DNA from: Salinicola corii
GTDB lineage: Bacteria; Pseudomonadota; Gammaproteobacteria; Pseudomonadales; Halomonadaceae
Assembly (NCBI RefSeq): GCF_008298015.1
Contig: NZ_VTPX01000014.1
Span: forward strand, 31,227 to 95,226
Length of the DNA: 64,000 bases
Reading direction: 5' to 3'
Shown here: piece after piece, positions 1 to 64,000 of the stretch
Numbering within the stretch: the stretch's first letter is position 1
Layout: every line of letters begins with the position of its first letter
Made by a program: the position numbers and the translations under genes
Notes under the pieces: model-generated
Told to the model about the DNA's origin: nothing
Database searches by the model: none
The model's input: only the letters and a program-made list of their open reading frames with translations

Positions 1-1272
<1,272 letters not shown>

Positions 1273-1301
1273 TTATTGGTTTTCGGGCATGAGTGCTCCC
1301 C

Positions 1302-1331
1302 GGGAGGGGAGAGCCGATGCTCTCCCCTCCC
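1302..1331 (-). terminator. Perfect 13-bp hairpin between the 819-residue gene and the porin
   Basis: GGGAGGGGAGAGC (1302-1314) and its exact complement (1319-1331) flank a 4-base loop. It lies downstream of the 1364-3823 gene and upstream of the porin on the same strand. There is no U-run directly after it on the minus strand, so it may act as a processing or attenuation hairpin rather than a full terminator. Confidence 0.6.
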
Positions 1332-1363
1332 TCGAGAAGCGGACTTCATGGGGGGGATCCGGG

Positions 1364-3823
1364 CTAGTCGGCGAGCAGTTCGCGCTGCCCCGCCAGGGTG
1401 AAAGCGTCGGGATCGATGAGGCGCCCTTCGGCCTCCACCCGCCCGTCGTCATGGAACAGCACGCGGCCATACTCCGGGTCCTCGACGACCCAGGCTTGCT
1501 GCTCGCGCACGAGGGGGAGTTGATAACGCGCGAGGAACGCTTCCGCCGAGAAGCCGCGTCCCAGCCGCACGACCCACCAGCTGCGCTGCCCGGGAACGCG
1601 CAGCTCGTGGTGGGCCGAAGCGCCGCACTTCATCAGCTTCGGGGCTTCGCTGGTGGTCAGCGCCAGCACGCCGAGCCCTGAGCGGGCGGCGGCGCCACGC
1701 TCGTTGAGCCGCCACTCGTCGAACGCCGGGGTGGGGAACCAGCAGTGGGTGAAATCCGGCTGGCTATCGTGGCCTTCGAACACCACGATGGCCAGGCTGC
1801 GGTACTGCTGGACGCGGGGAATGCTGGCCGAGCCACCCCAGAACGAGGGTCGACCGAACCCCGCCTGTACCCGCTCACCAGGATGATTGATCCAGATCTG
1901 GGCGTGCGGGTCAGTGCCGATACGCGCGTGAATCAGCGTCTCCTGATAGCCCCACTCGAACCAGCGGTAGCGGGCGGTGCTGCCCATGGCAGTGTCGCGG
2001 GTCTTGTAGTGGTAGAGCCGGGCAAAGCCGTTCTCGCCCTGCTGATAGGCCCACTCCTGGCCCTCGTCATCCTGCCAGCACGCCTGCTGGCCCAGTGACT
2101 CCGGCAGCGTCAGGCCATGATCGCGCAGGCACAGCGCCAGTTGTGCCAGGCAGTGGACATGGGCGCCGAAGCTGCCGGTGCGCCACAGCAGACGCGCCAG
2201 CCCGGTCAGTTCCAGGGTGTCGGCGACACACAGTGAGTGCTGGTAGCTGCGCCCCTGGGCGCCGGTGAGAACGCCCTGATGCGCCGAGTTGGCGACGATC
2301 GTGGCCAGCCGCTCGATGGCCCGCGCCGCCCGCTGGCGCAGATCGTCGTCGGGGCCGAGGGCGAAAATCGCGGTGAACCCCTTGAGGTCGATCGGGAAGT
2401 AGGGCGCTGAGTTGAACTCGGCCATCTCCGCCTTCTCGAAATGGTCGAACCACGCCATCAGCCGTTGGCGCCCCGTCTCGCGCTGCTCGGCGCCGGTGCG
2501 CCCCGAGCGCCGGAAGCGCGCTTGCGGGTGCAGATGGCCGGCCAGGTAGCAGGCGGTGTGGAAGAGCAGGGCGTGGTTCTCGGAGAAGTACCACTGCACG
2601 TCGTTGCCCGGTTCGTCCATCCAGTAGCGGTAGTCGAGGATGGCGGCATCGATGCGTGCCACCAGTGCCGGCGCCAGCCGGTGCCCGTGTTGGGTTCGCG
2701 CCCACAGCAGCGGTACCAGCGAGAAATCGGCGCAGTCGTAACACTGCTCGATGGCCGGCAGCTCCGCCTCGATGATCCTTTCGGCGGTGGCGCGCATCGC
2801 CTCGCTGCCCTCGTCAAGGCAGGCCAGGGCGCGTTCGGTATCCGACTCGGCGTTGGCGGCGATCCAGGCCAGCGTCTCGTCGATGCGGTCGTGCAGCTCC
2901 GCGGCGGGCGCGCCCAGCGCGGTACGCCGGGTGATCTCCGCCCCCAGTCGCAGGTCGGTGACAAAGCCATCGTGGTCGAACGTGATATCGAAATAGCGGT
3001 AGTCGGCGGGCAGTTCACGAGACTCGCAGAGAGATGCCCGCTGCGCCCCGGCGGGGAGTTCGAGCTGATATCGCTGGAGGCCGTGGGACATGAAGTGCCC
3101 GGCGACCTCCACCCTGGCCGTCACGGACCGTGTGAACGGCTGGGGGCAGACCAGTTCGATCGCCTCGCCGTCGTAGACGGCGCGATCGAGGTGCATGGCC
3201 TCCAGGGCGCGCTCGACCTCGCGCACCGTCTCGGGGTCGGCCGTGAAGGGGTAGCCGACCTGGGCATCGGGGCCGTCGAGCCAGACCAGCGAGAGGCGAA
3301 TCACCGCGTCGCGTTCGCACAGATCCTCGAACTGGAAGACGATGTCGTTATCGCCGGCCTGCAATTCGGCCTCGAACTCGGTCTCGTCCATGGCGTTGCG
3401 GGTCGCCGGCGACAGCCAGCCGGCGCTGTCGCCATTGACGTAAATGCGTGCCGCGCCGCAGATTCCCGCGCGCAGCCGCGCCTTGCCCGCTTGTTCGGCC
3501 CGTATGGCGGTCCGCGCCCAGCCGCGGATGCGGGTGGGGCGGAACCAGAATCCCGACAGGTCCAGCCACGGTGAGCCCATGGGCAGCACGTTGCGGGCCG
3601 CGCGCCAGTCTGGCAGCGGCTGCGGCTCGAGCGGTCGATCGCGACGTTCGGCGATATAGGCGGTACGGCAGGGGTAGGTGTGCGGAATCCAGTTCTTCTC
3701 CTTGGTCAGGAAGAAGGTGGAATCCATCTCGCCCTCCATGGTGGTGTCGGCCACGTCGTAGGCCGCCTCCACCAGCGGCAGTACCTGCCAGTAGGTCAAC
3801 GGTTCACCAACTCGCAGGTTCAT
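1364..3823 (-). CDS. Large uncharacterised protein, probable carbohydrate-active enzyme of the uronide locus
   Basis: Protein of 819 residues that I do not recognise as a named family. No signal peptide is visible, so it is probably cytoplasmic. Residues about 90-210 look like a galactose-binding-type beta sandwich (YVNGDSAGW, then LQAGDNDIVFQFEDL). Residues about 330-620 are helix-rich, as in an alpha/alpha toroid, with the conspicuous stretch DVQWYFSENHALLFHTACYL. The C-terminal part is beta-rich and rich in Trp and Tyr. Toroid plus sandwich is common among polysaccharide lyases and glycoside hydrolases, so a catalytic role on uronide oligomers is inferred. The ATG at 3823 overlaps the kduI stop (TGATG), which decides the start over longer in-frame options. 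It is co-transcribed with kduI. Confidence 0.75.
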   Translation of the reverse strand: MNLRVGEPLTYWQVLPLVEAAYDVADTTMEGEMDSTFFLTKEKNWIPHTYPCRTAYIAERRDRPLEPQPLPDWRAARNVLPMGSPWLDLSGFWFRPTRIRGWARTAIRAEQAGKARLRAGICGAARIYVNGDSAGWLSPATRNAMDETEFEAELQAGDNDIVFQFEDLCERDAVIRLSLVWLDGPDAQVGYPFTADPETVREVERALEAMHLDRAVYDGEAIELVCPQPFTRSVTARVEVAGHFMSHGLQRYQLELPAGAQRASLCESRELPADYRYFDITFDHDGFVTDLRLGAEITRRTALGAPAAELHDRIDETLAWIAANAESDTERALACLDEGSEAMRATAERIIEAELPAIEQCYDCADFSLVPLLWARTQHGHRLAPALVARIDAAILDYRYWMDEPGNDVQWYFSENHALLFHTACYLAGHLHPQARFRRSGRTGAEQRETGRQRLMAWFDHFEKAEMAEFNSAPYFPIDLKGFTAIFALGPDDDLRQRAARAIERLATIVANSAHQGVLTGAQGRSYQHSLCVADTLELTGLARLLWRTGSFGAHVHCLAQLALCLRDHGLTLPESLGQQACWQDDEGQEWAYQQGENGFARLYHYKTRDTAMGSTARYRWFEWGYQETLIHARIGTDPHAQIWINHPGERVQAGFGRPSFWGGSASIPRVQQYRSLAIVVFEGHDSQPDFTHCWFPTPAFDEWRLNERGAAARSGLGVLALTTSEAPKLMKCGASAHHELRVPGQRSWWVVRLGRGFSAEAFLARYQLPLVREQQAWVVEDPEYGRVLFHDDGRVEAEGRLIDPDAFTLAGQRELLAD

Positions 3824-4659
3824 CAGCGCAGGCTCTCGATGGCAACGGGATCGACGTCTTCGTAGGCCTGGTTTTCCCCGGTCATGCCCCAGACGAAGGC
3901 GTAGGGGCCGGTGCCGGCGCCCATGTGGATCGACCAGGCCGGCGACAGCACCACGTCGCCATTGGCCACCACCAGGTGGCGAGTGTTGTCGGGGCGCCCC
4001 ATGAAGTGCATGACGCGATCCTCGGCGGCCAGATCGAAGTAGCAGTAGGCCTCCATGCGGCGCTCGTGCAGGTGCGGCGGCATGGTGTTCCACAGCGAAC
4101 CGGGGGCCGGGTCGGTGATCCCCATCAGCAGCAGGCACGAGGGCGCCACCTTGGGGTGCACGTACATCGCCAGCGAGCGCACGTTGCTTCTGGCCGCGTC
4201 GCCCATGGTGATGACCTTCGCTTCCGATTTGGGAATCAGGCGATGGGGGATGTCCGCGCCGGCGGGCACCGAGTTCATGTAGAAGCGGGCCGGTGCGTCG
4301 GCCTCGTCGCTGCCCAGGGTGATCTCCTTCGCCCCGCGACCGACGTAGAGCACATCGCGGTTGGCCAGCGCATGGCGCTCCCCGTCGATCTCGATCCAGC
4401 CCGGCTGGCCCAGGTTGGCAATGCCCATCTCGCGCGCATCGAAAAAGAACGGCGTACCCACCTCGCTGCCGTCGCCGAAGGTCAGCGGAGACTGAAGAGG
4501 CACGGCGCCGCCGACGATCATCCGGTCCAGATGGGTATAGGTGAAGGCGATCTCACCGGGGGTGAAAAGCCCCTCGACCATGAAGGTGTCACGTAGTGCG
4601 GTGGTATCCATGGCGTCGATCTGGTTGGGGCCGGCGCCGTAGCGTGTGGTCATGCTCAT
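3823..4659 (-). CDS. kduI: 5-dehydro-4-deoxy-D-glucuronate isomerase (4-deoxy-L-threo-5-hexosulose-uronate ketol-isomerase)
   Basis: KduI converts the linear form of the unsaturated uronate released from pectin oligomers (DKI) to 3-deoxy-D-glycero-2,5-hexodiulosonate, the substrate of KduD. The 278-residue length fits the family. The cupin zinc ligands known from the E. coli enzyme are all at matching positions: His196, His198 and Glu203 in PPHLHERRMEAY, and His245 in SIHMGAG. The start at 4659 follows GGGAG. A second in-frame ATG two codons later is possible. It lies 34 bases after kduD and overlaps the following 819-residue gene by one base. Confidence 0.96.
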   Translation of the reverse strand: MSMTTRYGAGPNQIDAMDTTALRDTFMVEGLFTPGEIAFTYTHLDRMIVGGAVPLQSPLTFGDGSEVGTPFFFDAREMGIANLGQPGWIEIDGERHALANRDVLYVGRGAKEITLGSDEADAPARFYMNSVPAGADIPHRLIPKSEAKVITMGDAARSNVRSLAMYVHPKVAPSCLLLMGITDPAPGSLWNTMPPHLHERRMEAYCYFDLAAEDRVMHFMGRPDNTRHLVVANGDVVLSPAWSIHMGAGTGPYAFVWGMTGENQAYEDVDPVAIESLR

Positions 4660-4693
4660 GGTGTTGCTCCCTGAGGGATGGAAGAGAAAGGAC

Positions 4694-5434
4694 TCAGCGC
4701 GCCAGCCAGCCGCCGTCCACGTTCAATACGGTGCCGTGGATGTAGTCGGCGGCCGGCGACGCCAGAAAGACGGCGCTGTCGGCGATATCGCGGGGCTCGC
4801 CCCAGCGGCCGGCGGGAATACGCGCGAGGATCGTCTCCGAGCGCTCGGGGTCGTTGCGCAGCGCTTCGGTGTTGTTGGTGGCGATATAGCCCGGCGCGAC
4901 AGCGTTGACGTTGATGCCGGAGGCCGCCCACTCGTTGGCGAGCAGCTTGGTCAGCCCCGCCACGCCGTGCTTGGAGGCGGTATAGGAGGCCACGCGAATA
5001 CCGCCCTGGAAACTGAGAAGGGACGCGATATTGACGATCTTGCCCGTGGCCCCACGCGCCAGCAGCGCTTTGGCGAACGCCTGGGAGGTGAAGAAGAGCG
5101 CCTTGAGATTGACGTCGATCACGTCGTCCCAGTCCGCTTCGGTGAAGTCGACGGCGTCGGCGCGGCGAATCATGCCGGCGTTGTTGACCAGCACGTCGAT
5201 ACGGCGGGACTGAAAAAGATCCCTCGCCGCCATGGGGTCGGCGAAGTCGATGGTCATGACTTCGGCGGTGCCACCCTTCGCCGTGATGGTGTCCACGGTC
5301 TCCTGCGTCGAACGACGCCCGGCGCAGATGACGCTGGCACCCGCCTCGGCGATGGCGATGGCGATGGCGCGGCCGATGCCGGTGTTGGCACCGGTCACCA
5401 GCGCCACGCGTCCCGTGAGTGAAAATCGTGACAT
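4694..5434 (-). CDS. kduD: 2-deoxy-D-gluconate 3-dehydrogenase / 2-dehydro-3-deoxy-D-gluconate 5-dehydrogenase
   Basis: A 246-residue short-chain dehydrogenase that reduces the KduI product to 2-keto-3-deoxygluconate with NAD(P)H. Visible hallmarks are the dinucleotide motif TGANTGIG (14-21), NNAG (84-87), Ser138, and the catalytic YTASK with Tyr151 and Lys155. The C-terminus GTVLNVDGGWLAR is typical of KduD. The ATG at 5434 is preceded by GAGGAG. It sits between the TRAP transporter genes and kduI, all on the minus strand with short gaps, which argues for one operon. No KDG kinase or aldolase gene is present in the window, so the pathway must be completed elsewhere. Confidence 0.94.
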   Translation of the reverse strand: MSRFSLTGRVALVTGANTGIGRAIAIAIAEAGASVICAGRRSTQETVDTITAKGGTAEVMTIDFADPMAARDLFQSRRIDVLVNNAGMIRRADAVDFTEADWDDVIDVNLKALFFTSQAFAKALLARGATGKIVNIASLLSFQGGIRVASYTASKHGVAGLTKLLANEWAASGINVNAVAPGYIATNNTEALRNDPERSETILARIPAGRWGEPRDIADSAVFLASPAADYIHGTVLNVDGGWLAR

Positions 5435-5490
5435 GGGAACTCCTCTGATTCGTCAGTCTTTCCAATTGATCGGGCTGTCGTTCCCGCGGA

Positions 5491-6813
5491 TTACATCAGC
5501 CCGAAGAGGCGCGGCAGCCCCAGCGACAGCCAAGGGATGTAGGTGACCATCAGCAGGGCGATCACCAGCGCAAAAAAGAACGGCAGAATCGGTTTCACGA
5601 CCTGGTCGATACGCAGTCCGGCGATCGAGCAGCCGACGAACAGCACGCTGCCGACCGGTGGTGTCATCGAGCCGACGCCCAGATTGAAGATCAGCATGAT
5701 GCCGAACTGCACCGGATCCATGCCCATCTGCTGGGCGATGGGCAGAAAGATGGGCGTGAAGATGAGCACGGCGGGGGTCAGATCGATGAAAAAGCCGATG
5801 ACCAGAAGACACAGGTTCATGATCAGAAAGACCACGATCAGGTTGTCGAACTGCAGAATCGTATCGGCAATCATGTCGGGGATGCCCGCGATCGTCATGA
5901 CGTAGGACATGACCCCCGAAGAGGCGATGAGAAACAGGATGGAGGCTGTCAGGATCGCCGAGCGGCAGAAGATCCGCAGGTATTCCCGGGGCGTGGTCAT
6001 GCGGTAGGCCAGCGAGAGGATCAACGCGTAGAGCACTGCGACCGCCGCCGCCTCGGTCGCGGTGAAGACGCCGATGACGATACCGCCGATGATCACCACG
6101 ATCATTCCCAGTGCCGGCAAGGCGCGAAGAACGATCTGCAGCGCCTCGCCAGGCGTGCTGCGAACGCTGCTCCGGTAACCGCGCTTCCTGGCGATGATGC
6201 CCGCCACGATCATGACGGTCAGGCCCATCAGCATGCCCGGGATATAGCCGGCAATGAACAGTGCCGAGATCGAGGTCCCACCGGAGACCAGCGAAAACAG
6301 AATCAGTGGACCGCTGGGGGGAATCAGAATGCCGGTGGGAGCGGAGGCGATATTGACGGCGGCGGCGTAGTCGGGCGCGTAGCCCTCCTTGCGCTGCAGT
6401 GGCCCCATGGTGCCGCCCACCGCCGCTGCGGCGGCGATCGACGAGCCGGAAATCGCGCCAAAGAGCATGTTAGCGATCACGTTGGTATGGGCCAGGGAGC
6501 CCGGCAGCCGCCCGCCTACCAGACGGGCCAGATCGATCAGGCGAATGGCGATACCGCCCTTGTTCATGATGTCGCCGGCCAGAATGAAGAAAGGAATGGC
6601 CAGCAGCGTGAAGCTGTCCAGCCCGGAAAACATCTTCTGCGTCGAGATGAAAAGCGCAGTTTCCGGAGGCAGATAGGCGATACCCACCAGCAGCGAGGAG
6701 GAGACGATCGCCACCGCTATCGGCGAGCCCATGAAAAGCAGCAGGAAGAAGATACCGAACAGGACGAACGCGGCGTTGAGCGGATCCGCCATGAAGTTCA
6801 TGTAGGCAATCAT
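5491..6813 (-). CDS. TRAP transporter large permease (DctM family), uronide locus
   Basis: The large membrane subunit of a tripartite ATP-independent periplasmic transporter, which carries solute using the sodium or proton gradient. About 12 hydrophobic segments are visible over 440 residues, with family stretches such as IPFFILAGDIMNKGG and PPSGPLILFSLVSGG. The start at 6813 (MIAYMNF) is preceded by GGGGAG and lies two bases after the stop of the small permease gene. A longer in-frame start would overlap that gene. Together with the small permease and the separate binding protein at 8639 it probably imports unsaturated galacturonides for the GH105, KduI and KduD enzymes. The substrate is inferred from context. 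Confidence 0.93.
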   Translation of the reverse strand: MIAYMNFMADPLNAAFVLFGIFFLLLFMGSPIAVAIVSSSLLVGIAYLPPETALFISTQKMFSGLDSFTLLAIPFFILAGDIMNKGGIAIRLIDLARLVGGRLPGSLAHTNVIANMLFGAISGSSIAAAAAVGGTMGPLQRKEGYAPDYAAAVNIASAPTGILIPPSGPLILFSLVSGGTSISALFIAGYIPGMLMGLTVMIVAGIIARKRGYRSSVRSTPGEALQIVLRALPALGMIVVIIGGIVIGVFTATEAAAVAVLYALILSLAYRMTTPREYLRIFCRSAILTASILFLIASSGVMSYVMTIAGIPDMIADTILQFDNLIVVFLIMNLCLLVIGFFIDLTPAVLIFTPIFLPIAQQMGMDPVQFGIMLIFNLGVGSMTPPVGSVLFVGCSIAGLRIDQVVKPILPFFFALVIALLMVTYIPWLSLGLPRLFGLM

Positions 6814-6814
6814 G

Positions 6815-7321
6815 TCAGAGCTCCCCGGCGCCGGATTTGGCATAAGGCAAGCGCAGGCGACCGGTCATGATCAGAAAGACATTCAGGATCTGGAGGATGA
6901 AGATGATCACTGCCGATATCGGCAGGATTGAATAGGCGTACCCCATCGGAATCTGCATGATTGGCGACATCTGGGTCAGCGCCGATAGGCTGGCTTTCCA
7001 CCCGCCCAACAATAGGACGAATCCTGCAAAAACCAGCACGACAACAGAGTTGATGAGATAAAGAACACGCCCGGCCTTTTCCGGCAGCAGTGAAGGAATC
7101 AGGTCCAGAGCCAGGTGCCTGTTGGTGCCAAAGCAGTAGGCCGCACCTGTCAGCGCCATCCATATCATCAGAAAGCGCAGGGTCTCCTCAGTATAGAGGG
7201 CGGGAACCCCCAACAAGTATCGTGTCGTCACCTGCCAGAGCATCAGGCAGACCATGGCGATCAACATCGTCGCCATCAAAACCAGAAGAACTCTTTCCAG
7301 CCATCTCTTGAACGAAAGCAT
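6815..7321 (-). CDS. TRAP transporter small permease (DctQ family)
   Basis: A 168-residue protein with four predicted membrane helices, as usual for DctQ subunits that join the binding protein to the large permease. The motif LWQVTTRYLLG in the first third and EETLRFLMIWMALTGAAY are characteristic. The ATG at 7321 has GGAG at a good distance. A GTG eight codons upstream is possible but has no such site. It is the first gene of the minus-strand uronide operon, divergent from the LacI-type regulator, and the gap between them holds an ATGAAA-N5-TTTCAT box. Confidence 0.92.
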   Translation of the reverse strand: MLSFKRWLERVLLVLMATMLIAMVCLMLWQVTTRYLLGVPALYTEETLRFLMIWMALTGAAYCFGTNRHLALDLIPSLLPEKAGRVLYLINSVVVLVFAGFVLLLGGWKASLSALTQMSPIMQIPMGYAYSILPISAVIIFILQILNVFLIMTGRLRLPYAKSGAGEL

Positions 7322-7427
7322 AAGATCACTCCGGGACCGAACCACGGAAATAGAAGCGTGCCGTTTTCTGAATGATGATTAATGGGTCGGTATTTAAAGA
7401 TTGAATATCGAAACTTAATTTTGCAAT

Positions 7428-7444
7428 ATGAAAAAAAATTTCAT
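7428..7444. promoter_or_regulatory. KdgR-like operator box, copy 1
   Basis: A perfect dyad ATGAAA-N5-TTTCAT lies in the divergent gap between the TRAP operon and the LacI-type regulator gene. The same 17-base format recurs at 8524-8540. It resembles the enterobacterial KdgR (IclR family) box, whose core is GAAA-N5-TTTC. It could be bound by the adjacent LacI protein or by a KdgR encoded elsewhere. Confidence 0.6.
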
Positions 7445-7452
7445 TAGTTATA

Positions 7453-7470
7453 CGATAGTCATAACTATCG
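7453..7470. promoter_or_regulatory. Second inverted repeat upstream of the LacI-type regulator
   Basis: CGATAGT and its complement ACTATCG are separated by CATA, 35 bases upstream of the regulator start. A 7-bp dyad of this kind is a plausible autoregulatory site. No matching copy was seen elsewhere in the uronide locus. Confidence 0.35.
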
Positions 7471-7475
7471 GATCC

Positions 7476-7501
7476 GCGAAAGGGCAATGCGAAAGGGCAA
7501 T
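7476..7501 (+). repeat. Tandem 13-bp duplication covering the ribosome binding site
   Basis: The unit GCGAAAGGGCAAT occurs twice without a gap immediately before the regulator ATG. Each copy carries an AAAGGG Shine-Dalgarno-like core. The first copy creates an in-frame upstream ATG at 7487. The second copy places AAAGGG 8 bases before the ATG at 7505. Confidence 0.8.
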
Positions 7502-7504
7502 GCG

Positions 7505-8521
7505 ATGAAGAAAAAGGGAAGGCGGCTGAAGCTTGCCGATGTGGCGGCTCACTGCAATGTTTCGATCAGCACCGCGTCGCGAGCGCTATCGGGGACGCCG
7601 GGGGTGCGGGCCGACCTGCGCGAGCGCATTCTCGCCACCGCGCGGGAGCTGAATTACCAACAACCCAGTACGCTGGCCGGTCAGCGCATCGTGGTACTGG
7701 CCAGCGCCAGGGCGATGGTGGACTACCAGCGCAACCAGTTCACGACCCATGTGCTCTACGGGATCAAGGCGCAGGCCAAGCTGCTGGACATGGAACTTGA
7801 GATGCAGAGCGCGCCGGATCGCCAGAGCGAACTGGCGCTGCTGAAAGAGGCCGAAGCATCGAAAGAAGTGGCCGGGCTGCTGTTCCTGGCGGTGGACGAC
7901 GAAGTCGTGCTGGCGCAGGCGCGAACGCTGGCCAAGCCCATCGTGCTGGTCAATGGCGACGACCCGTTGATGCAGCTTTCCAGCGTGGCGCCGCACAATC
8001 GCGCAGCGGCGGCGGCCGCCACCCAGTATCTCGTCGACCTGGGGCATCAGCGCATTCTGTTCTGCACCAACCCGGGGCGTCGCACCATCGAGCGGCGCCG
8101 CGAAGGCTGGCTCGAATCGCTGCCCGTCGAGGTGCAGGCAGATCGGGACGACCTCGTCGTCGAGGTCGAGGAGTGGACGCCGGAAGCGGCGAGGGTGGGA
8201 ATCGCGGCAAGGCTCGATCGGGGCGACGATTTCACCGCCGTGCTGTGCGCCGGCGACAGCCTCGCCATCGGCGTGGTGCTGGAACTCCGCGCCCGCGGAC
8301 TGCGGGTCCCGCAGGATATCTCGGTGGTCGGTATCGACGGACTCCCCCAGGGCGAATTCCTGGCACCCGCGCTGACGTCAGTACACGTTCCCATGCACAG
8401 TATCGGTCAGGCCGCGGTCAATCTGATGCGCGAACATGTGCTCGATGAAAGTTTCATTGCCCGTCGTGTCGAGCTCGCCTGCGAACTCGTCGTGCGCTCC
8501 TCATCGGGACTAAAGTCCTAG
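7505..8521 (+). CDS. LacI-family transcriptional regulator of the uronide locus
   Basis: A 338-residue repressor with an N-terminal helix-turn-helix (residues about 9-30, KLADVAAHCNVSISTASRALSG) and a periplasmic-binding-protein-like sensor domain. The C-terminal segment QDISVVGIDGLPQGEFLAPALTSVHVP is typical of the family. The start at 7505 uses the second copy of a duplicated AAAGGG site; an in-frame ATG six codons upstream is the alternative. Its position between the divergent TRAP-kdu operon and dctP, with a dyad box on each side, points to control of both. The inducer may be an uronide or KDG; this is inference. Confidence 0.9.
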   Translation: MKKKGRRLKLADVAAHCNVSISTASRALSGTPGVRADLRERILATARELNYQQPSTLAGQRIVVLASARAMVDYQRNQFTTHVLYGIKAQAKLLDMELEMQSAPDRQSELALLKEAEASKEVAGLLFLAVDDEVVLAQARTLAKPIVLVNGDDPLMQLSSVAPHNRAAAAAATQYLVDLGHQRILFCTNPGRRTIERRREGWLESLPVEVQADRDDLVVEVEEWTPEAARVGIAARLDRGDDFTAVLCAGDSLAIGVVLELRARGLRVPQDISVVGIDGLPQGEFLAPALTSVHVPMHSIGQAAVNLMREHVLDESFIARRVELACELVVRSSSGLKS

Positions 8522-8523
8522 TT

Positions 8524-8540
8524 ATGAAAATTTTTTTCAT
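8524..8540. promoter_or_regulatory. KdgR-like operator box, copy 2
   Basis: A second ATGAAA-N5-TTTCAT dyad starts 3 bases after the regulator stop codon and about 100 bases before the TRAP binding protein gene. The arms and spacer length are identical to copy 1, while the spacer sequence differs. That pattern is expected of a selected binding site rather than a duplication. Confidence 0.6.
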
Positions 8541-8638
8541 ATAGATATTGGTTTTCATCCCGGGCAGAATCGATCCGAACCCTGCGGAAGCGTTGCGATA
8601 AACGATCGCGGCTGCGGATGGATAGACGGGAGAAAACC

Positions 8639-9610
8639 ATGAAATTATCTACAACGGTTGTCACCGTATTTTCGGTGGTAACTCTGAGTATCGCCAGCGC
8701 TAATGCCGATGTACGAATGAGGCTGGCCAACGCGTTGTCAAAGGATCATCCGAGCAGCGTCGTGCTTCAACAGTTCGCCGATGAAGTTCGTGAAAAAACG
8801 GATGGCGAGGTGTCGATCCGTCTTTTCGTCAATGGCGTGTTGGGCTCCGAACGGGAAGTCCTCGAGCAACTTCAGAATGGTGCCGTTGATATCACCCGCG
8901 TCAGCGCGGCAAGTCTGGAAAACTTCGATCCCGTTTTTCGCGTTTTTTCACTCCCTTATATTTTCGAGGATGAAGACGATTTCTACGAAAAAATGAGGGG
9001 GCCTGTCGCCTCAACCGTTTACCAAGCGACAAAAGACGATGGTTTCCAGGGGCTGACCTTTTTCGACAGCGGTGCCCGCTCTTTCTACACCATCTCCAAG
9101 CCGATCGAGACGCCCCAGGATCTGCAGGGGCTCAAGCTTCGGGTGATCAACTCCAATACGTCGATCCGCATGGTGGAACTGATGGGGGGGACACCGACGC
9201 CGCTTCCCTACGGAGAGGTCTACACCGCGCTGCAGTCGGGCGTGATCGATGGTGCCGAAAACAATCCCACCGCCCTGACCATCGGCCGCCACGGTGAAGT
9301 GGCGAAATACTACTCCCTCGATCAGCACCAGCGTATTCCCGACTTTCTGGTGATCTCCAACCGTGCCATGGAGAAGATGACGGGCGAGCAGCAGGAGATT
9401 GTCCGCGAGGCGGCTGTCCACGCCACTGAGGCCTATCGCGGGCTGTGGGACGAAGCGGTGCGAAAAGCCCTTGCCGATGCCCGCGAGATGGGGGTGGAGG
9501 TCAATCGGCCTGACAAGGAGCCGTTTCGTCGCGCCGTTCAGCCGCTGATCGACGAGTATCGTCGAGACGACACCGTCGGCCCCCTGCTGGAACAGATCGT
9601 TTCGGATTGA
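8639..9610 (+). CDS. TRAP transporter solute-binding protein (DctP family)
   Basis: The periplasmic receptor of the TRAP system encoded on the opposite strand. Residues 1-24 form a signal peptide ending ASANA. The mature part shows the DctP signature: LANALSKDHPSS at the N-terminus, GLKLRVINSN with the arginine that normally binds the substrate carboxylate, and PLPYGEVYTALQSGVIDGAENN. Length is 323 residues, as usual. The ATG at 8639 follows GGGAG. It lies downstream of a KdgR-like box and upstream of the GH105 gene, so receptor and hydrolase are probably co-expressed. Confidence 0.94.
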   Translation: MKLSTTVVTVFSVVTLSIASANADVRMRLANALSKDHPSSVVLQQFADEVREKTDGEVSIRLFVNGVLGSEREVLEQLQNGAVDITRVSAASLENFDPVFRVFSLPYIFEDEDDFYEKMRGPVASTVYQATKDDGFQGLTFFDSGARSFYTISKPIETPQDLQGLKLRVINSNTSIRMVELMGGTPTPLPYGEVYTALQSGVIDGAENNPTALTIGRHGEVAKYYSLDQHQRIPDFLVISNRAMEKMTGEQQEIVREAAVHATEAYRGLWDEAVRKALADAREMGVEVNRPDKEPFRRAVQPLIDEYRRDDTVGPLLEQIVSD

Positions 9611-9743
9611 ACTCTCCCCGACGTGAGTGGGCTGTCTAGCGAGGCATGCGCCTTGATCCCGTGGATCGTGAAGGCGTCGCGTCAAGCGGCTTGCTCACCC
9701 TCGTTCAGCTCAAAGTGTTCCCGGTTACATGGATGGTTGTGTC

Positions 9744-10832
9744 ATGAGCGCTCTGCCAGAAATTTCGAAAGATGGACTGAAACGTCATATCGCGCTTGTC
9801 ATCAGAGGGCTGACCGAACTGCGCCACGACGGTCGCTTTCACGAACCCAATCTCGATGGCACCGCGGGCGATTACGTCAGTTTCAACAGTTGGGAGTGGC
9901 CCCAGGGCGTCGGACTCTACGGGATCGCCAGGCTCTGGCAGCATACCCATGATGAAGAGGCGAAAAAGCTGCTGGAGAACTGGTACGAGACCCAGTTGTC
10001 CTCCGAACTGCCTCCCCTCAATGTCAATACCACCGCGCCGATGCTGGCCCTGTCGATCCTGTGGTCGGAAACCGGCGATCCCCGCTGGGAGGAGGCCCTC
10101 GCCAGTTGGGCCGAGCGGTTGATGGCGGAGATGCCACGCACACGCTGCGGCGGGTTTCAGCACAATGTCTCGGACAAGATCAACGACGACGAGCTCTGGG
10201 ACGACACCCTGTTCATGGTTGCGCTTTTCCTGGCCAACTATGGCCGGGCCGCCGACCGTCCGGAGCTCTCCGAAGAGGCCTGCCTTCAGTTCCTGGTGCA
10301 CACCCACTACTTGAGCGAGCGCGAAACCGGCCTGTGGTTCCACGGCTGGACGTTCGACGGCCATCACAACTTTGCGCGGGCCCGCTGGGCGCGGGGCAAC
10401 TCGTGGATTTCCGCCGGCCTGCTGGATTTCCTCGAAACCGCCGACCTGACACCGTCGCTCGAGCGTTATTTCGGCTGGGTACTGCGTGCCCAGATGGAAA
10501 CCCTGCTCGACTACCAGTGCCCCAACGGCGCTTGGCGAACGCTGGTCGACGATGAGATCTCCTATGAAGAGATCTCCGCCACGGCGGCGTTCGGCTACGC
10601 CTTCCTGAAAGGGGCGCGTCTCGGTTACGGCGACGAACGTTGGGAGCGTGCCGGCAGATTGGCGCTGCAGGCGGTGATCGACAACATCGAGGAAGACGGC
10701 ACGGTTGCCAACGTCTCCTACGGTACGCGGATGGGAAACACGCTGCAGTTCTACCGGGACATCCCGATCCATCCCACCGCCTACGGGCAGTCGATGTCAC
10801 TGCTGTGCCTGGTGGAGGCGCTCCAGCACTGA
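9744..10832 (+). CDS. GH105 unsaturated rhamnogalacturonyl/uronyl hydrolase
   Basis: A 362-residue protein of the YteR/YesR type, an (alpha/alpha)6-barrel enzyme that hydrates and releases the 4,5-unsaturated uronic acid from the non-reducing end of oligosaccharides. Supporting stretches are NSWEWPQGVGLYG, DELWDDTLFMVALFLANYGR with the Asp that acts as general acid/base in this family, RARWARGNSWISAGLLDFLE and DIPIHPTAYGQS near the C-terminus. No signal peptide is visible, so it acts in the cytoplasm after TRAP uptake and feeds KduI. The start at 9744 follows GGATGG; an in-frame ATG at 9729 has no good site. I cannot tell galacturonan, rhamnogalacturonan and other uronide substrates apart. 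Confidence 0.9.
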   Translation: MSALPEISKDGLKRHIALVIRGLTELRHDGRFHEPNLDGTAGDYVSFNSWEWPQGVGLYGIARLWQHTHDEEAKKLLENWYETQLSSELPPLNVNTTAPMLALSILWSETGDPRWEEALASWAERLMAEMPRTRCGGFQHNVSDKINDDELWDDTLFMVALFLANYGRAADRPELSEEACLQFLVHTHYLSERETGLWFHGWTFDGHHNFARARWARGNSWISAGLLDFLETADLTPSLERYFGWVLRAQMETLLDYQCPNGAWRTLVDDEISYEEISATAAFGYAFLKGARLGYGDERWERAGRLALQAVIDNIEEDGTVANVSYGTRMGNTLQFYRDIPIHPTAYGQSMSLLCLVEALQH

Positions 10833-11083
10833 GTCTTTCTCAGCGACATCGATGAAGCTGGCCTGACGTTGCGCAGGCCTGTCCCATACGGCCACCACAG
10901 CCTCCTAGACTGAATGCCCCCTCGCTGCAACCACCCCTTCTCACGCTATTGGACAATTGATTAAACGCTGCTTCACGCTCTAGTCTGTGCCGATTGCCGG
11001 CTGTCTGACAGGCCGGCATCACAACGACAAGCGGCCACAAGCCGATATCACAAGAACAGCGATAGCTGTGCAGGAGATGGATA

Positions 11084-12670
11084 ATGAAGAAGACGCTGCT
11101 TGCGGCTGGCATCGCCGCCATGATGCTGGGCGCGACCCCGGTCATGGCCAAGACGCTGGTCTACTGCTCCGAAGGCTCGCCGGAGGGGTTCGATCCCTCG
11201 CTCTACACTGCTGGCACCACCTTCGATGCGTCGAGCAAGACGATCTACAACCGCCTGGTCCAGTTCAAGCCGGGTACCACCGAAGTCGAGCCGGCCATCG
11301 CCGAGAGCTGGGACGTGTCGGACGACGGCCTGGAAGTGACCTTCCACCTGCGCGACGACGTTAAGTTCCAGACCACCGACTATTTCACCCCGAGCCGCAT
11401 GCTCGACGCGGACGACGTCATCTGGACGTTCGAGCGTCAGATGGACGAGAACAATCCGTACTACAAGCTGGCCAACGGCAGTTTCGAATACTTCAACTCG
11501 ATGTCGATGGGCGAGTTGATCAAGTCGATCGACAAGGTCGACGATCACACCGTGAAGTTCGTGCTCACGCAGCCCAACGCGCCCTTCGTGGCAAACCTGG
11601 CGATGGATTTCGCCTCGATCCACTCCAAGGAGTACGAGCAGCAGCTGCTCGACGAGGGCAAGCCGGAGCTGGCCAATCAGCAGCCGATCGGTACCGGTCC
11701 GTTCCAGTTCGTCAACTATCGTGAAGACGCGGCCATTCGCTACCAGGCCAACCCGGACTATTTCCGCGGCAAGCAGCCGATCGACAACCTGGTCTTCGCG
11801 ATCACCTCCGATGCCCAGGTTCGTTATCAGAAGCTGATGGCCGGCGAGTGCCAGGTGATGCCGTTCCCGAACCCGTCCGATGTTCAGGAAATGCAGCAGA
11901 ACGACGATATCAACGTGCTCGAGGAGGCCGGTCTGAACGTGGCTTATCTGGCCTACAACACCCAGATGGCGCCGTTCGACAAGCCGGAAGTGCGCAAGGC
12001 ACTGAACATGGCGATCAACAAGCAGGCGATCATCGATGCGGTGTTCCAGGGTGCCGGCCAGGTGGCCAAGAACCCGATTCCGCCGTCCATGTGGGGCTAC
12101 AACGACGCTATCCAGGACGATCAGTACGATCCCGACAAAGCCAAGCAGATGCTCGAGGACGCGGGGGTCGAGAACCTGAAGATGAACATCTGGGCGATGC
12201 CGGTCCAGCGTCCGTACATGCCCAACGCGCGCCGCACCGCCGAGCTGATGCAGTCGGACCTGTCCAAGGTCGGCGTCGACGCGCAGATCGTCACCTACGA
12301 GTGGGGCGAGTACCTGAAGCGCTCGTCGGACACCAAGCGTGACGGTGCGGTCATCCTCGGCTGGACCGGCGACAACGGCGACCCGGACAACTTCCTGGGC
12401 GTGCTGCTCGGCTGTGACGGTGTCGGCGGCGCCAACCGCTCGCAGTGGTGCTACCAGCCGTTCGACGATCTGATCCAGAAAGCTCGCACCCTGGATAGTC
12501 AGGAAGAGCGTGCCAAGCTCTACGAGCAGGCCCAGGAGATCTTCAAGGAGCAGGCACCTTGGGACACCCTGGCCCACTCCACGGTCTTCATGCCGTTGCG
12601 CAAGGAAGTGACCGGCTACAAGATCGATCCGCTCGGCGGCCATAGCTTCGAAGGCGTCGACATCGAGTGA
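11084..12670 (+). CDS. dppA: Dipeptide ABC transporter substrate-binding protein
   Basis: Periplasmic binding protein of the DppA/OppA family, 528 residues. The signal peptide is residues 1-22, ending PVMA. It is followed by KTLVYCSEGSPEGFDPS, which closely resembles DppA. Further family stretches are DDVIWTFERQMDENNPYY, QPIGTGPFQFVNY and HSTVFMPLRKEV. The start at 11084 is preceded by GGAGATGGATA. It is the first gene of a dppABCDF operon, separated from dppB by a strong hairpin that probably keeps the binding protein in excess over the membrane parts. Confidence 0.93.
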   Translation: MKKTLLAAGIAAMMLGATPVMAKTLVYCSEGSPEGFDPSLYTAGTTFDASSKTIYNRLVQFKPGTTEVEPAIAESWDVSDDGLEVTFHLRDDVKFQTTDYFTPSRMLDADDVIWTFERQMDENNPYYKLANGSFEYFNSMSMGELIKSIDKVDDHTVKFVLTQPNAPFVANLAMDFASIHSKEYEQQLLDEGKPELANQQPIGTGPFQFVNYREDAAIRYQANPDYFRGKQPIDNLVFAITSDAQVRYQKLMAGECQVMPFPNPSDVQEMQQNDDINVLEEAGLNVAYLAYNTQMAPFDKPEVRKALNMAINKQAIIDAVFQGAGQVAKNPIPPSMWGYNDAIQDDQYDPDKAKQMLEDAGVENLKMNIWAMPVQRPYMPNARRTAELMQSDLSKVGVDAQIVTYEWGEYLKRSSDTKRDGAVILGWTGDNGDPDNFLGVLLGCDGVGGANRSQWCYQPFDDLIQKARTLDSQEERAKLYEQAQEIFKEQAPWDTLAHSTVFMPLRKEVTGYKIDPLGGHSFEGVDIE

Positions 12671-12683
12671 TTCTCTCCTAGCG

Positions 12684-12720
12684 AAGACGCGGGGCGGCCC
12701 TGACAGCCGCCCCGCGTCTT
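12684..12720 (+). terminator. Intra-operon 15-bp hairpin between dppA and dppB
   Basis: AAGACGCGGGGCGGC (12684-12698) pairs perfectly with 12706-12720 around a 7-base loop. No U-run follows. Hairpins at this place in binding-protein operons usually stabilise the upstream message and reduce read-through, giving more receptor than permease. Confidence 0.75.
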
Positions 12721-12746
12721 AACGCGTGACTAGCCAGTACTCCAAA

Positions 12747-13751
12747 ATGTTCAAATTCTTTCTGGTCAAGCTGGCGCAGCTGGTCCCGACGTTCATTGGC
12801 GTCACCATCGTTGCGTTCGCTTTCATTCGCCTGTTGCCGGGCGATCCGATTCTGCTGATGGCGGGGGAGCGCGGCATTTCCGCCGAACGCTACGCCCAGC
12901 TCGAATCTCAAATGGGCTTCGACCGCTCTCTGGTCGTCCAATATCTCGATTTCCTGAAGGGATTGCTTCACGGCGATCTCGGTAACTCCCTGGTGACCCA
13001 CGCGCCGGTGATGGACGAGTTCATGAGCCGCTTCCCGGCGACGCTCGAACTCTCGCTGTTCGCGCTGGCGTTCGCCGTGATCATCGGCCTGCCGGCGGGT
13101 GTGCTGGCGGCGGTCAAGCGTGGCAAGACGCTCGACCACACCATCATGGGGGTCAGCCTGACCGGCTATTCGATGCCGATCTTCTGGTGGGGCCTGCTGC
13201 TGATCATGCTGTTCTCGAGCACCCTGGGCTGGACCCCGGTCTCCGGGCGCATCTCGTACATGTACTTCATCGAGCCAGTCACCGGCTTCATGACCATCGA
13301 CAGCCTGATCGCCGGCGACTGGGGCGCGTTTCTCTCCTCGCTGCACTACCTGATCCTGCCGTCGATCGTGCTGGGGACGATCCCGCTGGCGGTCATCGCC
13401 CGTCAGACCCGCTCCTCGATGCTCGAGGTGCTGGGCGAGGACTACGTGCGCACCGCGCGAGCCAAGGGATTGTCCAACTTCCGCGTGATCATGGTGCATA
13501 CCCTGCGCAACGCGCTAATTTCGGTGGTGACGGTGATCGGGCTTCAGGTCGGCCTGCTGCTGGCGGGGGCGATCCTGACCGAAACGATCTTCTCGTGGCC
13601 GGGCATCGGCAAGTGGATGATCGATGCGATCTCGCGACGTGACTACCCCTCGGTGCAGGGCGGCCTGGTCCTGATCGCGTTCATCGTGATGATCGTCAAT
13701 CTGCTGGTCGATCTCGCCTATGGCGTCATCAACCCGCGCATTCGCCACTAA
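12747..13751 (+). CDS. dppB: Dipeptide ABC transporter permease DppB
   Basis: Inner-membrane permease with six predicted helices. The N-terminus MFKFFLVKLAQLVPTFIGVT aligns with E. coli DppB from its first residue, which favours the ATG at 12747 over an in-frame GTG at 12726; neither has a clear ribosome site. The EAA loop appears as EDYVRTARAKGLSNFRVIM-H, the contact for the ATPases. Length is 334 residues. It is followed after 15 bases by dppC. Confidence 0.93.
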   Translation: MFKFFLVKLAQLVPTFIGVTIVAFAFIRLLPGDPILLMAGERGISAERYAQLESQMGFDRSLVVQYLDFLKGLLHGDLGNSLVTHAPVMDEFMSRFPATLELSLFALAFAVIIGLPAGVLAAVKRGKTLDHTIMGVSLTGYSMPIFWWGLLLIMLFSSTLGWTPVSGRISYMYFIEPVTGFMTIDSLIAGDWGAFLSSLHYLILPSIVLGTIPLAVIARQTRSSMLEVLGEDYVRTARAKGLSNFRVIMVHTLRNALISVVTVIGLQVGLLLAGAILTETIFSWPGIGKWMIDAISRRDYPSVQGGLVLIAFIVMIVNLLVDLAYGVINPRIRH

Positions 13752-13766
13752 CAGGGGGCTATCATC

Positions 13767-14666
13767 ATGAGTACCATTTCTACCCCCGCCGCACCCGGTT
13801 CGTTCCGCTACCAGCTGGCCTCCTTCTGGAGCGACTTCAGCGCCAGTCGCGGCGCGCTGGTCGGCCTGATCTTCATCGTCTTCATTCTGCTCGTCGCGCT
13901 GTTCGCGCCATGGGTCGCGCCGCATGACCCGGCGATGCAGGATCGTGCCGCGCTGCTGGTGCCGCCGGTGTGGCATGCCGAGGGTAGCTGGAACTACGTC
14001 CTCGGCACCGACGCGGTAGGTCGCGACATCCTCTCGCGACTGATCTACGGCGCGCGCTATTCGCTCTCGATCAGCGCCATGGTGGTGGTGATCTCGATGG
14101 GCGTGGGCATTTTCCTCGGCCTGCTGGCCGGGTATTTCCGTGGCTGGATCGAGACTGTCATTACCCGTGTGATGGACGTGGTGCTGGCGTTTCCCAGCCT
14201 GCTGCTGGCACTGGGCCTGGTCGCCATCCTCAGCCCCGGTCTGACCAGCGCCATGATCGCCATCGCGCTGGTGCAGTTGCCTTACTTCGTGCGGCTGACG
14301 CGGGCCGCGGTGATTGGCGAGAAGAATCGCGAGTACGTCATCGCCAGCCGGCTCTCCGGTGCCGGGCATCTGCGCCTGATGTTCAACACCTTGCTGCCCA
14401 ACTGCATGGCGCCGCTGATCGTGCAGGCGACGCTCTCTTTCTCCACTGCGATTCTCGATATCGCGGCGCTGGGCTTCCTGGGCATGGGTGTCCAGCCGCC
14501 GACGCCGGAGTGGGGCGCGATGCTGGCCAACGCCCGCGAGTTCATGGGTAGCGCCTACTGGGCGGTGACATTTCCGGGGCTGATCATCCTGCTGACTGTG
14601 CTGATGATCAACCTGATGGGCGACGGCCTGCGCGATGCGCTGGACCCGAAGATGAAAAGATCGTGA
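13767..14666 (+). CDS. dppC: Dipeptide ABC transporter permease DppC
   Basis: A 299-residue inner-membrane permease, partner of DppB. It shows LGTDAVGRDILSRLIYGAR, the well-known DppC/OppC signature, then an EAA loop NREYVIASRLSGAGHLRLM and the C-terminal LGFLGMGVQPPTPEWGAML. The N-terminal cytoplasmic stretch before the first helix (about residue 30) is normal for the family. The ATG at 13767 follows GGGGG. The ATPase genes follow after 63 bases. Confidence 0.95.
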   Translation: MSTISTPAAPGSFRYQLASFWSDFSASRGALVGLIFIVFILLVALFAPWVAPHDPAMQDRAALLVPPVWHAEGSWNYVLGTDAVGRDILSRLIYGARYSLSISAMVVVISMGVGIFLGLLAGYFRGWIETVITRVMDVVLAFPSLLLALGLVAILSPGLTSAMIAIALVQLPYFVRLTRAAVIGEKNREYVIASRLSGAGHLRLMFNTLLPNCMAPLIVQATLSFSTAILDIAALGFLGMGVQPPTPEWGAMLANAREFMGSAYWAVTFPGLIILLTVLMINLMGDGLRDALDPKMKRS

Positions 14667-14729
14667 GCGCTTCGCTCGCCCTGGCGCATGGCGTTCGGGG
14701 CGGGTGCGGCGACGCGATGAGGAGTTGTC

Positions 14730-15766
14730 ATGGCATTACTAGATATCGAAGGGCTCAGCGTTCGCTTCAAGACCAGTAGCGGCCTGTTTGCCGCCGTGGA
14801 AGGCGTCGACATCAACGTCGACCGTGGCGAAGTGTGGTCGATCGTGGGCGAATCCGGCTCGGGCAAGTCGGTGTCCATGCTTGCCACCATGGGCCTGCTG
14901 CCGTGGACGGCGCAGGTCACCGCCGACAAGATGACATTCGACGGCCAGGATCTGCAGCAGCTGAGTTCGCGCCAGCGCCGGCGCATCGTCGGCGGCGAGA
15001 TGTCGATGATCTTTCAGGAGCCGATGAGCAGCCTCAACCCCTGCTTCACCGTCGGCACCCAGATCGACGAGATGATCAAGCAGCACCTGGGAGGCTCGCG
15101 TAAGGAGCGCCACGAACGAGCGCTGGATCTGCTGGCGCAGGTGGGGATTCCCGATCCGGCGCGACGGATCAAGGCCTACCCGCATCAGCTATCCGGCGGC
15201 ATGAGCCAGCGGGTGATGATCGCCATGGCGATCTCCTGTAACCCGCGGCTGCTGATCGCCGACGAGCCGACCACCGCGCTCGACGTCACCATCCAGGCGC
15301 AGATCCTCGAGCTGCTGCTGCGGCTGCAGGAAGATACCGGCATGGCGCTGATCCTGATCACCCACGACATGGGCGTGGTGGCGGAGACCGCCAAGCACGT
15401 GGTGGTGCAGTACGCCGGCCGCCAGGTCGAGAAACAGGACGTGAAGTCGCTGTTCGCCAACCCGCGCCACCCCTACACCGAAGCGCTGCTGTCGGCGCTG
15501 CCGGAGCGCGCAGGCAATCAGGCGCGACTGCCGACCATTCCCGGCGTCGTTCCCGGCCAGCACGATCGGCCGAGCGGCTGCCTGTTCAATCCGCGCTGCC
15601 AGTACGCCACCGAGCATTGTCGCGAGGTGGAGCCGGTACCAGCCGCGGACGATCCCGCCCGTACGTTGTGTCACTATCCCCTGGAAGACGGGATCTCGCC
15701 GTCGCCGGCTGCGGCGGGCGCTGCGCGAGACAACCCGCAATCCAGCCCGCATAGAGAGGTGCGCCC

Positions 15767-15770
<4 letters not shown>
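14730..15770 (+). CDS. dppD: Dipeptide ABC transporter ATP-binding protein DppD
   Basis: A 346-residue ATPase of the oligopeptide type. Walker A is GESGSGKS, the signature is [15 protein letters not shown], Walker B is [14 protein letters not shown], and the H-loop is LITHDMG. The oligopeptide-type C-terminal extension contains a cysteine cluster ([14 protein letters not shown]) that may bind an iron-sulfur cluster in this family. The ATG at 14730 follows GAGGAG. Its stop overlaps the dppF start by four bases (ATGA), which indicates translational coupling. Confidence 0.95.
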
Positions 15771-16771
<1,001 letters not shown>

Positions 16772-16823
16772 CGCGACGCGGGATACGCGGGCGTGGATCT
16801 GCGCCGGTCGGTGGGCGAGAAGA

Positions 16824-17918
16824 TCAGACGGCGAAGAGGGATGACAGCGGCGTCAGCCTTGCCGCATGTTCGAGGCGGCGATCCTGGTCGTCGAACAGGT
16901 GCAGCGGGCCGTCGACGGCCAGCCGGATCGCGCCCTGCTGTCGAATGCCGGATGCGGCGAGCGCCGTCACCGGCAACCTGGCTGTCAGCGGCTCGTGATG
17001 TTCCGGCAGCCGGCAGTGAACCAGGGCATCCACGCCCAGCGGTTCGATCATCTCCACCGTGCCTGCCAGCTCTCCCTGCGGGTCGAGTCTCAAGTGCTCC
17101 GGGCGCAGGCCGAGCGTGGCCGCCCCAGGGTCGCCGGAGAGCTGGAGCCCAGCACACAGGTGGGCGCCGTCGCGAGCCCGTTTGACGGGTATCAGGTTCA
17201 TCGCCGGCGAGCCGATGAAGCGGGCCACGAAGCAACTGATCGGCTTCTCGAACAGTGCCATCGGCGTGCCGATCTGTTCGATGCGACCGTCGCGCATGAC
17301 CACCAGCCGATCGGCTAGCGTCATCGCTTCTACCTGATCGTGGGTGACGTATAGCATGCTGGCCCCCAGCCGCTGCTGGAGGCGCCGAATCTCCAGGCGC
17401 ATCTGGACGCGCAGCGCCGCATCCAGATTCGAGAGTGGCTCGTCGAACAGGAATACGGTTGGCTCGCGGACGATGGCGCGCCCCATCGCCACGCGCTGGC
17501 GCTGTCCGCCGGAGAGTTGGCGGGGACGACGCTCGAGCAGGGCATCGATACCCAACAGTGTCGCCGCCTCGTGCACCCGACGCTCGATCTCCGCGCGGGG
17601 GCGCCGCTGCAGCTTGAGCGCGTAGGCCATGTTGTCGAACACGCTCATGTGCGGATAGAGCGCGTAGTTCTGGAACACCATCGCTATCCCGCGCTCGGCC
17701 GGCTCCAGGGCGTTGGCGACGGTCTCGCCGATGATCAACTGGCCACCACTGATGGCTTCGAGACCCGCCACCATGCGTAGCAGCGTGGACTTGCCGCAGC
17801 CCGATGGGCCCACGATGACCATCAGCTCGCCCGCTTCCAGGGTCAGGTCCAGCGCCTCGACGGCTCGATGGCCGCCCGGGTAGGTCTTGGACAACTGGCG
17901 GCAGGTCAGTGTGGCCAT
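16824..17918 (-). CDS. ugpC: sn-glycerol-3-phosphate ABC transporter ATP-binding protein
   Basis: A 364-residue ATPase of the MalK/UgpC type. Walker [10 protein letters not shown] is at 37-45, the signature is [15 protein letters not shown], Walker [14 protein letters not shown], and there is a C-terminal OB-like regulatory region from about residue 240 ([13 protein letters not shown]). The last of four minus-strand genes in the order ugpB-ugpA-ugpE-ugpC. Assignment to glycerol-3-phosphate rests on the UgpB-like receptor, because this ATPase family alone does not fix the substrate. Confidence 0.92.
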
Positions 17919-17940
17919 GGTGGTTCTCCACGGTTGGAAA

Positions 17941-18786
17941 TCATTTCTCAGTATCGGTCAGGCCACGCACGAAGAAGCGCTGCATGGCAATGATGACCGC
18001 CACCGGCGGCAGCACGGTCATCACCGCCATGGCGGTGGCCAGTTGCCATGGCGGCAGGGTGTCGGTGGACTGGACGAGATTCTTCAGACTGATCACGGCG
18101 GTGGCGTGTTCCGGCGAGTTGGCCGCCAGCAGGGGCCACAGGTACTGGTTCCATCCGTAGATGAACATGATCACGAACAGCGCCGCCAGGTTGGTCTTCG
18201 ACAGCGGCAGCACGAAGTCCTTCAGGAAGCGCAGCGGCCCGGCGCCGTCGAGCCGGGCGGCCTCGAATAGCTCTTGCGGCAGACTCATGAAACTCTGGCG
18301 CAGCAGGAAAGTGGCGGTGGCGGAAGCAATCAGTGGCAGGATCATGCCGGCATAGGTATCGATCAGCCCGAAGCGCGCCACCACGCCGTAGGTCGGCACG
18401 ATGCGCACTTCCACCGGCAGCATCAGGGTGATGAAGATCAGCCAGAAGCAGAGCGTGCGGCAGGGGAAGCGGAAGAACACGATGGCGTAGGCGGCCAGCA
18501 GCGAGATCGCGATCTTGCCGATCGCGATGCCGAGTGCCATCACCAGTGAGTTGCCCAGCAGCCGCAGGGCGCTGACACCGAGTCCCGCGATCGGCTGTGA
18601 CAGCAACTGCCAGTAGTTGGCCAGCCCCTCGCTGCCGAACCACAGCGGGGCGATACCGCTCTGCAGGTCGCCCGCGCTATGGGTGGAGGCGGTGAGTGCC
18701 AGCCACAGCGGCAGTCCGAACACGATCACGCCGAGCAGCAGCAGCAGATGGGTCAGCCGGTCGAGATGAGGGCGGTGGTAGCGCAT
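17941..18786 (-). CDS. ugpE: sn-glycerol-3-phosphate ABC transporter permease UgpE
   Basis: A 281-residue inner-membrane permease with six helices. The EAA loop is QELFEAARLDGAGPLRFLKDFVLPLSK. The internal stretch LMLPVEVRIVPTYGVVARFGLIDTYAG is characteristic of UgpE. The ATG at 18786 overlaps the ugpA stop by one base (TGATG), which rules out the long in-frame upstream extension. Confidence 0.93.
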   Translation of the reverse strand: MRYHRPHLDRLTHLLLLLGVIVFGLPLWLALTASTHSAGDLQSGIAPLWFGSEGLANYWQLLSQPIAGLGVSALRLLGNSLVMALGIAIGKIAISLLAAYAIVFFRFPCRTLCFWLIFITLMLPVEVRIVPTYGVVARFGLIDTYAGMILPLIASATATFLLRQSFMSLPQELFEAARLDGAGPLRFLKDFVLPLSKTNLAALFVIMFIYGWNQYLWPLLAANSPEHATAVISLKNLVQSTDTLPPWQLATAMAVMTVLPPVAVIIAMQRFFVRGLTDTEK

Positions 18787-19661
18787 CAGTACTGGACCCG
18801 TCGTTCGAGATAACGGAACTGGACGAACGTGAGCGCGCCGACCAGCACCATCAACAACACCGACTGGGCGCTCGAACTGCCCAGATCGCGTGCCACGAAG
18901 CCATCCTCGTAGAGTTTGTAGACCAGCGTGCGGGTCGCGCCGCCAGGTCCGCCGAGGGTGGTGTTGTCGATGGTGGCGAAGGTCTCGAACAGCACGTAGA
19001 CGCTGTTCATGACCAGCAGGAAGAAGGCGGTCGGCGAGAGCAGCGGCAGCGTGATGCCGACGAATCGCCGGAACGGGCTGGCGCCGTCGATGGCCGCTGC
19101 CTCGAGCAGCGAGGCCGGGATCATCTGCAGCCCGGCGAGAAAGAACACGAAGTTGTAACTCATCTGCTGCCAGATCGAGGCGATCACCACCAGCAGCAGC
19201 GCCTGCCCGGGATTCAACTGGGCGTCCCAATGGATGCCGAAGCCGGCCAGCGCATGGGTCAGCACACCGAGTACCGGGTCGAACATGAACATCCATAAAA
19301 GGCCTGCGACCGCGGGCGCGATGGCATAGGGCCAGGTCAGCAGGATGCGGTAGAGTCTGGCGCCGTGCATCACGCGATCGGCGAGCACTGCAAGCAGCAA
19401 TGCCAGCCCCATGGCGCCGACCGCCACCAGCACGCTGAACAGCGCCGTCACCCCCATGGCTTGCCAGTACTCCGCCGAGGCCATGACCCGCTGGAAGTTC
19501 GCCAGGCCCACGAAGCGTTCGCCGAGTCCGAAGGCATCCTGAACATAGAACGCCTGACGCAGCGATTCCGCGGCCGGCCAGAAGAAGAACACGGCCACGA
19601 TGGCGAGCTGCGGCGCCAGCAGCAGCCAGGGCGTGAAACGGTGGCGTTCGAATGTGGTCAT
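18786..19661 (-). CDS. ugpA: sn-glycerol-3-phosphate ABC transporter permease UgpA
   Basis: A 291-residue permease that forms the membrane channel with UgpE. It begins with a hydrophobic segment after TPWLLLAPQL and has QAFYVQDAFGLGERFVGLANF in the first periplasmic loop, typical of UgpA. The EAA-like loop is ASLLEAAAIDGASPFRRFVGI. It lies 67 bases downstream of ugpB and is coupled to ugpE by a one-base overlap. Confidence 0.94.
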   Translation of the reverse strand: MTTFERHRFTPWLLLAPQLAIVAVFFFWPAAESLRQAFYVQDAFGLGERFVGLANFQRVMASAEYWQAMGVTALFSVLVAVGAMGLALLLAVLADRVMHGARLYRILLTWPYAIAPAVAGLLWMFMFDPVLGVLTHALAGFGIHWDAQLNPGQALLLVVIASIWQQMSYNFVFFLAGLQMIPASLLEAAAIDGASPFRRFVGITLPLLSPTAFFLLVMNSVYVLFETFATIDNTTLGGPGGATRTLVYKLYEDGFVARDLGSSSAQSVLLMVLVGALTFVQFRYLERRVQY

Positions 19662-19728
19662 CGATGGTTAGGCGGGTGGCTTGAGCCGCCCGCCGCTAGC
19701 GTGGGGAAAATGAGAATTGGCGCCAACG

Positions 19729-21051
19729 TCAGTGCGCCACGCTCTGTTGGAACTGCGCCAGCTCCTGGTTGCCACGCCGGGCGGCCTCGTGCAGCGCCTC
19801 GGCAGCCGGCTCGTCACCGTTGAAGGCTTTCTCCAACTGCTCGGCGATGATGTTGCGGATCTGCGGCATGTTGCCCAGGCGCACGCCACGGCCATTGTCA
19901 TCTGGCGTACCGCGGGTCAGCTGATCGATTGCCACGCTGGCCCCCGGGTTGTCCGCGTAGAAGCCTTGGGATTTCAGGCGCTGGTATGCGGCGGTGGTGA
20001 TCGGTACGTAGCCCGTGAAGCTTGCCCAGTCGGCCTGAATGGCGGGGGAGGAGAGGAAATTCAGGAACTTGGCCACGCCGCGGTAGACGTCGTCGGAGTG
20101 TCCCCGCATGACCCACAGCGAGGCGCCGCCGATGATCGAGTTCCTGGGCTGGTTCACCGCCTTGGCGTCATAGGGCAGCGGGGCGATGCCGAAGGTAAAC
20201 TTGCCCTTGGCGGCCTCCTGGATGCCGGCCCGTGAGGCGGAAGAGGTAGTCAGCATGGCGCAGCGGCCCGACTGGAACCGCTTGGTGCCGCTGTCGGCGC
20301 GGCCGCCATATTCGAAGGCGTGGCTCTTCTGCCACTCGGCCAGGTTCTGGATGTGTGCCACGGTCGCCTCCTGCTTGTCGAACACCAGGCGAGCGTCGGT
20401 GCCATCGAAGCCGTTGGCATGGGTGGCGAAGGGCAGGTCATCAATGGCGCTGAAGTTCTCGAGTTGCGTCCAGCTTGGCCAGGCGGTGGTCAGCCCGCAT
20501 TCTGAGGCGCCGCTTTCGACCAGCTTGTGGGCCGCCTCACCCACCGCTTTCCAGGTCGCCGGTGGCGTCTCGATCCCGGCCTTCCGGAACGCATCCTTGT
20601 TGTAGTAGAGCACCGGGGTGGAGGAGTTGAACGGCATCGACAGCATTTGGCCGTCGCTCGAGGTGTAGTAGCTCTTGACCGCGGGCAGGAAGGCGTCGGG
20701 ATCGAACGGCGTGTCGGTTTCCTCCATCAACTGATGGATCGGATAGATCGCGCCCCGCGCGTTCATCATCGTCGCGGTGCCCACTTCGAAGACCTGAGTG
20801 ATAGCCGGGGCCTGATTGGCGCGGAAGGCAGCGATGGTCGCGGTGAGATTGTCGCTGTAGCTGCCTTTATAAACGGGCTTGACCACATACTCGTCCTGCG
20901 AGGCGTTGAACTCGTCGGCGATCTCGTTGACCTTCTCGCCGAGCACGCCCTCCATGGCATGCCACCAGGTGATGGTGGTCGCCGCCTGGGCCGAGGAGGA
21001 GAGTGACAGGGTCGCCAGAGCGGCGTAGCAGAACAGGTGATGAAGTCGCAA
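19729..21051 (-). CDS. ugpB: sn-glycerol-3-phosphate-binding periplasmic protein
   Basis: Periplasmic receptor of 440 residues, very similar to E. coli UgpB: WWHAMEGVLGEKV at the mature N-terminus, APAITQVFEVGTATMM, MPFNSSTPVLYYNKDAF and GGASLWVMRGHS. The signal peptide ends SSSAQA. The start appears to be TTG at 21051, with GGAG nine bases upstream. No ATG or GTG in the frame gives a sensible signal peptide. It heads the ugpBAEC operon. In E. coli ugp is controlled by PhoB, but I did not find a convincing Pho box in the gap upstream. Confidence 0.93.
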   Translation of the reverse strand: MRLHHLFCYAALATLSLSSSAQAATTITWWHAMEGVLGEKVNEIADEFNASQDEYVVKPVYKGSYSDNLTATIAAFRANQAPAITQVFEVGTATMMNARGAIYPIHQLMEETDTPFDPDAFLPAVKSYYTSSDGQMLSMPFNSSTPVLYYNKDAFRKAGIETPPATWKAVGEAAHKLVESGASECGLTTAWPSWTQLENFSAIDDLPFATHANGFDGTDARLVFDKQEATVAHIQNLAEWQKSHAFEYGGRADSGTKRFQSGRCAMLTTSSASRAGIQEAAKGKFTFGIAPLPYDAKAVNQPRNSIIGGASLWVMRGHSDDVYRGVAKFLNFLSSPAIQADWASFTGYVPITTAAYQRLKSQGFYADNPGASVAIDQLTRGTPDDNGRGVRLGNMPQIRNIIAEQLEKAFNGDEPAAEALHEAARRGNQELAQFQQSVAH

Positions 21052-21345
21052 GGCAATATCTCCGGGCAGTCGAGCGGGGGAAATGGAGCACTGGTGGCGT
21101 ACCTTAGAAGAGAAAGATGTCAGTCCGATGGCCGTGCTGTGACGGTGCCGCACTTACGCGTCGAGTCGGAGGCGGGCATTCACACGGCCCTGCGACCTTT
21201 TGCGGCCTTTCGCTCGGCGCTGGATTGGCTACGCTGAGTGGGAGTTCGGTGTCCTGCCTGGCGAAACACTGGCGTTTACCGCGGCTGGCAGTACACGGTC
21301 TTCTAGCGACCAGCGAGTCGATCGCCAACCAAGGGGGTAGCGACC

Positions 21346-21792
21346 ATGTCTCAACGGATTCTGGTACCGATCGACGGTTCCACCAGTGCGCGCAAGGCGC
21401 TGGAGCATGCATGCCTTGTCCGGCGCGCGACCCAGGCACGGATTCACCTGCTGCACGTTCCCGAGGTGCCGATAGCCAAGGATGCGCTAGGCGCGAAAGT
21501 CGGTGCTGCGCCGGCCGACTATACGCCGGAGAAAGGACGCCTGGCGGGAGAGCGCCTGCTCGAGGAAGCCTGGCAGGCCGTGGCCGGTGATGCGGAAGAC
21601 GTGACCTATCACGTCGTGGAAGGGAGACCCGCGCAGGTGATCGTCCAGCAGGCGACCGACCTCGGCGTCGACATGATCGTCATGGGCAGCCGCGGTCTCA
21701 GCGATCTCAAGAGCCTGGTGGTCGGCAGCGTGTCGCACAAGGTATCGCATATCGCCCCTTGCCCGGTGATCACACTGCACGTACCGGATTAG
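21346..21792 (+). CDS. Universal stress protein, UspA family
   Basis: A 148-residue single-domain Usp protein. It begins RILVPIDGSTSARKALEHA, and the ATP-binding motif G-x2-G-x9-G-S appears as MGSRGLSDLKSLVVGSVSHKV followed by IAPCPVITLH. Such proteins bind ATP and act in stress survival without one defined reaction. The ATG at 21346 is preceded by GGGGG. It stands alone between ugpB (divergent) and sbmA (convergent). Confidence 0.93.
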   Translation: MSQRILVPIDGSTSARKALEHACLVRRATQARIHLLHVPEVPIAKDALGAKVGAAPADYTPEKGRLAGERLLEEAWQAVAGDAEDVTYHVVEGRPAQVIVQQATDLGVDMIVMGSRGLSDLKSLVVGSVSHKVSHIAPCPVITLHVPD

Positions 21793-21802
21793 GCGCTGCC
21801 GG

Positions 21803-23041
21803 TCAGGCGCCAGTTGCCGAGTCCGAGCGCGCCGGCGGCGCGTCTTGGCCCTCGATCACGGCCTCGAACGTGCGTAGCCGTTTGACGATCGAGAGCAGCT
21901 CGATGATCGTCGACCACGAATTGACCAGGTACTGGAACGATTCGCGAACCTGGCCGAACACGTTGAGCACCTGCTGCAGCAGACCCAGGGTCAGCTTGCC
22001 GGCGACGATCGACGGCGTCAGCACTACGAACGCGAAGATCGTGTCCGCCTGCAGGTAGAAGATGCGGGCGATGTTGAAGTAGGCGTAGTGCCAGTAGAGG
22101 CGGAAATAGTTGTGACGCACGCGGGAAAAGAGCCCGGCCACCGCGGTCGGCTCGGCGCGCGAGGGGTCGTCTTCGCCATAGACCAGCTCCTTGCGGTAGG
22201 CCGCCTCCACGCGCTGATTGCGAAACTCGAGCCCCGGCAGCTTGATCCCCACCAGTGCCAGAAACAGCGTGCCGAACACGGACCAGACGATCGCCGCCCA
22301 TACCAGCGCATCGGAGACATGGCCGACCAGCGGCAGTTCGGTGATGTTCTTCGACATCGCCACCAGCAGCGGTAGAAAGGCGATCAGCGTCAGCACCGCC
22401 TTGAGCAGGTTGACGCCCAGACCTTCCAGCGTGGTCGAGAAGCGCATGGTGTCTTCCTGGACACGCTGGGCCGCACCTTCCACGTGCCGGAGCCGCGGCC
22501 AGTGCGCCATGTAATAGTCGTTCATCGCTGTACGCCAACGGAAGATATAGTGGCTGACGAAGAACAGGTTGAACACACCCACCGTCACCGCGACGAAGGC
22601 GATGCCGGCGAAAGTGAGCATTTCCCGGTAGAGATCCAGGGCGGTCACGCCGCTGCCACCGGCGAGCGCTTGCTGCACCATGTCCCAGAACGGACCGTAC
22701 CAGGCGTTGACCGCAACGCTGGTCTGCACGGAGAAGTAGGTCAGGAACACGATCAGTGCGGTGCCCAGGATCGACCAGTACTGCCACCGGTGCGGGGCGA
22801 AACGAAACCACCCGGCGGCGAACAGCCCAACACAGAGCGCGTAGTAGAGATAGAACCAGAGAAACGGCGCCGACCAGAATCGAGAGACGCCGATCGGCAG
22901 GGAGGCCTCATCCGCTGGCGGCAGCCCGATGGCTGCGCCCCAGGTGCTGGCGGCGAACTCCCACAGGACGATGGCGAATAGTGCCCATCCCAGGGCAGTG
23001 AAGAAGAACAGCGACGGCTTGGGAAAGAACGATCGGAACAC
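21803..23041 (-). CDS. sbmA: SbmA/BacA-family peptide transporter
   Basis: A 412-residue inner-membrane protein that takes up proline-rich peptides, microcins and some antibiotics using the proton gradient. It matches E. coli SbmA nearly end to end: SFFPKP at the N-terminus, [59 protein letters not shown] and [17 protein letters not shown]. The start is GTG at 23041, chosen because the alignment begins there. It has no fused ATPase, so it is the SbmA and not the ABC-type form. Confidence 0.96.
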
Positions 23042-23168
23042 GGTGACGGCCCTGCGGTTGTCGGTGAACGGCGAAGCAGCACCACGACGGCGCTGCTGCG
23101 GTCACTCATCGACCTCGAACCGATTGTTACGTTCCCTTACCTGCGTGGCGGCCCCGGCCAGTCGCCTC

Positions 23169-23342
23169 AGAGGGTGTCTACAAAATGCCTGCGCTCGGCA
23201 ATACGGTGTTGAAATCGACCTCGTACGCGAGCCCGGTCAAAATACTCATTTACCCCGCGTAAACTGGAACGCCAGCCCGGTCCTTTTTTCGACCGATTTC
23301 GCCTTGTCTTGCCTTCGCTCGTCGGATTTGTAAACACCCTCT
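23169..23342. mobile_element. Short non-coding element with terminal inverted repeats (MITE-like)
   Basis: AGAGGGTGTCTACAAA (23169-23184) and TTTGTAAACACCCTCT (23327-23342) are inverted copies with one mismatch. They enclose 142 bases that contain no credible gene. The right end touches the stop codon of the GntR gene. The size and ends fit a miniature inverted-repeat element or dispersed intergenic repeat. No second copy lies in this window, so mobility is inference. Confidence 0.6.
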
Positions 23343-24079
23343 CAGGAAATGTCGACCTGGTAGCGGAACGTGCTGGCGGCGCCACGCGAACGTCGATACT
23401 CCAGTGGCGTGCGATCGTAGCCGAGCGCCAGCCGCTCCACCATGACGACCGGCTGTCCCGTGCCGATGCCCAGGATGTCGGCGATCGTCGCCTGGGCCGT
23501 CTCGACGGTCAGCGTTTCCCGCGCCGATCCTATCAACTGGCCGCAATGCGATTCATAGAAGGGGTAGAGCAGGTTGCCAAAGTCCGCGATGTCGATGTGC
23601 ATCAGGGCATCGAAGCGGGTGGCCGGCAGCCAGATCTCCTCGTGCAGGAGCGTCGCCCCGTCGAGTTGGCGGATTCTCTCCAGCCGAATCGTCTGTTCGG
23701 TCTCCATCAGTTCCAGCGCCTCCGCGATATCTCCGGGGGCGGGCTCCAGATGGCGCGAGAGAATACGGCTCCTGGGAATCCGGCGGTCGCCGTGGGCATC
23801 CACCTGACGGAAGAAGCGAAACAGCGAGCCCTCGAAATTGGGACGAAGAATGAAAGTGCCACGCCCCTGGCTACGCTTCATCAGGCCATCCTGGACCAGT
23901 GTGTCCACGGCTTTTCGCAGCGTGCCGACGGCGACACCATAGTGCCTGGTCAGTTCCGCCTCGGTAGGTATCGCGCCGCCGGGTGTCCACTCTCCCGCAG
24001 CGATCTTGGCAAGCATATCGTCACGTAAACGTTGATAGAGCGGTAGGCGTTCGTCCGTCATCGAGTTTGTTCCCTTCAT
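23342..24079 (-). CDS. GntR-family regulator of the HutC/UTRA type
   Basis: A 245-residue regulator. An N-terminal winged helix (residues about 10-75, with GGAIPTEAELTRHYGVAVGTLRKAVDTL) is followed by a UTRA ligand domain (about 95-240) ending in DRTPLEYRRSRGAASTFRYQVDIS, which is typical of HutC-like proteins. The ATG at 24079 follows GAGGGG; an in-frame ATG five codons in is possible. It is divergent from the amidohydrolase-permease pair, with a 9-bp dyad between them, so it probably controls that pair. Confidence 0.9.
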   Translation of the reverse strand: MKGTNSMTDERLPLYQRLRDDMLAKIAAGEWTPGGAIPTEAELTRHYGVAVGTLRKAVDTLVQDGLMKRSQGRGTFILRPNFEGSLFRFFRQVDAHGDRRIPRSRILSRHLEPAPGDIAEALELMETEQTIRLERIRQLDGATLLHEEIWLPATRFDALMHIDIADFGNLLYPFYESHCGQLIGSARETLTVETAQATIADILGIGTGQPVVMVERLALGYDRTPLEYRRSRGAASTFRYQVDIS

Positions 24080-24185
24080 GAGTGTTCCCCTCTCCACCCT
24101 GCTTCAAACAAAGGTATCACTTTTGTTGTCGTCTTTAGTCGTAGGCTACATGGATTGCAACGCATTAGGTGTATGCTTACATTTG

Positions 24186-24209
24186 ATCTATTCATCTAGT
24201 TGAATAGAT
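24186..24209. promoter_or_regulatory. Candidate operator between the GntR gene and the amidohydrolase
   Basis: ATCTATTCA and its exact complement TGAATAGAT are separated by six bases, 65 bases upstream of the amidohydrolase start. A perfect 9-bp dyad in a divergent promoter region fits a dimeric GntR-type repressor site. Confidence 0.5.
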
Positions 24210-24273
24210 GTTGAGAATAGACCGAACCCTCCGTTCGCTGTCACGTGTTCACGCCACTTACCAAGGGCCGTCC

Positions 24274-25107
24274 ATGACGCAACTCGCTACCGTCGCGCTG
24301 ACCGGTGTCGATACCCATGCGCATATTTTCCAGCACAATCTGAAACTGGCGGGCAACCGTCGCTACAGTCCGGACTACGACGCCACCATCGAGCAGTATC
24401 TGGCGCATCTCGATCATTGCGGCCTCTCCCACGGCGTGCTGGTACAGCCCAGCTTTCTGGGTACCGACAACAGTCACATGGTCTCGGCGCTACGCCGGTT
24501 CCCACAGCGTCTGCGCGGTACAGCGGTAGTGGAGCGGGACGTGGACGACGAGACGCTCGATGAGCTGGCCGAAGCCGGCGTCGTCGGGATCCGGCTCAAC
24601 CTGATCGGGCAACCTCTGGAAGATTATCGTAGCGCGGCGTGGCAAACGCTATTCGCCAAAGTGGCACGTCGCGGGTGGTCGGTGGAGATCCAGCGGGGCA
24701 TGGAAGATCTGGATATGGTTCTGCCGCAGATCCTGAAAGCCGACGTGGCAGTGGTGATCGATCATTTCGGGTTGCCCTCCGGCGAGATCGATCCGGTCAA
24801 CTCCCACCATCAGGCGCTGTTGTCTCTGCTTTCGAGCGAGGAGATCTGGGTCAAACTGTCGGCGACCTATCGCAGTCGCTCGAATCCAGCACAGGCGTTG
24901 CGTTCGATCGATCGACTGCGCAATGCCTATGGCCATAGCGAGCGCTTGCTATGGGGAAGTGACTGGCCGCATACGAGATTCGAAGACCAGACGGATTACG
25001 ACGACCAGTTCTCGATGATGCAGACGCTGTTGCCGGATGCCGACGAGCGCCGGCAGGTTCTGGTCGACAACCCGGCCAGGCTGTTCAAGATCGGACCTGC
25101 GAACTGA
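24274..25107 (+). CDS. Amidohydrolase-2 family metal-dependent hydrolase
   Basis: A 277-residue TIM-barrel hydrolase (Pfam Amidohydro_2), a family that includes lactonases such as 2-pyrone-4,6-dicarboxylate lactonase and 4-sulfomuconolactone hydrolase. The metal motif HxH is in VDTHAHIFQ (His15, His17), a later histidine in VVIDHFGLP, and the catalytic aspartate in LLWGSDWPHTRFE. The start at 24274 has AAGGG upstream; longer in-frame starts have none. It is followed 67 bases later by a carboxylate permease. A lactone or carboxylate substrate is therefore plausible, but the actual one is unknown. Confidence 0.85.
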   Translation: MTQLATVALTGVDTHAHIFQHNLKLAGNRRYSPDYDATIEQYLAHLDHCGLSHGVLVQPSFLGTDNSHMVSALRRFPQRLRGTAVVERDVDDETLDELAEAGVVGIRLNLIGQPLEDYRSAAWQTLFAKVARRGWSVEIQRGMEDLDMVLPQILKADVAVVIDHFGLPSGEIDPVNSHHQALLSLLSSEEIWVKLSATYRSRSNPAQALRSIDRLRNAYGHSERLLWGSDWPHTRFEDQTDYDDQFSMMQTLLPDADERRQVLVDNPARLFKIGPAN

Positions 25108-25174
25108 AGGCCGGCGGACGATACGACAAGCACGCATGAAGAGTGCATGACAAGTACGAAAGGGGAACAGGATT

Positions 25175-26476
25175 ATGATGAGTCTACTGGTGGTGGGGGC
25201 GATCGTCGTCTCCATCATTCTGGGATACCGCACCAGGATCAATATCGGGCTGTTCGCGATCGCCTTCGCCTACCTGCTCGGTTGCTTCGGATTGGGGCTG
25301 AGTCCCAAGGAAGTGATCGCCATGTGGCCGCTGAAGATCTTCTTCATCATCTTCTCGGTCTGCCTGTTCTACAGCTTCGCGATCGTCAACGGCACGCTGG
25401 AGAAGCTGGCCGAACACCTGATGTATCGTTGTCGGCACTTTCCGCATCTGCTGCCTTTCGCCATCTTTCTGGCGGCGGTGGTGATCTCGGCATTGGGCGC
25501 GGGCTACTACACCGTGCTGGCGTTCATGGCGCCGATCACGCTGCTGCTGTGTAGTCGTACCGGGCTGAACCTGATCGTCGGTGCCATGGCGGTCAACTAT
25601 GGGGCGCTGGCGGGCGCCAACTTCGTTTCCAGCCAGAGCGGCATCATCTTCCGTACCCTGATGACCAGTTCGGGCATCTCCGACAACCAGGCCTTCATCA
25701 ACAGCTTTGGCATCTTCGCCAGCACCATGATCGTGCCGATCGTCGTTCTATCCGGACTGATCCTGTTCGGCCGCAAGCGCGGCACGGCCATGGCGTCTCT
25801 GGAGCATGTCGAGCGTCCCAGCCCGCTCGACCGTGACCAGCGCGCCACCTTGCTCCTGACCCTGGTGATGATGGCTAGCGTGCTGCTGCCGCCCATCGCC
25901 AGCCTGATCCTGCCCGACAATGCCGCCGTGACGTTCGTCAATTCCAAGGTGGACATCGGCCTGATCGCCAGCGTGTTCTCGGTCATCGCGCTACTGATGA
26001 AACTGGGCGACGAGCGCAAGGCGATTGCCTCGCTGCCGTGGGGCACGATCATCATGATCTGCGGTGTCGGCATGCTGATCTCGGTGGCGATCAAGGCGGG
26101 CACCATCGATCTGCTCGGCTCCTGGATCGGTACCAACATTCCGCCAGTGCTGATTCCGGTCGCGTTCGGCGTCGTTGCCGCATTCATGTCGCTGTTCGCG
26201 AGTACGCTGGGCGTGGTCACGCCGGCACTATTCCCGCTGGTGCCGTCGCTGGCCGGTACGCTGTCGATCGATCCGATGATCATCTTCATTGCCATCGTGG
26301 TCGGCGCGCAGGCCACCTCGATCTCACCGTTCTCTTCCGGGGGCAGCCTGATTCTCGGCTCCTGTCCGACGGACGAAGCGCGCTCGGGACTGTTGCCCAA
26401 GCTGCTGTTCCGTGCCGCACCGCTCGGCTTCATCGCCGCGCTGGTGTTCAACCTGCTGCTGACGTTCGTGTTTTAG
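25175..26476 (+). CDS. Ion-transporter-superfamily permease, MatC/dicarboxylate-carrier type
   Basis: A 433-residue inner-membrane protein with 11 to 12 hydrophobic segments. The N-terminal part (YRTRINIGLFAIAFAYLLG) resembles the MatC dicarboxylate-carrier domain. Two re-entrant-like loops rich in Ser and Gly occur at ALAGANFVSSQSGIIF and QATSISPFSSGGSLILGSC, as in the ArsB/NhaD/DASS group. It is likely co-transcribed with the preceding amidohydrolase and may import the carboxylate or lactone that the enzyme opens. ATG at 25175; the next codon is also ATG. Confidence 0.82.
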   Translation: MMSLLVVGAIVVSIILGYRTRINIGLFAIAFAYLLGCFGLGLSPKEVIAMWPLKIFFIIFSVCLFYSFAIVNGTLEKLAEHLMYRCRHFPHLLPFAIFLAAVVISALGAGYYTVLAFMAPITLLLCSRTGLNLIVGAMAVNYGALAGANFVSSQSGIIFRTLMTSSGISDNQAFINSFGIFASTMIVPIVVLSGLILFGRKRGTAMASLEHVERPSPLDRDQRATLLLTLVMMASVLLPPIASLILPDNAAVTFVNSKVDIGLIASVFSVIALLMKLGDERKAIASLPWGTIIMICGVGMLISVAIKAGTIDLLGSWIGTNIPPVLIPVAFGVVAAFMSLFASTLGVVTPALFPLVPSLAGTLSIDPMIIFIAIVVGAQATSISPFSSGGSLILGSCPTDEARSGLLPKLLFRAAPLGFIAALVFNLLLTFVF

Positions 26477-26519
26477 TTGGGGCGTTGAGTACAGGTTCTA
26501 GGGCGGTTGGGATCAAGCC

Positions 26520-27458
26520 TTACCAACTTGCCAAGTCGTTACTCAAACCAGGGCCTTCCTGGGTCAGCATGCCAAGAAAGTAGGTGGCAAGTTCACTGTC
26601 CGCGCTCTTGTCACCGCGAAACAGGACCTGTATCTCGCGTTGCCACAAGGGGAGCGGGAGTTTAACGGCGTGGATGTTGGCTTTCTCCAGCATATGCGCG
26701 GCAAAGGCACCCAGCAGGCCGATGCCCAACCCTGCCGTCACCATGGCAACGACAGTCGTTGGCATGAGTGCGACCACGGTATTCTCGGGATCTACGCCCT
26801 CGCGATCCAGACGATCTCTGTAGTCGCTCCAGTGGCGATGCGGGTCGCCGGTCACGATGATCGATTCATTTACGAGAGAGCCCAAGAGAGGTCGGTTGCT
26901 TCTTAGTATGCAGTGACCGGATGGTGCAATGAGCACGATCCGCTCTCGACACAAAATCTGTGATGCCAACTCGTGATGATGGCGCGGTGCATCAGCGGGT
27001 CTGATGGCGATATCGACATCGCCTGCATTTACGGCTTTTTCCAGGTAGTTGGCTTCACCCTCGATCAGTTCAAGCTTGACCCGTGGAAATCTGAGCTGAA
27101 AGCGCTGCATCAGTGGAGCAATCAGGACTGCACTGGCGCCGGGATAACTCCCGATCTTGATGTGGCCCTCGAGCTCATTGGATAGGGCGGCGACTTCTTC
27201 AATGCCGGCGCCGAACTCGTGGCACATGCGTTGCGCCCGAAACAAAAAACGGGTTCCTGCACTGGTCAATTCAACCTTTTGGGTGCCTCTCTTGAGTAGC
27301 CGTGCCCCCAGTGCGTCTTCCAACGCCGCAATATGGCCACTCACACGTGGCTGAGCGCGATTAACCGCGCGTGCGGCCGCAGTGAAGCTGCCATGTTCGG
27401 CAACGGCAATAAACGTGAGAATCCACTGCAGCTTGTAGCGATCAATATTCGTGTGCAC
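26520..27458 (-). CDS. LysR-family transcriptional regulator
   Basis: A 312-residue regulator. The winged helix-turn-helix is at residues about 12-65 (FIAVAEHGSFTAAARAVNRAQPRVSGHIAALEDALG), followed by a type 2 periplasmic-binding sensor domain. It is divergent from the MFS transporter gene across 190 AT-rich bases, the classical arrangement for a LysR regulator and its target. The base composition is visibly less GC-rich than the genes on either side, and this continues through the next two genes. Confidence 0.92.
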   Translation of the reverse strand: MHTNIDRYKLQWILTFIAVAEHGSFTAAARAVNRAQPRVSGHIAALEDALGARLLKRGTQKVELTSAGTRFLFRAQRMCHEFGAGIEEVAALSNELEGHIKIGSYPGASAVLIAPLMQRFQLRFPRVKLELIEGEANYLEKAVNAGDVDIAIRPADAPRHHHELASQILCRERIVLIAPSGHCILRSNRPLLGSLVNESIIVTGDPHRHWSDYRDRLDREGVDPENTVVALMPTTVVAMVTAGLGIGLLGAFAAHMLEKANIHAVKLPLPLWQREIQVLFRGDKSADSELATYFLGMLTQEGPGLSNDLASW

Positions 27459-27648
27459 CGTGTACTCCGTCGCTATGCTTTCGCCGGTCCGCTTTTTTGG
27501 AACGACCCATTTTCAGCACGATTGAGAGGGAAATGGAAAAGCCACTATTCATTTTTCGGATAATACTCAAACGGAAAAGGAATTGGACCAAGACTCCGTA
27601 TTTATTCGAAGCTCGCTGGGCTAATCAATTATAAAATAGAGGTACAAC

Positions 27649-29067
27649 ATGGAGACACACGCCCAGCCGGTCGAGGATGTTGGCTTTTGCGACATGACGC
27701 CAAATCGAAGGCGGATTGTCCTCAGCGCCATTGGGGGGTATTTCATCGATGGTTATGATTTGCTCATCCTTGCCGGTGCCTTGCTGGCTATCGTGCCCGA
27801 ACTAGGTCTAAGCCCGGGCAGTGTAGGCCTGCTAACCGCTTCAGCTTTCATCGGCATGGCTGTCGGCTCGCCAATCGCCGGTCCCCTGACTGACCGCTTC
27901 GGCCGTCGCATCGTCTTCATGGTCGCGATGGTCATTTTCCTGATCAGTTCGATCGCCTTCCTGTTCGCCGAAACGACTTGGCAGCTAATTGCCATACGCT
28001 TTGCCATTGGTGTGGCTATCGGCGCGGACATGCCGTGTATCGCAGCGTTAATTACTGAATTTGTTCCAGGTAAGAAACGCGGGACATTCCTGGCCCTTGG
28101 TGGTGTGGCTTGGATGATCGGTTCGCTGGTTGCCATTCTGGTGACCCTGGGGATCTTCACAATTTTGGGAGAGGAGGCTTGGCGTTGGGTGATGGCAACA
28201 GGTGCCGTGCCGGCTGTCATCCTGCTTGTCATGCGATACAACGCGCCAGAATCTCCTTACTGGCTCTACTCTCGTGGTCGTAAACGTGAGGCTATTGAGG
28301 CCTGGAAGAAAGCCACCGGCGAAGATGCGGAGGCCGAGACTTTTGACGATAGCAATGATCAGGAGAGCGAGAACCCAAACGCGAGCACCAAGGGCAGTTC
28401 TCTGAGAAAGATAGGCCTCCTGGCAGGACTTAAGGAAAAGCCACTGCTGATGATGCTCATCTGTATGTGTGTTTATTGGGGCTGCAACAACCTCTATGGC
28501 TCGGCCGTTCTGCTCTATCAGCCCACACTGATCCAGCGTATTACCGAACCCTCTGGCTACACATCCTTGCTCTTTTCCGCCGGCACCATCCTATTTTCCG
28601 TATTGCTCGGCAGTTTTGTTGCACTATGGCTTATGGATCGCGTCGGGCGTCGGCTCATTGCGATTGGCGGGACCCTACTGATGTCGGCGGCATCGGTTGC
28701 GCTCTGGCTGCAAATTGATTCGGTCGTCGTGGTCTTCATTGCGTTTGCGATCATTATCGGGGTCATCAATGGCGGGACATCGCTGGCCTTTTACTCCTGG
28801 GCTCCGGAGTTGTTTCCCACTCATGTACGCGGACGCGCCGTTGGTATCGTCAACATGGTCGGAAAAGGCGGCAGTGTCGTGGGTACGCTGCTGCTGCCGA
28901 CGGTCCTGGATTCAATAGGCAGTAGCTCCTTTCTGCTGATCGCTCTGGTTGGCGTGCTCAACGTCTGTGTCGTGTACTGGTTGGCCCCCGAGACCCGAGG
29001 CAAGTCACTCAAACAGATACAGCAGGAAATTGGCGCGCGCTTTGGTAGCAAGGCTCGGGACGACTGA
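27649..29067 (+). CDS. MFS transporter, sugar/organic-acid porter type
   Basis: A 472-residue permease with 12 predicted helices in two halves. Both major-facilitator loop motifs are present: GPLTDRFGRR after helix 2 and LWLMDRVGRR after helix 8. APESPYW and APELFPTHVRGRAVG are typical of the sugar-porter and aromatic-acid branches. The central loop (about residues 215-250) is long and acidic. The ATG at 27649 follows AGAGG. It precedes a sulfatase gene by 61 bases, so it may import the sulfate ester. GC content is lower than in the surrounding catabolic loci. Confidence 0.9.
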   Translation: METHAQPVEDVGFCDMTPNRRRIVLSAIGGYFIDGYDLLILAGALLAIVPELGLSPGSVGLLTASAFIGMAVGSPIAGPLTDRFGRRIVFMVAMVIFLISSIAFLFAETTWQLIAIRFAIGVAIGADMPCIAALITEFVPGKKRGTFLALGGVAWMIGSLVAILVTLGIFTILGEEAWRWVMATGAVPAVILLVMRYNAPESPYWLYSRGRKREAIEAWKKATGEDAEAETFDDSNDQESENPNASTKGSSLRKIGLLAGLKEKPLLMMLICMCVYWGCNNLYGSAVLLYQPTLIQRITEPSGYTSLLFSAGTILFSVLLGSFVALWLMDRVGRRLIAIGGTLLMSAASVALWLQIDSVVVVFIAFAIIIGVINGGTSLAFYSWAPELFPTHVRGRAVGIVNMVGKGGSVVGTLLLPTVLDSIGSSSFLLIALVGVLNVCVVYWLAPETRGKSLKQIQQEIGARFGSKARDD

Positions 29068-29128
29068 CGGACCAGGGGCCGATAGCACATGAGCTTGCAG
29101 CACTTGATGAGTGAGTAACGGAGATATC

Positions 29129-30643
29129 ATGAACGTCGTATTGGTACTGATCGACAGCCTGAACCGTCGGCATCTGACGGCTTACAATGACGACAGTCAG
29201 GTGGATACGCCCAACCTGACACGCTTTGCGAAACGCGCTTGCCGATTCGATAACCATTTCGTTGGCAGCCTGCCCTGTATGCCGGCCCGGCGCGAGATAT
29301 ATACCGGTCGCAAGGAGATGCTCTGGCGACCCTGGGGGCCGATCGAACCCTATGATGACCGCCTACCAAAGTTGCTTGAAACAGCTGGCTACACTACGGC
29401 CATCGTGACGGACCACTACCACTACTGGGAGAACGAAGCTCACGGCTATGTACAGTCTTTCCAGAGCGCTGAACTGGTGCGGGGACATGAACATGACTTC
29501 TGGAAATCACCGATACAGGCCGAGGCGCCGGTACCGGATTGGGTCGACAATATCGAACGTTGGCGACCTGGCTCGGGGCGTCGCTATTACTCGAACGTTT
29601 GCGATTTCGGCGACGAGTCGGATTATTTTCCAGCCCGGGTGTTCTCCAGTGCAGCCCGGTGGTTAAACACCCATGCGCAGCAGTCGAGACCGTTCTTTCT
29701 ACAGATCGAGTCGTTCGACGTTCACGAACCTTTCGATGTACCTGAGCCCTATGCTTCGATGTACGGGCAGGGATCGGAGCGCCAACGCTTTACACTTTGG
29801 CCGCCGTATCAGGATGCGGTAGATCTCGATGCCTTTCTGCAGGAGGCATCCGAGGAGGAACTCGATTTCATTCGCGCGCAGTATGCCGGCAAGTTAACCA
29901 TGGTCGATCGCTGGTTCGGCGAGGTACTGGATGCGCTGGACGAGCAGGCCTTGTGGGATAAGACGATGGTGATCGTCACTACCGATCATGGCCACGATCT
30001 GGCCGAGCGGGGCAAATTTGGCAAGCAGTATCCGCATTACGACTCTCATGCCAATATTCCGCTACTGGTATGGCATCCCGGCACACTGAACCAGTCGCCG
30101 GTCACTGCACTCACTCAAACCGTGGATTATTTTTCCACGATTCTCAATGCCGCTGGGCTGGATTCTTCCATCGCACCACACGGACGAAGCTTTTTGCCGT
30201 TGTTGACGGAGTCCTCCAGCGCGCATCGCGAGGCGATTTTATACGGCACTTTCGGTCAGGGAGTGTGCTGTACCGATGGAGAATGGACGATCTTCAAATC
30301 GCCGGAGACTGATGGCTCGTTGAACTACTACTCCCCGATGATCTACAAGGCTATCAGCGATACCTTGGTCGACACCGTTGTGCCGCCTGCAAGGCACGGG
30401 CATTTCATCCCTGGCGTCGACATGGCCCAGTGGCAGGTACCGGTCGAAATCAATGCGCGCAGCCTGCATGCCCATGCCCGCACCAATGCGCTTTATCACC
30501 GCACCGACGATCCTGATCAGCAATACAACCTTTGGGACCGCGAGCCCTCGCAGCGTGAGCGTATGCTAAAGATCCTGTCGCGGCTGATGAACGATGAAGG
30601 GGCGCCCGACGAGCAGTTCGATCGTTTGGGTGTGCCCCATTAG
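29129..30643 (+). CDS. Type I sulfatase (alkaline-phosphatase superfamily)
   Basis: A 504-residue sulfatase. The consensus CxPxR is present as Cys50-Met-Pro-Ala-Arg54 followed by REIYTGR. That cysteine must be converted to formylglycine by a maturase. Metal ligands fit VLVLIDSLN (Asp9) and VTTDHGHDLAERG (about residue 285). No signal peptide is visible, so it should act in the cytoplasm on an imported sulfate ester. The ATG at 29129 follows GGAG. The substrate is not evident; it does not closely resemble choline sulfatase by eye. No sulfatase-maturase gene is in the window. Confidence 0.9.
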   Translation: MNVVLVLIDSLNRRHLTAYNDDSQVDTPNLTRFAKRACRFDNHFVGSLPCMPARREIYTGRKEMLWRPWGPIEPYDDRLPKLLETAGYTTAIVTDHYHYWENEAHGYVQSFQSAELVRGHEHDFWKSPIQAEAPVPDWVDNIERWRPGSGRRYYSNVCDFGDESDYFPARVFSSAARWLNTHAQQSRPFFLQIESFDVHEPFDVPEPYASMYGQGSERQRFTLWPPYQDAVDLDAFLQEASEEELDFIRAQYAGKLTMVDRWFGEVLDALDEQALWDKTMVIVTTDHGHDLAERGKFGKQYPHYDSHANIPLLVWHPGTLNQSPVTALTQTVDYFSTILNAAGLDSSIAPHGRSFLPLLTESSSAHREAILYGTFGQGVCCTDGEWTIFKSPETDGSLNYYSPMIYKAISDTLVDTVVPPARHGHFIPGVDMAQWQVPVEINARSLHAHARTNALYHRTDDPDQQYNLWDREPSQRERMLKILSRLMNDEGAPDEQFDRLGVPH

Positions 30644-30723
30644 GTTTCGTCTGGAAGCGACGTCGCCCGGCAACGTGAACGGAATCAGGCATGGTAGGAC
30701 AAACCTGATTCTCACTGGCTTCG

Positions 30724-30761
30724 ACTCGGGCGACGGCAATGATTGTCGCTCGAGTTGTTTT
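30724..30761 (+). terminator. Rho-independent terminator after the sulfatase gene
   Basis: ACTCGGGCGAC (30724-30734) pairs with GTCGCTCGAGT (30745-30755), 11 pairs with one G-U in RNA, around a 10-base loop. TGTTTT follows. It lies 80 bases after the sulfatase stop. Confidence 0.7.
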
Positions 30762-30845
30762 GGGTTTGACCGCGGCCAGAAATTGACAATTTATCGATAA
30801 TTTTTAGGTATTGGTGAAATACTATCTATTGATGACGACTGATTT

Positions 30846-31159
30846 GTGGCCATACTCGGCGGCTCGCTGACCAATACGATCATCCTGCTGATCGTTAGCC
30901 AGTGGGTGCAGTACGCAAGGCTCGTGCGCGGCTCGGTACTTTACTGCTCGAGAGCTCGCTGACGTTTCTGGGATTGGGCGTCGACCCGACGATTCTCTCA
31001 TGGAGAGGCATGCTGGCTGAAGGTCGCACCTATTTGCAGACCGTCTGGTGGATTTTCGTGTTCTCGGGGTTGGCCATCCTCTGCACCGTGCTCGGCCTTA
31101 ACCTGCTAGGTGACTGGCTACGCGATCTACTCGACCCGACCGGAAGGACAAACCGTTGA
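30846..31159 (+). pseudogene. Remnant of a DppC/OppC-type ABC permease with internal deletion
   Basis: Reading from 30846, one frame gives VAILGGSLTNTIILLIVSQWVQYARLVRGSVL, the middle of a peptide-type permease (shown here only as a landmark, roughly 32 codons). After a frame change near 30935 a second frame gives LLESSLTFLGLGVDPT and then the normal C-terminus GLNLLGDWLRDLLDPTGR with a stop at 31157-31159. The first half of the gene and the segment that should contain the EAA loop are missing. The stop overlaps the start of the M14 peptidase gene, so the peptidase was once the next gene of an ABC importer operon. Confidence 0.85.
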
Positions 31160-32892
31160 TCCTGTTCGAGAAACGTTACCCCGCGACGCTCGATCTGCTC
31201 GTCGCCGAGTCCACGGCACGAAGGCTGGAAACCTGGACGTTCGACGACCGGGAAACGCGGCGGGCGGTCGAGGACGCACTGGCGAGCCGCGGCATCCGCG
31301 CACGCTGTCGCTCGGCCTACAAGCCGCTGGTCTGCGCCTTCCGAGAGGAGATCGCGACCGAGGGGCTGACGTGCGTCGAGGTCACCTACCCCCGGCATCC
31401 TGCCGCCCCGTCATCGCGCTTCCTGCTGGAGAGCTATCCGCTGTCGGCGCTCTATCCCGGCGTCGGTTTTCAGTTTACGGCGGACGAGGTGTGTGACGAG
31501 CTGCCGGTCTACCGCCTGTGGTTGCGTTACGCCGATGGGCGAGACGAGCATCTGGAAGTACTTGCGCCCAACCGCTGGCATCTCGACTTCGCGGATGAAC
31601 AGGCGCTGTCCCCCTGCGGCTGGCAGATCGTCGACGGTGCAGGCGGATCCCTGACGACGGCCTATGAGCAGCTCTTCGCCGAGGCGATGACGGCCATCCG
31701 CGAGGCCGAATGGGACACGCCAAATGGGGGCGGGGAGCCCTATTTCGAGGAGCTCAACATCGGCGCCAGGCTGCCGATCGCCGATGAGCCTCTCGGCTAT
31801 GCCGACGAGGTGCTGTCGCTGCGGGAAGCCCTGCACGAGGAGTTCTACTTCTCGCTGTTGGAGGTGTTCCAGCGTCGCTCGGGGAGGCTGTTGGGCGATC
31901 GCCATCTGCAACCGGGGCAAATCGTACCGGAGATCCGGCTCGGCAACGGCTACGAGGTAAAGGTGGAGACGCGTGCTTACGACCGCGGGTCGATGCCGTC
32001 CCGTCGTGAGCCGCTCGACGCCGTGACCCGGCCGTTATCGTCCACGCAGATCGCCGACGAACTGATGACGCTCGGCGGTACCCCGTTTTATGCGACCTCG
32101 GTCGCAGGGCGACGAGTCGAGGGTCGCTACGTGGCCGGGCGCGATCGTGGCGTGATCATCTCCGCCGGCCAGCACGCCAACGAGACCAGTTCACCCGCGG
32201 GGACGCTGCTGGCGGCACAGGCGCTGGTGAGGCGTGGCGGGGCCCACTTCACGCTCTGTCCGCTCGAGAACCCGGACGGCTATGCGTTGCACCGGCGCCT
32301 GATGGCGGACAACCCACGGCACATGCATCACGCCGCCCGCTACACCGCGCTGGGCGACGATCTGGAATATCGTGAAGCGGAGCGATACGAAACGGCCATT
32401 CGTCTCGAGGCGGAGCGGCTCAGCGGGGCGAGACTGCATCTCAACCTGCATGGCTATCCGGCCCATGAGTGGACGCGGCCGCTGTCGGGCTATGTTCCGC
32501 GCGGCTTCGAGATGTGGACACTACCGAAAGGGTTCTTCCTGATCCTGCGTCATGCCGCCGGCTGGGCCGACGCCTCGCGCTGGCTGATCGAGGCGGTCAC
32601 GCTGGCGCTCGACGAGGTACCGGGACTGCGCGCCTTCAACGATCGCCAGATCGCCCTGTTCGAGACCCATGCCGGCGATACCGGATTCGAGACGGTCAAC
32701 GGTTTCCCGTGTCTGGTCACGGAGGACGACCGCCACCGGGTACCGATGACGCTGATCACCGAGTATCCGGACGAGACGGTCTACGGCGCTGACTTCCAGG
32801 CCGCCGTGGCGGCCCAGCGGGCGACGGTGCTGGCGGCTTATCGAGCGTACCAGCGAATGCCCGAGCGCCTGCTCGCCGGCATGCCACACTAA
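31156..32892 (+). CDS. M14-family zinc carboxypeptidase-like protein
   Basis: A 578-residue protein whose C-terminal half is an M14 metallopeptidase domain. The zinc motif is SAGQHANETSS (HxxE near residue 340), the third ligand is in HLNLHGYPAHEW (about 430), and CPLENPDGYAL is the substrate-side motif. The N-terminal half (about 300 residues) is not assigned. The start is TTG at 31156, overlapping the stop of the permease remnant, which indicates former translational coupling to a peptide importer. The enzyme looks intact. It probably trims imported peptides or amides in the cytoplasm. The 3' end overlaps the convergent amidase gene by four bases. Confidence 0.82.
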   Translation: MILFEKRYPATLDLLVAESTARRLETWTFDDRETRRAVEDALASRGIRARCRSAYKPLVCAFREEIATEGLTCVEVTYPRHPAAPSSRFLLESYPLSALYPGVGFQFTADEVCDELPVYRLWLRYADGRDEHLEVLAPNRWHLDFADEQALSPCGWQIVDGAGGSLTTAYEQLFAEAMTAIREAEWDTPNGGGEPYFEELNIGARLPIADEPLGYADEVLSLREALHEEFYFSLLEVFQRRSGRLLGDRHLQPGQIVPEIRLGNGYEVKVETRAYDRGSMPSRREPLDAVTRPLSSTQIADELMTLGGTPFYATSVAGRRVEGRYVAGRDRGVIISAGQHANETSSPAGTLLAAQALVRRGGAHFTLCPLENPDGYALHRRLMADNPRHMHHAARYTALGDDLEYREAERYETAIRLEAERLSGARLHLNLHGYPAHEWTRPLSGYVPRGFEMWTLPKGFFLILRHAAGWADASRWLIEAVTLALDEVPGLRAFNDRQIALFETHAGDTGFETVNGFPCLVTEDDRHRVPMTLITEYPDETVYGADFQAAVAAQRATVLAAYRAYQRMPERLLAGMPH

Positions 32893-34385
32893 CCCGCGGA
32901 CGCCAATGCCGGTGGCAAGCGGGCGAGGTCGCCACCGACCGCCTCGAAGGCGCGCGCCAGTTGCAGCACGCCCCAGTCATCCCGGGGCCTGCCGATCAGT
33001 TGAAAGCCCATCGGCAGGCCGCCGTCGTTGATGCCGGCCGGCAGGCTGATGGCCGGGGCGCCGAGCATCGAGGCGGGGATCACCACCTCCATCCAGCGAT
33101 GGTAGCTGTCCAGCGTGCGACCGGCGATCTCGCGGGGCCAGTGGGTCTCCACGTCGAACGGGAACACCTGGGCGCTGGGCATTGCCAGGTAGTCGAACCG
33201 CTCGAACAGCGCGCTCCAGGCTCGATAGGCGTCGCCACGCTGCACGTTGGCGGCGTGAATGTCCTGAGCCGAGAGTCGCAGGCCATGTTCGACCTCCCAC
33301 TGCGCTTCCGGCTTCAAGCGGTCGCGGGTCGCGGGGTCGGCGTAGTACGCGCCCAGTTTGCCGGCGACGGACCCGTGCCGCAGCGTCGTCCAACTTTGCC
33401 ACAGCACGTCCGGGTCGAACGGCATGTCGCCGACTTCGACCTGGGCGCCGAGTCCGACGAATCGATCCAACGCCGCTTCACACAACGCGAGGACGCCGGA
33501 CTCCATCGCCAGATGCCCGCCCCAGTCACCCAGCCAGCCGATCCTGAGGCCTTGAGCGTCGCGCTCGAGCGAGGTCCCGATATCGCGGGTGCCGCTCCGC
33601 AGCGGCTCACCCAGCGACAGTGGGACACGCGGGTCGAAGCCGGACTGGATCTCCAGCAGTCGCGCCACGTCCTCGACGGTTCGGCCCATCGGGCCGTTGG
33701 TGGCGAGCTGCTGGCCGAACGGGTCGGCGGCCAACTCCGGGACCCGCCCGAAGGAAGGCCGAAAGCCGATCACGTGATTGAAGGCGGCAGGATTGCGCAA
33801 CGAGCCCATCATGTCGCTGCCGTCGGCCACCGGCAGCATTCGCACGGCCAGGGCTGCCGCCGCGCCACCGCTGGAACCGCCTGCGGTGCGGGTGTGATCG
33901 AAGGCATTGCGGGTGGCGCCGAAGACCGGATTGTAGGATTGCGAGCCGAGGCCAAATTCAGGCGTGTTGGTCTTGCCGACGATGATGGCGCCGGCGGCTC
34001 GCATGCGTTCTACCATCAGACTGTCCTGGGTGGCCATCTGACCGGCAAGCAGCGGCGAACCCTGCGTCGTTGGCAGGCCCGCCGCATCCGACAGATCCTT
34101 GATCGCCTGCGGGAAGCCGTGCATCCAGCCCCGCGAGCGACCGGCCGAGAGTTCCCTGTCGGCGGCGTCGGCCTCGGCGAGCAGTGCTGCCCGCTCGCGC
34201 CGCGAGACGATGGCGTTGACCAGCGGATTGGCAGCGTCGATATGGTCGAGGTAGGCGCTCATCACCTCCCGGCAGGAGACGGCGCGATCGTGAAGCTGCC
34301 GCGACAGCGTGGTGGCATCCCAGGTCACGATCTCGGTCAGGGCGAGCGCCGGCGCGGCGCGATTCGAATCGGAAAGCGGTGTCAT
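32889..34385 (-). CDS. Amidase signature family hydrolase
   Basis: A 498-residue amidase. The Ser-cisSer-Lys triad is visible: Lys96 in FPQAIKDLSDAAG, Ser171 in the GGSSGG motif, and the nucleophile Ser195 in VADGSDMMGSLRNPA. It releases ammonia or an amine from an amide; the substrate cannot be read from sequence. The start at 34385 gives a normal N-terminus, but no purine-rich ribosome site precedes it. Instead AACAACAA lies 12 bases upstream, where Hfq could compete with ribosomes. An in-frame ATG at 34421 is the alternative start. It lies downstream of acdS on the same strand. Confidence 0.9.
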   Translation of the reverse strand: MTPLSDSNRAAPALALTEIVTWDATTLSRQLHDRAVSCREVMSAYLDHIDAANPLVNAIVSRRERAALLAEADAADRELSAGRSRGWMHGFPQAIKDLSDAAGLPTTQGSPLLAGQMATQDSLMVERMRAAGAIIVGKTNTPEFGLGSQSYNPVFGATRNAFDHTRTAGGSSGGAAAALAVRMLPVADGSDMMGSLRNPAAFNHVIGFRPSFGRVPELAADPFGQQLATNGPMGRTVEDVARLLEIQSGFDPRVPLSLGEPLRSGTRDIGTSLERDAQGLRIGWLGDWGGHLAMESGVLALCEAALDRFVGLGAQVEVGDMPFDPDVLWQSWTTLRHGSVAGKLGAYYADPATRDRLKPEAQWEVEHGLRLSAQDIHAANVQRGDAYRAWSALFERFDYLAMPSAQVFPFDVETHWPREIAGRTLDSYHRWMEVVIPASMLGAPAISLPAGINDGGLPMGFQLIGRPRDDWGVLQLARAFEAVGGDLARLPPALASAG

Positions 34386-34396
34386 GAGGGGAGAGC

Positions 34397-34404
34397 TTGT
34401 TGTT
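34397..34404 (-). promoter_or_regulatory. Candidate Hfq/Crc catabolite-repression motif before the amidase
   Basis: AACAACAA on the minus strand begins 19 bases and ends 12 bases before the amidase ATG. It matches the AAnAAnAA pattern bound by Hfq with Crc in Pseudomonas catabolic mRNAs, and it fits the (CAA)n blocks of the RNA at 52842-53331. If the upstream start at 34421 is the real one, it lies inside the early coding region, which is also a known target position. Confidence 0.4.
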
Positions 34405-34511
34405 GGAGGTGGCTCCAGCATAGCGCAATGGGGCGCGGAATCACCGCCGATGCCACGCCGGGACCCGGCGACGGATCGTGCCGCCGGAGCCACCATTTCC
34501 GCAGATCGTGT

Positions 34512-35528
34512 TCAGCCGCGAGAGAACCATTCGCTGTAGGCGCTGAGCGCCGGCGCGCCGCCCAGATGCGCATAAAGCACTTTCGAACCCGCCGGGAATT
34601 CGCCCAGACGAACCTTCTCGATCATGCCGTGCATCGACTTGCCTTCGTAGACCGGGTCGGTCAGTACGCCCTCGAGCCGCCCGCAGAGCCGGATCGCTTC
34701 CAGCGTGCCGTCGTTGGGCAGGCCGTATTCCGGATAGCCGAACCGCGTATCGAGCACCACGTCGTCGGCGGCGATCGGCTGGCCGAGCTCCACCAGGTCG
34801 GCGGTGTGCTGGGCGATGCGCAGAATCTGGGCATGGGTCTGCTCCGGCTTGGCGGAGGCATCGATACCGATCACCTGGCGGGCACGCCCGTCGGCGGCGA
34901 AACCGACGACCATGCCGGCCTGGGTGCTGCCGGTGACCGAGCAGACCACGATGTAGTCGAAGGTGAAGCCCAGTTCGCGCTCCTGCTGGCGCACTTCCTC
35001 GGCGAAGCCGACGAAGCCGAGACCGCCGTAGGGATGCTCCGAACAGCCGGCGGGAATCGGGAACGGCTTGCCACCCTTGGCCCGAACGCTCTCCAGGGCG
35101 CGTTCCCAGCTCTCGCGGATGCCGATATCGAAGCCGGCCGGATCGAGGCGCACGTCGGCGCCCATGATCCGCGACAGTTCGATGTTGCCGACCTTGTCGT
35201 AACTGGCATCGTGATAGTTGACCCAGTTCTCCTGGACCAGAACGCAGTCGAGTCCCAGGTGGGCGGCCGCGGCGGCGACCTGGCGCGTCTGGTTGGATTG
35301 GATGCCGCCGATCGAGACCAGGGTGTCGTAGCCGCCCTCCAGCACTTCCGGGATCAGGTACTCCAGCTTGCGGGTCTTGTTGCCGCCGAAGGCGAGTCCG
35401 CTGTTGCAGTCCTCGCGCTTGGCGTAGAGCTCGACCTCGCCGCCGAGATGCTCGCTCAGGCGCTTGAGCGGGGTGATGGGAGAGGGGCCGAATGTCAGCG
35501 GATAGCGAGTGAACTTGTCGAGTTTCAT
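34512..35528 (-). CDS. acdS: 1-aminocyclopropane-1-carboxylate deaminase
   Basis: A 338-residue PLP enzyme that splits ACC, the plant ethylene precursor, into 2-oxobutanoate and ammonia. It aligns almost residue for residue with the Pseudomonas enzyme. The residues that separate true ACC deaminase from D-cysteine desulfhydrase are present: Lys51 (PLP), Ser78, Tyr294, Glu295 and Leu322. The ATG at 35528 is preceded by GGAG, and AGAACAACA lies a further 10 bases upstream. It is divergent from an Lrp-type regulator (acdR), the usual arrangement in Proteobacteria. Its presence suggests a plant-associated life. Confidence 0.97.
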
Positions 35529-35540
35529 GGGAGCTCCGGC

Positions 35541-35549
35541 TGTTGTTCT
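35541..35549 (-). promoter_or_regulatory. Candidate Hfq-binding AACAACA motif in the acdS leader
   Basis: AGAACAACA on the minus strand ends 12 bases before the acdS ATG and abuts the GGAG ribosome site. It is similar in place and sequence to the motif at the amidase start. The match is shorter, so confidence is lower. Confidence 0.3.
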
Positions 35550-35739
35550 GGAGTCGTGATGGAGTTGTGTCGTCGTGATGGCAATGACTCGATCTATCCT
35601 AGAGCGAAATGGCGTGCGACGTGTTGCAAATTGGAGCGGTTGATTGGCTTAAAAATCGTCGATACCGCAAAAAATTCGGTTTATATTTCGAGTAACCGAG
35701 AATACGTGAAATTAAATTAACAAAAGGGTGAGCCAGGCC

Positions 35740-36231
35740 ATGCCCCAGATCAGCAGCGACGCGGGCGCGTCACTGGACCGGATCGATCGCCAGATCCTCG
35801 ATCAGCTGCAGCGCGACGCCTCGATCTCCAACGTCGCGCTGGCGGAGCGCGTCAACCTCAGCCCGCCCGCCTGTCTGCGGCGGGTCGAGAGGCTCAAGCA
35901 GCAGGGGATCATCAAGGGGACGGTAGCGTTGCTCGATGCCGACAAGCTCAACGTCGGCATGGTGGTGTTGATCGGCGTCGTACTGGATCGCTCGACACCC
36001 CAGTCGTTTGCCGATTTCGAAGCGGCCGCGCAGCACATCTCGGGCTGTATGGAGTGCCACGTGGTGACCGGGGAGTTCGACTATTTCCTGCTGATTCGCA
36101 CACGTGACAACCAGAGCTTCAACCGACTGCATGCCGAGCAGCTCATCTACCTGCCTGGCGTGCGTCAGATCCGCTCGTTCATGGGCCTGCGGGAGGTGCT
36201 GTCGACGACGCAGTTGCCGTTCGCGAAATGA
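35740..36231 (+). CDS. acdR: Lrp/AsnC-family regulator, probable ACC deaminase regulator
   Basis: A 163-residue regulator with an N-terminal helix-turn-helix (LDRIDRQILDQLQRDASISNVALAERVNLSPPACLRRV, landmark residues about 12-45) and a C-terminal RAM sensor domain (CHVVTGEFDYFLLIR, FMGLREVL). It is divergent from acdS across 211 AT-rich bases, like AcdR, the Lrp-type activator of acdS in Pseudomonas. The ATG at 35740 has AGGGTGAG upstream; an in-frame GTG at 35728 is the alternative. Confidence 0.88.
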   Translation: MPQISSDAGASLDRIDRQILDQLQRDASISNVALAERVNLSPPACLRRVERLKQQGIIKGTVALLDADKLNVGMVVLIGVVLDRSTPQSFADFEAAAQHISGCMECHVVTGEFDYFLLIRTRDNQSFNRLHAEQLIYLPGVRQIRSFMGLREVLSTTQLPFAK

Positions 36232-36266
36232 AGGCGATGCGGTGACGTTCATCTAAGGTCTAACGG

Positions 36267-36281
36267 CATCATAGTATGATG
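36267..36281. promoter_or_regulatory. Perfect palindrome upstream of the glucarate genes
   Basis: CATCATA-G-TATGATG forms a perfect 15-base palindrome, 110 bases before kdgD, and GTATGACAAC follows. Sites of this look (ATnATAC-like half sites) are common for FadR-type GntR regulators that control hexarate genes. No such regulator gene is in the window. Confidence 0.4.
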
Positions 36282-36391
36282 TATGACAACATCGGTATTC
36301 CAATTTCGCGGCTCGTGTTCCTTCGATCGAGGCACAGCGGCTGGGCGACTCAGTGACCGATTTACGTTAACCCACGATGAGGGGAGTCAAG

Positions 36392-37309
36392 GTGAATTTT
36401 TCCAAAGAAGCGGTTGTTGCCTCTATCAAGGATGGCCTGTTGTCCTTCCCGGTGACCGATTTCGATGCCAATGGCAAGTTCGATACCGACGGCTATCGTC
36501 GCCGTCTGCTGTGGCTGAAGGAGTACGAGGTCTCCGCCCTTTTCGTGGCCGGCGGTACCGGCGAGTTCTTCAACATGACGATCGAGGAGTATCGTGAAAT
36601 CGTTGCGGTCGCGGTGGAGACCCTCGGCGGGCATGTGCCGATCATCGCCAGCGCCGGACAGAGTGCCGAACTCGCCAAAGCCTATTGCAAAGCCGCCCAG
36701 GAAGCGGGTGCCGACGGCATCCTGCTGATGCCACCGTATCTCACCGAGTGCCCGCAGTCCGGCATCGTCGAGTACGCCGCCAGCGTCTGTGAGTCGACCG
36801 ACCTCAGCGTGATCTACTACAACCGCGCCAACGGCTACCTCAATGTCGATGGCGTCCAGGCGCTGGCCGACCGCTGCCCGAACCTGGTCGGCCTGAAGGA
36901 TGGCAAGGGCGACATGCAGGCGCTCAACATCATCATCAAGACGCTGGGCGATCGCCTCGCCTATGTCGGTGGCGTGCCGACGGCCGAGATCATCGCCGAA
37001 GCCTATCTCGCCATCGGCGTCAGCACCTATTCGTCGGCGGTGTTCAACTTCGTGCCGGAGATGGCGGTGAAGTTCTATCGTGAGCTGCGCCAGGGCAACC
37101 GCGATTTCGTGCGCCAGGCGACACGCGAGTTCTTCATCCCCTTTGTCACCCTGCGCGATACCCAGAAAGGCTATGCCGTCAGCCTGATCAAAGCGGGCGC
37201 CGACCTGGTCGGCTACCCGGGCGGGAACGTGCGCGCGCCGCTGACCATGCCCAGCGAGCAGGAGCGGGCCACGCTCAAGCAGTTGATCGAGAAAGCGCGC
37301 GCGCTCTGA
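36392..37309 (+). CDS. kdgD: 5-dehydro-4-deoxyglucarate dehydratase
   Basis: A 305-residue class I aldolase-like enzyme of the DHDPS family that dehydrates and decarboxylates 5-keto-4-deoxyglucarate to 2-oxoglutarate semialdehyde. The Schiff-base lysine is Lys169 in VGLKDGKGD, and the partner tyrosine is in [20 protein letters not shown] carries the carboxylate-binding loop. The start is GTG at 36392, directly after GAGGGGAG; the ATG five codons upstream lies within that site. It is the first gene of the glucarate cluster, before gudD. Confidence 0.94.
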
Positions 37310-37430
37310 GCGACGCACTCTTGCGTACCTTTCATCAAGCCGGAAGCGGCCCTCGGGCTGGCCCGGCGACGGGCGGGGCGGTGACGCCAGCCCGGTTCCC
37401 CAGCGTTCATCGCCTCGACGGAGACTCCCT

Positions 37431-38786
37431 ATGCCGAGTCACGGCACGCCAACCATCACGGACATGAAAGTGATTCCGGTCGCCGGCCGGGACAGCATGC
37501 TGCTCAATATCGGTGGCGCCCACTCTCCCTGGTTCACCCGCAACTTGGTCATCCTCAAGGACAGTGCCGGGCATGTCGGCGTCGGCGAGGCGCCGGGCGG
37601 CGACACCATCCAGCAATCCCTCGAGCAGGCGCGACCGCTGGTCGTGGGGCAGCCCATCGGCAAGCTGCGATCGATGGTGGCATCGCTGCACTCCGCCGGT
37701 CGCGGTGCCGATTTCGAGGATTTCGGCAAGGGCTCCTGGACCTTCGAACTGCGCGTCAACGCGGTGGCGGCGCTGGAGGCGGCGCTGCTCGACCTGTTTG
37801 GCAAGTTCCTCGACGTACCGGTGGCCGAGCTGCTGGGTGACGGCAGGCAGCGCGACAGCGTCGAGGTGCTGGGCTATCTGTTCTTCGTCGGCGATGGCCA
37901 GAAGACGCCGCTCGGTTATCGCGAGCGTACCGAGGGTGGGGGCAACGGCGATCTCAGCCACGAGTGGTATCGCCAGCGCGACATGGCGTCGATGACGCCA
38001 GAGCGCATCGTCGAGCTCGCTCGCGCCGCGCAGGACCGCTACGGCTTTCGGGATTTCAAGCTCAAGGGCGGCGCGCTGCCGGGGGAGCAGGAGATCGAGG
38101 CCGTCACCGCGTTGCACGATGCCTTCCCCGAGGCGCGCACGACCATCGATCCCAACGGCGCCTGGTCGCTCGACGAGGCGATCCGGCTGTGCCGGAACCT
38201 GCATGGGGTCATCGCCTATGCCGAGGATCCCTGCGGGGCGGAACAGGGGTTCTCGGGGCGCGAGGTCCTGGCCGAATTCCGCCATGCCACCGGGCTGCCG
38301 GTGGCGACCAACATGGTTGCCACCAACTGGCGCGAGATGGCCCATGCGCTGATGCTGCGCTCGGTGGACATTCCGCTGGCCGATCCGCACTTCTGGACGC
38401 TCTCCGGCGCGGTGCGCGTCTCCCAGCTGTGCCAGGACCACGGCATGACCTGGGGCTCGCACTCCAACAACCACTTCGATATCTCGCTGGCGATGTTCGC
38501 CCAGGTCGGGGCGGCGGCCGTCGGCCGCACCACGGCGCTGGACACGCACTGGATCTGGCAGGAGGGCGACGCCCGCCTGACCCGCAATCCGCCGCAGATC
38601 GTCGACGGCAGGGTCGCGGTCACGGACGCCCCGGGGCTCGGCGTCGAGATAGACATGCCCCAGGTCGAGCAGGCCAATGCGCTCTATCGTAGCCTGCCGG
38701 CCGGTGGGCGCAACGATGCCATGGCGATGCAGTATCTGATCGAGGGCTGGCAGTTCGATCCCAAGCGGCCGGCGCTGGTTCGCTGA
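37431..38786 (+). CDS. gudD: D-glucarate dehydratase
   Basis: A 451-residue enolase-superfamily enzyme that removes water from D-glucarate or L-idarate to give 5-keto-4-deoxyglucarate. The catalytic residues fit the known enzyme: Lys210 and Lys212 in FRDFKLKGG, metal ligands Asp240, Glu265 and Asn294 ([28 protein letters not shown]) and the His region [12 protein letters not shown] at about 344-352. It sits between kdgD and the TctCBA transporter genes. With the dehydrogenase at 42226 these genes make a full route from glucarate to 2-oxoglutarate. Confidence 0.96.
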
Positions 38787-38831
38787 GGCGGCCGGGCTGG
38801 ACCTCACTTCACGCGCGCAAGACGAGTAAGA

Positions 38832-38875
38832 CGAAAGACAAGACATTCAGCACGCGCGAAAGACAAGACATCCAG
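38832..38875 (+). repeat. Direct repeat in the leader of the TctC gene
   Basis: CGAAAGACAAGACATYCAG occurs at 38832-38850 and again at 38857-38875, a 25-base period. It lies just upstream of the binding protein gene. The repeat may be a recent duplication or paired binding sites. Confidence 0.7.
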
Positions 38876-38897
38876 AGAAGAACCGAAGGAGCCGATA

Positions 38898-39842
38898 ATG
38901 AAAAAGCTACTGAGCACGCTGACGTTGGCTGCCGCGATGGTGGTCGGCGGGCCGGTGCTTGCCGACGACTACCCCACCAAGAGCATCGACATGATCGTGC
39001 CGTTCTCCGCGGGTGGCGGTAACGACACCTTCGTGCGCGCGCTGCAGCCGCTGCTGGAGAAGCAGCTCGGCGAGGATCTGGTCATCCGCAACATTCCCGG
39101 CGGCGGCGGTGCCGTGGGGATGTCGCGTGCGGTGGCCTCGAAGGCCGACGGCTACACCCTGCTGGCCGCCAGCAACGCCATGCTGACGCTGGAGGCGATG
39201 GGCAACGTTCCCTTCAAGCACACCGATTTCGACTTCATCGCCAAGGTGATCGAGGAGCCCTACGTGATCGCGGTCGGCGGTGACAGCCAGTACGCCAATC
39301 TCGAGGACCTGGTGAACGCGGCCACCTCCGGCACCACCATCAAGGTGGGGGTCTCCGGCGTCGGTTCCTCCGCGCACATCGCCGCCGTGGCCATGGCCAA
39401 CCGGACCGGTGCCGAGTTCAACATCATTCCCTATCCCGGCGGTTCCGAGGCGATCTCCGCCGCCATGGGCGGCCATGTGGATGCCGTCGTGCTGGGCGGC
39501 GCCGAACTGCGCTCGGCACTGCAATCCGGCCGCCTGAAGGCGCTGGCGATGAGTTACGCCGAACGTAGCGATTCGCTGCCGGACGTACCCACCTTCCAGG
39601 AACAGGGTTACGACCTGACGCTGACGGTATGGCGCGGCATCGCAGCGCCCAAGGGGCTGCCTGCCGACGTCGAGAAGCGGTGGGTCGAGGCGATCAAGCA
39701 GATCGTGGCCGACGGCTCCTATGAAGAGACCGCCAAGAACCTCGGGACGCAGGTCTCCCCGCTCTACGGTGATGAGCTTGACGCGTTCATCGACCAGTCC
39801 GCAGACGTGATGCGCGAAGCGGCCGGCGATCTGGCGAAGTAG
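38898..39842 (+). CDS. tctC: Tripartite tricarboxylate-type transporter receptor (TctC/Bug family)
   Basis: A 314-residue periplasmic binding protein of the Bug family. The signal peptide is residues 1-22, ending PVLA. Then come YPTKSIDMIVPFSAGGGNDTFVRAL and VIRNIPGGGGAVGMSRA, typical of these receptors, and GGHVDAVVLGGAELRSALQSGRLKALA. The ATG at 38898 has AAGGAG upstream. The neighbours gudD and kdgD suggest that glucarate or another hexarate is the ligand; this is inference, because family members bind many carboxylates. Confidence 0.93.
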   Translation: MKKLLSTLTLAAAMVVGGPVLADDYPTKSIDMIVPFSAGGGNDTFVRALQPLLEKQLGEDLVIRNIPGGGGAVGMSRAVASKADGYTLLAASNAMLTLEAMGNVPFKHTDFDFIAKVIEEPYVIAVGGDSQYANLEDLVNAATSGTTIKVGVSGVGSSAHIAAVAMANRTGAEFNIIPYPGGSEAISAAMGGHVDAVVLGGAELRSALQSGRLKALAMSYAERSDSLPDVPTFQEQGYDLTLTVWRGIAAPKGLPADVEKRWVEAIKQIVADGSYEETAKNLGTQVSPLYGDELDAFIDQSADVMREAAGDLAK

Positions 39843-39948
39843 CGTGCGGGCCGGGCATCGCGGCGCACTCGCCCGCGCTGTCCGGCCAGCCGACAAGGTC
39901 GCACGGCGACCGTCCCTCTTCCTGGCCGAGGCGCTGGAGTCTGAACCC

Positions 39949-40449
39949 ATGGAACGTGATATCGGTAAGCCGGTTTTCGATCTTCTGCTGTTGATCGCGT
40001 CGGCGGCGGCTTTCGCCGGTGCGATGGCGTTGCCTGACATCGAGATCGTCGGCGATCTCTCGCCGGCGTTCTTTCCCAAACTGATCTCGGCGATGATCTT
40101 TCTGTTCGCCATTCCCTGTCTGGTCAAGGACGTGCGCGAGTGGCGAGCCGCCGCGCCGTCCGACGGGTCCCAGCCCGCCAACCGGCGAGGGGTCATGCAG
40201 TGGCTGTGGATCGTGGGCCTCACCGTCGTCTACATCCTGCTGTTCGAGCCGCTGGGGTACATACCCAGCACGACGGTGTTCGCCTTCTGCTGTGTCATCG
40301 GGTTGCTGTTCGCCAGCGGTGCCTGGCGTGAACTGAACGCCTCGCAGCGAGTGAAATCGCTGGTAGGTGCGGTGATCTTCGCGATCGTACTCGCGGTGGC
40401 GATCTATTACGTCTTCACCAATCTCTTCGAGATTCCGCTGCCGGACTGA
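39949..40449 (+). CDS. tctB: Tripartite tricarboxylate transporter small membrane subunit (TctB family)
   Basis: A 166-residue protein with four predicted helices, the small membrane subunit of the transporter. Motifs LSPAFFPKLISAMI in the first loop and LLFEPLGYIPSTTVFAF in the second half are typical. The start at 39949 (MERDIGKP) follows GGAG and gives a normal family N-terminus; the frame is open back to the tctC stop but has no better start. tctA follows after 34 bases. Confidence 0.9.
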   Translation: MERDIGKPVFDLLLLIASAAAFAGAMALPDIEIVGDLSPAFFPKLISAMIFLFAIPCLVKDVREWRAAAPSDGSQPANRRGVMQWLWIVGLTVVYILLFEPLGYIPSTTVFAFCCVIGLLFASGAWRELNASQRVKSLVGAVIFAIVLAVAIYYVFTNLFEIPLPD

Positions 40450-40483
40450 GTGGCAGCGTCGGCATGTGATTTAGGAGCAAGAC

Positions 40484-41992
40484 ATGATTTCCGGATATCT
40501 CGACGGTTTGGGCATGGTGTTGCAGCTCGGCACGCTGCTGGCAATCGCCGGCGGCACCCTGCTCGGTATCATCATGGGCGCGTTGCCCGGGCTGACCTCG
40601 GCGATGGCCATCGCGCTGCTGCTGCCGGTGACCTTCGGCATGCCGCCGGTCATGGGCATCGGCATGTTGCTGGGCGCGCTGTGCGGAGCCGGTGCCAGCG
40701 GTTCGATCCCGGCCATCCTTCTCAACATACCCGGCACGCCCTCGTCGGTAGCGACCACGTTCGACGGCTTCCCAATGGCACAGAAGGGAGAGGCCGGTCG
40801 CGCGCTGGGGTTGGCGATCGTTGCCTCGTTCTTCGGCGGTGTCGCCAGCATGGTGATCCTCAGCCTGCTGGCACCGCCGATTGCCGAGTTCGCGCTGCGT
40901 TTCGGCGCGGCGGAGTATTTTTCACTGAGCATCTTCGGGCTGGTGATCATCGCCTCGGTTGCCGGCAAGTCGCTGTTGAAGGGGCTGATCGCCGGGCTGA
41001 TCGGCTTTTTCGCCTCGACCATCGGCACCGACCCCATCACCGGCGTGGGCCGCTTCACTTTCGACCAGCTGTCGCTGTTGACCGGCATCAACCTGCTGCC
41101 GGCACTGATCGGGCTGTTTGCCGTCTCCCAGGTGCTCAAGGATGCCTTCGAGTACGATCCGCACCAGCGTCTCGAGGAGAGCACGCACCGTATCGATATC
41201 GCGCGCCCCCGCTTTCTGGAAACGCTGCGCCACTGGAAAGCGGTCGTGGCCGGTATCCTGTCCGGGTCCATCGTCGGGCCGATTCCCGGCGCCGGTGGCA
41301 GCATCGCTTCCCTGGTCGCCTATGATCAGACGAGGCGTTTCTCGAAATCTCCCGAAAAGTTCGGTACCGGGCACGCCCCGGGGATCGTGTCGGTGGAGAG
41401 TGCCAACAATGCGCTGCTGGGTGGTGCACTGATACCGACGCTGGCGCTGGGCATTCCCGGCGAGGCGGCAACGGCCGTGCTGCTGGGCGGTTTGATGATT
41501 CAGGGCATCACGCCTGGCCCGCTGCTGTTCGATGACCAGAGCGGCACGGTCTACGGCATCTTCCTGGCCTATCTGGTCGCCAACGTCTTCATGCTGCTGA
41601 TCATGTGCCTAGGCATCAAGCTGTTCATTCGGGTGCTGATGGTGCCGCGCAAGCAGCTGCTGTCGGCGATCCTGGTGTTCTGCTTCATCGGCGTCTACGG
41701 CGTCGATGGCGATGTGTTCAATCTCTATCTGATGCTGGGCTTCGGGGTGCTGGGCTATTTCCTCAACCGCTATGATTTTGGCACGGCACCGGTCATCCTG
41801 GGGCTGATTCTGGGGCCGATCGCGGAGTCCAATCTGCGTCGCGGGTTGCAGGCGTTCCAGGGCGACTGGACACCGTTCTTCACCCGGCCGATCAGTCTGA
41901 CGTTTCTGGTGATCGCGGTGGGGCTGCTGGCACTGACGCTCTGGCAGAACTATCGTGGCAATCGCCGAACCGAATCGAATGCGTCCTCATGA
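40484..41992 (+). CDS. tctA: Tripartite tricarboxylate transporter large membrane subunit (TctA family)
   Basis: A 502-residue permease with about 12 helices. The family signature GALPGLTSAMAIALLLPVTF is at residues about 28-47, then GASGSIPAILLNIPGTPSS, and the second-half repeat GPIPGAGGSIASLVAYDQT and GIPGEAATAVLLGGL. The ATG at 40484 follows AGGAG. It uses an ion gradient to move the substrate delivered by TctC. The following 233 bases up to the dehydrogenase gene hold nothing I can identify. Confidence 0.95.
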   Translation: MISGYLDGLGMVLQLGTLLAIAGGTLLGIIMGALPGLTSAMAIALLLPVTFGMPPVMGIGMLLGALCGAGASGSIPAILLNIPGTPSSVATTFDGFPMAQKGEAGRALGLAIVASFFGGVASMVILSLLAPPIAEFALRFGAAEYFSLSIFGLVIIASVAGKSLLKGLIAGLIGFFASTIGTDPITGVGRFTFDQLSLLTGINLLPALIGLFAVSQVLKDAFEYDPHQRLEESTHRIDIARPRFLETLRHWKAVVAGILSGSIVGPIPGAGGSIASLVAYDQTRRFSKSPEKFGTGHAPGIVSVESANNALLGGALIPTLALGIPGEAATAVLLGGLMIQGITPGPLLFDDQSGTVYGIFLAYLVANVFMLLIMCLGIKLFIRVLMVPRKQLLSAILVFCFIGVYGVDGDVFNLYLMLGFGVLGYFLNRYDFGTAPVILGLILGPIAESNLRRGLQAFQGDWTPFFTRPISLTFLVIAVGLLALTLWQNYRGNRRTESNASS

Positions 41993-42225
41993 CGGTAGTC
42001 CACTCCGATGAATGACCACGGCGCGAGTCGGACATTCCGGCGATCCGCAAGCTTGGCGATGCCCAGGCGTCCACAGTGTTCCGGCGGACAGGCGCATGTC
42101 ATGCCACGGGAACCAGGCTTTCTCGGCGACAGGCATGCCGAGCGGTGTGTCGTGGCGACGAAGGCAGGTTGAATCCGACCCGGTCGGAAGATGAATGAGT
42201 ATCCACCATCACTGCAGGAGGCAAG

Positions 42226-43803
42226 ATGAATCTGACAGGTGAAATGCTGATCGGCCAGCAGGCCGTCAAAGGTAGCCGTGATCCGATCCAGGCGATCAAT
42301 CCGGCCACCAATGAGCGCCTCGAACCGAGCTATCCCGGTGGCACTCAGACCGAAGTCGATCGTGCCTGCGAACTGGCCTGGAGCGCCTTCGACAGCTACC
42401 GCGAAACCTCGCTCGAGGATCGCGCCAAGTTTCTGGAGACGATCGCCGACGAGATCGAAGCGATCGGTGACGATCTGATCGAGCGCGCCGTGGCCGAATC
42501 CGGCCTGCCCCAGGCACGCATCCAGGGCGAGCGCGGCCGGACCTGCGGCCAGCTGCGCCTGTTCGCCAAGACCGTGCGGGCCGGCGAGTGGCTCGACGTG
42601 CGCGTCGACCCGGCGCTGCCGGACCGTCAGCCGATGCCGCGGGTCGATCTGCGTCAGCGTCACATCGCGCTGGGCCCGGTGGTGGTGTTCGGTGCCAGCA
42701 ACTTCCCGCTGGCGTTCTCCGTGGCCGGCGGCGATACCGCTTCCGCCCTGGCCGCCGGCTGCCCCGTGATCGTCAAGGCCCATGGCGCCCACCCCGGCAC
42801 CAGCGAGCTGGTGGGTCGTGCCATTCAGGCGGCAGTCAAGCAGTGCGGCCTGCCGGAAGGCGTGTTCTCGCTGATGTACGGCTCCGGCCGTGAAGTCGGC
42901 ACCGCGCTGGTCACCGATCCGCGGGTCAAGGCGGCGGGCTTCACCGGCTCGCGCAGCGGCGGCCTGGCGCTGTGGCAGGCGGCCCAGTCGCGTCCTGAGC
43001 CGATCCCGTTCTATGCCGAGATGAGCTCGATCAACCCGGTCTTCCCGCTGCCGGCGGCGCTGAAGGCGCGCGGCAAGGAGATGGGCAAGGCGTTCGTCGG
43101 CTCGCTCAACATGGGCGCCGGCCAGTTCTGCACCAACCCTGGGCTGGTGATCGCGCTCAAGGGGCCGGAGCTGGATGCCTTCGTCGCGGCGGCCAGCGCA
43201 GCGGTCCAGGGCAGTGCCGCCCAGACCATGCTCACGCCGGGCATCTTCGAGGCCTACGAGAATGGCGTCGGCGCCCTGGCGGGTAGCGGCAAGGCGAAGG
43301 AAGTGGCGCGCGGCCAGAAGGGCGAAGGCCCCAACCAGTGTCAGACCGGCCTGTTCGTGACCTCGGCGCAGGATTTCCTCTCCGACGAGGCACTTCAGGG
43401 CGAAGTCTTCGGCGCCACGTCGCTGGTGGTCGAGTGTGCCGATGCCGCCGAACTCGAGCGGGTCGCCGAACATCTGGAAGGGCAGCTCACCGCGACCCTG
43501 CAGATGGACGACGCCGACTTGGAGGCCGCCCGCGCGCTGCTGCCGATCCTCGAGCGCAAGGCGGGTCGGGTGATGGTCAACGGCTGGCCGACCGGGGTGG
43601 AAGTGTGCGATGCCATGGTTCACGGCGGGCCGTTCCCGGCGACGTCGGATTCGCGCACCACCTCCGTGGGCACGGCGGCGATCTTCCGCTTCCTGCGTCC
43701 GGTCTGCTATCAGGATCTGCCGGATGCGCTGCTGCCGGCAGCGGTCAAGCACGCCAATCCGCTGAAGCTGCGACGCCTGGTCGACGGCAAGCGCGAGGCG
43801 TAA
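42226..43803 (+). CDS. 2,5-dioxovalerate (2-oxoglutarate semialdehyde) dehydrogenase
   Basis: A 525-residue aldehyde dehydrogenase that oxidises the KdgD product to 2-oxoglutarate with NAD(P)+. It shows [24 protein letters not shown], the cofactor stretch GFTGSRSGG, the general base in [12 protein letters not shown], and the catalytic cysteine in [13 protein letters not shown]. The absence of the extended PWNFP motif and the length over 500 residues fit the KGSADH group of hexarate and pentose pathways. The ATG at 42226 follows GCAGGAGG. It closes the glucarate cluster and is followed by a strong terminator. Confidence 0.92.
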
Positions 43804-43849
43804 CTCGCCGCTGGCCGGGTCGCCGGTCGGCGACTCGGTAGTGACAATC

Positions 43850-43881
43850 CCAAGACCCCCGCTTCCGAGCGGGGGTCTTGG
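43850..43881 (+). terminator. Terminator hairpin at the end of the glucarate cluster
   Basis: CCAAGACCCCCGCT (43850-43863) pairs perfectly with 43868-43881 around the loop TCCG. CGTTTCGG follows, so the U-run is short. It separates the catabolic cluster from pnp. Confidence 0.75.
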
Positions 43882-44017
43882 CGTTTCGGACAGCCTCTCC
43901 CCGTGCCGGGGAGCATGGGACCAAGGTCGCCCACCGGTAGCTCTATCCCGCTCGAACGCCTAGAATGAGCGCCGAGTCAAAAGACCCCATATGAATTCGA
44001 CAAGTAAAGGAAAGCCC

Positions 44018-46147
<2,130 letters not shown>

Positions 46148-46167
46148 TTCACCGGCGGTAACCGCCA

Positions 46168-46202
46168 ACGCCCGGTCTGCGCCATGCAGGCCGGGCGTTT
46201 TT
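46168..46202 (+). terminator. Rho-independent terminator after pnp
   Basis: ACGCCCGGTCTGC (46168-46180) pairs with 46186-46198 around a 5-base loop, with one G-U pair, and TTTTT follows. It lies between pnp and the convergent acyltransferase gene. Confidence 0.85.
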
Positions 46203-46212
46203 CATGGGCGGC

Positions 46213-47238
46213 TCATGCCGTGGCGGCCAGGGGGCGTGGCGTTGGCAGATGTCGCTTGAGCTGGCGGGAGAGTTTCTTCTCCACCAACTCGTAGCTGAGC
46301 CAGGAGCAGAGCGCGATGACGGGCAGGCAGATCGCCAGCGCCAGGTAGGGGGCCAGGCCGAATTGCTCGGTCAGCACGTAGTTGCCCGACCACAGCACGA
46401 TCACATGCAGCAGGTATGTGGAGTAGGACCAGTCTCCCATCGCTTTGAACACCCGGTTGTTGCCGATACGGGTCTCCATCCCGATGAAGGCGACCACTAG
46501 CAGCGCGCTCGGTAGTCCCCAGGCGAGAAACCGCAGTGCACCGGACGGATCGTTGAAATGGAGGATCGTGGCGCTGCTGACTAGCGCCAGCGCGATCGGC
46601 CACCAGCGTCCCTCGGGCATTCCGTAGCGTCTGTAGATGGCGCCGATCCCCATGCCCAGCAGGAATTCGAAGATGATCGGATCGGTGTAGAAGTTGCTGA
46701 TGAACGGCTGGTGGGCAAACAGTGTGTTGATGACCACGATTGCCAGCACCACGCTCCATAGCCGCCATTCGCGCTTGAGCATCAGCGAGGCCGCGAACAC
46801 CACGTAGAACAGCATCTCGAAGTTCAGCGTCCAACCCACCGGCAGGATGGGATAGTAGCCGTAGCCGGCGGGGTTCTCCGTGGGCAGGAAAAACAGCGAC
46901 ATGATCAGGCCCTTGAGACTCAGGCCGTACTCCGGCATGACGTTGCTGGTGAAGTAGATGATCGCGGCGGTGATCAGCGTATAGAGCCAGTAGGCGGGCA
47001 CGATCCGGACGAGCCGGTGCAGCAGGAACTGCGGCATCGTCAGCCGTTTGCCGCGACTGGAGACGTAGATGATGAAGCCACTGATGACGAAGAAGATATC
47101 CACACCCACCTGGCCGCGGGTGGAGAAGAGGTACTCGACCCAGTTGTCCGCCTCGAAGCTGAAGAAGACCTGCATGAAATGGTGGAAGACGACGATCCAT
47201 GCCGCCAGGGCGCGTAACGCCTGTACCGAAATGAGCAT
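46213..47238 (-). CDS. Acyltransferase-3 family membrane protein
   Basis: A 341-residue inner-membrane protein with about 10 helices. The hallmark N-terminal motif is SVQALRALAAWIVVFHHF, with the conserved Arg and His of the family, and GVDIFFVISGFIIY follows. Such enzymes transfer acetyl or other acyl groups to surface polysaccharides or lipids. No glycosyltransferase or polysaccharide genes are near, so the acceptor is unknown. The ATG at 47238 follows AGGGATG. Confidence 0.9.
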   Translation of the reverse strand: MLISVQALRALAAWIVVFHHFMQVFFSFEADNWVEYLFSTRGQVGVDIFFVISGFIIYVSSRGKRLTMPQFLLHRLVRIVPAYWLYTLITAAIIYFTSNVMPEYGLSLKGLIMSLFFLPTENPAGYGYYPILPVGWTLNFEMLFYVVFAASLMLKREWRLWSVVLAIVVINTLFAHQPFISNFYTDPIIFEFLLGMGIGAIYRRYGMPEGRWWPIALALVSSATILHFNDPSGALRFLAWGLPSALLVVAFIGMETRIGNNRVFKAMGDWSYSTYLLHVIVLWSGNYVLTEQFGLAPYLALAICLPVIALCSWLSYELVEKKLSRQLKRHLPTPRPLAATA

Positions 47239-47401
47239 CCCTCGAAGTCCTTGCCCAGAAGTCTAAGACGCCTCTTGAGAAGGGTGGATGCCGAAAAAGT
47301 TCGGCGTTATTACGCAAAATTACAAAACGCTGTTTCTATTTGCAGCCTGTCGCGCCGGTTCTCTGCCGCGTCACCGCTGACCCGTTCGAGTCGGCCGCGG
47401 C

Positions 47402-48358
47402 TCACAGCTTCCGCAGTGCCACCTGCTCCACCAGATGATCGCGACCCTTGCGCAGGATGAGATCGGCGCGTGGGCGCGTGGGGAGTATGTTCTCGCGCAG
47501 ATTGCGGCGATTGATGTCACGCCACAGCCCTTCGGCGATCTCGAGCGCCGCCGCCTCGCCGATCTGGGCATAGCGGTGGAAGAACGACTCGGCGTTCTGG
47601 AAGGCGGTCTGCCGCAGCAGTTTGAAGCGTTCCAGGTACCAGTCGTGTATGTGAGCTTCCTCTGCATCGATGTAGATCGAGAAGTCGAAGAAGTCGGAGA
47701 CGAACGGCACCATCTTGCCGTCTTCCGGGAGGTCGCGGACCTGCAGCACGTTGATGCCCTCGACGATCAGGATGTCGGGGCGGTCGACGATCTGGTATTC
47801 GCTATCGCGCACGTCGTAGGTCAGGTGCGAGTAGAGCGGCGCCCGGACATTGCGGGCCCCGGCCTTGATCCACGACAGGAAGCGCAGCAGGGCCCCGATA
47901 TCGTAACTCTCCGGGAAGCCCTTGCGGGCCATCAGCTCCTTGTCGCGCAGCGTGGCGTTGGGATAGAGAAAGCCGTCGGTGGTGACCAGGTCGACCTTGG
48001 GGCTCGACGGCCAGCGCGCCAGCAGCTCCTTGAGGATGCGCGAGGTGGTCGATTTGCCCACCGCGACGGAGCCCGCGATGCCGATGATGAACGGCGTCTT
48101 CTGGGTGTCGTCGATGTCTAGGAAGCGTTTGCGCTGGGCGTACAGCCGCTGGCTCGCCTCGACGTAGGAGGAGAGCAGGCGTGACAGCGATAGGTAGATC
48201 CGTCGCACCTCGCCCAGGTCGATCGGGTCGTTGAGCGAGCGCAGCCGCTGCAACTCTTCTGCCGATAGTGTCTGCGGCGTATCGGCTCGAAATTCGGCCC
48301 ACTGCTCGGCCGTGTAGAACTGATACGGGGAGAAGGGGTCCGGTCTCAATTGATTCAT
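47402..48358 (-). CDS. coaA: Pantothenate kinase type I
   Basis: A 318-residue P-loop kinase that phosphorylates pantothenate in the first committed step of coenzyme A synthesis. Walker A GSVAVGKS is at 96-103. [21 protein letters not shown] and IVEGINVLQ are family landmarks. The start at 48358 ([15 protein letters not shown]) gives the usual N-terminus; the ribosome site is weak (GAGA). It lies close to panB and panC, which make its substrate, though a GNAT gene stands between them. Confidence 0.96.
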
Positions 48359-48407
48359 CGTGTCTCTTTCACTGTCGAACCGCCGCGTGGTCGGTACGCT
48401 GCAGGGG

Positions 48408-48896
48408 CTAGGGGACGTCATTGTCGACATTCGCGGCAAATTGTCTCAGTTGCATGGGGCGAATGCCACGCGAATCGGCGCTGCCGCAATCGGTGAAACC
48501 CAGTCGCCGATAGAGATCGATCGCCGCCCGGTTGTCGGCGAAGACATTGAGTGTCACGCGCTCGGCGCGGCGTTGGCGGGCTTCGTCCAGCAACTGACGA
48601 CAAAGCGCTTCGCCAAGCCCCTGGCGTCTGCGCGATGGCGACACGATGATCCGGGCCAGATGATAGTGGCGCTCGCCTTTGACCACGAGCTGGCCGAAGG
48701 CGAGCGGCTCGCTGCCGGTTACGAGGCAGAACGAGAGCAGGCTGCCGCCGTCGATTTCCCGCCATAGCTTGGCGCCATCCGTCGGCCACGATAGGCCGGG
48801 GCCAGCCCAGCGCTCCAGCGCCCGTGCCGTTCCGATCCATTCGGCGATGCGGGCAAGATCCGTCGGCAGCGCCGGGCGCCAGCGGTTGTCAGCCAT
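48408..48896 (-). CDS. GNAT-family N-acetyltransferase
   Basis: A 162-residue single-domain acetyltransferase. The acetyl-CoA motif A is [21 protein letters not shown], and the B-motif is [19 protein letters not shown]. Its start overlaps the panC stop by eight bases, so the two are translationally coupled. The acceptor is unknown. In Enterobacteriaceae the GNAT protein PanZ matures the aspartate decarboxylase PanD; this protein could be examined for such a link, but nothing in the sequence proves it. Confidence 0.85.
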
Positions 48897-49767
48897 GGCG
48901 GATGCCGCTTCCGGTCGGCCGCGGCAAGGAGACGGCCACGTTGTCGATCAGCCGCGTCGAGCCCAGATAGACCGCCCCCAGCAGGCGGCCTTCGGCATGG
49001 CGAGCGATATCGAACGGGGCCAGGGAGGGCCCGCGGATCTCCAGGTAGTCGACTCGAAAACCGGATGCCTGTAGCGCTTGCCTGGCCTCCGAGAGCGCGG
49101 CGTCGGGTGGCCGGCCACTGGCCAAGGCGTCGCGGCAGCGCGACAGCTCCCGGTGGAAGGCGGGCGCCAGGGCCCGGTCGTCGTCACCGAGGTAGCCGTT
49201 GCGCGACGACAGCGCGAGGCCGTCCTCGGCACGGACGGTCGGCACGCCGACGATCTCGATCGGGAAATGCAGGTCGGCCACCAGCTTGCGGATGACGGCC
49301 AGTTGCTGGAAGTCCTTCTCGCCGAAACAGGCGATGTCTGGCTGCACCAGGTGAAACAGCAGCGAAACCACCGTGGCGACGCCATCGAAGTGGCCGATGC
49401 GGGTGCCGCCGCAAAGCCCTTCGGAGACGTCCGGCACCTGGACCTGGGTCTGCGTCTCGAGTCCGTCGGGGTAGAGCGTCTCGACGCTGGGGGCGAAGAG
49501 GAGATCGCAGTCGTGCGCCGCCAGCTTGTCGCGGTCGCTTTCGAGGGTGCGAGGATACTGGCCGAAGTCCTCGCCGGCGCCGAACTGCAGCGGGTTGACG
49601 AACAGCGTGGCGACCACCACGTCGGCGAGTCCCCGGGCCCGGTCGACCAGGGCCAGGTGGCCGGCGTGGAGATTGCCCATGGTCGGCACCAGCGCGATGC
49701 GCCGCCCCGCCATTCGGTGGGTCTGCAGGGTCTCTCGCAGCGGCGCGATATCATGCAGCGTCTGCAT
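48889..49767 (-). CDS. panC: Pantothenate synthetase (pantoate-beta-alanine ligase)
   Basis: A 292-residue enzyme that joins pantoate and beta-alanine with ATP. The HIGH-like motif is VPTMGNLHAGHLALV at residues about 27-41, and FVNPLQFGAGEDFGQYPRT, CFGEKDFQQLAVIRK and LALSSRNGYL are diagnostic. The start at 49767 overlaps the panB stop by one base (TGATG), and the stop overlaps the GNAT gene by eight bases. Confidence 0.97.
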   Translation of the reverse strand: MQTLHDIAPLRETLQTHRMAGRRIALVPTMGNLHAGHLALVDRARGLADVVVATLFVNPLQFGAGEDFGQYPRTLESDRDKLAAHDCDLLFAPSVETLYPDGLETQTQVQVPDVSEGLCGGTRIGHFDGVATVVSLLFHLVQPDIACFGEKDFQQLAVIRKLVADLHFPIEIVGVPTVRAEDGLALSSRNGYLGDDDRALAPAFHRELSRCRDALASGRPPDAALSEARQALQASGFRVDYLEIRGPSLAPFDIARHAEGRLLGAVYLGSTRLIDNVAVSLPRPTGSGIRHG

Positions 49768-50558
49768 CAGAAACAGTGCTCCTCGGCCGGGAAACGACGG
49801 GATTTGACCGCTTCGTCATAAGCGCGGAACGCCGACTCGATACTTTCCTGGCCGGGTAGAAAATTCTGCACGAAGCGTGGCACATAGCCACTGTTGAGCC
49901 CCAGCGTGTCGTGCATGACCAGGATCTGCCCATCCACGTCCGGGCCGGCACCGATGCCGATGACGGGGGCGGCGACGGCGTCCCTGACCGCTTTGCCCAC
50001 GGCCCGGGGCACGCACTCCAGCAGGATGACGGCGGCGCCGGCCTCGACCAGTCGCTGGGCATCGTCGACGATGCGCTGGGCCGCATCGGCGGCCTTGCCT
50101 TGAACCTTGAACCCGCCGAGCTGGTGGACGCTCTGCGGGGTCAACCCGAGATGGGCGCAGACGGGAACGCCACGGCGCGTGAGTTCGCGGATGCCGTCGG
50201 CCATCCAGGCTTCGCCCTCGATCTTGATCAGTTCGGCGCCGGCGCGCATCAGCTCACCCGCGTCGCGCAGCAGTTGACCGATATCGGCGTTGCTCATGAA
50301 CGGGAGATCGACCATCAGCAGGCTTCGCTGCTTGCCCCGTGCCACGCAGGTGGTGTGATAGCGGATGTCTTCCAGGGTGACGGGCAGGGTGCTGGCGTGT
50401 CCCTGCAATACCATGCCCAGCGAGTCGCCGACCAGCAGCACATCGATACCGGCGGTATCGGCGCAACGCGCCAGCGTGGCATCGTACGCGGTCAGACAGC
50501 TGAACGCCGCGCCGCGCGCCTTGCAGTCGCGCAACGTGTCCAGGGTAACGCGCTTCAT
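49767..50558 (-). CDS. panB: 3-methyl-2-oxobutanoate hydroxymethyltransferase
   Basis: A 263-residue TIM-barrel enzyme that makes ketopantoate from 2-oxoisovalerate and methylenetetrahydrofolate. Signatures are FSCLTAYDATLA, LLVGDSLGMVLQGH, KIEGEAW, AHLGLTPQSVHQLGGFKVQG and VIGIGAGPDVDGQILVMHD. The ATG at 50558 has GAGAGAG upstream. First gene of the panB-panC-GNAT unit. Confidence 0.97.
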   Translation of the reverse strand: MKRVTLDTLRDCKARGAAFSCLTAYDATLARCADTAGIDVLLVGDSLGMVLQGHASTLPVTLEDIRYHTTCVARGKQRSLLMVDLPFMSNADIGQLLRDAGELMRAGAELIKIEGEAWMADGIRELTRRGVPVCAHLGLTPQSVHQLGGFKVQGKAADAAQRIVDDAQRLVEAGAAVILLECVPRAVGKAVRDAVAAPVIGIGAGPDVDGQILVMHDTLGLNSGYVPRFVQNFLPGQESIESAFRAYDEAVKSRRFPAEEHCF

Positions 50559-50731
50559 GCTCTCTCTCCCAATCGCGCCGAGCCCTGCTCGCTACGGCGT
50601 TGACGAAGGCTCCGACCTGCGGCTCGCGACCAGGGCGCGAGCCCATCCATCATGCCCGACAGGGCGATGCGGAGCAGAGTGTAGTGAGTTGCCCACCAGA
50701 CGCAACACGACATTGGCGGCATGCCGAGGGT

Positions 50732-51229
50732 TCACGCCGGCAGACGGTGCAGCGTTTGGTCCTTCAGCCTGTTTGCCAGACTCCCCGGCAGCTCGCCGCC
50801 GAGGGAGAGCGTCGGCGCGATTTCAGCCAGGGGTTCCAGCACGAATCGGCGATGCATCATCTCCGGATGGGGCAGGGTGAGACGAGGGGAGTGGCAAGTG
50901 AGGCCCGCGTACCACAGCAGGTCCAGATCCAGCGTCCGGGGCCCCCAGTGGCGATGCCGCACACGGCGATGGCGCTGCTCGATCGCCTGGAGCTGGTCGA
51001 GCAGCGCCAGCGGCGAGAGTCGAGTGCGCACGGCGACGACGGCGTTGACGAAATCGGGTTGATCCTGGAGGCCGACCGGAGCGCTGGCGTAGAGAGAGGA
51101 GACGGCAACGCGCTCGCTCACCGGTAGCGAGGCCAGTGCCGACACTGCCCGCGCCAGTTGGTCACGGGGCGACTCCAGGTTGCTGCCCAGGCCGACATAG
51201 GCCAGGGCGAAGCGTCGGTGGTCAGTCAT
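50732..51229 (-). CDS. folK: 2-amino-4-hydroxy-6-hydroxymethyldihydropteridine pyrophosphokinase
   Basis: A 165-residue HPPK of folate synthesis. It begins FALAYVGLGSNLESPRDQL, and the signature RHWGPRTLDLDLLWYAG carries the two magnesium-binding aspartates, followed by LPHPEMMHRRFVLEPLAEIAP. The start at 51229 overlaps the end of pcnB by eight bases, which supports this start over a longer reading frame. The order pcnB-folK-panB is widespread in Gammaproteobacteria. Confidence 0.96.
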   Translation of the reverse strand: MTDHRRFALAYVGLGSNLESPRDQLARAVSALASLPVSERVAVSSLYASAPVGLQDQPDFVNAVVAVRTRLSPLALLDQLQAIEQRHRRVRHRHWGPRTLDLDLLWYAGLTCHSPRLTLPHPEMMHRRFVLEPLAEIAPTLSLGGELPGSLANRLKDQTLHRLPA

Positions 51230-52661
51230 CCAGCGTCGGCGGTGTCGGCTTGTTGGTCGGCCGCCGACGCTTGCGCGGGCGTCGACGGCGGGGTTTGGGA
51301 CTCGTTCCCGCCGGATTGCCGTTGCCGCCGCCGGTGTCGTTGGCGAGTAGCTGGCGCTGCCCCTCCTCGTCCGCCTGCTGGAATTCGGTCCACCAGGCAC
51401 CCAGGCCTGGGGCCAGCTCGCCGGCTTCCTCGCGCAGCAGCAGGAAGTCGTAGGCGGCGCGGAAACGCGGATGTTCCAGTGTCTGGAACACCCGACGGCC
51501 GCGTCGGCGCGGGAGTTGCTGCTGAAGATCCCAGATCTCGCGCATCGGGATGCTGAAGCGCTTTGGGATCGAGGTATGTTGCAACTGACGACTGATGACC
51601 TGCTGCGCGGCGGCCTGCTGAGCCGGGACGTCCGGCAGGTCCTGCTCGTGGGCGATGCGCGGAGTGCGCTGCTGGACGCAGGGCCACAGCAGGGCGCCAA
51701 ACAGGAAGGCAGGCGTGACCGGCCGATCCTGGGCGATCCGCGCATCGGTGTTGGTCAGCGCCTGCTCGACCAGCTTGACCGCCCAAGGATGCTCGTCGAG
51801 GACTTCGTCGCTCTCGGGGAACAGCATCGCGAACAGGCCATGATCACGCAGCACCCGGAAGCTCTGCAGCGCGTGCCCGGAGAGGAACAGCTTGAGCACT
51901 TCCTCGAACAGCCTCGCCGGCGGGATCTGCAGTAGCAGCGGTGCCAACTCGCGAATCGGTGCCTCGGTACCTTCGGCAATCCGGAAGTCGAGCTTGGCGG
52001 CGAAACGCGCGGCGCGCAGCATGCGCACCGGATCCTCGCGATAACGGGTTTCCGGATCGCCGATCAGGCGGAGCACGCGATCGTCCAGGTCCTGGAGACC
52101 GCCGGTCCAGTCATGGATGGCGAAGTCGGTTACGCTGTAATAGAGCGCGTTGACGGTGAAGTCGCGACGAATCGCGTCCTCTTCGACGCTACCCCAGACG
52201 TTGTCGCGCAGCAGCAGGCCTTCGTCCGACTGCTGGCTGTGATTGCCCGTGTGCTCCTCGCCATGCCGTCCGCGAAAGGTCGTGACCTCGATCACCTCGC
52301 GCCCGAAGCGGACGTGAACGATGCGGAAGCGCCGGCCGATGATCCGGGAGTTGCGAAATAGCTGACGTACTTCGTCCGGTGTTGCGTTGGTGGCGACATC
52401 GAAATCCTTGGGCCGGTTGCCGAGCAGGGAGTCCCGAATGCAACCACCGACCAGATAAGCGTCGTAGCCGGCGCCATTGAGTCGATACAATACCTTGAGA
52501 GCGCTTTCGCTGAGGTTCTGACGCGAGACGTTGTGTTCGTCGCGAGGAAGGACTTGACGGGTGGTCGTGGTGTCTTCGGCCGCTTGAGCGGATTCCGGGC
52601 CGAAGAAAGTCTTCAAACGTTCACCGGGACGTTGGAGGAAACGGGAAAATCCTTTGAACAT
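51222..52661 (-). CDS. pcnB: Poly(A) polymerase I
   Basis: A 479-residue class II nucleotidyltransferase that adds A tails to RNA 3' ends and promotes decay. The catalytic signature is YLVGGCIRDSLLGNRPKDFDVAT with Asp86 and Asp88. RRDFTVNALYY and DPVRMLRAARFAAKLDF are further family blocks. The C-terminal 40 residues are very basic (KPRRRRPRKRRRPTNK), as is common for PcnB. The ATG at 52661 lies about 180 bases downstream of the end of the CrcZ-like RNA. Confidence 0.97.
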   Translation of the reverse strand: MFKGFSRFLQRPGERLKTFFGPESAQAAEDTTTTRQVLPRDEHNVSRQNLSESALKVLYRLNGAGYDAYLVGGCIRDSLLGNRPKDFDVATNATPDEVRQLFRNSRIIGRRFRIVHVRFGREVIEVTTFRGRHGEEHTGNHSQQSDEGLLLRDNVWGSVEEDAIRRDFTVNALYYSVTDFAIHDWTGGLQDLDDRVLRLIGDPETRYREDPVRMLRAARFAAKLDFRIAEGTEAPIRELAPLLLQIPPARLFEEVLKLFLSGHALQSFRVLRDHGLFAMLFPESDEVLDEHPWAVKLVEQALTNTDARIAQDRPVTPAFLFGALLWPCVQQRTPRIAHEQDLPDVPAQQAAAQQVISRQLQHTSIPKRFSIPMREIWDLQQQLPRRRGRRVFQTLEHPRFRAAYDFLLLREEAGELAPGLGAWWTEFQQADEEGQRQLLANDTGGGNGNPAGTSPKPRRRRPRKRRRPTNKPTPPTLDD

Positions 52662-52841
52662 GCGGCGAAATCGACTCGCGAGGTAGCAAAACTCCAGTGT
52701 AGCGGAGGCTAGAAGCCTTGCAAAGGCAATGGGGAATGAGAGGAGGGTCTAAAGGCTCTGCACAGGCCTCGCCGTAGGCGGATCATGTCGGCATTCATCG
52801 TAGATTCTCACGATGGAACGAACGGGGTCGACGGGCATAGT

Positions 52842-52870
52842 AAAAGGGGAGACCCGATAGGCCTCCCCTT
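52842..52870 (-). terminator. Terminator hairpin of the CrcZ-like RNA
   Basis: On the minus strand AAGGGGAG pairs with CTCCCCTT, extended by G-U and two G-C pairs to 11 pairs with a 5-base loop, followed by TTTT. It lies 180 bases before the pcnB start and ends the transcript predicted from the sigma-54 promoter. Confidence 0.65.
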
Positions 52871-53048
52871 GCAAGGATGCTTCGCAACGTCCATGCCGCT
52901 TCTTCTTGTTCGTGATGGCGCATCGCCTTGAATACGCACCACAGTCGCTGAACGAGCGTGCAGTCACTGGCTTGTCGTTATCAGCCATACTGTGCGTAGC
53001 GACCACCTCGTATTCAAAACAATAATCCAACCACGACAGGCAATGCCC

Positions 53049-53078
53049 CTTCTCGGTTGTTGTCATTGTTCCGAGAAG
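53049..53078 (-). other. Hairpin presenting a CAA motif in its loop, within the small RNA
   Basis: CTTCTCGG (53049-53056) is exactly complementary to CCGAGAAG (53071-53078). On the minus strand the 14-base loop reads AACAATGACAACAA, a single-stranded A-rich site of the kind bound by the Hfq distal face. Confidence 0.6.
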
Positions 53079-53341
53079 TCTCCAGGTCACGAGGAAGCTT
53101 GTTGTTGTTGCCTCGTTGATGAAGAGCGTCGCGTCCTGATTTTGCGTCGGCTCGAGAACGATTGTTGTTGTTCGTGTCCTCGTTCGCCCTTGGCCAGTGT
53201 TGTTGTTGTGGGCCGGTGGCGATCTGCCTTCCTAGGTTGAGTGCCGTCTTGTTGTTGTTGTCGGCATTGGGAGTTATCCGATCCCTCTTGTTGTTGTTGG
53301 GCTTTATCGGTACCCGCTGTTGTTTTTCTTGTCTTAGTTAC

Positions 53342-53357
53342 AGCACGTGTCGTGCCA
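53342..53357 (-). promoter_or_regulatory. Sigma-54 (RpoN) promoter, -24/-12 element
   Basis: The minus strand reads TGGCACG-N4-GTGCT, compared with the consensus TGGCACG-N4-TTGCW: one mismatch, with the essential GG and GC at correct spacing. It is placed about 10 bases before the first CAA block. An IHF site and a dyad lie upstream in the order expected for an enhancer-dependent promoter. Confidence 0.8.
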
Positions 53358-53377
53358 CTCCTTGTTTTTTTAAACAA

Positions 53378-53390
53378 AATCAATTATTTG
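53378..53390. promoter_or_regulatory. Consensus IHF-binding site
   Basis: AATCAATTATTTG on the plus strand fits the consensus WATCAANNNNTTR at every position. It lies between the 12-bp dyad and the sigma-54 element, where IHF bending would bring an enhancer-bound activator to the polymerase. Confidence 0.65.
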
Positions 53391-53401
53391 TGCTTGTCTG
53401 T

Positions 53402-53433
53402 CCATGCTGGTCGTCGTATGGCGACCAGCATGG
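53402..53433. promoter_or_regulatory. 12-bp perfect dyad, candidate enhancer site for the sigma-54 activator
   Basis: CCATGCTGGTCG (53402-53413) and its exact complement (53422-53433) are separated by 8 bases and centred about 86 bases before the predicted transcription start. The position suits an NtrC-type activator such as CbrB, but the sequence does not match a site I know. It could instead be a terminator for gluQ, though no U-run follows on the minus strand. Confidence 0.5.
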
Positions 53434-53645
53434 AGGCACCCGGATGATTCATAAGGGGGCATCTGCAGCGGATCATGCGTAATTGTGGTGCGCCCCTTCT
53501 GCGCAATGGCGACAGGGTGGCGCAAAACGGCGCGAGTTTCGCTTAGACAATAGTCTTCAATCGAAGGGAGAAGCGGTTTCGGCGGCGCGGAATGGCGCGC
53601 TTCGAACGTCAGGCAGGCGGCGGCGATAAACCTTGCAGAAGGGCC
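53434..53645. other. Remaining gap between gluQ and the sigma-54 control region
   Basis: These 212 bases after the gluQ stop hold no credible coding sequence on either strand. Several short GCGC-rich inverted motifs occur (for example TGCGCC and GGCGCA around 53490-53525), but I see no clear site. In Pseudomonas cbrA and cbrB would be between gluQ and the small RNA; here nothing of them remains. Confidence 0.6.
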
Positions 53646-54548
53646 TCAATCCGGCCGTCGACCCGGGATCGCGGTCATCGCAAGGGGGGACCAATGCTCG
53701 AGAGCGTGTGCCAATTGAGTGGATACGTCGGCCTGGCGTAGCGTGGGAGATGGCGCCTGACCCAGCAGTTTCAGCGCCTGATGGAGTACCGGTCGAGCCA
53801 GAGTGCCATCGTGGGGAATGGCGGTCGCGAGATTCTGTTTGGACAGCTTCTGGCCATCCTCGCCCAGGATCAGCGGCAGATGCAGGTAGCGCGGCTCAGG
53901 ATAGTTCAGTGCGACCTGGAGCTGTCGCTGCCAGGGGGTATTGTCGAGCAGGTCGAAGCCGCGAACCACATCGGTGATGCCCTGCTTCGCATCATCGACC
54001 ACCACCGCGAGCTGATAGGCCCAGAGGCCATCCTTGCGCTTGATGACCACGTCGCCCTGGGTGGTCGGGTCCAGGCATTGGCTCCCGAACAGGCGATCTT
54101 GCCAGCACACCGGCTGGATGCCCTTGTCGGTCCTCATTCGCCAGGCCTGGGCGCGCCCGGGGTGAAGTGGGCCATGGCGGCACCAGCCGGGGTAATGGCC
54201 ATGCTGCTGCCACTCGCGCCGCGAGCAGCCACAGGGATAGGCCATTCGGTCGGCGATCAGACGGTCCAGCGCCGCCTGGTAGGACGCTCCACGGGAGCTC
54301 TGATGGAGGATCTCCCCATCCCACTCCAGGCCGAACGCTTCCAACTGGCGGCGAATCCAGTCGACGGCGTCTGGAGGGCAGCGTGGCGGATCGATGTCCT
54401 CGATGCGCAGCAGCCAATGGCCGCCGGCTGCTCTGGCATCCAGCCAACTGCCCAGCGCCGCCACCAGGGAACCCAGGTGGAGCGGGCCGGAGGGCGTAGG
54501 CGCGAAACGGCCGATATAGCCCGACGTAGATGGCGGAGCAGTGGTCAT
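53646..54548 (-). CDS. gluQ: Glutamyl-Q tRNA(Asp) synthetase
   Basis: A 300-residue truncated GluRS-like enzyme that attaches glutamate to the queuosine base of tRNA(Asp). The class I motif is FAPTPSGPLHLGSLVAALGSWLDA, and the KMSKS equivalent is LSKQN. Zinc ligands are in YPCGCSRREW and a later Cys. It lacks the anticodon-binding domain, as expected. The start at 54548 fits the family N-terminus; longer in-frame starts reach toward dksA. It lies downstream of dksA on the same strand, as in Pseudomonas. Confidence 0.95.
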   Translation of the reverse strand: MTTAPPSTSGYIGRFAPTPSGPLHLGSLVAALGSWLDARAAGGHWLLRIEDIDPPRCPPDAVDWIRRQLEAFGLEWDGEILHQSSRGASYQAALDRLIADRMAYPCGCSRREWQQHGHYPGWCRHGPLHPGRAQAWRMRTDKGIQPVCWQDRLFGSQCLDPTTQGDVVIKRKDGLWAYQLAVVVDDAKQGITDVVRGFDLLDNTPWQRQLQVALNYPEPRYLHLPLILGEDGQKLSKQNLATAIPHDGTLARPVLHQALKLLGQAPSPTLRQADVSTQLAHALEHWSPLAMTAIPGRRPD

Positions 54549-54661
54549 GAGGCGGCTCGTTACGTGGGATATGGCAGTGCCGAGTGCCGCGAGGATAGCG
54601 CGAAACGCAAGACGGACACCGATCAAGGTGCCCGTCGTGTATCTACGGCAACCGAAGCCGT

Positions 54662-55099
54662 TCAGCCGCCGAGCTGCTTTTCCTTGAGCTCGGCCAGCGT
54701 TTTGCAGTCGACGCAGAGCGTCGCCGTGGGGCGGGCTTCGAGGCGGCGAATGCCGATCTCGACGCCACAGGCCTCGCAGAAGCCGTAGTCTTCCTCGTCG
54801 ATCTTCTCGATCGTTTCATTGATCTTCTTGAGCAGCTTACGCTCGCGATCGCGCGTACGCAGCTCCAGGCTGAAACCCTCTTCCTGTGTAGCGCGATCGG
54901 CGGGGTCTGCGAAGTTGTTGGCTTCTTCCTGCAAGTGGCGAACCGTACGGTCGACCTCTTCCATCAGATCCTGTTTCCAGCCCAGAAGGATCTCACGGAA
55001 ATGCGCAAGTTGTTTGTCATTCATATACTCTTCACCCGGCGCCGGCTGGTACGGGGTGAATTGACTGGGCGCTTCCGTTTTCTTTTCCGCTACTGGCAT
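54662..55099 (-). CDS. dksA: RNA polymerase-binding transcription factor DksA
   Basis: A 145-residue protein that works with ppGpp on RNA polymerase. The coiled coil spans residues about 30-100 with the tip DPADRATQEEGF holding the key acidic residues. The zinc finger is C108-x2-C111-x17-C129-x2-C132 (CEACGVEIGIRRLEARPTAT as landmark, then LCVDC). The ATG at 55099 follows GAGG. Divergent from sfsA across 257 bases. Confidence 0.97.
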   Translation of the reverse strand: MPVAEKKTEAPSQFTPYQPAPGEEYMNDKQLAHFREILLGWKQDLMEEVDRTVRHLQEEANNFADPADRATQEEGFSLELRTRDRERKLLKKINETIEKIDEEDYGFCEACGVEIGIRRLEARPTATLCVDCKTLAELKEKQLGG

Positions 55100-55356
55100 G
55101 GGGGCTGCCTCGTTACGCAAGTGTCGTGACGCGTGTGTCTGGCCGAGTATCGGCCGGGGCAGCGTCTGCCACTGCCCGAAGCCATGCTTATTTAGCGAAA
55201 AAGTTGTCGCTTTGCAACCGAATGGGCGCTTTATTTTTCTCATCCCGGTTCGTGAACCCGGGAAATCGGGGGCATCCGCCGGGTGGGGGATGCCGCGACT
55301 ATCGTCTCTCTGGACCGAACCTCTCTGGGCTTTCGTCTTTCTGGATTCAGCACCAC

Positions 55357-56094
55357 ATGAATTATCCCACTCTTCTCCCTGGCATATTGTTGAGACGCTA
55401 CAAGCGGTTCCTGGCCGACATCGAGCTTGAGGATGGCCGCGAAGTCGTGGCGCACTGTCCGAATACCGGCTCGATGCGCGCCGTCAACGTTCCCGGTTGC
55501 CGTGTCTGGGTGTCGCCGAGCACCAACCCCGCCCGCAAGTTGTCGTGGACCTGGGAACTGATCGAATTGCCCGATGGCACGGGTGGCTTCGATCTCGTGT
55601 CAGTGCACACCGGGCGTGCCAATGCGCTGGTCGAGGAGGCACTGCGCGGCGGTTTCGTCCCGGAGCTCGCTGGCTTCGTCGAGCTCAAGCGAGAGGCCAG
55701 CGTCGAGGGGGCCAGGCTAGATTTCCGTTTGAGAGAGGCACAGGGGCGCGATACCTTCGTCGAGGTCAAGCAAGTCACGCTCAAGGAGAGTGACGGACAT
55801 GGCTATTTTCCCGATTCGGTGAGCGAGCGTGGAAGCCGCCATCTCGAGGTGCTGGCCCAACTCGTTGCCCAGGGCCATCGCGGGGTGCTGCTGTTCTGCG
55901 CGGCGCACACCGGTATCGACGATGTGGCGCCGGCGACGCATCTCGATCCTGTGTACGCACGCACGCTTCAGGCGGTCGCCGAGCGCGGTGTTGAAGTGCT
56001 GGCCTATGGTTGCCGGGTGACGCGGGTGCAGGGTCGTCCTGTCGCGATGGAGCTGGCACGACGCCTGCCGGTGGATCTCGAAGGCATTTGGTAG
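55357..56094 (+). CDS. sfsA: SfsA, DNA/RNA nuclease family protein
   Basis: A 245-residue SfsA protein with an N-terminal OB-like and a C-terminal nuclease-like domain. Landmarks are RRYKRFLADIELEDG, AHCPNTGSM, EGARLDFRL, FVEVKQVTL and FPDSVSERGSRHLEVL. It was named for a maltose phenotype in E. coli; its role remains poorly defined. The start at 55357 is chosen from the family N-terminus; the frame is open further upstream. Adjacent to dksA, as in many Gammaproteobacteria. Confidence 0.93.
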   Translation: MNYPTLLPGILLRRYKRFLADIELEDGREVVAHCPNTGSMRAVNVPGCRVWVSPSTNPARKLSWTWELIELPDGTGGFDLVSVHTGRANALVEEALRGGFVPELAGFVELKREASVEGARLDFRLREAQGRDTFVEVKQVTLKESDGHGYFPDSVSERGSRHLEVLAQLVAQGHRGVLLFCAAHTGIDDVAPATHLDPVYARTLQAVAERGVEVLAYGCRVTRVQGRPVAMELARRLPVDLEGIW

Positions 56095-56153
56095 CCCGCC
56101 GCCACGCTGATGGACGAGGGCGATTAGCGCGGGTGTGGAGGCGATGGAGGCCG

Positions 56154-56750
56154 TCAGCGCCCGCGTCTGACCCGGAAGATGGCCGTCTCGCCGAACAGAT
56201 TGGGCCAGAGCCGCGATGTCCAGTGCCCCTCGTGTTCGGCGCTGCCTACGGCCTCGTCGACGATGGTGACGCCCTTGTCACGGCACAGTTTGGCAAAGTC
56301 CTGGAACGTCGACAGGTGGATATTGGGCGTATCGTACCAGGCGTGGGGCAGGGAGCGGGAAACAGGCATGCGACCACGGAAAGTCAGGTGAAGCCGGTGT
56401 TTCCAGTAGGCGAAGTTGGGGAAGGCGATAATGCACTCCGGGGCCACCCGCAGCATTTCGTCCAGCATGGTGTCCGGGCGGCGCAGGACCTGCAGTGCCT
56501 GGGTCATGATCACCAGGTCGCAGGCATCGTCCACGAAATTGCCCAGGCCGTCGTCGAGATTCTGCTCGAGCACGTTGACGCCTTTGGTCAGGCACGCCGA
56601 GATCCCTTCCGGATCGATTTCGAGGCCGTAGCCGGTGACGCTCTTGTGGCGCGCCAGCGCCGCCAGCAGCGTACCGTCGCCACAGCCCAGGTCGAGGATG
56701 CGGGCATCTTCGGGCACCCAGTCGTAGATCAGTTCGAGATCCGCGCGCAT
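56154..56750 (-). CDS. metW: Methionine biosynthesis protein MetW
   Basis: A 198-residue class I methyltransferase-like protein that supports the activity of MetX in several Proteobacteria. The SAM motif I is ARILDLGCGDGTLLAAL (residues about 15-31), and DLVIMTQALQVLRRPDTML is the family block. Its start overlaps the metX stop by one base, so the pair is coupled. Confidence 0.95.
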   Translation of the reverse strand: MRADLELIYDWVPEDARILDLGCGDGTLLAALARHKSVTGYGLEIDPEGISACLTKGVNVLEQNLDDGLGNFVDDACDLVIMTQALQVLRRPDTMLDEMLRVAPECIIAFPNFAYWKHRLHLTFRGRMPVSRSLPHAWYDTPNIHLSTFQDFAKLCRDKGVTIVDEAVGSAEHEGHWTSRLWPNLFGETAIFRVRRGR

Positions 56751-57907
56751 CAGTTCGTCCCTCCGTTGAGCTCGGCATCGATGCGCCGCATAAAGCTGCC
56801 GAAGATCGACTCGTACTGGTCGTTGGGTAGCAGGAAGGCGTCGTGCCCATGCGGGGAGTCGACGTTGACGTAGCTGACCGCCTTGCCGGCTCTCAGCAGG
56901 GCATTGACCAATTCCCGCGAGCGGGCCGGGGCGAAACGCCAGTCAGTGGTGAAGCTGACAACCAGGAATGGACAGTCGGCCGGCGCCAGCGCGGCTGCTA
57001 GATCGCCGTCGTACTGGCCGGCGGGATCGAAGTAGTCCAGCGCCTTGGTCATCAGAAGATAGGTGTTGGCATCGAAGCGGGTCGAGAAGGTATCACCTTG
57101 GTGGCGCAGGTAGGACTCCACCTGGAATTCGACGTCGTAGCCGAAATTCAACTGGTCACTGCGCAGGTCGCGGCCGAAGCGCGAGCCCATCGAGTGCTCG
57201 GACAAGTAGGTAATGTGGCCGATCATCCTGGCCAGTTTCAGGCCCAGCTTGGGAATCGCGCCGTGGTCGGCGTACCAGCCATCGTGGAAATCGGGATCCG
57301 AGCGGATCGCCTGCCGTGCCACCTCGTTGAAAGCGATGTTCTGCGCCGACAGTCGCGGGGTCGCGGCGATCACCGCCGCGTTGGCCACGCGCTCCGGATA
57401 GGCGATCGTCCACTGCATTGCCTGCATGCCACCGAGGCTGCCGCCCACCACGGCGGCGAAGCGCTCGATGCCGAGCCGGTCGGCCAAGCGCGCCTGGCTG
57501 TGGACCCAGTCCGCGACCGTCATGACCGGAAACGTGGGGCCCCACTGGCGGCTGGTTTGCGGGTCGACGCTGCCGGGGCCGGTGCTACCGTGGCAACCGC
57601 CGAGGTTGTTGAGCGAGACAACGAAGAAGCGGTCGGTATCGATCACCTTGCCGGGGCCGATGTAGGCGTCCCACCAGCCGGGCTTGAGCTCGTCGGCGCT
57701 GTGGAAGCCCGCAGCATGGTGATGACCGGAAAGGGCGTGACAGATCAGGACCGCGTTGCTGCGCTCGGCGTTGAGCATGCCGTAGGTCTCGTAGACCAGC
57801 TCGAAGCGTTCGAGGGTCTTGCCGCAGGCCAGGGCCAGCGGCGACTCGAATGTCGCGGTCTGCGGTGTGACCAGGCCGACGGAGTCTGACGGAAAGGAAG
57901 CGGACAT
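56750..57907 (-). CDS. metX: Homoserine O-acyltransferase
   Basis: A 385-residue alpha/beta hydrolase-fold enzyme that acylates homoserine in methionine synthesis. The nucleophile is Ser157 in [14 protein letters not shown]. The His of the triad is in [11 protein letters not shown] near residue 355, and [17 protein letters not shown] is characteristic. MetX of this fold uses acetyl-CoA or succinyl-CoA depending on the active-site residues, and I leave this open. The start at 57907 follows AAGGAAG. Co-transcribed with metW. Confidence 0.95.
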
Positions 57908-58066
57908 GAATCGGGATAGTCTCCAGGTTCAGCGAGGGCACGTGGCCGATTCACATCGGTGAGTGCCCGGACGCCGCCAGCCGCTACTCGTCAACGGTCC
58001 ATGAACTTTTCTGGCGTGGATCGTCGTCGAACATGCGGGACGGGCGGCGGAGGCGGCCGGCGTGGC

Positions 58067-58657
58067 TCAGAAGCCGACCAGGGCGCCCGGCAGGCCGGCG
58101 GCACGGGCCAACGAGCCGACGACGACGCTATCGAGCAGATTGATGGCGATGAACACCACGATCGGCGAGAGATCGATCATGCCCAGCGGCGGTATCACGC
58201 GGCGCACCGGGGCCATGATCGGCTCGACGATCTGCATCACCAGCAGTGCTCCTGGATGACTGGCGCGCGGCGCCACCCAACTCAGAATGATCATGATGAT
58301 CAGGGCGAAGAAGTAGATCTTGAGAATCGCATTGAGCACGCCTGCGATGCCCGCCAGCAGCAGGCCCTGCAGCGGCGGCATGCCGAAACCCGCAATCTGG
58401 AAAATGGCGGTGATCACAATCACCTTGAGCAGAAAACCCACGAACAGCGTGGCGATATCGATGCGCCCGACGGGTCGCAGGATCTTCTGAACCGGCGCGA
58501 CCACCGGCTGTGTCGCCTTGACGATCCCCTGGCTCAGCGGGTTGTAGTAGTCCGCCTGCGAGAATTGCAGCAAAAAGCGCAGCATCAGCACAAACAGATA
58601 GATGTTGACCAGCGTGTTGACCAGCATCAGGCCGGCGCTTCCGAGATTACTGCCCAT
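58067..58657 (-). CDS. yggT: YggT family membrane protein
   Basis: A 196-residue inner-membrane protein built from two YGGT repeats, each with hydrophobic helices around a Pro-rich P-x-R-x-I pattern (APVQKILRPVGRIDIATLF and APVRRVIPPLGMIDLSPIV). The molecular role is not established; links to osmotic resistance and division have been reported for relatives. It lies in the conserved order yggS-proC-yggT on the minus strand. Confidence 0.93.
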   Translation of the reverse strand: MGSNLGSAGLMLVNTLVNIYLFVLMLRFLLQFSQADYYNPLSQGIVKATQPVVAPVQKILRPVGRIDIATLFVGFLLKVIVITAIFQIAGFGMPPLQGLLLAGIAGVLNAILKIYFFALIIMIILSWVAPRASHPGALLVMQIVEPIMAPVRRVIPPLGMIDLSPIVVFIAINLLDSVVVGSLARAAGLPGALVGF

Positions 58658-58698
58658 TACGTTCTCCTAGTGATTCGGCGGGTTCCATTCCGGCTCGT

Positions 58699-59538
58699 TC
58701 AGTTCTGACCCAATTCGCGCGACAGTTCGCGGGCGCGCTCCGCGCAGGCGTGGGTCGCGCGGCTAACGATCTCGGCCAGTCCGGCATCCTCGAAGGCGTG
58801 GATCGCGCGCTCGGTGGTGCCGTTGGGTGAGGTGACGCGTCGGCGCAGTTCGGCGGGGGCGAGCTCGCTCTCCCGCGCCATCTTGGCGGCGCCGAAGGCG
58901 GTCTGCAACGCCAGTCGGCGGGCGCTCTCGGGCGCCAGGCCCTGCGCTATCCCGGCTGCCTCCAGCGACTCCATGAACAGGAAGAAGTAGGCCGGGCCGC
59001 TGCCGGAGATGGCAGTCACGGCTTCGATCTGGGCTTCCTCCTCCACCCACTCGACCAGACCCACCGATTCCAGCAGTTCGGTCGCGAGTTGACGTTCGGC
59101 GGCGCTGACGCGGTCGTTGGCGTAAAGGCCGCTCGCGCCTTCGCCGACCAGCGAGGGCGTGTTGGGCATGCAGCGGATCAAGGCCAGATCGCCCCCCAGC
59201 CAGGTGTCCAGCGTCGCGGCGTCGAGCCCGGCCGCCACCGAAATGACGAGAGGCCGACGGGCCTGAATGCTATCCCGCAGCGACAGGCAGAGGTCGCGCA
59301 TCATTTGCGGTTTGACAGCGAGGACGACAACATCCGCTTCCTCAACCGCGGCCAGATTATCCTGCATCGCGCGAATACCATAGCGCTGACCGATGGCATC
59401 GCGCTTTTCCTGGCTGCGTGACGTGGCGACGATGGCATCGGCGGGGTAGCCGCTCTCGAGCATCCCGCCGAAGATGGCGCTGGCCATGTTGCCGGCACCG
59501 ATGAAGACGATGCGGTTGGCGTTTGGCGATTCGGTCAT
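58699..59538 (-). CDS. proC: Pyrroline-5-carboxylate reductase
   Basis: A 279-residue NAD(P)H-dependent enzyme for the last step of proline synthesis. The dinucleotide motif is VFIGAGNMASAIFGGML (residues about 10-26). CMPNTPSLVGEGASGLYAN and AVTAISGSGPAYFFLFMESL are diagnostic, and the C-terminal RRRVTSPNGTTERAI is the substrate block. Proline is a compatible solute in halophiles. The ATG at 59538 lies 41 bases after yggS. Confidence 0.97.
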   Translation of the reverse strand: MTESPNANRIVFIGAGNMASAIFGGMLESGYPADAIVATSRSQEKRDAIGQRYGIRAMQDNLAAVEEADVVVLAVKPQMMRDLCLSLRDSIQARRPLVISVAAGLDAATLDTWLGGDLALIRCMPNTPSLVGEGASGLYANDRVSAAERQLATELLESVGLVEWVEEEAQIEAVTAISGSGPAYFFLFMESLEAAGIAQGLAPESARRLALQTAFGAAKMARESELAPAELRRRVTSPNGTTERAIHAFEDAGLAEIVSRATHACAERARELSRELGQN

Positions 59539-59578
59539 GACTGGGTCCTTGGGGTCGATCTGAAAAGGAGCGATGTCG

Positions 59579-60289
59579 TCAGCTCCCGAGTGGCGGGCGG
59601 CTACCGAAGATGGCGGTACCCAGGCGAACGATGGTGGCGCCTTCCAGGACGGCGGCCTCTAGATCGCCGCTCATGCCCATCGAAAGGGTGTCCAGGGGCG
59701 CTTCGGGAAAACGGCGCTGTAACTCGGCCAGCGCGGAAGCGACCTGGCGGAATGCGTGACGCTGCTGGTCTCTGTCGTCGCTAGGCGCCGGTAACGCCAT
59801 CAGGCCACGCAGGCGAAGATTGGGAAGCGCCAGCAGTGACTCGGCGAGTATCGGCAGGTCGTCGATGTCGACTCCTGCCTTGCTGGCTTCGCCGCTGACG
59901 TTGAGCTGCAGGCAGAGATCGATGGGACCCAGCGCCGGCGGGCGCTGCTCGGAGAGGCGGCGGGCGATCTTCTCCCGGTCGACCCCATGCACCCAACTGA
60001 AATGCTCGGCCACGTCGCGGGTCTTGTTCGACTGCAGTGCACCGATGAAATGCCATTCGATGTCGTCGAGATCGGTCAGTGCCTGCTGCTTCTCCAGGGC
60101 TTCTTGCAGGTAGTTCTCGCCGAAGGCGCGTTGACCGGCGGCATAGGCGAGGCGCAGCATATTTGCCGGCTTGGTTTTGCTGACAGCAAGCAGGCGTGCG
60201 CCGTCTTCCGGCCGGCCGGCCGCGGACAGTGCTGTCTTGAGGCGCTCGCGGGCGCTGGAGAGAGACTCGGACACCGATGCTTCTGGCAT
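59579..60289 (-). CDS. yggS: PLP homeostasis protein, YggS/PROSC family
   Basis: A 236-residue single-domain PLP-binding TIM barrel that buffers pyridoxal phosphate; it has no known catalytic reaction. PLP lysine Lys38 is in LLAVSKTKP, and FGENYLQEALEKQ, WHFIGALQSNK and SMGMSGDLEAAVLEGATIVRLG are family blocks (landmarks). The start at 60289 gives the normal N-terminus. It is divergent from pilT with a gap of only 40 bases. Confidence 0.95.
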   Translation of the reverse strand: MPEASVSESLSSARERLKTALSAAGRPEDGARLLAVSKTKPANMLRLAYAAGQRAFGENYLQEALEKQQALTDLDDIEWHFIGALQSNKTRDVAEHFSWVHGVDREKIARRLSEQRPPALGPIDLCLQLNVSGEASKAGVDIDDLPILAESLLALPNLRLRGLMALPAPSDDRDQQRHAFRQVASALAELQRRFPEAPLDTLSMGMSGDLEAAVLEGATIVRLGTAIFGSRPPLGS

Positions 60290-60329
60290 ACTGGATGGCG
60301 ACCTTACGCAGGGGATCGAATAAAAGCCC

Positions 60330-61364
60330 ATGGATATTACCGAACTGCTGGCGTTCTCGGCAAAGCACGACGCTTCGGACCTGCACCTGTCGGCCGGACT
60401 GCCACCCATGATTCGGGTCGATGGTGACATGCGTCGTCTCAACGTGCCCGCGCTCGATGACAGCCAGGTCCGGCGCCTGATCTATGATGTCATGAACGAC
60501 CGACAGCGGCGGGATTTCGAGGCCGCGCTCGAAACCGACTTTTCGTTCGAGGTCATCGGCGTGTCCCGCTTTCGTGTCAATGCGTTCACTCAGGGACGTG
60601 GCGCCGGCGCGGTCTTTCGCACGATTCCCAGCAACGTGCTGACGCTCGACGATCTCGGGTTGGGTGATGTCTTCCGGCGCCTGTCGATGTTGCCGCGAGG
60701 CCTGGTACTGGTCACGGGCCCGACCGGCAGCGGCAAGTCGACGACCCTGGCGGCGATGATCGACTACATCAACAGCAACCGCCAGGAACACATTCTGACC
60801 ATCGAGGATCCGATCGAATTCGTGCACGAAAGCAAGCGCTGCCTGATCAACCAGCGTGAAGTGCATCGCGATACCAAGGGCTTTGCACCGGCCCTGCGCT
60901 CGGCCCTGCGCGAAGATCCCGACGTCATTCTGGTGGGCGAACTCAGGGATCTGGAAACCATCCGGCTCGCGCTGACGGCTGCCGAGACCGGGCACCTGGT
61001 GTTCGGCACCCTGCACACGACGTCGGCGGCCAAGACCATCGACCGGATCATCGATGTTTTCCCTGGTGACGAGAAGGGCATGGTGCGCTCGATGCTGTCC
61101 GAGTCGCTGCAGGCGGTGATTTCGCAGACGCTGCTCAAGCGTGAAGGCGGTGGGCGTGTTGCGGCTCACGAGATCCTGGTGGCGACGTCGGCGATTCGCA
61201 ATCTGGTACGGGAAGGCAAGGTCGCGCAGATGTACTCGGCGATTCAGACCGGCGGTAGCCTGGGAATGCAGACGCTGGACGCGGCGCTTTCCCAGTTGGT
61301 GGCCAGTGGTGTGGTGACGCGCCAGGAAGCCCATGCCAAATCGCGCGCCGGGCTCGACCAGTGA
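60330..61364 (+). CDS. pilT: Type IV pilus retraction ATPase PilT
   Basis: A 344-residue hexameric ATPase that retracts type IV pili. It begins ITELLAFSAKHDASDLHLSAG, typical of PilT. Walker A GPTGSGKST is at 130-138. The Asp box is EHILTIEDPIEFVH, Walker B is PDVILVGELRDLETI, and the His box is GHLVFGTLHTTSA. The retraction motif AIRNLVREGK is near residue 288. It is followed by pilU 34 bases later. The pilus structural genes are outside the window. Confidence 0.97.
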   Translation: MDITELLAFSAKHDASDLHLSAGLPPMIRVDGDMRRLNVPALDDSQVRRLIYDVMNDRQRRDFEAALETDFSFEVIGVSRFRVNAFTQGRGAGAVFRTIPSNVLTLDDLGLGDVFRRLSMLPRGLVLVTGPTGSGKSTTLAAMIDYINSNRQEHILTIEDPIEFVHESKRCLINQREVHRDTKGFAPALRSALREDPDVILVGELRDLETIRLALTAAETGHLVFGTLHTTSAAKTIDRIIDVFPGDEKGMVRSMLSESLQAVISQTLLKREGGGRVAAHEILVATSAIRNLVREGKVAQMYSAIQTGGSLGMQTLDAALSQLVASGVVTRQEAHAKSRAGLDQ

Positions 61365-61398
61365 GTTCGCGCTCCGGATTCAGGTATCAGGACATGAC

Positions 61399-62532
61399 AT
61401 GACTCCCTCTCAATGGTTTGAGCAACTTCTCGATATCATGCTGGCCAAGCAGGCTTCGGACCTCCTGATCTCCACCGGTGCGCCGCCCTGCCTGAAGCTG
61501 GATGGCAAGCTGGTGGCGCTGGGTGACGTGCCCCTGCAGCCGGATCAGGTGCGTGAGCTGGTGGCCATTGCCCTACCTCAGGGGCGGCGAGAGACGTTCG
61601 AGGCGGAACACGAGGCCAATTTCGCCCTGAGCTTGAGCGGCAAGGGTCGCTTTCGCGTCAGCGCCTTCTTCCAGCGCAGCCAGCCGGCGATGGTCGTTCG
61701 ACGAATCGCTTTCGACATTCCCGATCTCGAATCTCTGGGCTTGCCGGAGGTGACGGGGACGTTGGCTTCCATTCGGCGCGGGCTGGTGCTGGTGGTGGGC
61801 GGAACCGGCAGCGGCAAGTCGACGACGCTGGCCTCGATGATCCAGCACCGCAATCGCACGGTCGGCGGCCATATCATCTGTATCGAAGACCCTATCGAGT
61901 ACATGCACCCGCACCAGCGCGGCATCATCAATCAGCGGGAAGTGGGCATCGATACCGAATCCTACGAGGTCGCGCTGAAGAATGCCCTGCGTCAGGCGCC
62001 GGACGTCATCATGATCGGCGAGATACGAAGCCGTGACACCATGGAGCTGGCGCTCAGCTTTGCCGAAACCGGCCATCTCTGTCTGGCCACGCTGCATGCA
62101 AACAGTGCCGATCAGGCGATCGAGCGGATTCTCGGTCTGTTTCCGCCGTCGCGCCAGGAACAGATCTGGATGGACCTGTCGCTCAATCTGCGCGCCGTGG
62201 TCGCCCAGCGACTGTTGCCGCGTCAGGATGGCGTCGGGCGCTGTGTCGCGACCGAGGTGTTGCTCAAGTCCCCATTGATCAGCGAACTGATCCGCCGTGG
62301 TGAGGTGGCAGAGTTGAAGGATTTGATGCGGCGCTCCAGAGGTCAGGGTATGCAGACCTTCGATCAGGCACTTTACGAGCTTTTCCGGCGTGGAGATATC
62401 AGCGAGAGCCTGGCGCTGGCTCACGCCGACTCGGCCAACGATCTACGCATGCTGATCAAGTATGGCGAACGCCGGGACGCCGGGGACGGGAGCGATGATG
62501 GCGCGAGATTCTCGCTGATCGACGACGAGTGA
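61399..62532 (+). CDS. pilU: Type IV pilus PilT-dependent ATPase PilU
   Basis: A 377-residue paralogue of PilT that assists retraction. Walker A GGTGSGKST is at 134-142. Asp box HIICIEDPIEYMH, Walker B PDVIMIGEIRSRDT and His box GHLCLATLHANSADQ are intact, and the C-terminus is longer and more acidic than in PilT, as usual for PilU. The ATG at 61399 follows AGGA and is the start that aligns with the family; a longer in-frame reading overlaps pilT. Confidence 0.96.
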   Translation: MTPSQWFEQLLDIMLAKQASDLLISTGAPPCLKLDGKLVALGDVPLQPDQVRELVAIALPQGRRETFEAEHEANFALSLSGKGRFRVSAFFQRSQPAMVVRRIAFDIPDLESLGLPEVTGTLASIRRGLVLVVGGTGSGKSTTLASMIQHRNRTVGGHIICIEDPIEYMHPHQRGIINQREVGIDTESYEVALKNALRQAPDVIMIGEIRSRDTMELALSFAETGHLCLATLHANSADQAIERILGLFPPSRQEQIWMDLSLNLRAVVAQRLLPRQDGVGRCVATEVLLKSPLISELIRRGEVAELKDLMRRSRGQGMQTFDQALYELFRRGDISESLALAHADSANDLRMLIKYGERRDAGDGSDDGARFSLIDDE

Positions 62533-62642
62533 CCGGAAGCGCCCTGGCTTGGCGTCGGTGTCGCCGATCAACGATGGTCGGAGACTCATGCTAAGATTGC
62601 CGCCTTTCAAGCTCGATAGCGTTGGTAAGGGAGACGGACACG

Positions 62643-63842
62643 ATGGCCGAGGTCGATGAAGCGCTGGCGTTGATCAAGCGCGGCACGCAGGAGATTCTGA
62701 TCGAAGATGAGCTGGTGAAAAAGCTCGGATCCGGTCGCAAGCTCCGGATCAAGGCTGGCTTCGACCCCACGGCTCCCGACCTGCACCTGGGGCACAGCGT
62801 GTTGCTGACCAAGATGCGTCAGTTCCAGGATCTCGGCCACGAAGTGATCTTCCTGATCGGCGACTTCACCGGCCGGATCGGCGATCCCACCGGCAAGAAC
62901 GTGACGCGCAAGCCGCTCACCGAGGAAGAGGTCAAGGCCAACGCCCAGACCTACCGCGAACAGGTCTTCAAGATTCTCGATCCCGACAAGACCGAAGTGC
63001 GCTTCAATGCCGAGTGGTTCGGCGAGATGTCGGCGGCCGACATGATCGAACTCTCGGCGCAGTCCACCGTGGCGCGCATGCTCGAGCGCGATGACTTCGA
63101 GAAGCGCTATCGCGCCGGCCAGTCGATCTCGATCCACGAGTTTCTCTATCCGCTGGTGCAGGGCTACGATTCGGTCGCGCTGAAGGCGGATATCGAACTG
63201 GGTGGAACCGACCAGAAGTTCAACCTGCTGATGGGGCGCGAAGTCCAGAAGCACTTCGGCCAGGAGCCGCAGGTCGTCATTACCATGCCGCTGCTCGAAG
63301 GGCTGGATGGCGTGCAGAAGATGTCCAAGTCGTTGAACAACTATATCGGCGTCGACGACACACCCGGGGTGATGTTCAACAAGATCGTGTCGATGCCGGA
63401 TAGCCTGATTTGGCGCTACTTCGAGCTGCTGTCGCTGAAGTCCAACGACGAGATCGAGTCGATTCGTCGTGACATCGAGCAAGGGGCCAATCCGCGTGAT
63501 ATCAAAATGGCCTTGGCGAGAGAGTTGATCACGCGCTATCACGGCGAAGAAGCGGCAGCCAATGCGCACCGCTCCGCGGGCAATCAGCTGGCGGAAGGGG
63601 AGCTGCCCGACGATCTGCCGGAAGTCGAGGTGGATTTCGAGGGCGCTCCCCAGGCGCCGATCGCGGCCGTGCTCAACCGCGCCAACCTGACCAACAACAG
63701 TGCCCAGGCCAAGGATATGCTCAGTAACGGCCGGGTCAAGGTCGACGGGGAGGTCGCGGTCAAGGATCTGATGCTCGAGACCGGCAAGCGCTATGTGATC
63801 CAGGCCGGCAAGAAGCGTTACGCACGCATCATCTTGAACTAA
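62643..63842 (+). CDS. tyrS: Tyrosyl-tRNA synthetase
   Basis: A 399-residue class I synthetase. HIGH motif HLGH is at 48-51 in [20 protein letters not shown] in [14 protein letters not shown] near residue 228, and a C-terminal S4 RNA-binding domain ([16 protein letters not shown]) follows. The HLGH form and the length near 400 fit the TyrRS type 2 branch. The ATG at 62643 follows AAGGGAG; an in-frame GTG seven codons upstream is less likely. A hairpin terminator lies 35 bases after the stop. Confidence 0.96.
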
Positions 63843-63877
63843 GTAAGACTTGTCGCTCGATTCTTGTCGATATCCGA

Positions 63878-63900
63878 AACGCCCGCCCTGCGCGGGCGTT
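63878..63900 (+). terminator. Hairpin after tyrS
   Basis: AACGCCCGC (63878-63886) pairs with GCGGGCGTT (63892-63900) around a 5-base loop. The following bases TTGTGGT... give only a weak U-run. Confidence 0.6.
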
Positions 63901-63967
63901 GTGGTATCTGGAGGTTGGCCGAGGGAGAGCGTGTCGGACCGGATGATCAAAAAGTGGCAATCAGCGC

Positions 63968-63996
63968 TTGCCAAGTCCGGTTCGGGTCCGTAAAGT
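63968..63996 (+). promoter_or_regulatory. Strong sigma-70 promoter, likely of an rRNA operon beyond the window
   Basis: TTGCCA (63968) and TAAAGT (63991) are separated by exactly 17 bases. The region after it begins ACGC and the window ends there. The position after tyrS, the GC-rich spacer and the discriminator resemble rrn promoters of halomonads as I remember them, but no rRNA sequence is in the window. Confidence 0.45.
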
Positions 63997-64000
63997 ACGC

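Follow-up and report, generated by a model that had tools for sequence, protein, structure and literature searches.

A predicted sigma54-dependent, CrcZ-type RNA upstream of pcnB in Salinicola corii, with NtrC rather than CbrB as candidate activator

Introduction

What does the 984-bp gap between gluQ and pcnB of Salinicola corii encode, and which activator would switch it on? On the minus strand, an IHF-type site and a sigma54 box precede six (CAA)n blocks, which are followed by a terminator. The CrcZ RNA of Pseudomonas aeruginosa measures 407 nt and carries six A-rich stretches able to bind the distal face of Hfq (excerpts of PMC4063720), and the CbrAB system has been described as exclusive to the Pseudomonadaceae, in Pseudomonas and Azotobacter (excerpts of PMC8871633 and PMC6296734). 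No report of CrcZ or CbrAB in any halomonad was found in the available portions of the literature searched (open-licence papers). In a deep-sea metatranscriptome, cbrAB transcripts were recorded in communities including Halomonas, their host being left unassigned (excerpts of PMC5073097).

An original prediction, made from the letters of this DNA, proposed a CrcZ-like decoy RNA outside Pseudomonas. Synteny, promoter elements, CAA blocks and the presence of Crc and Hfq lend this proposal good support at the level of sequence. Our analysis suggests that the gap probably encodes a sigma54-dependent RNA of ~490 nt, likely a CrcZ-type Hfq/Crc decoy, which is predicted to be activated by NtrC and not by CbrB.

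Results

Layout of the gluQ-pcnB gap

The window is the whole 64,000-nt stretch of S. corii DNA that was analysed (contig NZ_VTPX01000014.1, positions 31,227 to 95,226), and the coordinates below are positions within it. The 5' end of the predicted RNA was set 27 nt past the first base of the sigma54 box, and its 3' end at the T-run of the terminator.

53646..54626, minus strand: gluQ, upstream neighbour
53542..53555, minus strand: conserved element X, GACTATTGTCTAAG
53476..53492, minus strand: putative NtrC-type site A, CGCACCACAATTACGCA, at -135 from the box and 31 bp from site B
53445..53461, minus strand: putative NtrC-type site B, TGCCCCCTTATGAATCA, at -104 from the box
53401..53434, strand-neutral: perfect 13-8-13 dyad, not conserved in the genus
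53378..53390, minus strand: IHF-type site CAAATAATTGATT, exact, 33 bp upstream of the box start
53342..53357, minus strand: sigma54 -24/-12 element TGGCACGACACGTGCT, box in 18/18 genus genomes
52841..53330, minus strand: predicted CrcZ-type RNA of ~490 nt (sequence-based prediction)
53278..53310, minus strand: CAA-loop hairpin 1
53242..53266, minus strand: CAA-loop hairpin 2
53192..53214, minus strand: CAA-loop hairpin 3
53153..53182, minus strand: CAA-loop hairpin 4
53089..53116, minus strand: CAA-loop hairpin 5
53049..53078, minus strand: CAA-loop hairpin 6
52884..53047, minus strand: 3' domain, two nearly invariant strands (53047-53000 and 52946-52884) able to pair as a long helix
52842..52868, minus strand: intrinsic terminator GGGGAG..CTCCCC + TTTT (6 pairs, paired in 100% of cells; double changes at 3 of them)
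51222..52661, minus strand: pcnB, downstream neighbour

The minus-strand elements announced in the original prediction are all present in the sequence, including the exact IHF consensus (53390-53378), the near-exact -24/-12 element (53357-53342) and the terminator, a GGGGAG..CTCCCC stem with TTTT (52868-52842) that was absent from the output of a simple terminator scan. The five CAA blocks plus two partial ones listed there come close to our own count, which is six blocks with CAACAA, together with an A-rich stretch at the 5' end and AACAAGAAGAA on the 3' side. In relatives, cbrA-cbrB intervene between gluQ and the RNA locus. The nearest named pcnB loci are those of Salinicola salarius and S. 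rhizosphaerae.

A conserved putative sigma54 promoter in genomes without CbrB

A match to TGGCACN6TGCW is found a single time in the window, against 0.33 expected, and at least once in 29 of 100 shuffles. The sigma54 box by itself is therefore not rare, and the argument for it is its conservation: a box and CAA blocks lie upstream of pcnB in 18/18 genus genomes (S. corii and 17 others), so that the check for loss in close relatives, suggested along with the prediction, found these elements kept throughout. In one of these genomes (G017, locus L111) the pcnB match is in several pieces, one of them with four in-frame TGA codons; the upstream box and CAA blocks are present.

At E<=1e-100, CbrB was found in 164/201 genomes of the family, leaving 37/201 without it, and in 0/18 genus genomes. 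Matched with Pseudomonas CbrB, the five strong enhancer-binding proteins (EBPs) of S. corii score 220-295 bits, whereas halomonad CbrBs score 532-593. A box followed by CAA blocks is retained in 37/37 of the CbrB-less family genomes. Nineteen of these lie outside the genus (from six other genera, plus a single species or strain of a genus that is otherwise CbrB+) and were assigned by exclusion from the CbrB match list, 17 of them being unlisted there; their box agrees at 9-11 of 12 positions.

CbrB subsites (TGTTAC; GTAACA, GTAACG or GGTAAC) occupy almost constant positions in 41/41 CbrB+ loci sampled, a set made up of 11 named loci and the best 30 of 164 family genomes, in which L020 and L124 are probably one species. 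Both subsite types occur in all 41 of them, versus 1/36 CbrB- loci, any one type being found in 5/36 of the latter; the 17 genus loci scanned gave no TGTTAC/GTAAC-type subsite. These upstream statistics cover 36 of the 37 CbrB- loci, L095 having been left out (its contig stops 108 bases above the box), and the 36 are not independent, as they stand for 8 genera and about three CbrB losses. In a PcnB tree of 44 rows the CbrB state changes three times, at least two of the changes being forced by the starred branches, and most CbrB+ genera are off this tree. With CbrB in none of the 18 genus genomes and its subsites in none of the 17 genus loci, the control region, which had been called complete, is not of the CbrB type.

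In 29/36 CbrB- and 37/41 CbrB+ loci the best IHF-type match keeps the offset seen in S. corii, and a match with 0 or 1 mismatch, at any offset, was found in 22/36 and 30/41, respectively. The dyad (53434-53401) to which the prediction had drawn attention is indeed perfect in the window, and only there among the 18 genus loci: the closest relative has one arm and the other 16 neither. As an activator site it was ruled out, being not conserved across the genus. The conserved upstream feature of the genus loci is a pair of putative NtrC-type 17-mers, not the dyad.

A pair of NtrC-type sites with the spacing of the glnA promoter

The E. coli NtrC consensus is TGCACC-N5-GGTGCA. Upstream of the box, a GCACCA element is found in CbrB+ and CbrB- loci, mostly near -134; in the genus it forms the left half of a 17-mer, and a second 17-mer lies 31 bp off in 17/17 loci scanned. 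The glnA promoters of CbrB-less genomes (n = 28) contain a site with at least 9/12 consensus bases in 27/28 cases and a pair at a spacing of 29-33 in 27/28, the mean pair score peaking at 31 bp (18.0, vs 13.0-14.9 at the other spacings from 20 to 44). Sites for the glnA matrix were picked by their likeness to the E. coli consensus; 4 of the 26 distinct sites were dropped from the final matrix as off position, an earlier version having used all 26.

With the glnA matrix, the RNA promoters of the 36 CbrB- loci reach a pair score of 17.2, compared to -12.4 (sd 1.9, max -5.2) for 150 column-permuted matrices. For CbrB+ halomonad promoters the pair score is -1.7, compared to -13.9 (sd 1.8, max -6.1) for permuted ones, and the profile peaks at 31 bp in both classes. 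An NtrC-type pair scoring above 95% of shuffles is present in 28/41 CbrB+ halomonad loci sampled, and 0/18 out-of-family loci have one at or under 5% of shuffles. From Vreelandella-type CbrB+ loci the 17-mer pair is mostly missing.

The S. corii sites themselves have moderate scores, 10.1 for site A and 9.2 for site B (9.8 and 7.4 after the off-position training sites were dropped), yet the glnA matrix ranks them first and second among the upstream 17-mers of the window. By plain count each matches 8/12 bases of the E. coli consensus, the organism's own glnA site matching 10/12, and two other 17-mers upstream of the window's box match 9/12. Weak spots are genus g16, which averages a pair score of 1.0, and g18, which depends on one site. 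Genome-wide, the one-mismatch NtrC palindrome is not enriched (74 vs 73 in the control), and the NtrC argument thus rests on position, spacing and the glnA-derived matrix.

Candidate activators of the promoter

S. corii encodes five strong sigma54 activators: GlrR (L001), NtrC (L002), an AtoC-like response regulator (L003), a PAS-type and an AcoR-like protein, the last two named by eye, with scores short of all NCBIfam cut-offs shown. With 752 bits (vs 620), L002 passes the NtrC cut-offs, and the frame directly upstream of it resembles, by eye, a histidine kinase, a candidate NtrB. None of the five EBPs reaches the NorR cut-off of 476 bits (PAS-type 299.3, AcoR-like 257.5), and S. corii has no NorR. 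The inventory of relatives comprised 23 EBP loci, three of which are all those of G032; G034 has NtrC and NorR only, and G033 has NtrC, NorR and one unnamed activator. NtrC is the sole sigma54 activator common to all seven CbrB-less genomes inventoried, which, together with the site pair, points to it as the probable activator of the RNA. The hut operon of Pseudomonas, in which NtrC and CbrB sites overlap (excerpts of PMC8871633), offers a precedent for the two regulators on one promoter; NtrC control of crcZ is not mentioned in the portions available of PMC8871633, PMC11332353 and PMC6296734.

Another activator, GlrR or the AtoC-like L003, might drive the CrcZ-type decoy through element X or through an unrecognised site. 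Both proteins are encoded in S. corii, and element X (GACYATNGTCTAA), which could be bound by another activator or repressor, is conserved in many halomonad loci, where it precedes the sigma54 box by ~200 bp. However, these are CbrB+ as well as CbrB- loci, and the element was not found in the g16, g17 and g18 loci; GlrR is missing from G033 and G034, though both retain the locus, and it is the NtrC-type pair that shares the glnA spacing. We regard such a substitute for NtrC as unlikely. With CbrB and its subsites both gone, it may also be asked whether the sigma54 box is a relic and the RNA is constitutive or produced by read-through, as described for crcZ from the cbrB promoter in Pseudomonas (excerpts of PMC8871633). 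The retention of box and CAA blocks in each of the 37 CbrB-less genomes, the constant offset of the IHF-type match in 29 of 36 CbrB- loci and the result of a promoter scan, which found no sigma70-like promoter in 52600-53700, make this quite improbable. An NtrC-activated sigma54 promoter is the reading that we retain.

CAA blocks in the loops of covarying hairpins

The ~490-nt RNA contains 14 CAACAA, compared to 0.67 in dinucleotide shuffles (0/2000 as high). The RNA locus also accounts for 8 of the 9 CAACAACAA sites found in the window. Its six CAA blocks and two A-rich ends amount to at least five A-rich Hfq-type motifs, as in CrcZ. Alignment of the 18 RNAs revealed a variable 5' half made of the CAA-loop hairpins, then a nearly invariant 3' domain, followed by the terminator. 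On this 18-row alignment, 86.3% of cells pair in the proposed structure, versus 38-52% in slid controls, and both-sided changes affect 21/49 pairs, versus a shuffled mean of 13.1 (sd 1.9; 0/500 as high). The CAA blocks occupy the loops of hairpins with covarying stems. Further pair types showed no excess over shuffles (475/500 as high).

Helices 1-4 are paired in just 62-79% of cells, because their stems are shifted or missing in some lineages. The 9 counted pairs of the 3' helix do not vary, and therefore neither support nor contradict this helix. In a per-block flanking-stem test, 51% of 103 blocks came under 5% of shuffles; the structure claim is carried by the covariation counts. The stems are weaker in Pseudomonas and mostly missing in the single Gilvimarinus locus folded, indicating that hairpin display of CAA is not general. 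The 3' domain is present in the other halomonads checked, in Oceanospirillum and in Marinospirillum, and was not seen in three Pseudomonas loci, nor in the Marinobacter and Cellvibrio loci checked.

In the genus loci the region immediately precedes pcnB and has the same orientation, and it might in principle be a 5' leader of pcnB through which poly(A) polymerase is controlled, with no free decoy RNA. This is very improbable, given that a covarying terminator closes the RNA, that the box-to-pcnB distance varies from 630 to 950 bp and that a conserved stretch next to pcnB is promoter-like by eye, a stretch that the promoter scan did not list. A small Gln-rich protein, suggested by a 98-codon ORF covering most CAA blocks, can be practically dismissed: the coding reading was rejected because the longest frame changes in strand, phase and length from one of the 18 RNAs to another, some indels are not multiples of three and the stems show covariation.

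Hfq, Crc and candidate targets of the decoy

A CrcZ-type decoy, which remains our preferred reading of the RNA, would act on Hfq and Crc. The S. corii genome has one Hfq gene. The candidate Crc, L012, bears the NCBIfam label exodeoxyribonuclease III, and its best PDB match is an exodeoxyribonuclease III chain (2myi, 279 bits), closely followed by two chains of Catabolite repression control protein (4jg3, 276.8 bits; 4f1r, 275.8 bits) as second and third best. L012 is without the ETK, GDFN and SDH positions that are kept in the genome's own Xth (L010) and that we take to be catalytic in Xth. Judged by its sequence, L012 is the Crc orthologue. Crc is present in 202/202 family genomes.

A genome-wide search for AACAACAA-N1-22-ATG returned 48 matches, versus 14 for the reversed pattern; several of the 48 share one motif, one falls in the RNA itself, and the first 30 were annotated. 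Among these first 30, 7 distinct ORFs of ~300 codons or more start at the motif, with start codons assigned by hand, and 6 of them belong to uptake or catabolism; at most of the other places no long ORF begins at the motif. Two of the motif-linked ORFs scored above their cut-offs, that for the urate hydroxylase HpxO with 570.9 bits (cut-off 500) and that for an amidase with 723.9 bits (cut-off 465); the other five encode a PTS EIIA-HPr-EI protein, an MFS permease, two solute-binding proteins and a LysR regulator. Within the window, at ~34383-34404 on the minus strand, AACAACAAG precedes the start of an amidase gene, which is a candidate Hfq/Crc target.

The cbrB-RNA-pcnB order beyond Pseudomonas

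Fifty-six named loci out of 80 pcnB loci were examined and sorted by hand: 34 show, ahead of pcnB, a box and then CAA blocks, 20 do not, and 2 are on contigs that are too short. The 34 come from Salinicola, Halomonas, Vreelandella, Chromohalobacter, Litchfieldella, Oceanospirillum, Marinospirillum, Amphritea, Endozoicomonas arenosclerae, Marinobacter, Gilvimarinus, Aestuariicella, Cellvibrio, another Cellvibrionaceae MAG, Litorirhabdus, BD1-7 and Pseudomonas. The 20 loci without box and CAA blocks are mostly from Aeromonadales, Alteromonadales, Xanthomonadales, Methylococcales and Chromatiales, and include one Endozoicomonas and one Cellvibrionales MAG. Endozoicomonas SESOKO1 is without box and CAA blocks upstream of pcnB, whereas E. 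arenosclerae has both (L051 vs L056).

In 28 of the 34 loci cbrB is directly upstream, and cbrA precedes cbrB in all except Chromohalobacter; cbrA and cbrB are both missing at 4/34, all from the Salinicola group, and a contig ends at 2/34. At the Chromohalobacter marismortui locus (L019), cbrB stands without cbrA and apparently encodes, as far as this locus goes, an orphan CbrB. L089, from the BD1-7 clade, has two tandem sigma54 boxes, each with CAA blocks behind it, ~814 and 279 bp upstream of pcnB, possibly a CrcZ/CrcY-like pair at one locus.

Across the order, a CbrB match at E<=1e-110 was obtained in 321/390 genomes and 117/142 genera, of which the weakest (e.g. those of family f27, ~1e-112 to 1e-125) could be paralogues. 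Several families of the order outside the Pseudomonadaceae show the cbrB-RNA-pcnB arrangement, contrary to the exclusivity stated in the excerpts of PMC8871633.

Discussion

We propose that nitrogen limitation would bring phosphorylated NtrC onto two 17-bp sites 31 bp apart (53492-53445), and that IHF would bend the DNA so that NtrC reaches sigma54-RNA polymerase at 53357-53342. The CAA loops of the RNA would take up Hfq, through its distal face, together with Crc, and this uptake would release mRNAs with CAA motifs at their ribosome-binding sites. Candidates for release are the transcripts that encode the urate hydroxylase, the amidase, a PTS and proteins for the uptake of solutes.

As to its history, we lean towards a scenario in which a decoy RNA of the Pseudomonadales acquired NtrC sites within the halomonads, and CbrB was then lost in at least two or three lineages, including Salinicola, so that CrcZ would report nitrogen rather than carbon starvation to Hfq/Crc. 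Control of the decoy appears to have been handed over from carbon (CbrAB) to nitrogen (NtrBC). The CbrB-less halomonads would represent a natural experiment, in which the decoy RNA is retained with a different sensor in front. If NtrC drives the RNA, a need for nitrogen would lift the carbon catabolite repression of these halophiles, which are used in industry. The carbon/nitrogen wiring of Hfq/Crc would then be testable in CbrB+ Halomonas, whose promoters have NtrC-type and CbrB sites interleaved.

Several known systems can be set beside the Salinicola locus. GlmY and GlmZ of enterobacteria are sRNAs whose sigma54 promoters respond to an enhancer-binding protein and IHF, and the Salinicola RNA would resemble them in standing behind a promoter of this kind. 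In contrast to it, GlmY and GlmZ are base-pairing and RapZ-binding RNAs, stand under GlrR and have no CAA motifs. The glnA promoter, in S. corii itself and in 27 CbrB-less relatives, shares with the RNA promoter a sigma54 box and a TGCACC-N5-GGTGCA-type pair 31 bp apart; unlike it, the glnA promoter precedes glutamine synthetase, and its sites are for the most part better matches, placed ~40 bp farther away from the box.

The cbrB-RNA-pcnB loci of Halomonas, Vreelandella, Oceanospirillum, Marinobacter and Cellvibrio have the same place, the same box and CAA blocks as the Salinicola locus. Unlike the latter they keep cbrB, and the halomonads among them also keep the CbrB subsites.

The closest comparison is with CrcZ of Pseudomonas (RF01675). 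Like CrcZ, the Salinicola RNA adjoins pcnB, has a sigma54 promoter with an IHF-type site and carries several AANAANAA motifs, and Crc and Hfq are encoded in the same genome. Against the RF01675 covariance model, however, it scores 15.6 bits where the gathering threshold is 95 (E 0.084), and it reached no Rfam family at gathering, which bears out the suspicion, voiced with the prediction, that homology searches may miss this RNA. We have not filed it under RF01675, because on testing its Rfam score fell short of that threshold and CbrB control was not found. Unlike Pseudomonas CrcZ, Salinicola is without CbrB and CbrB subsites and has an NtrC-type site pair instead; its CAA blocks sit in covarying hairpins, and there is an extra conserved 3' domain. 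No description of the structure of the CrcZ loops was found in the available portions of the literature searched. Taken together, the Salinicola RNA likely acts as a CrcZ-type Hfq/Crc decoy and, by synteny, is most likely a CrcZ orthologue whose switch has changed and to which a 3' domain has been added.
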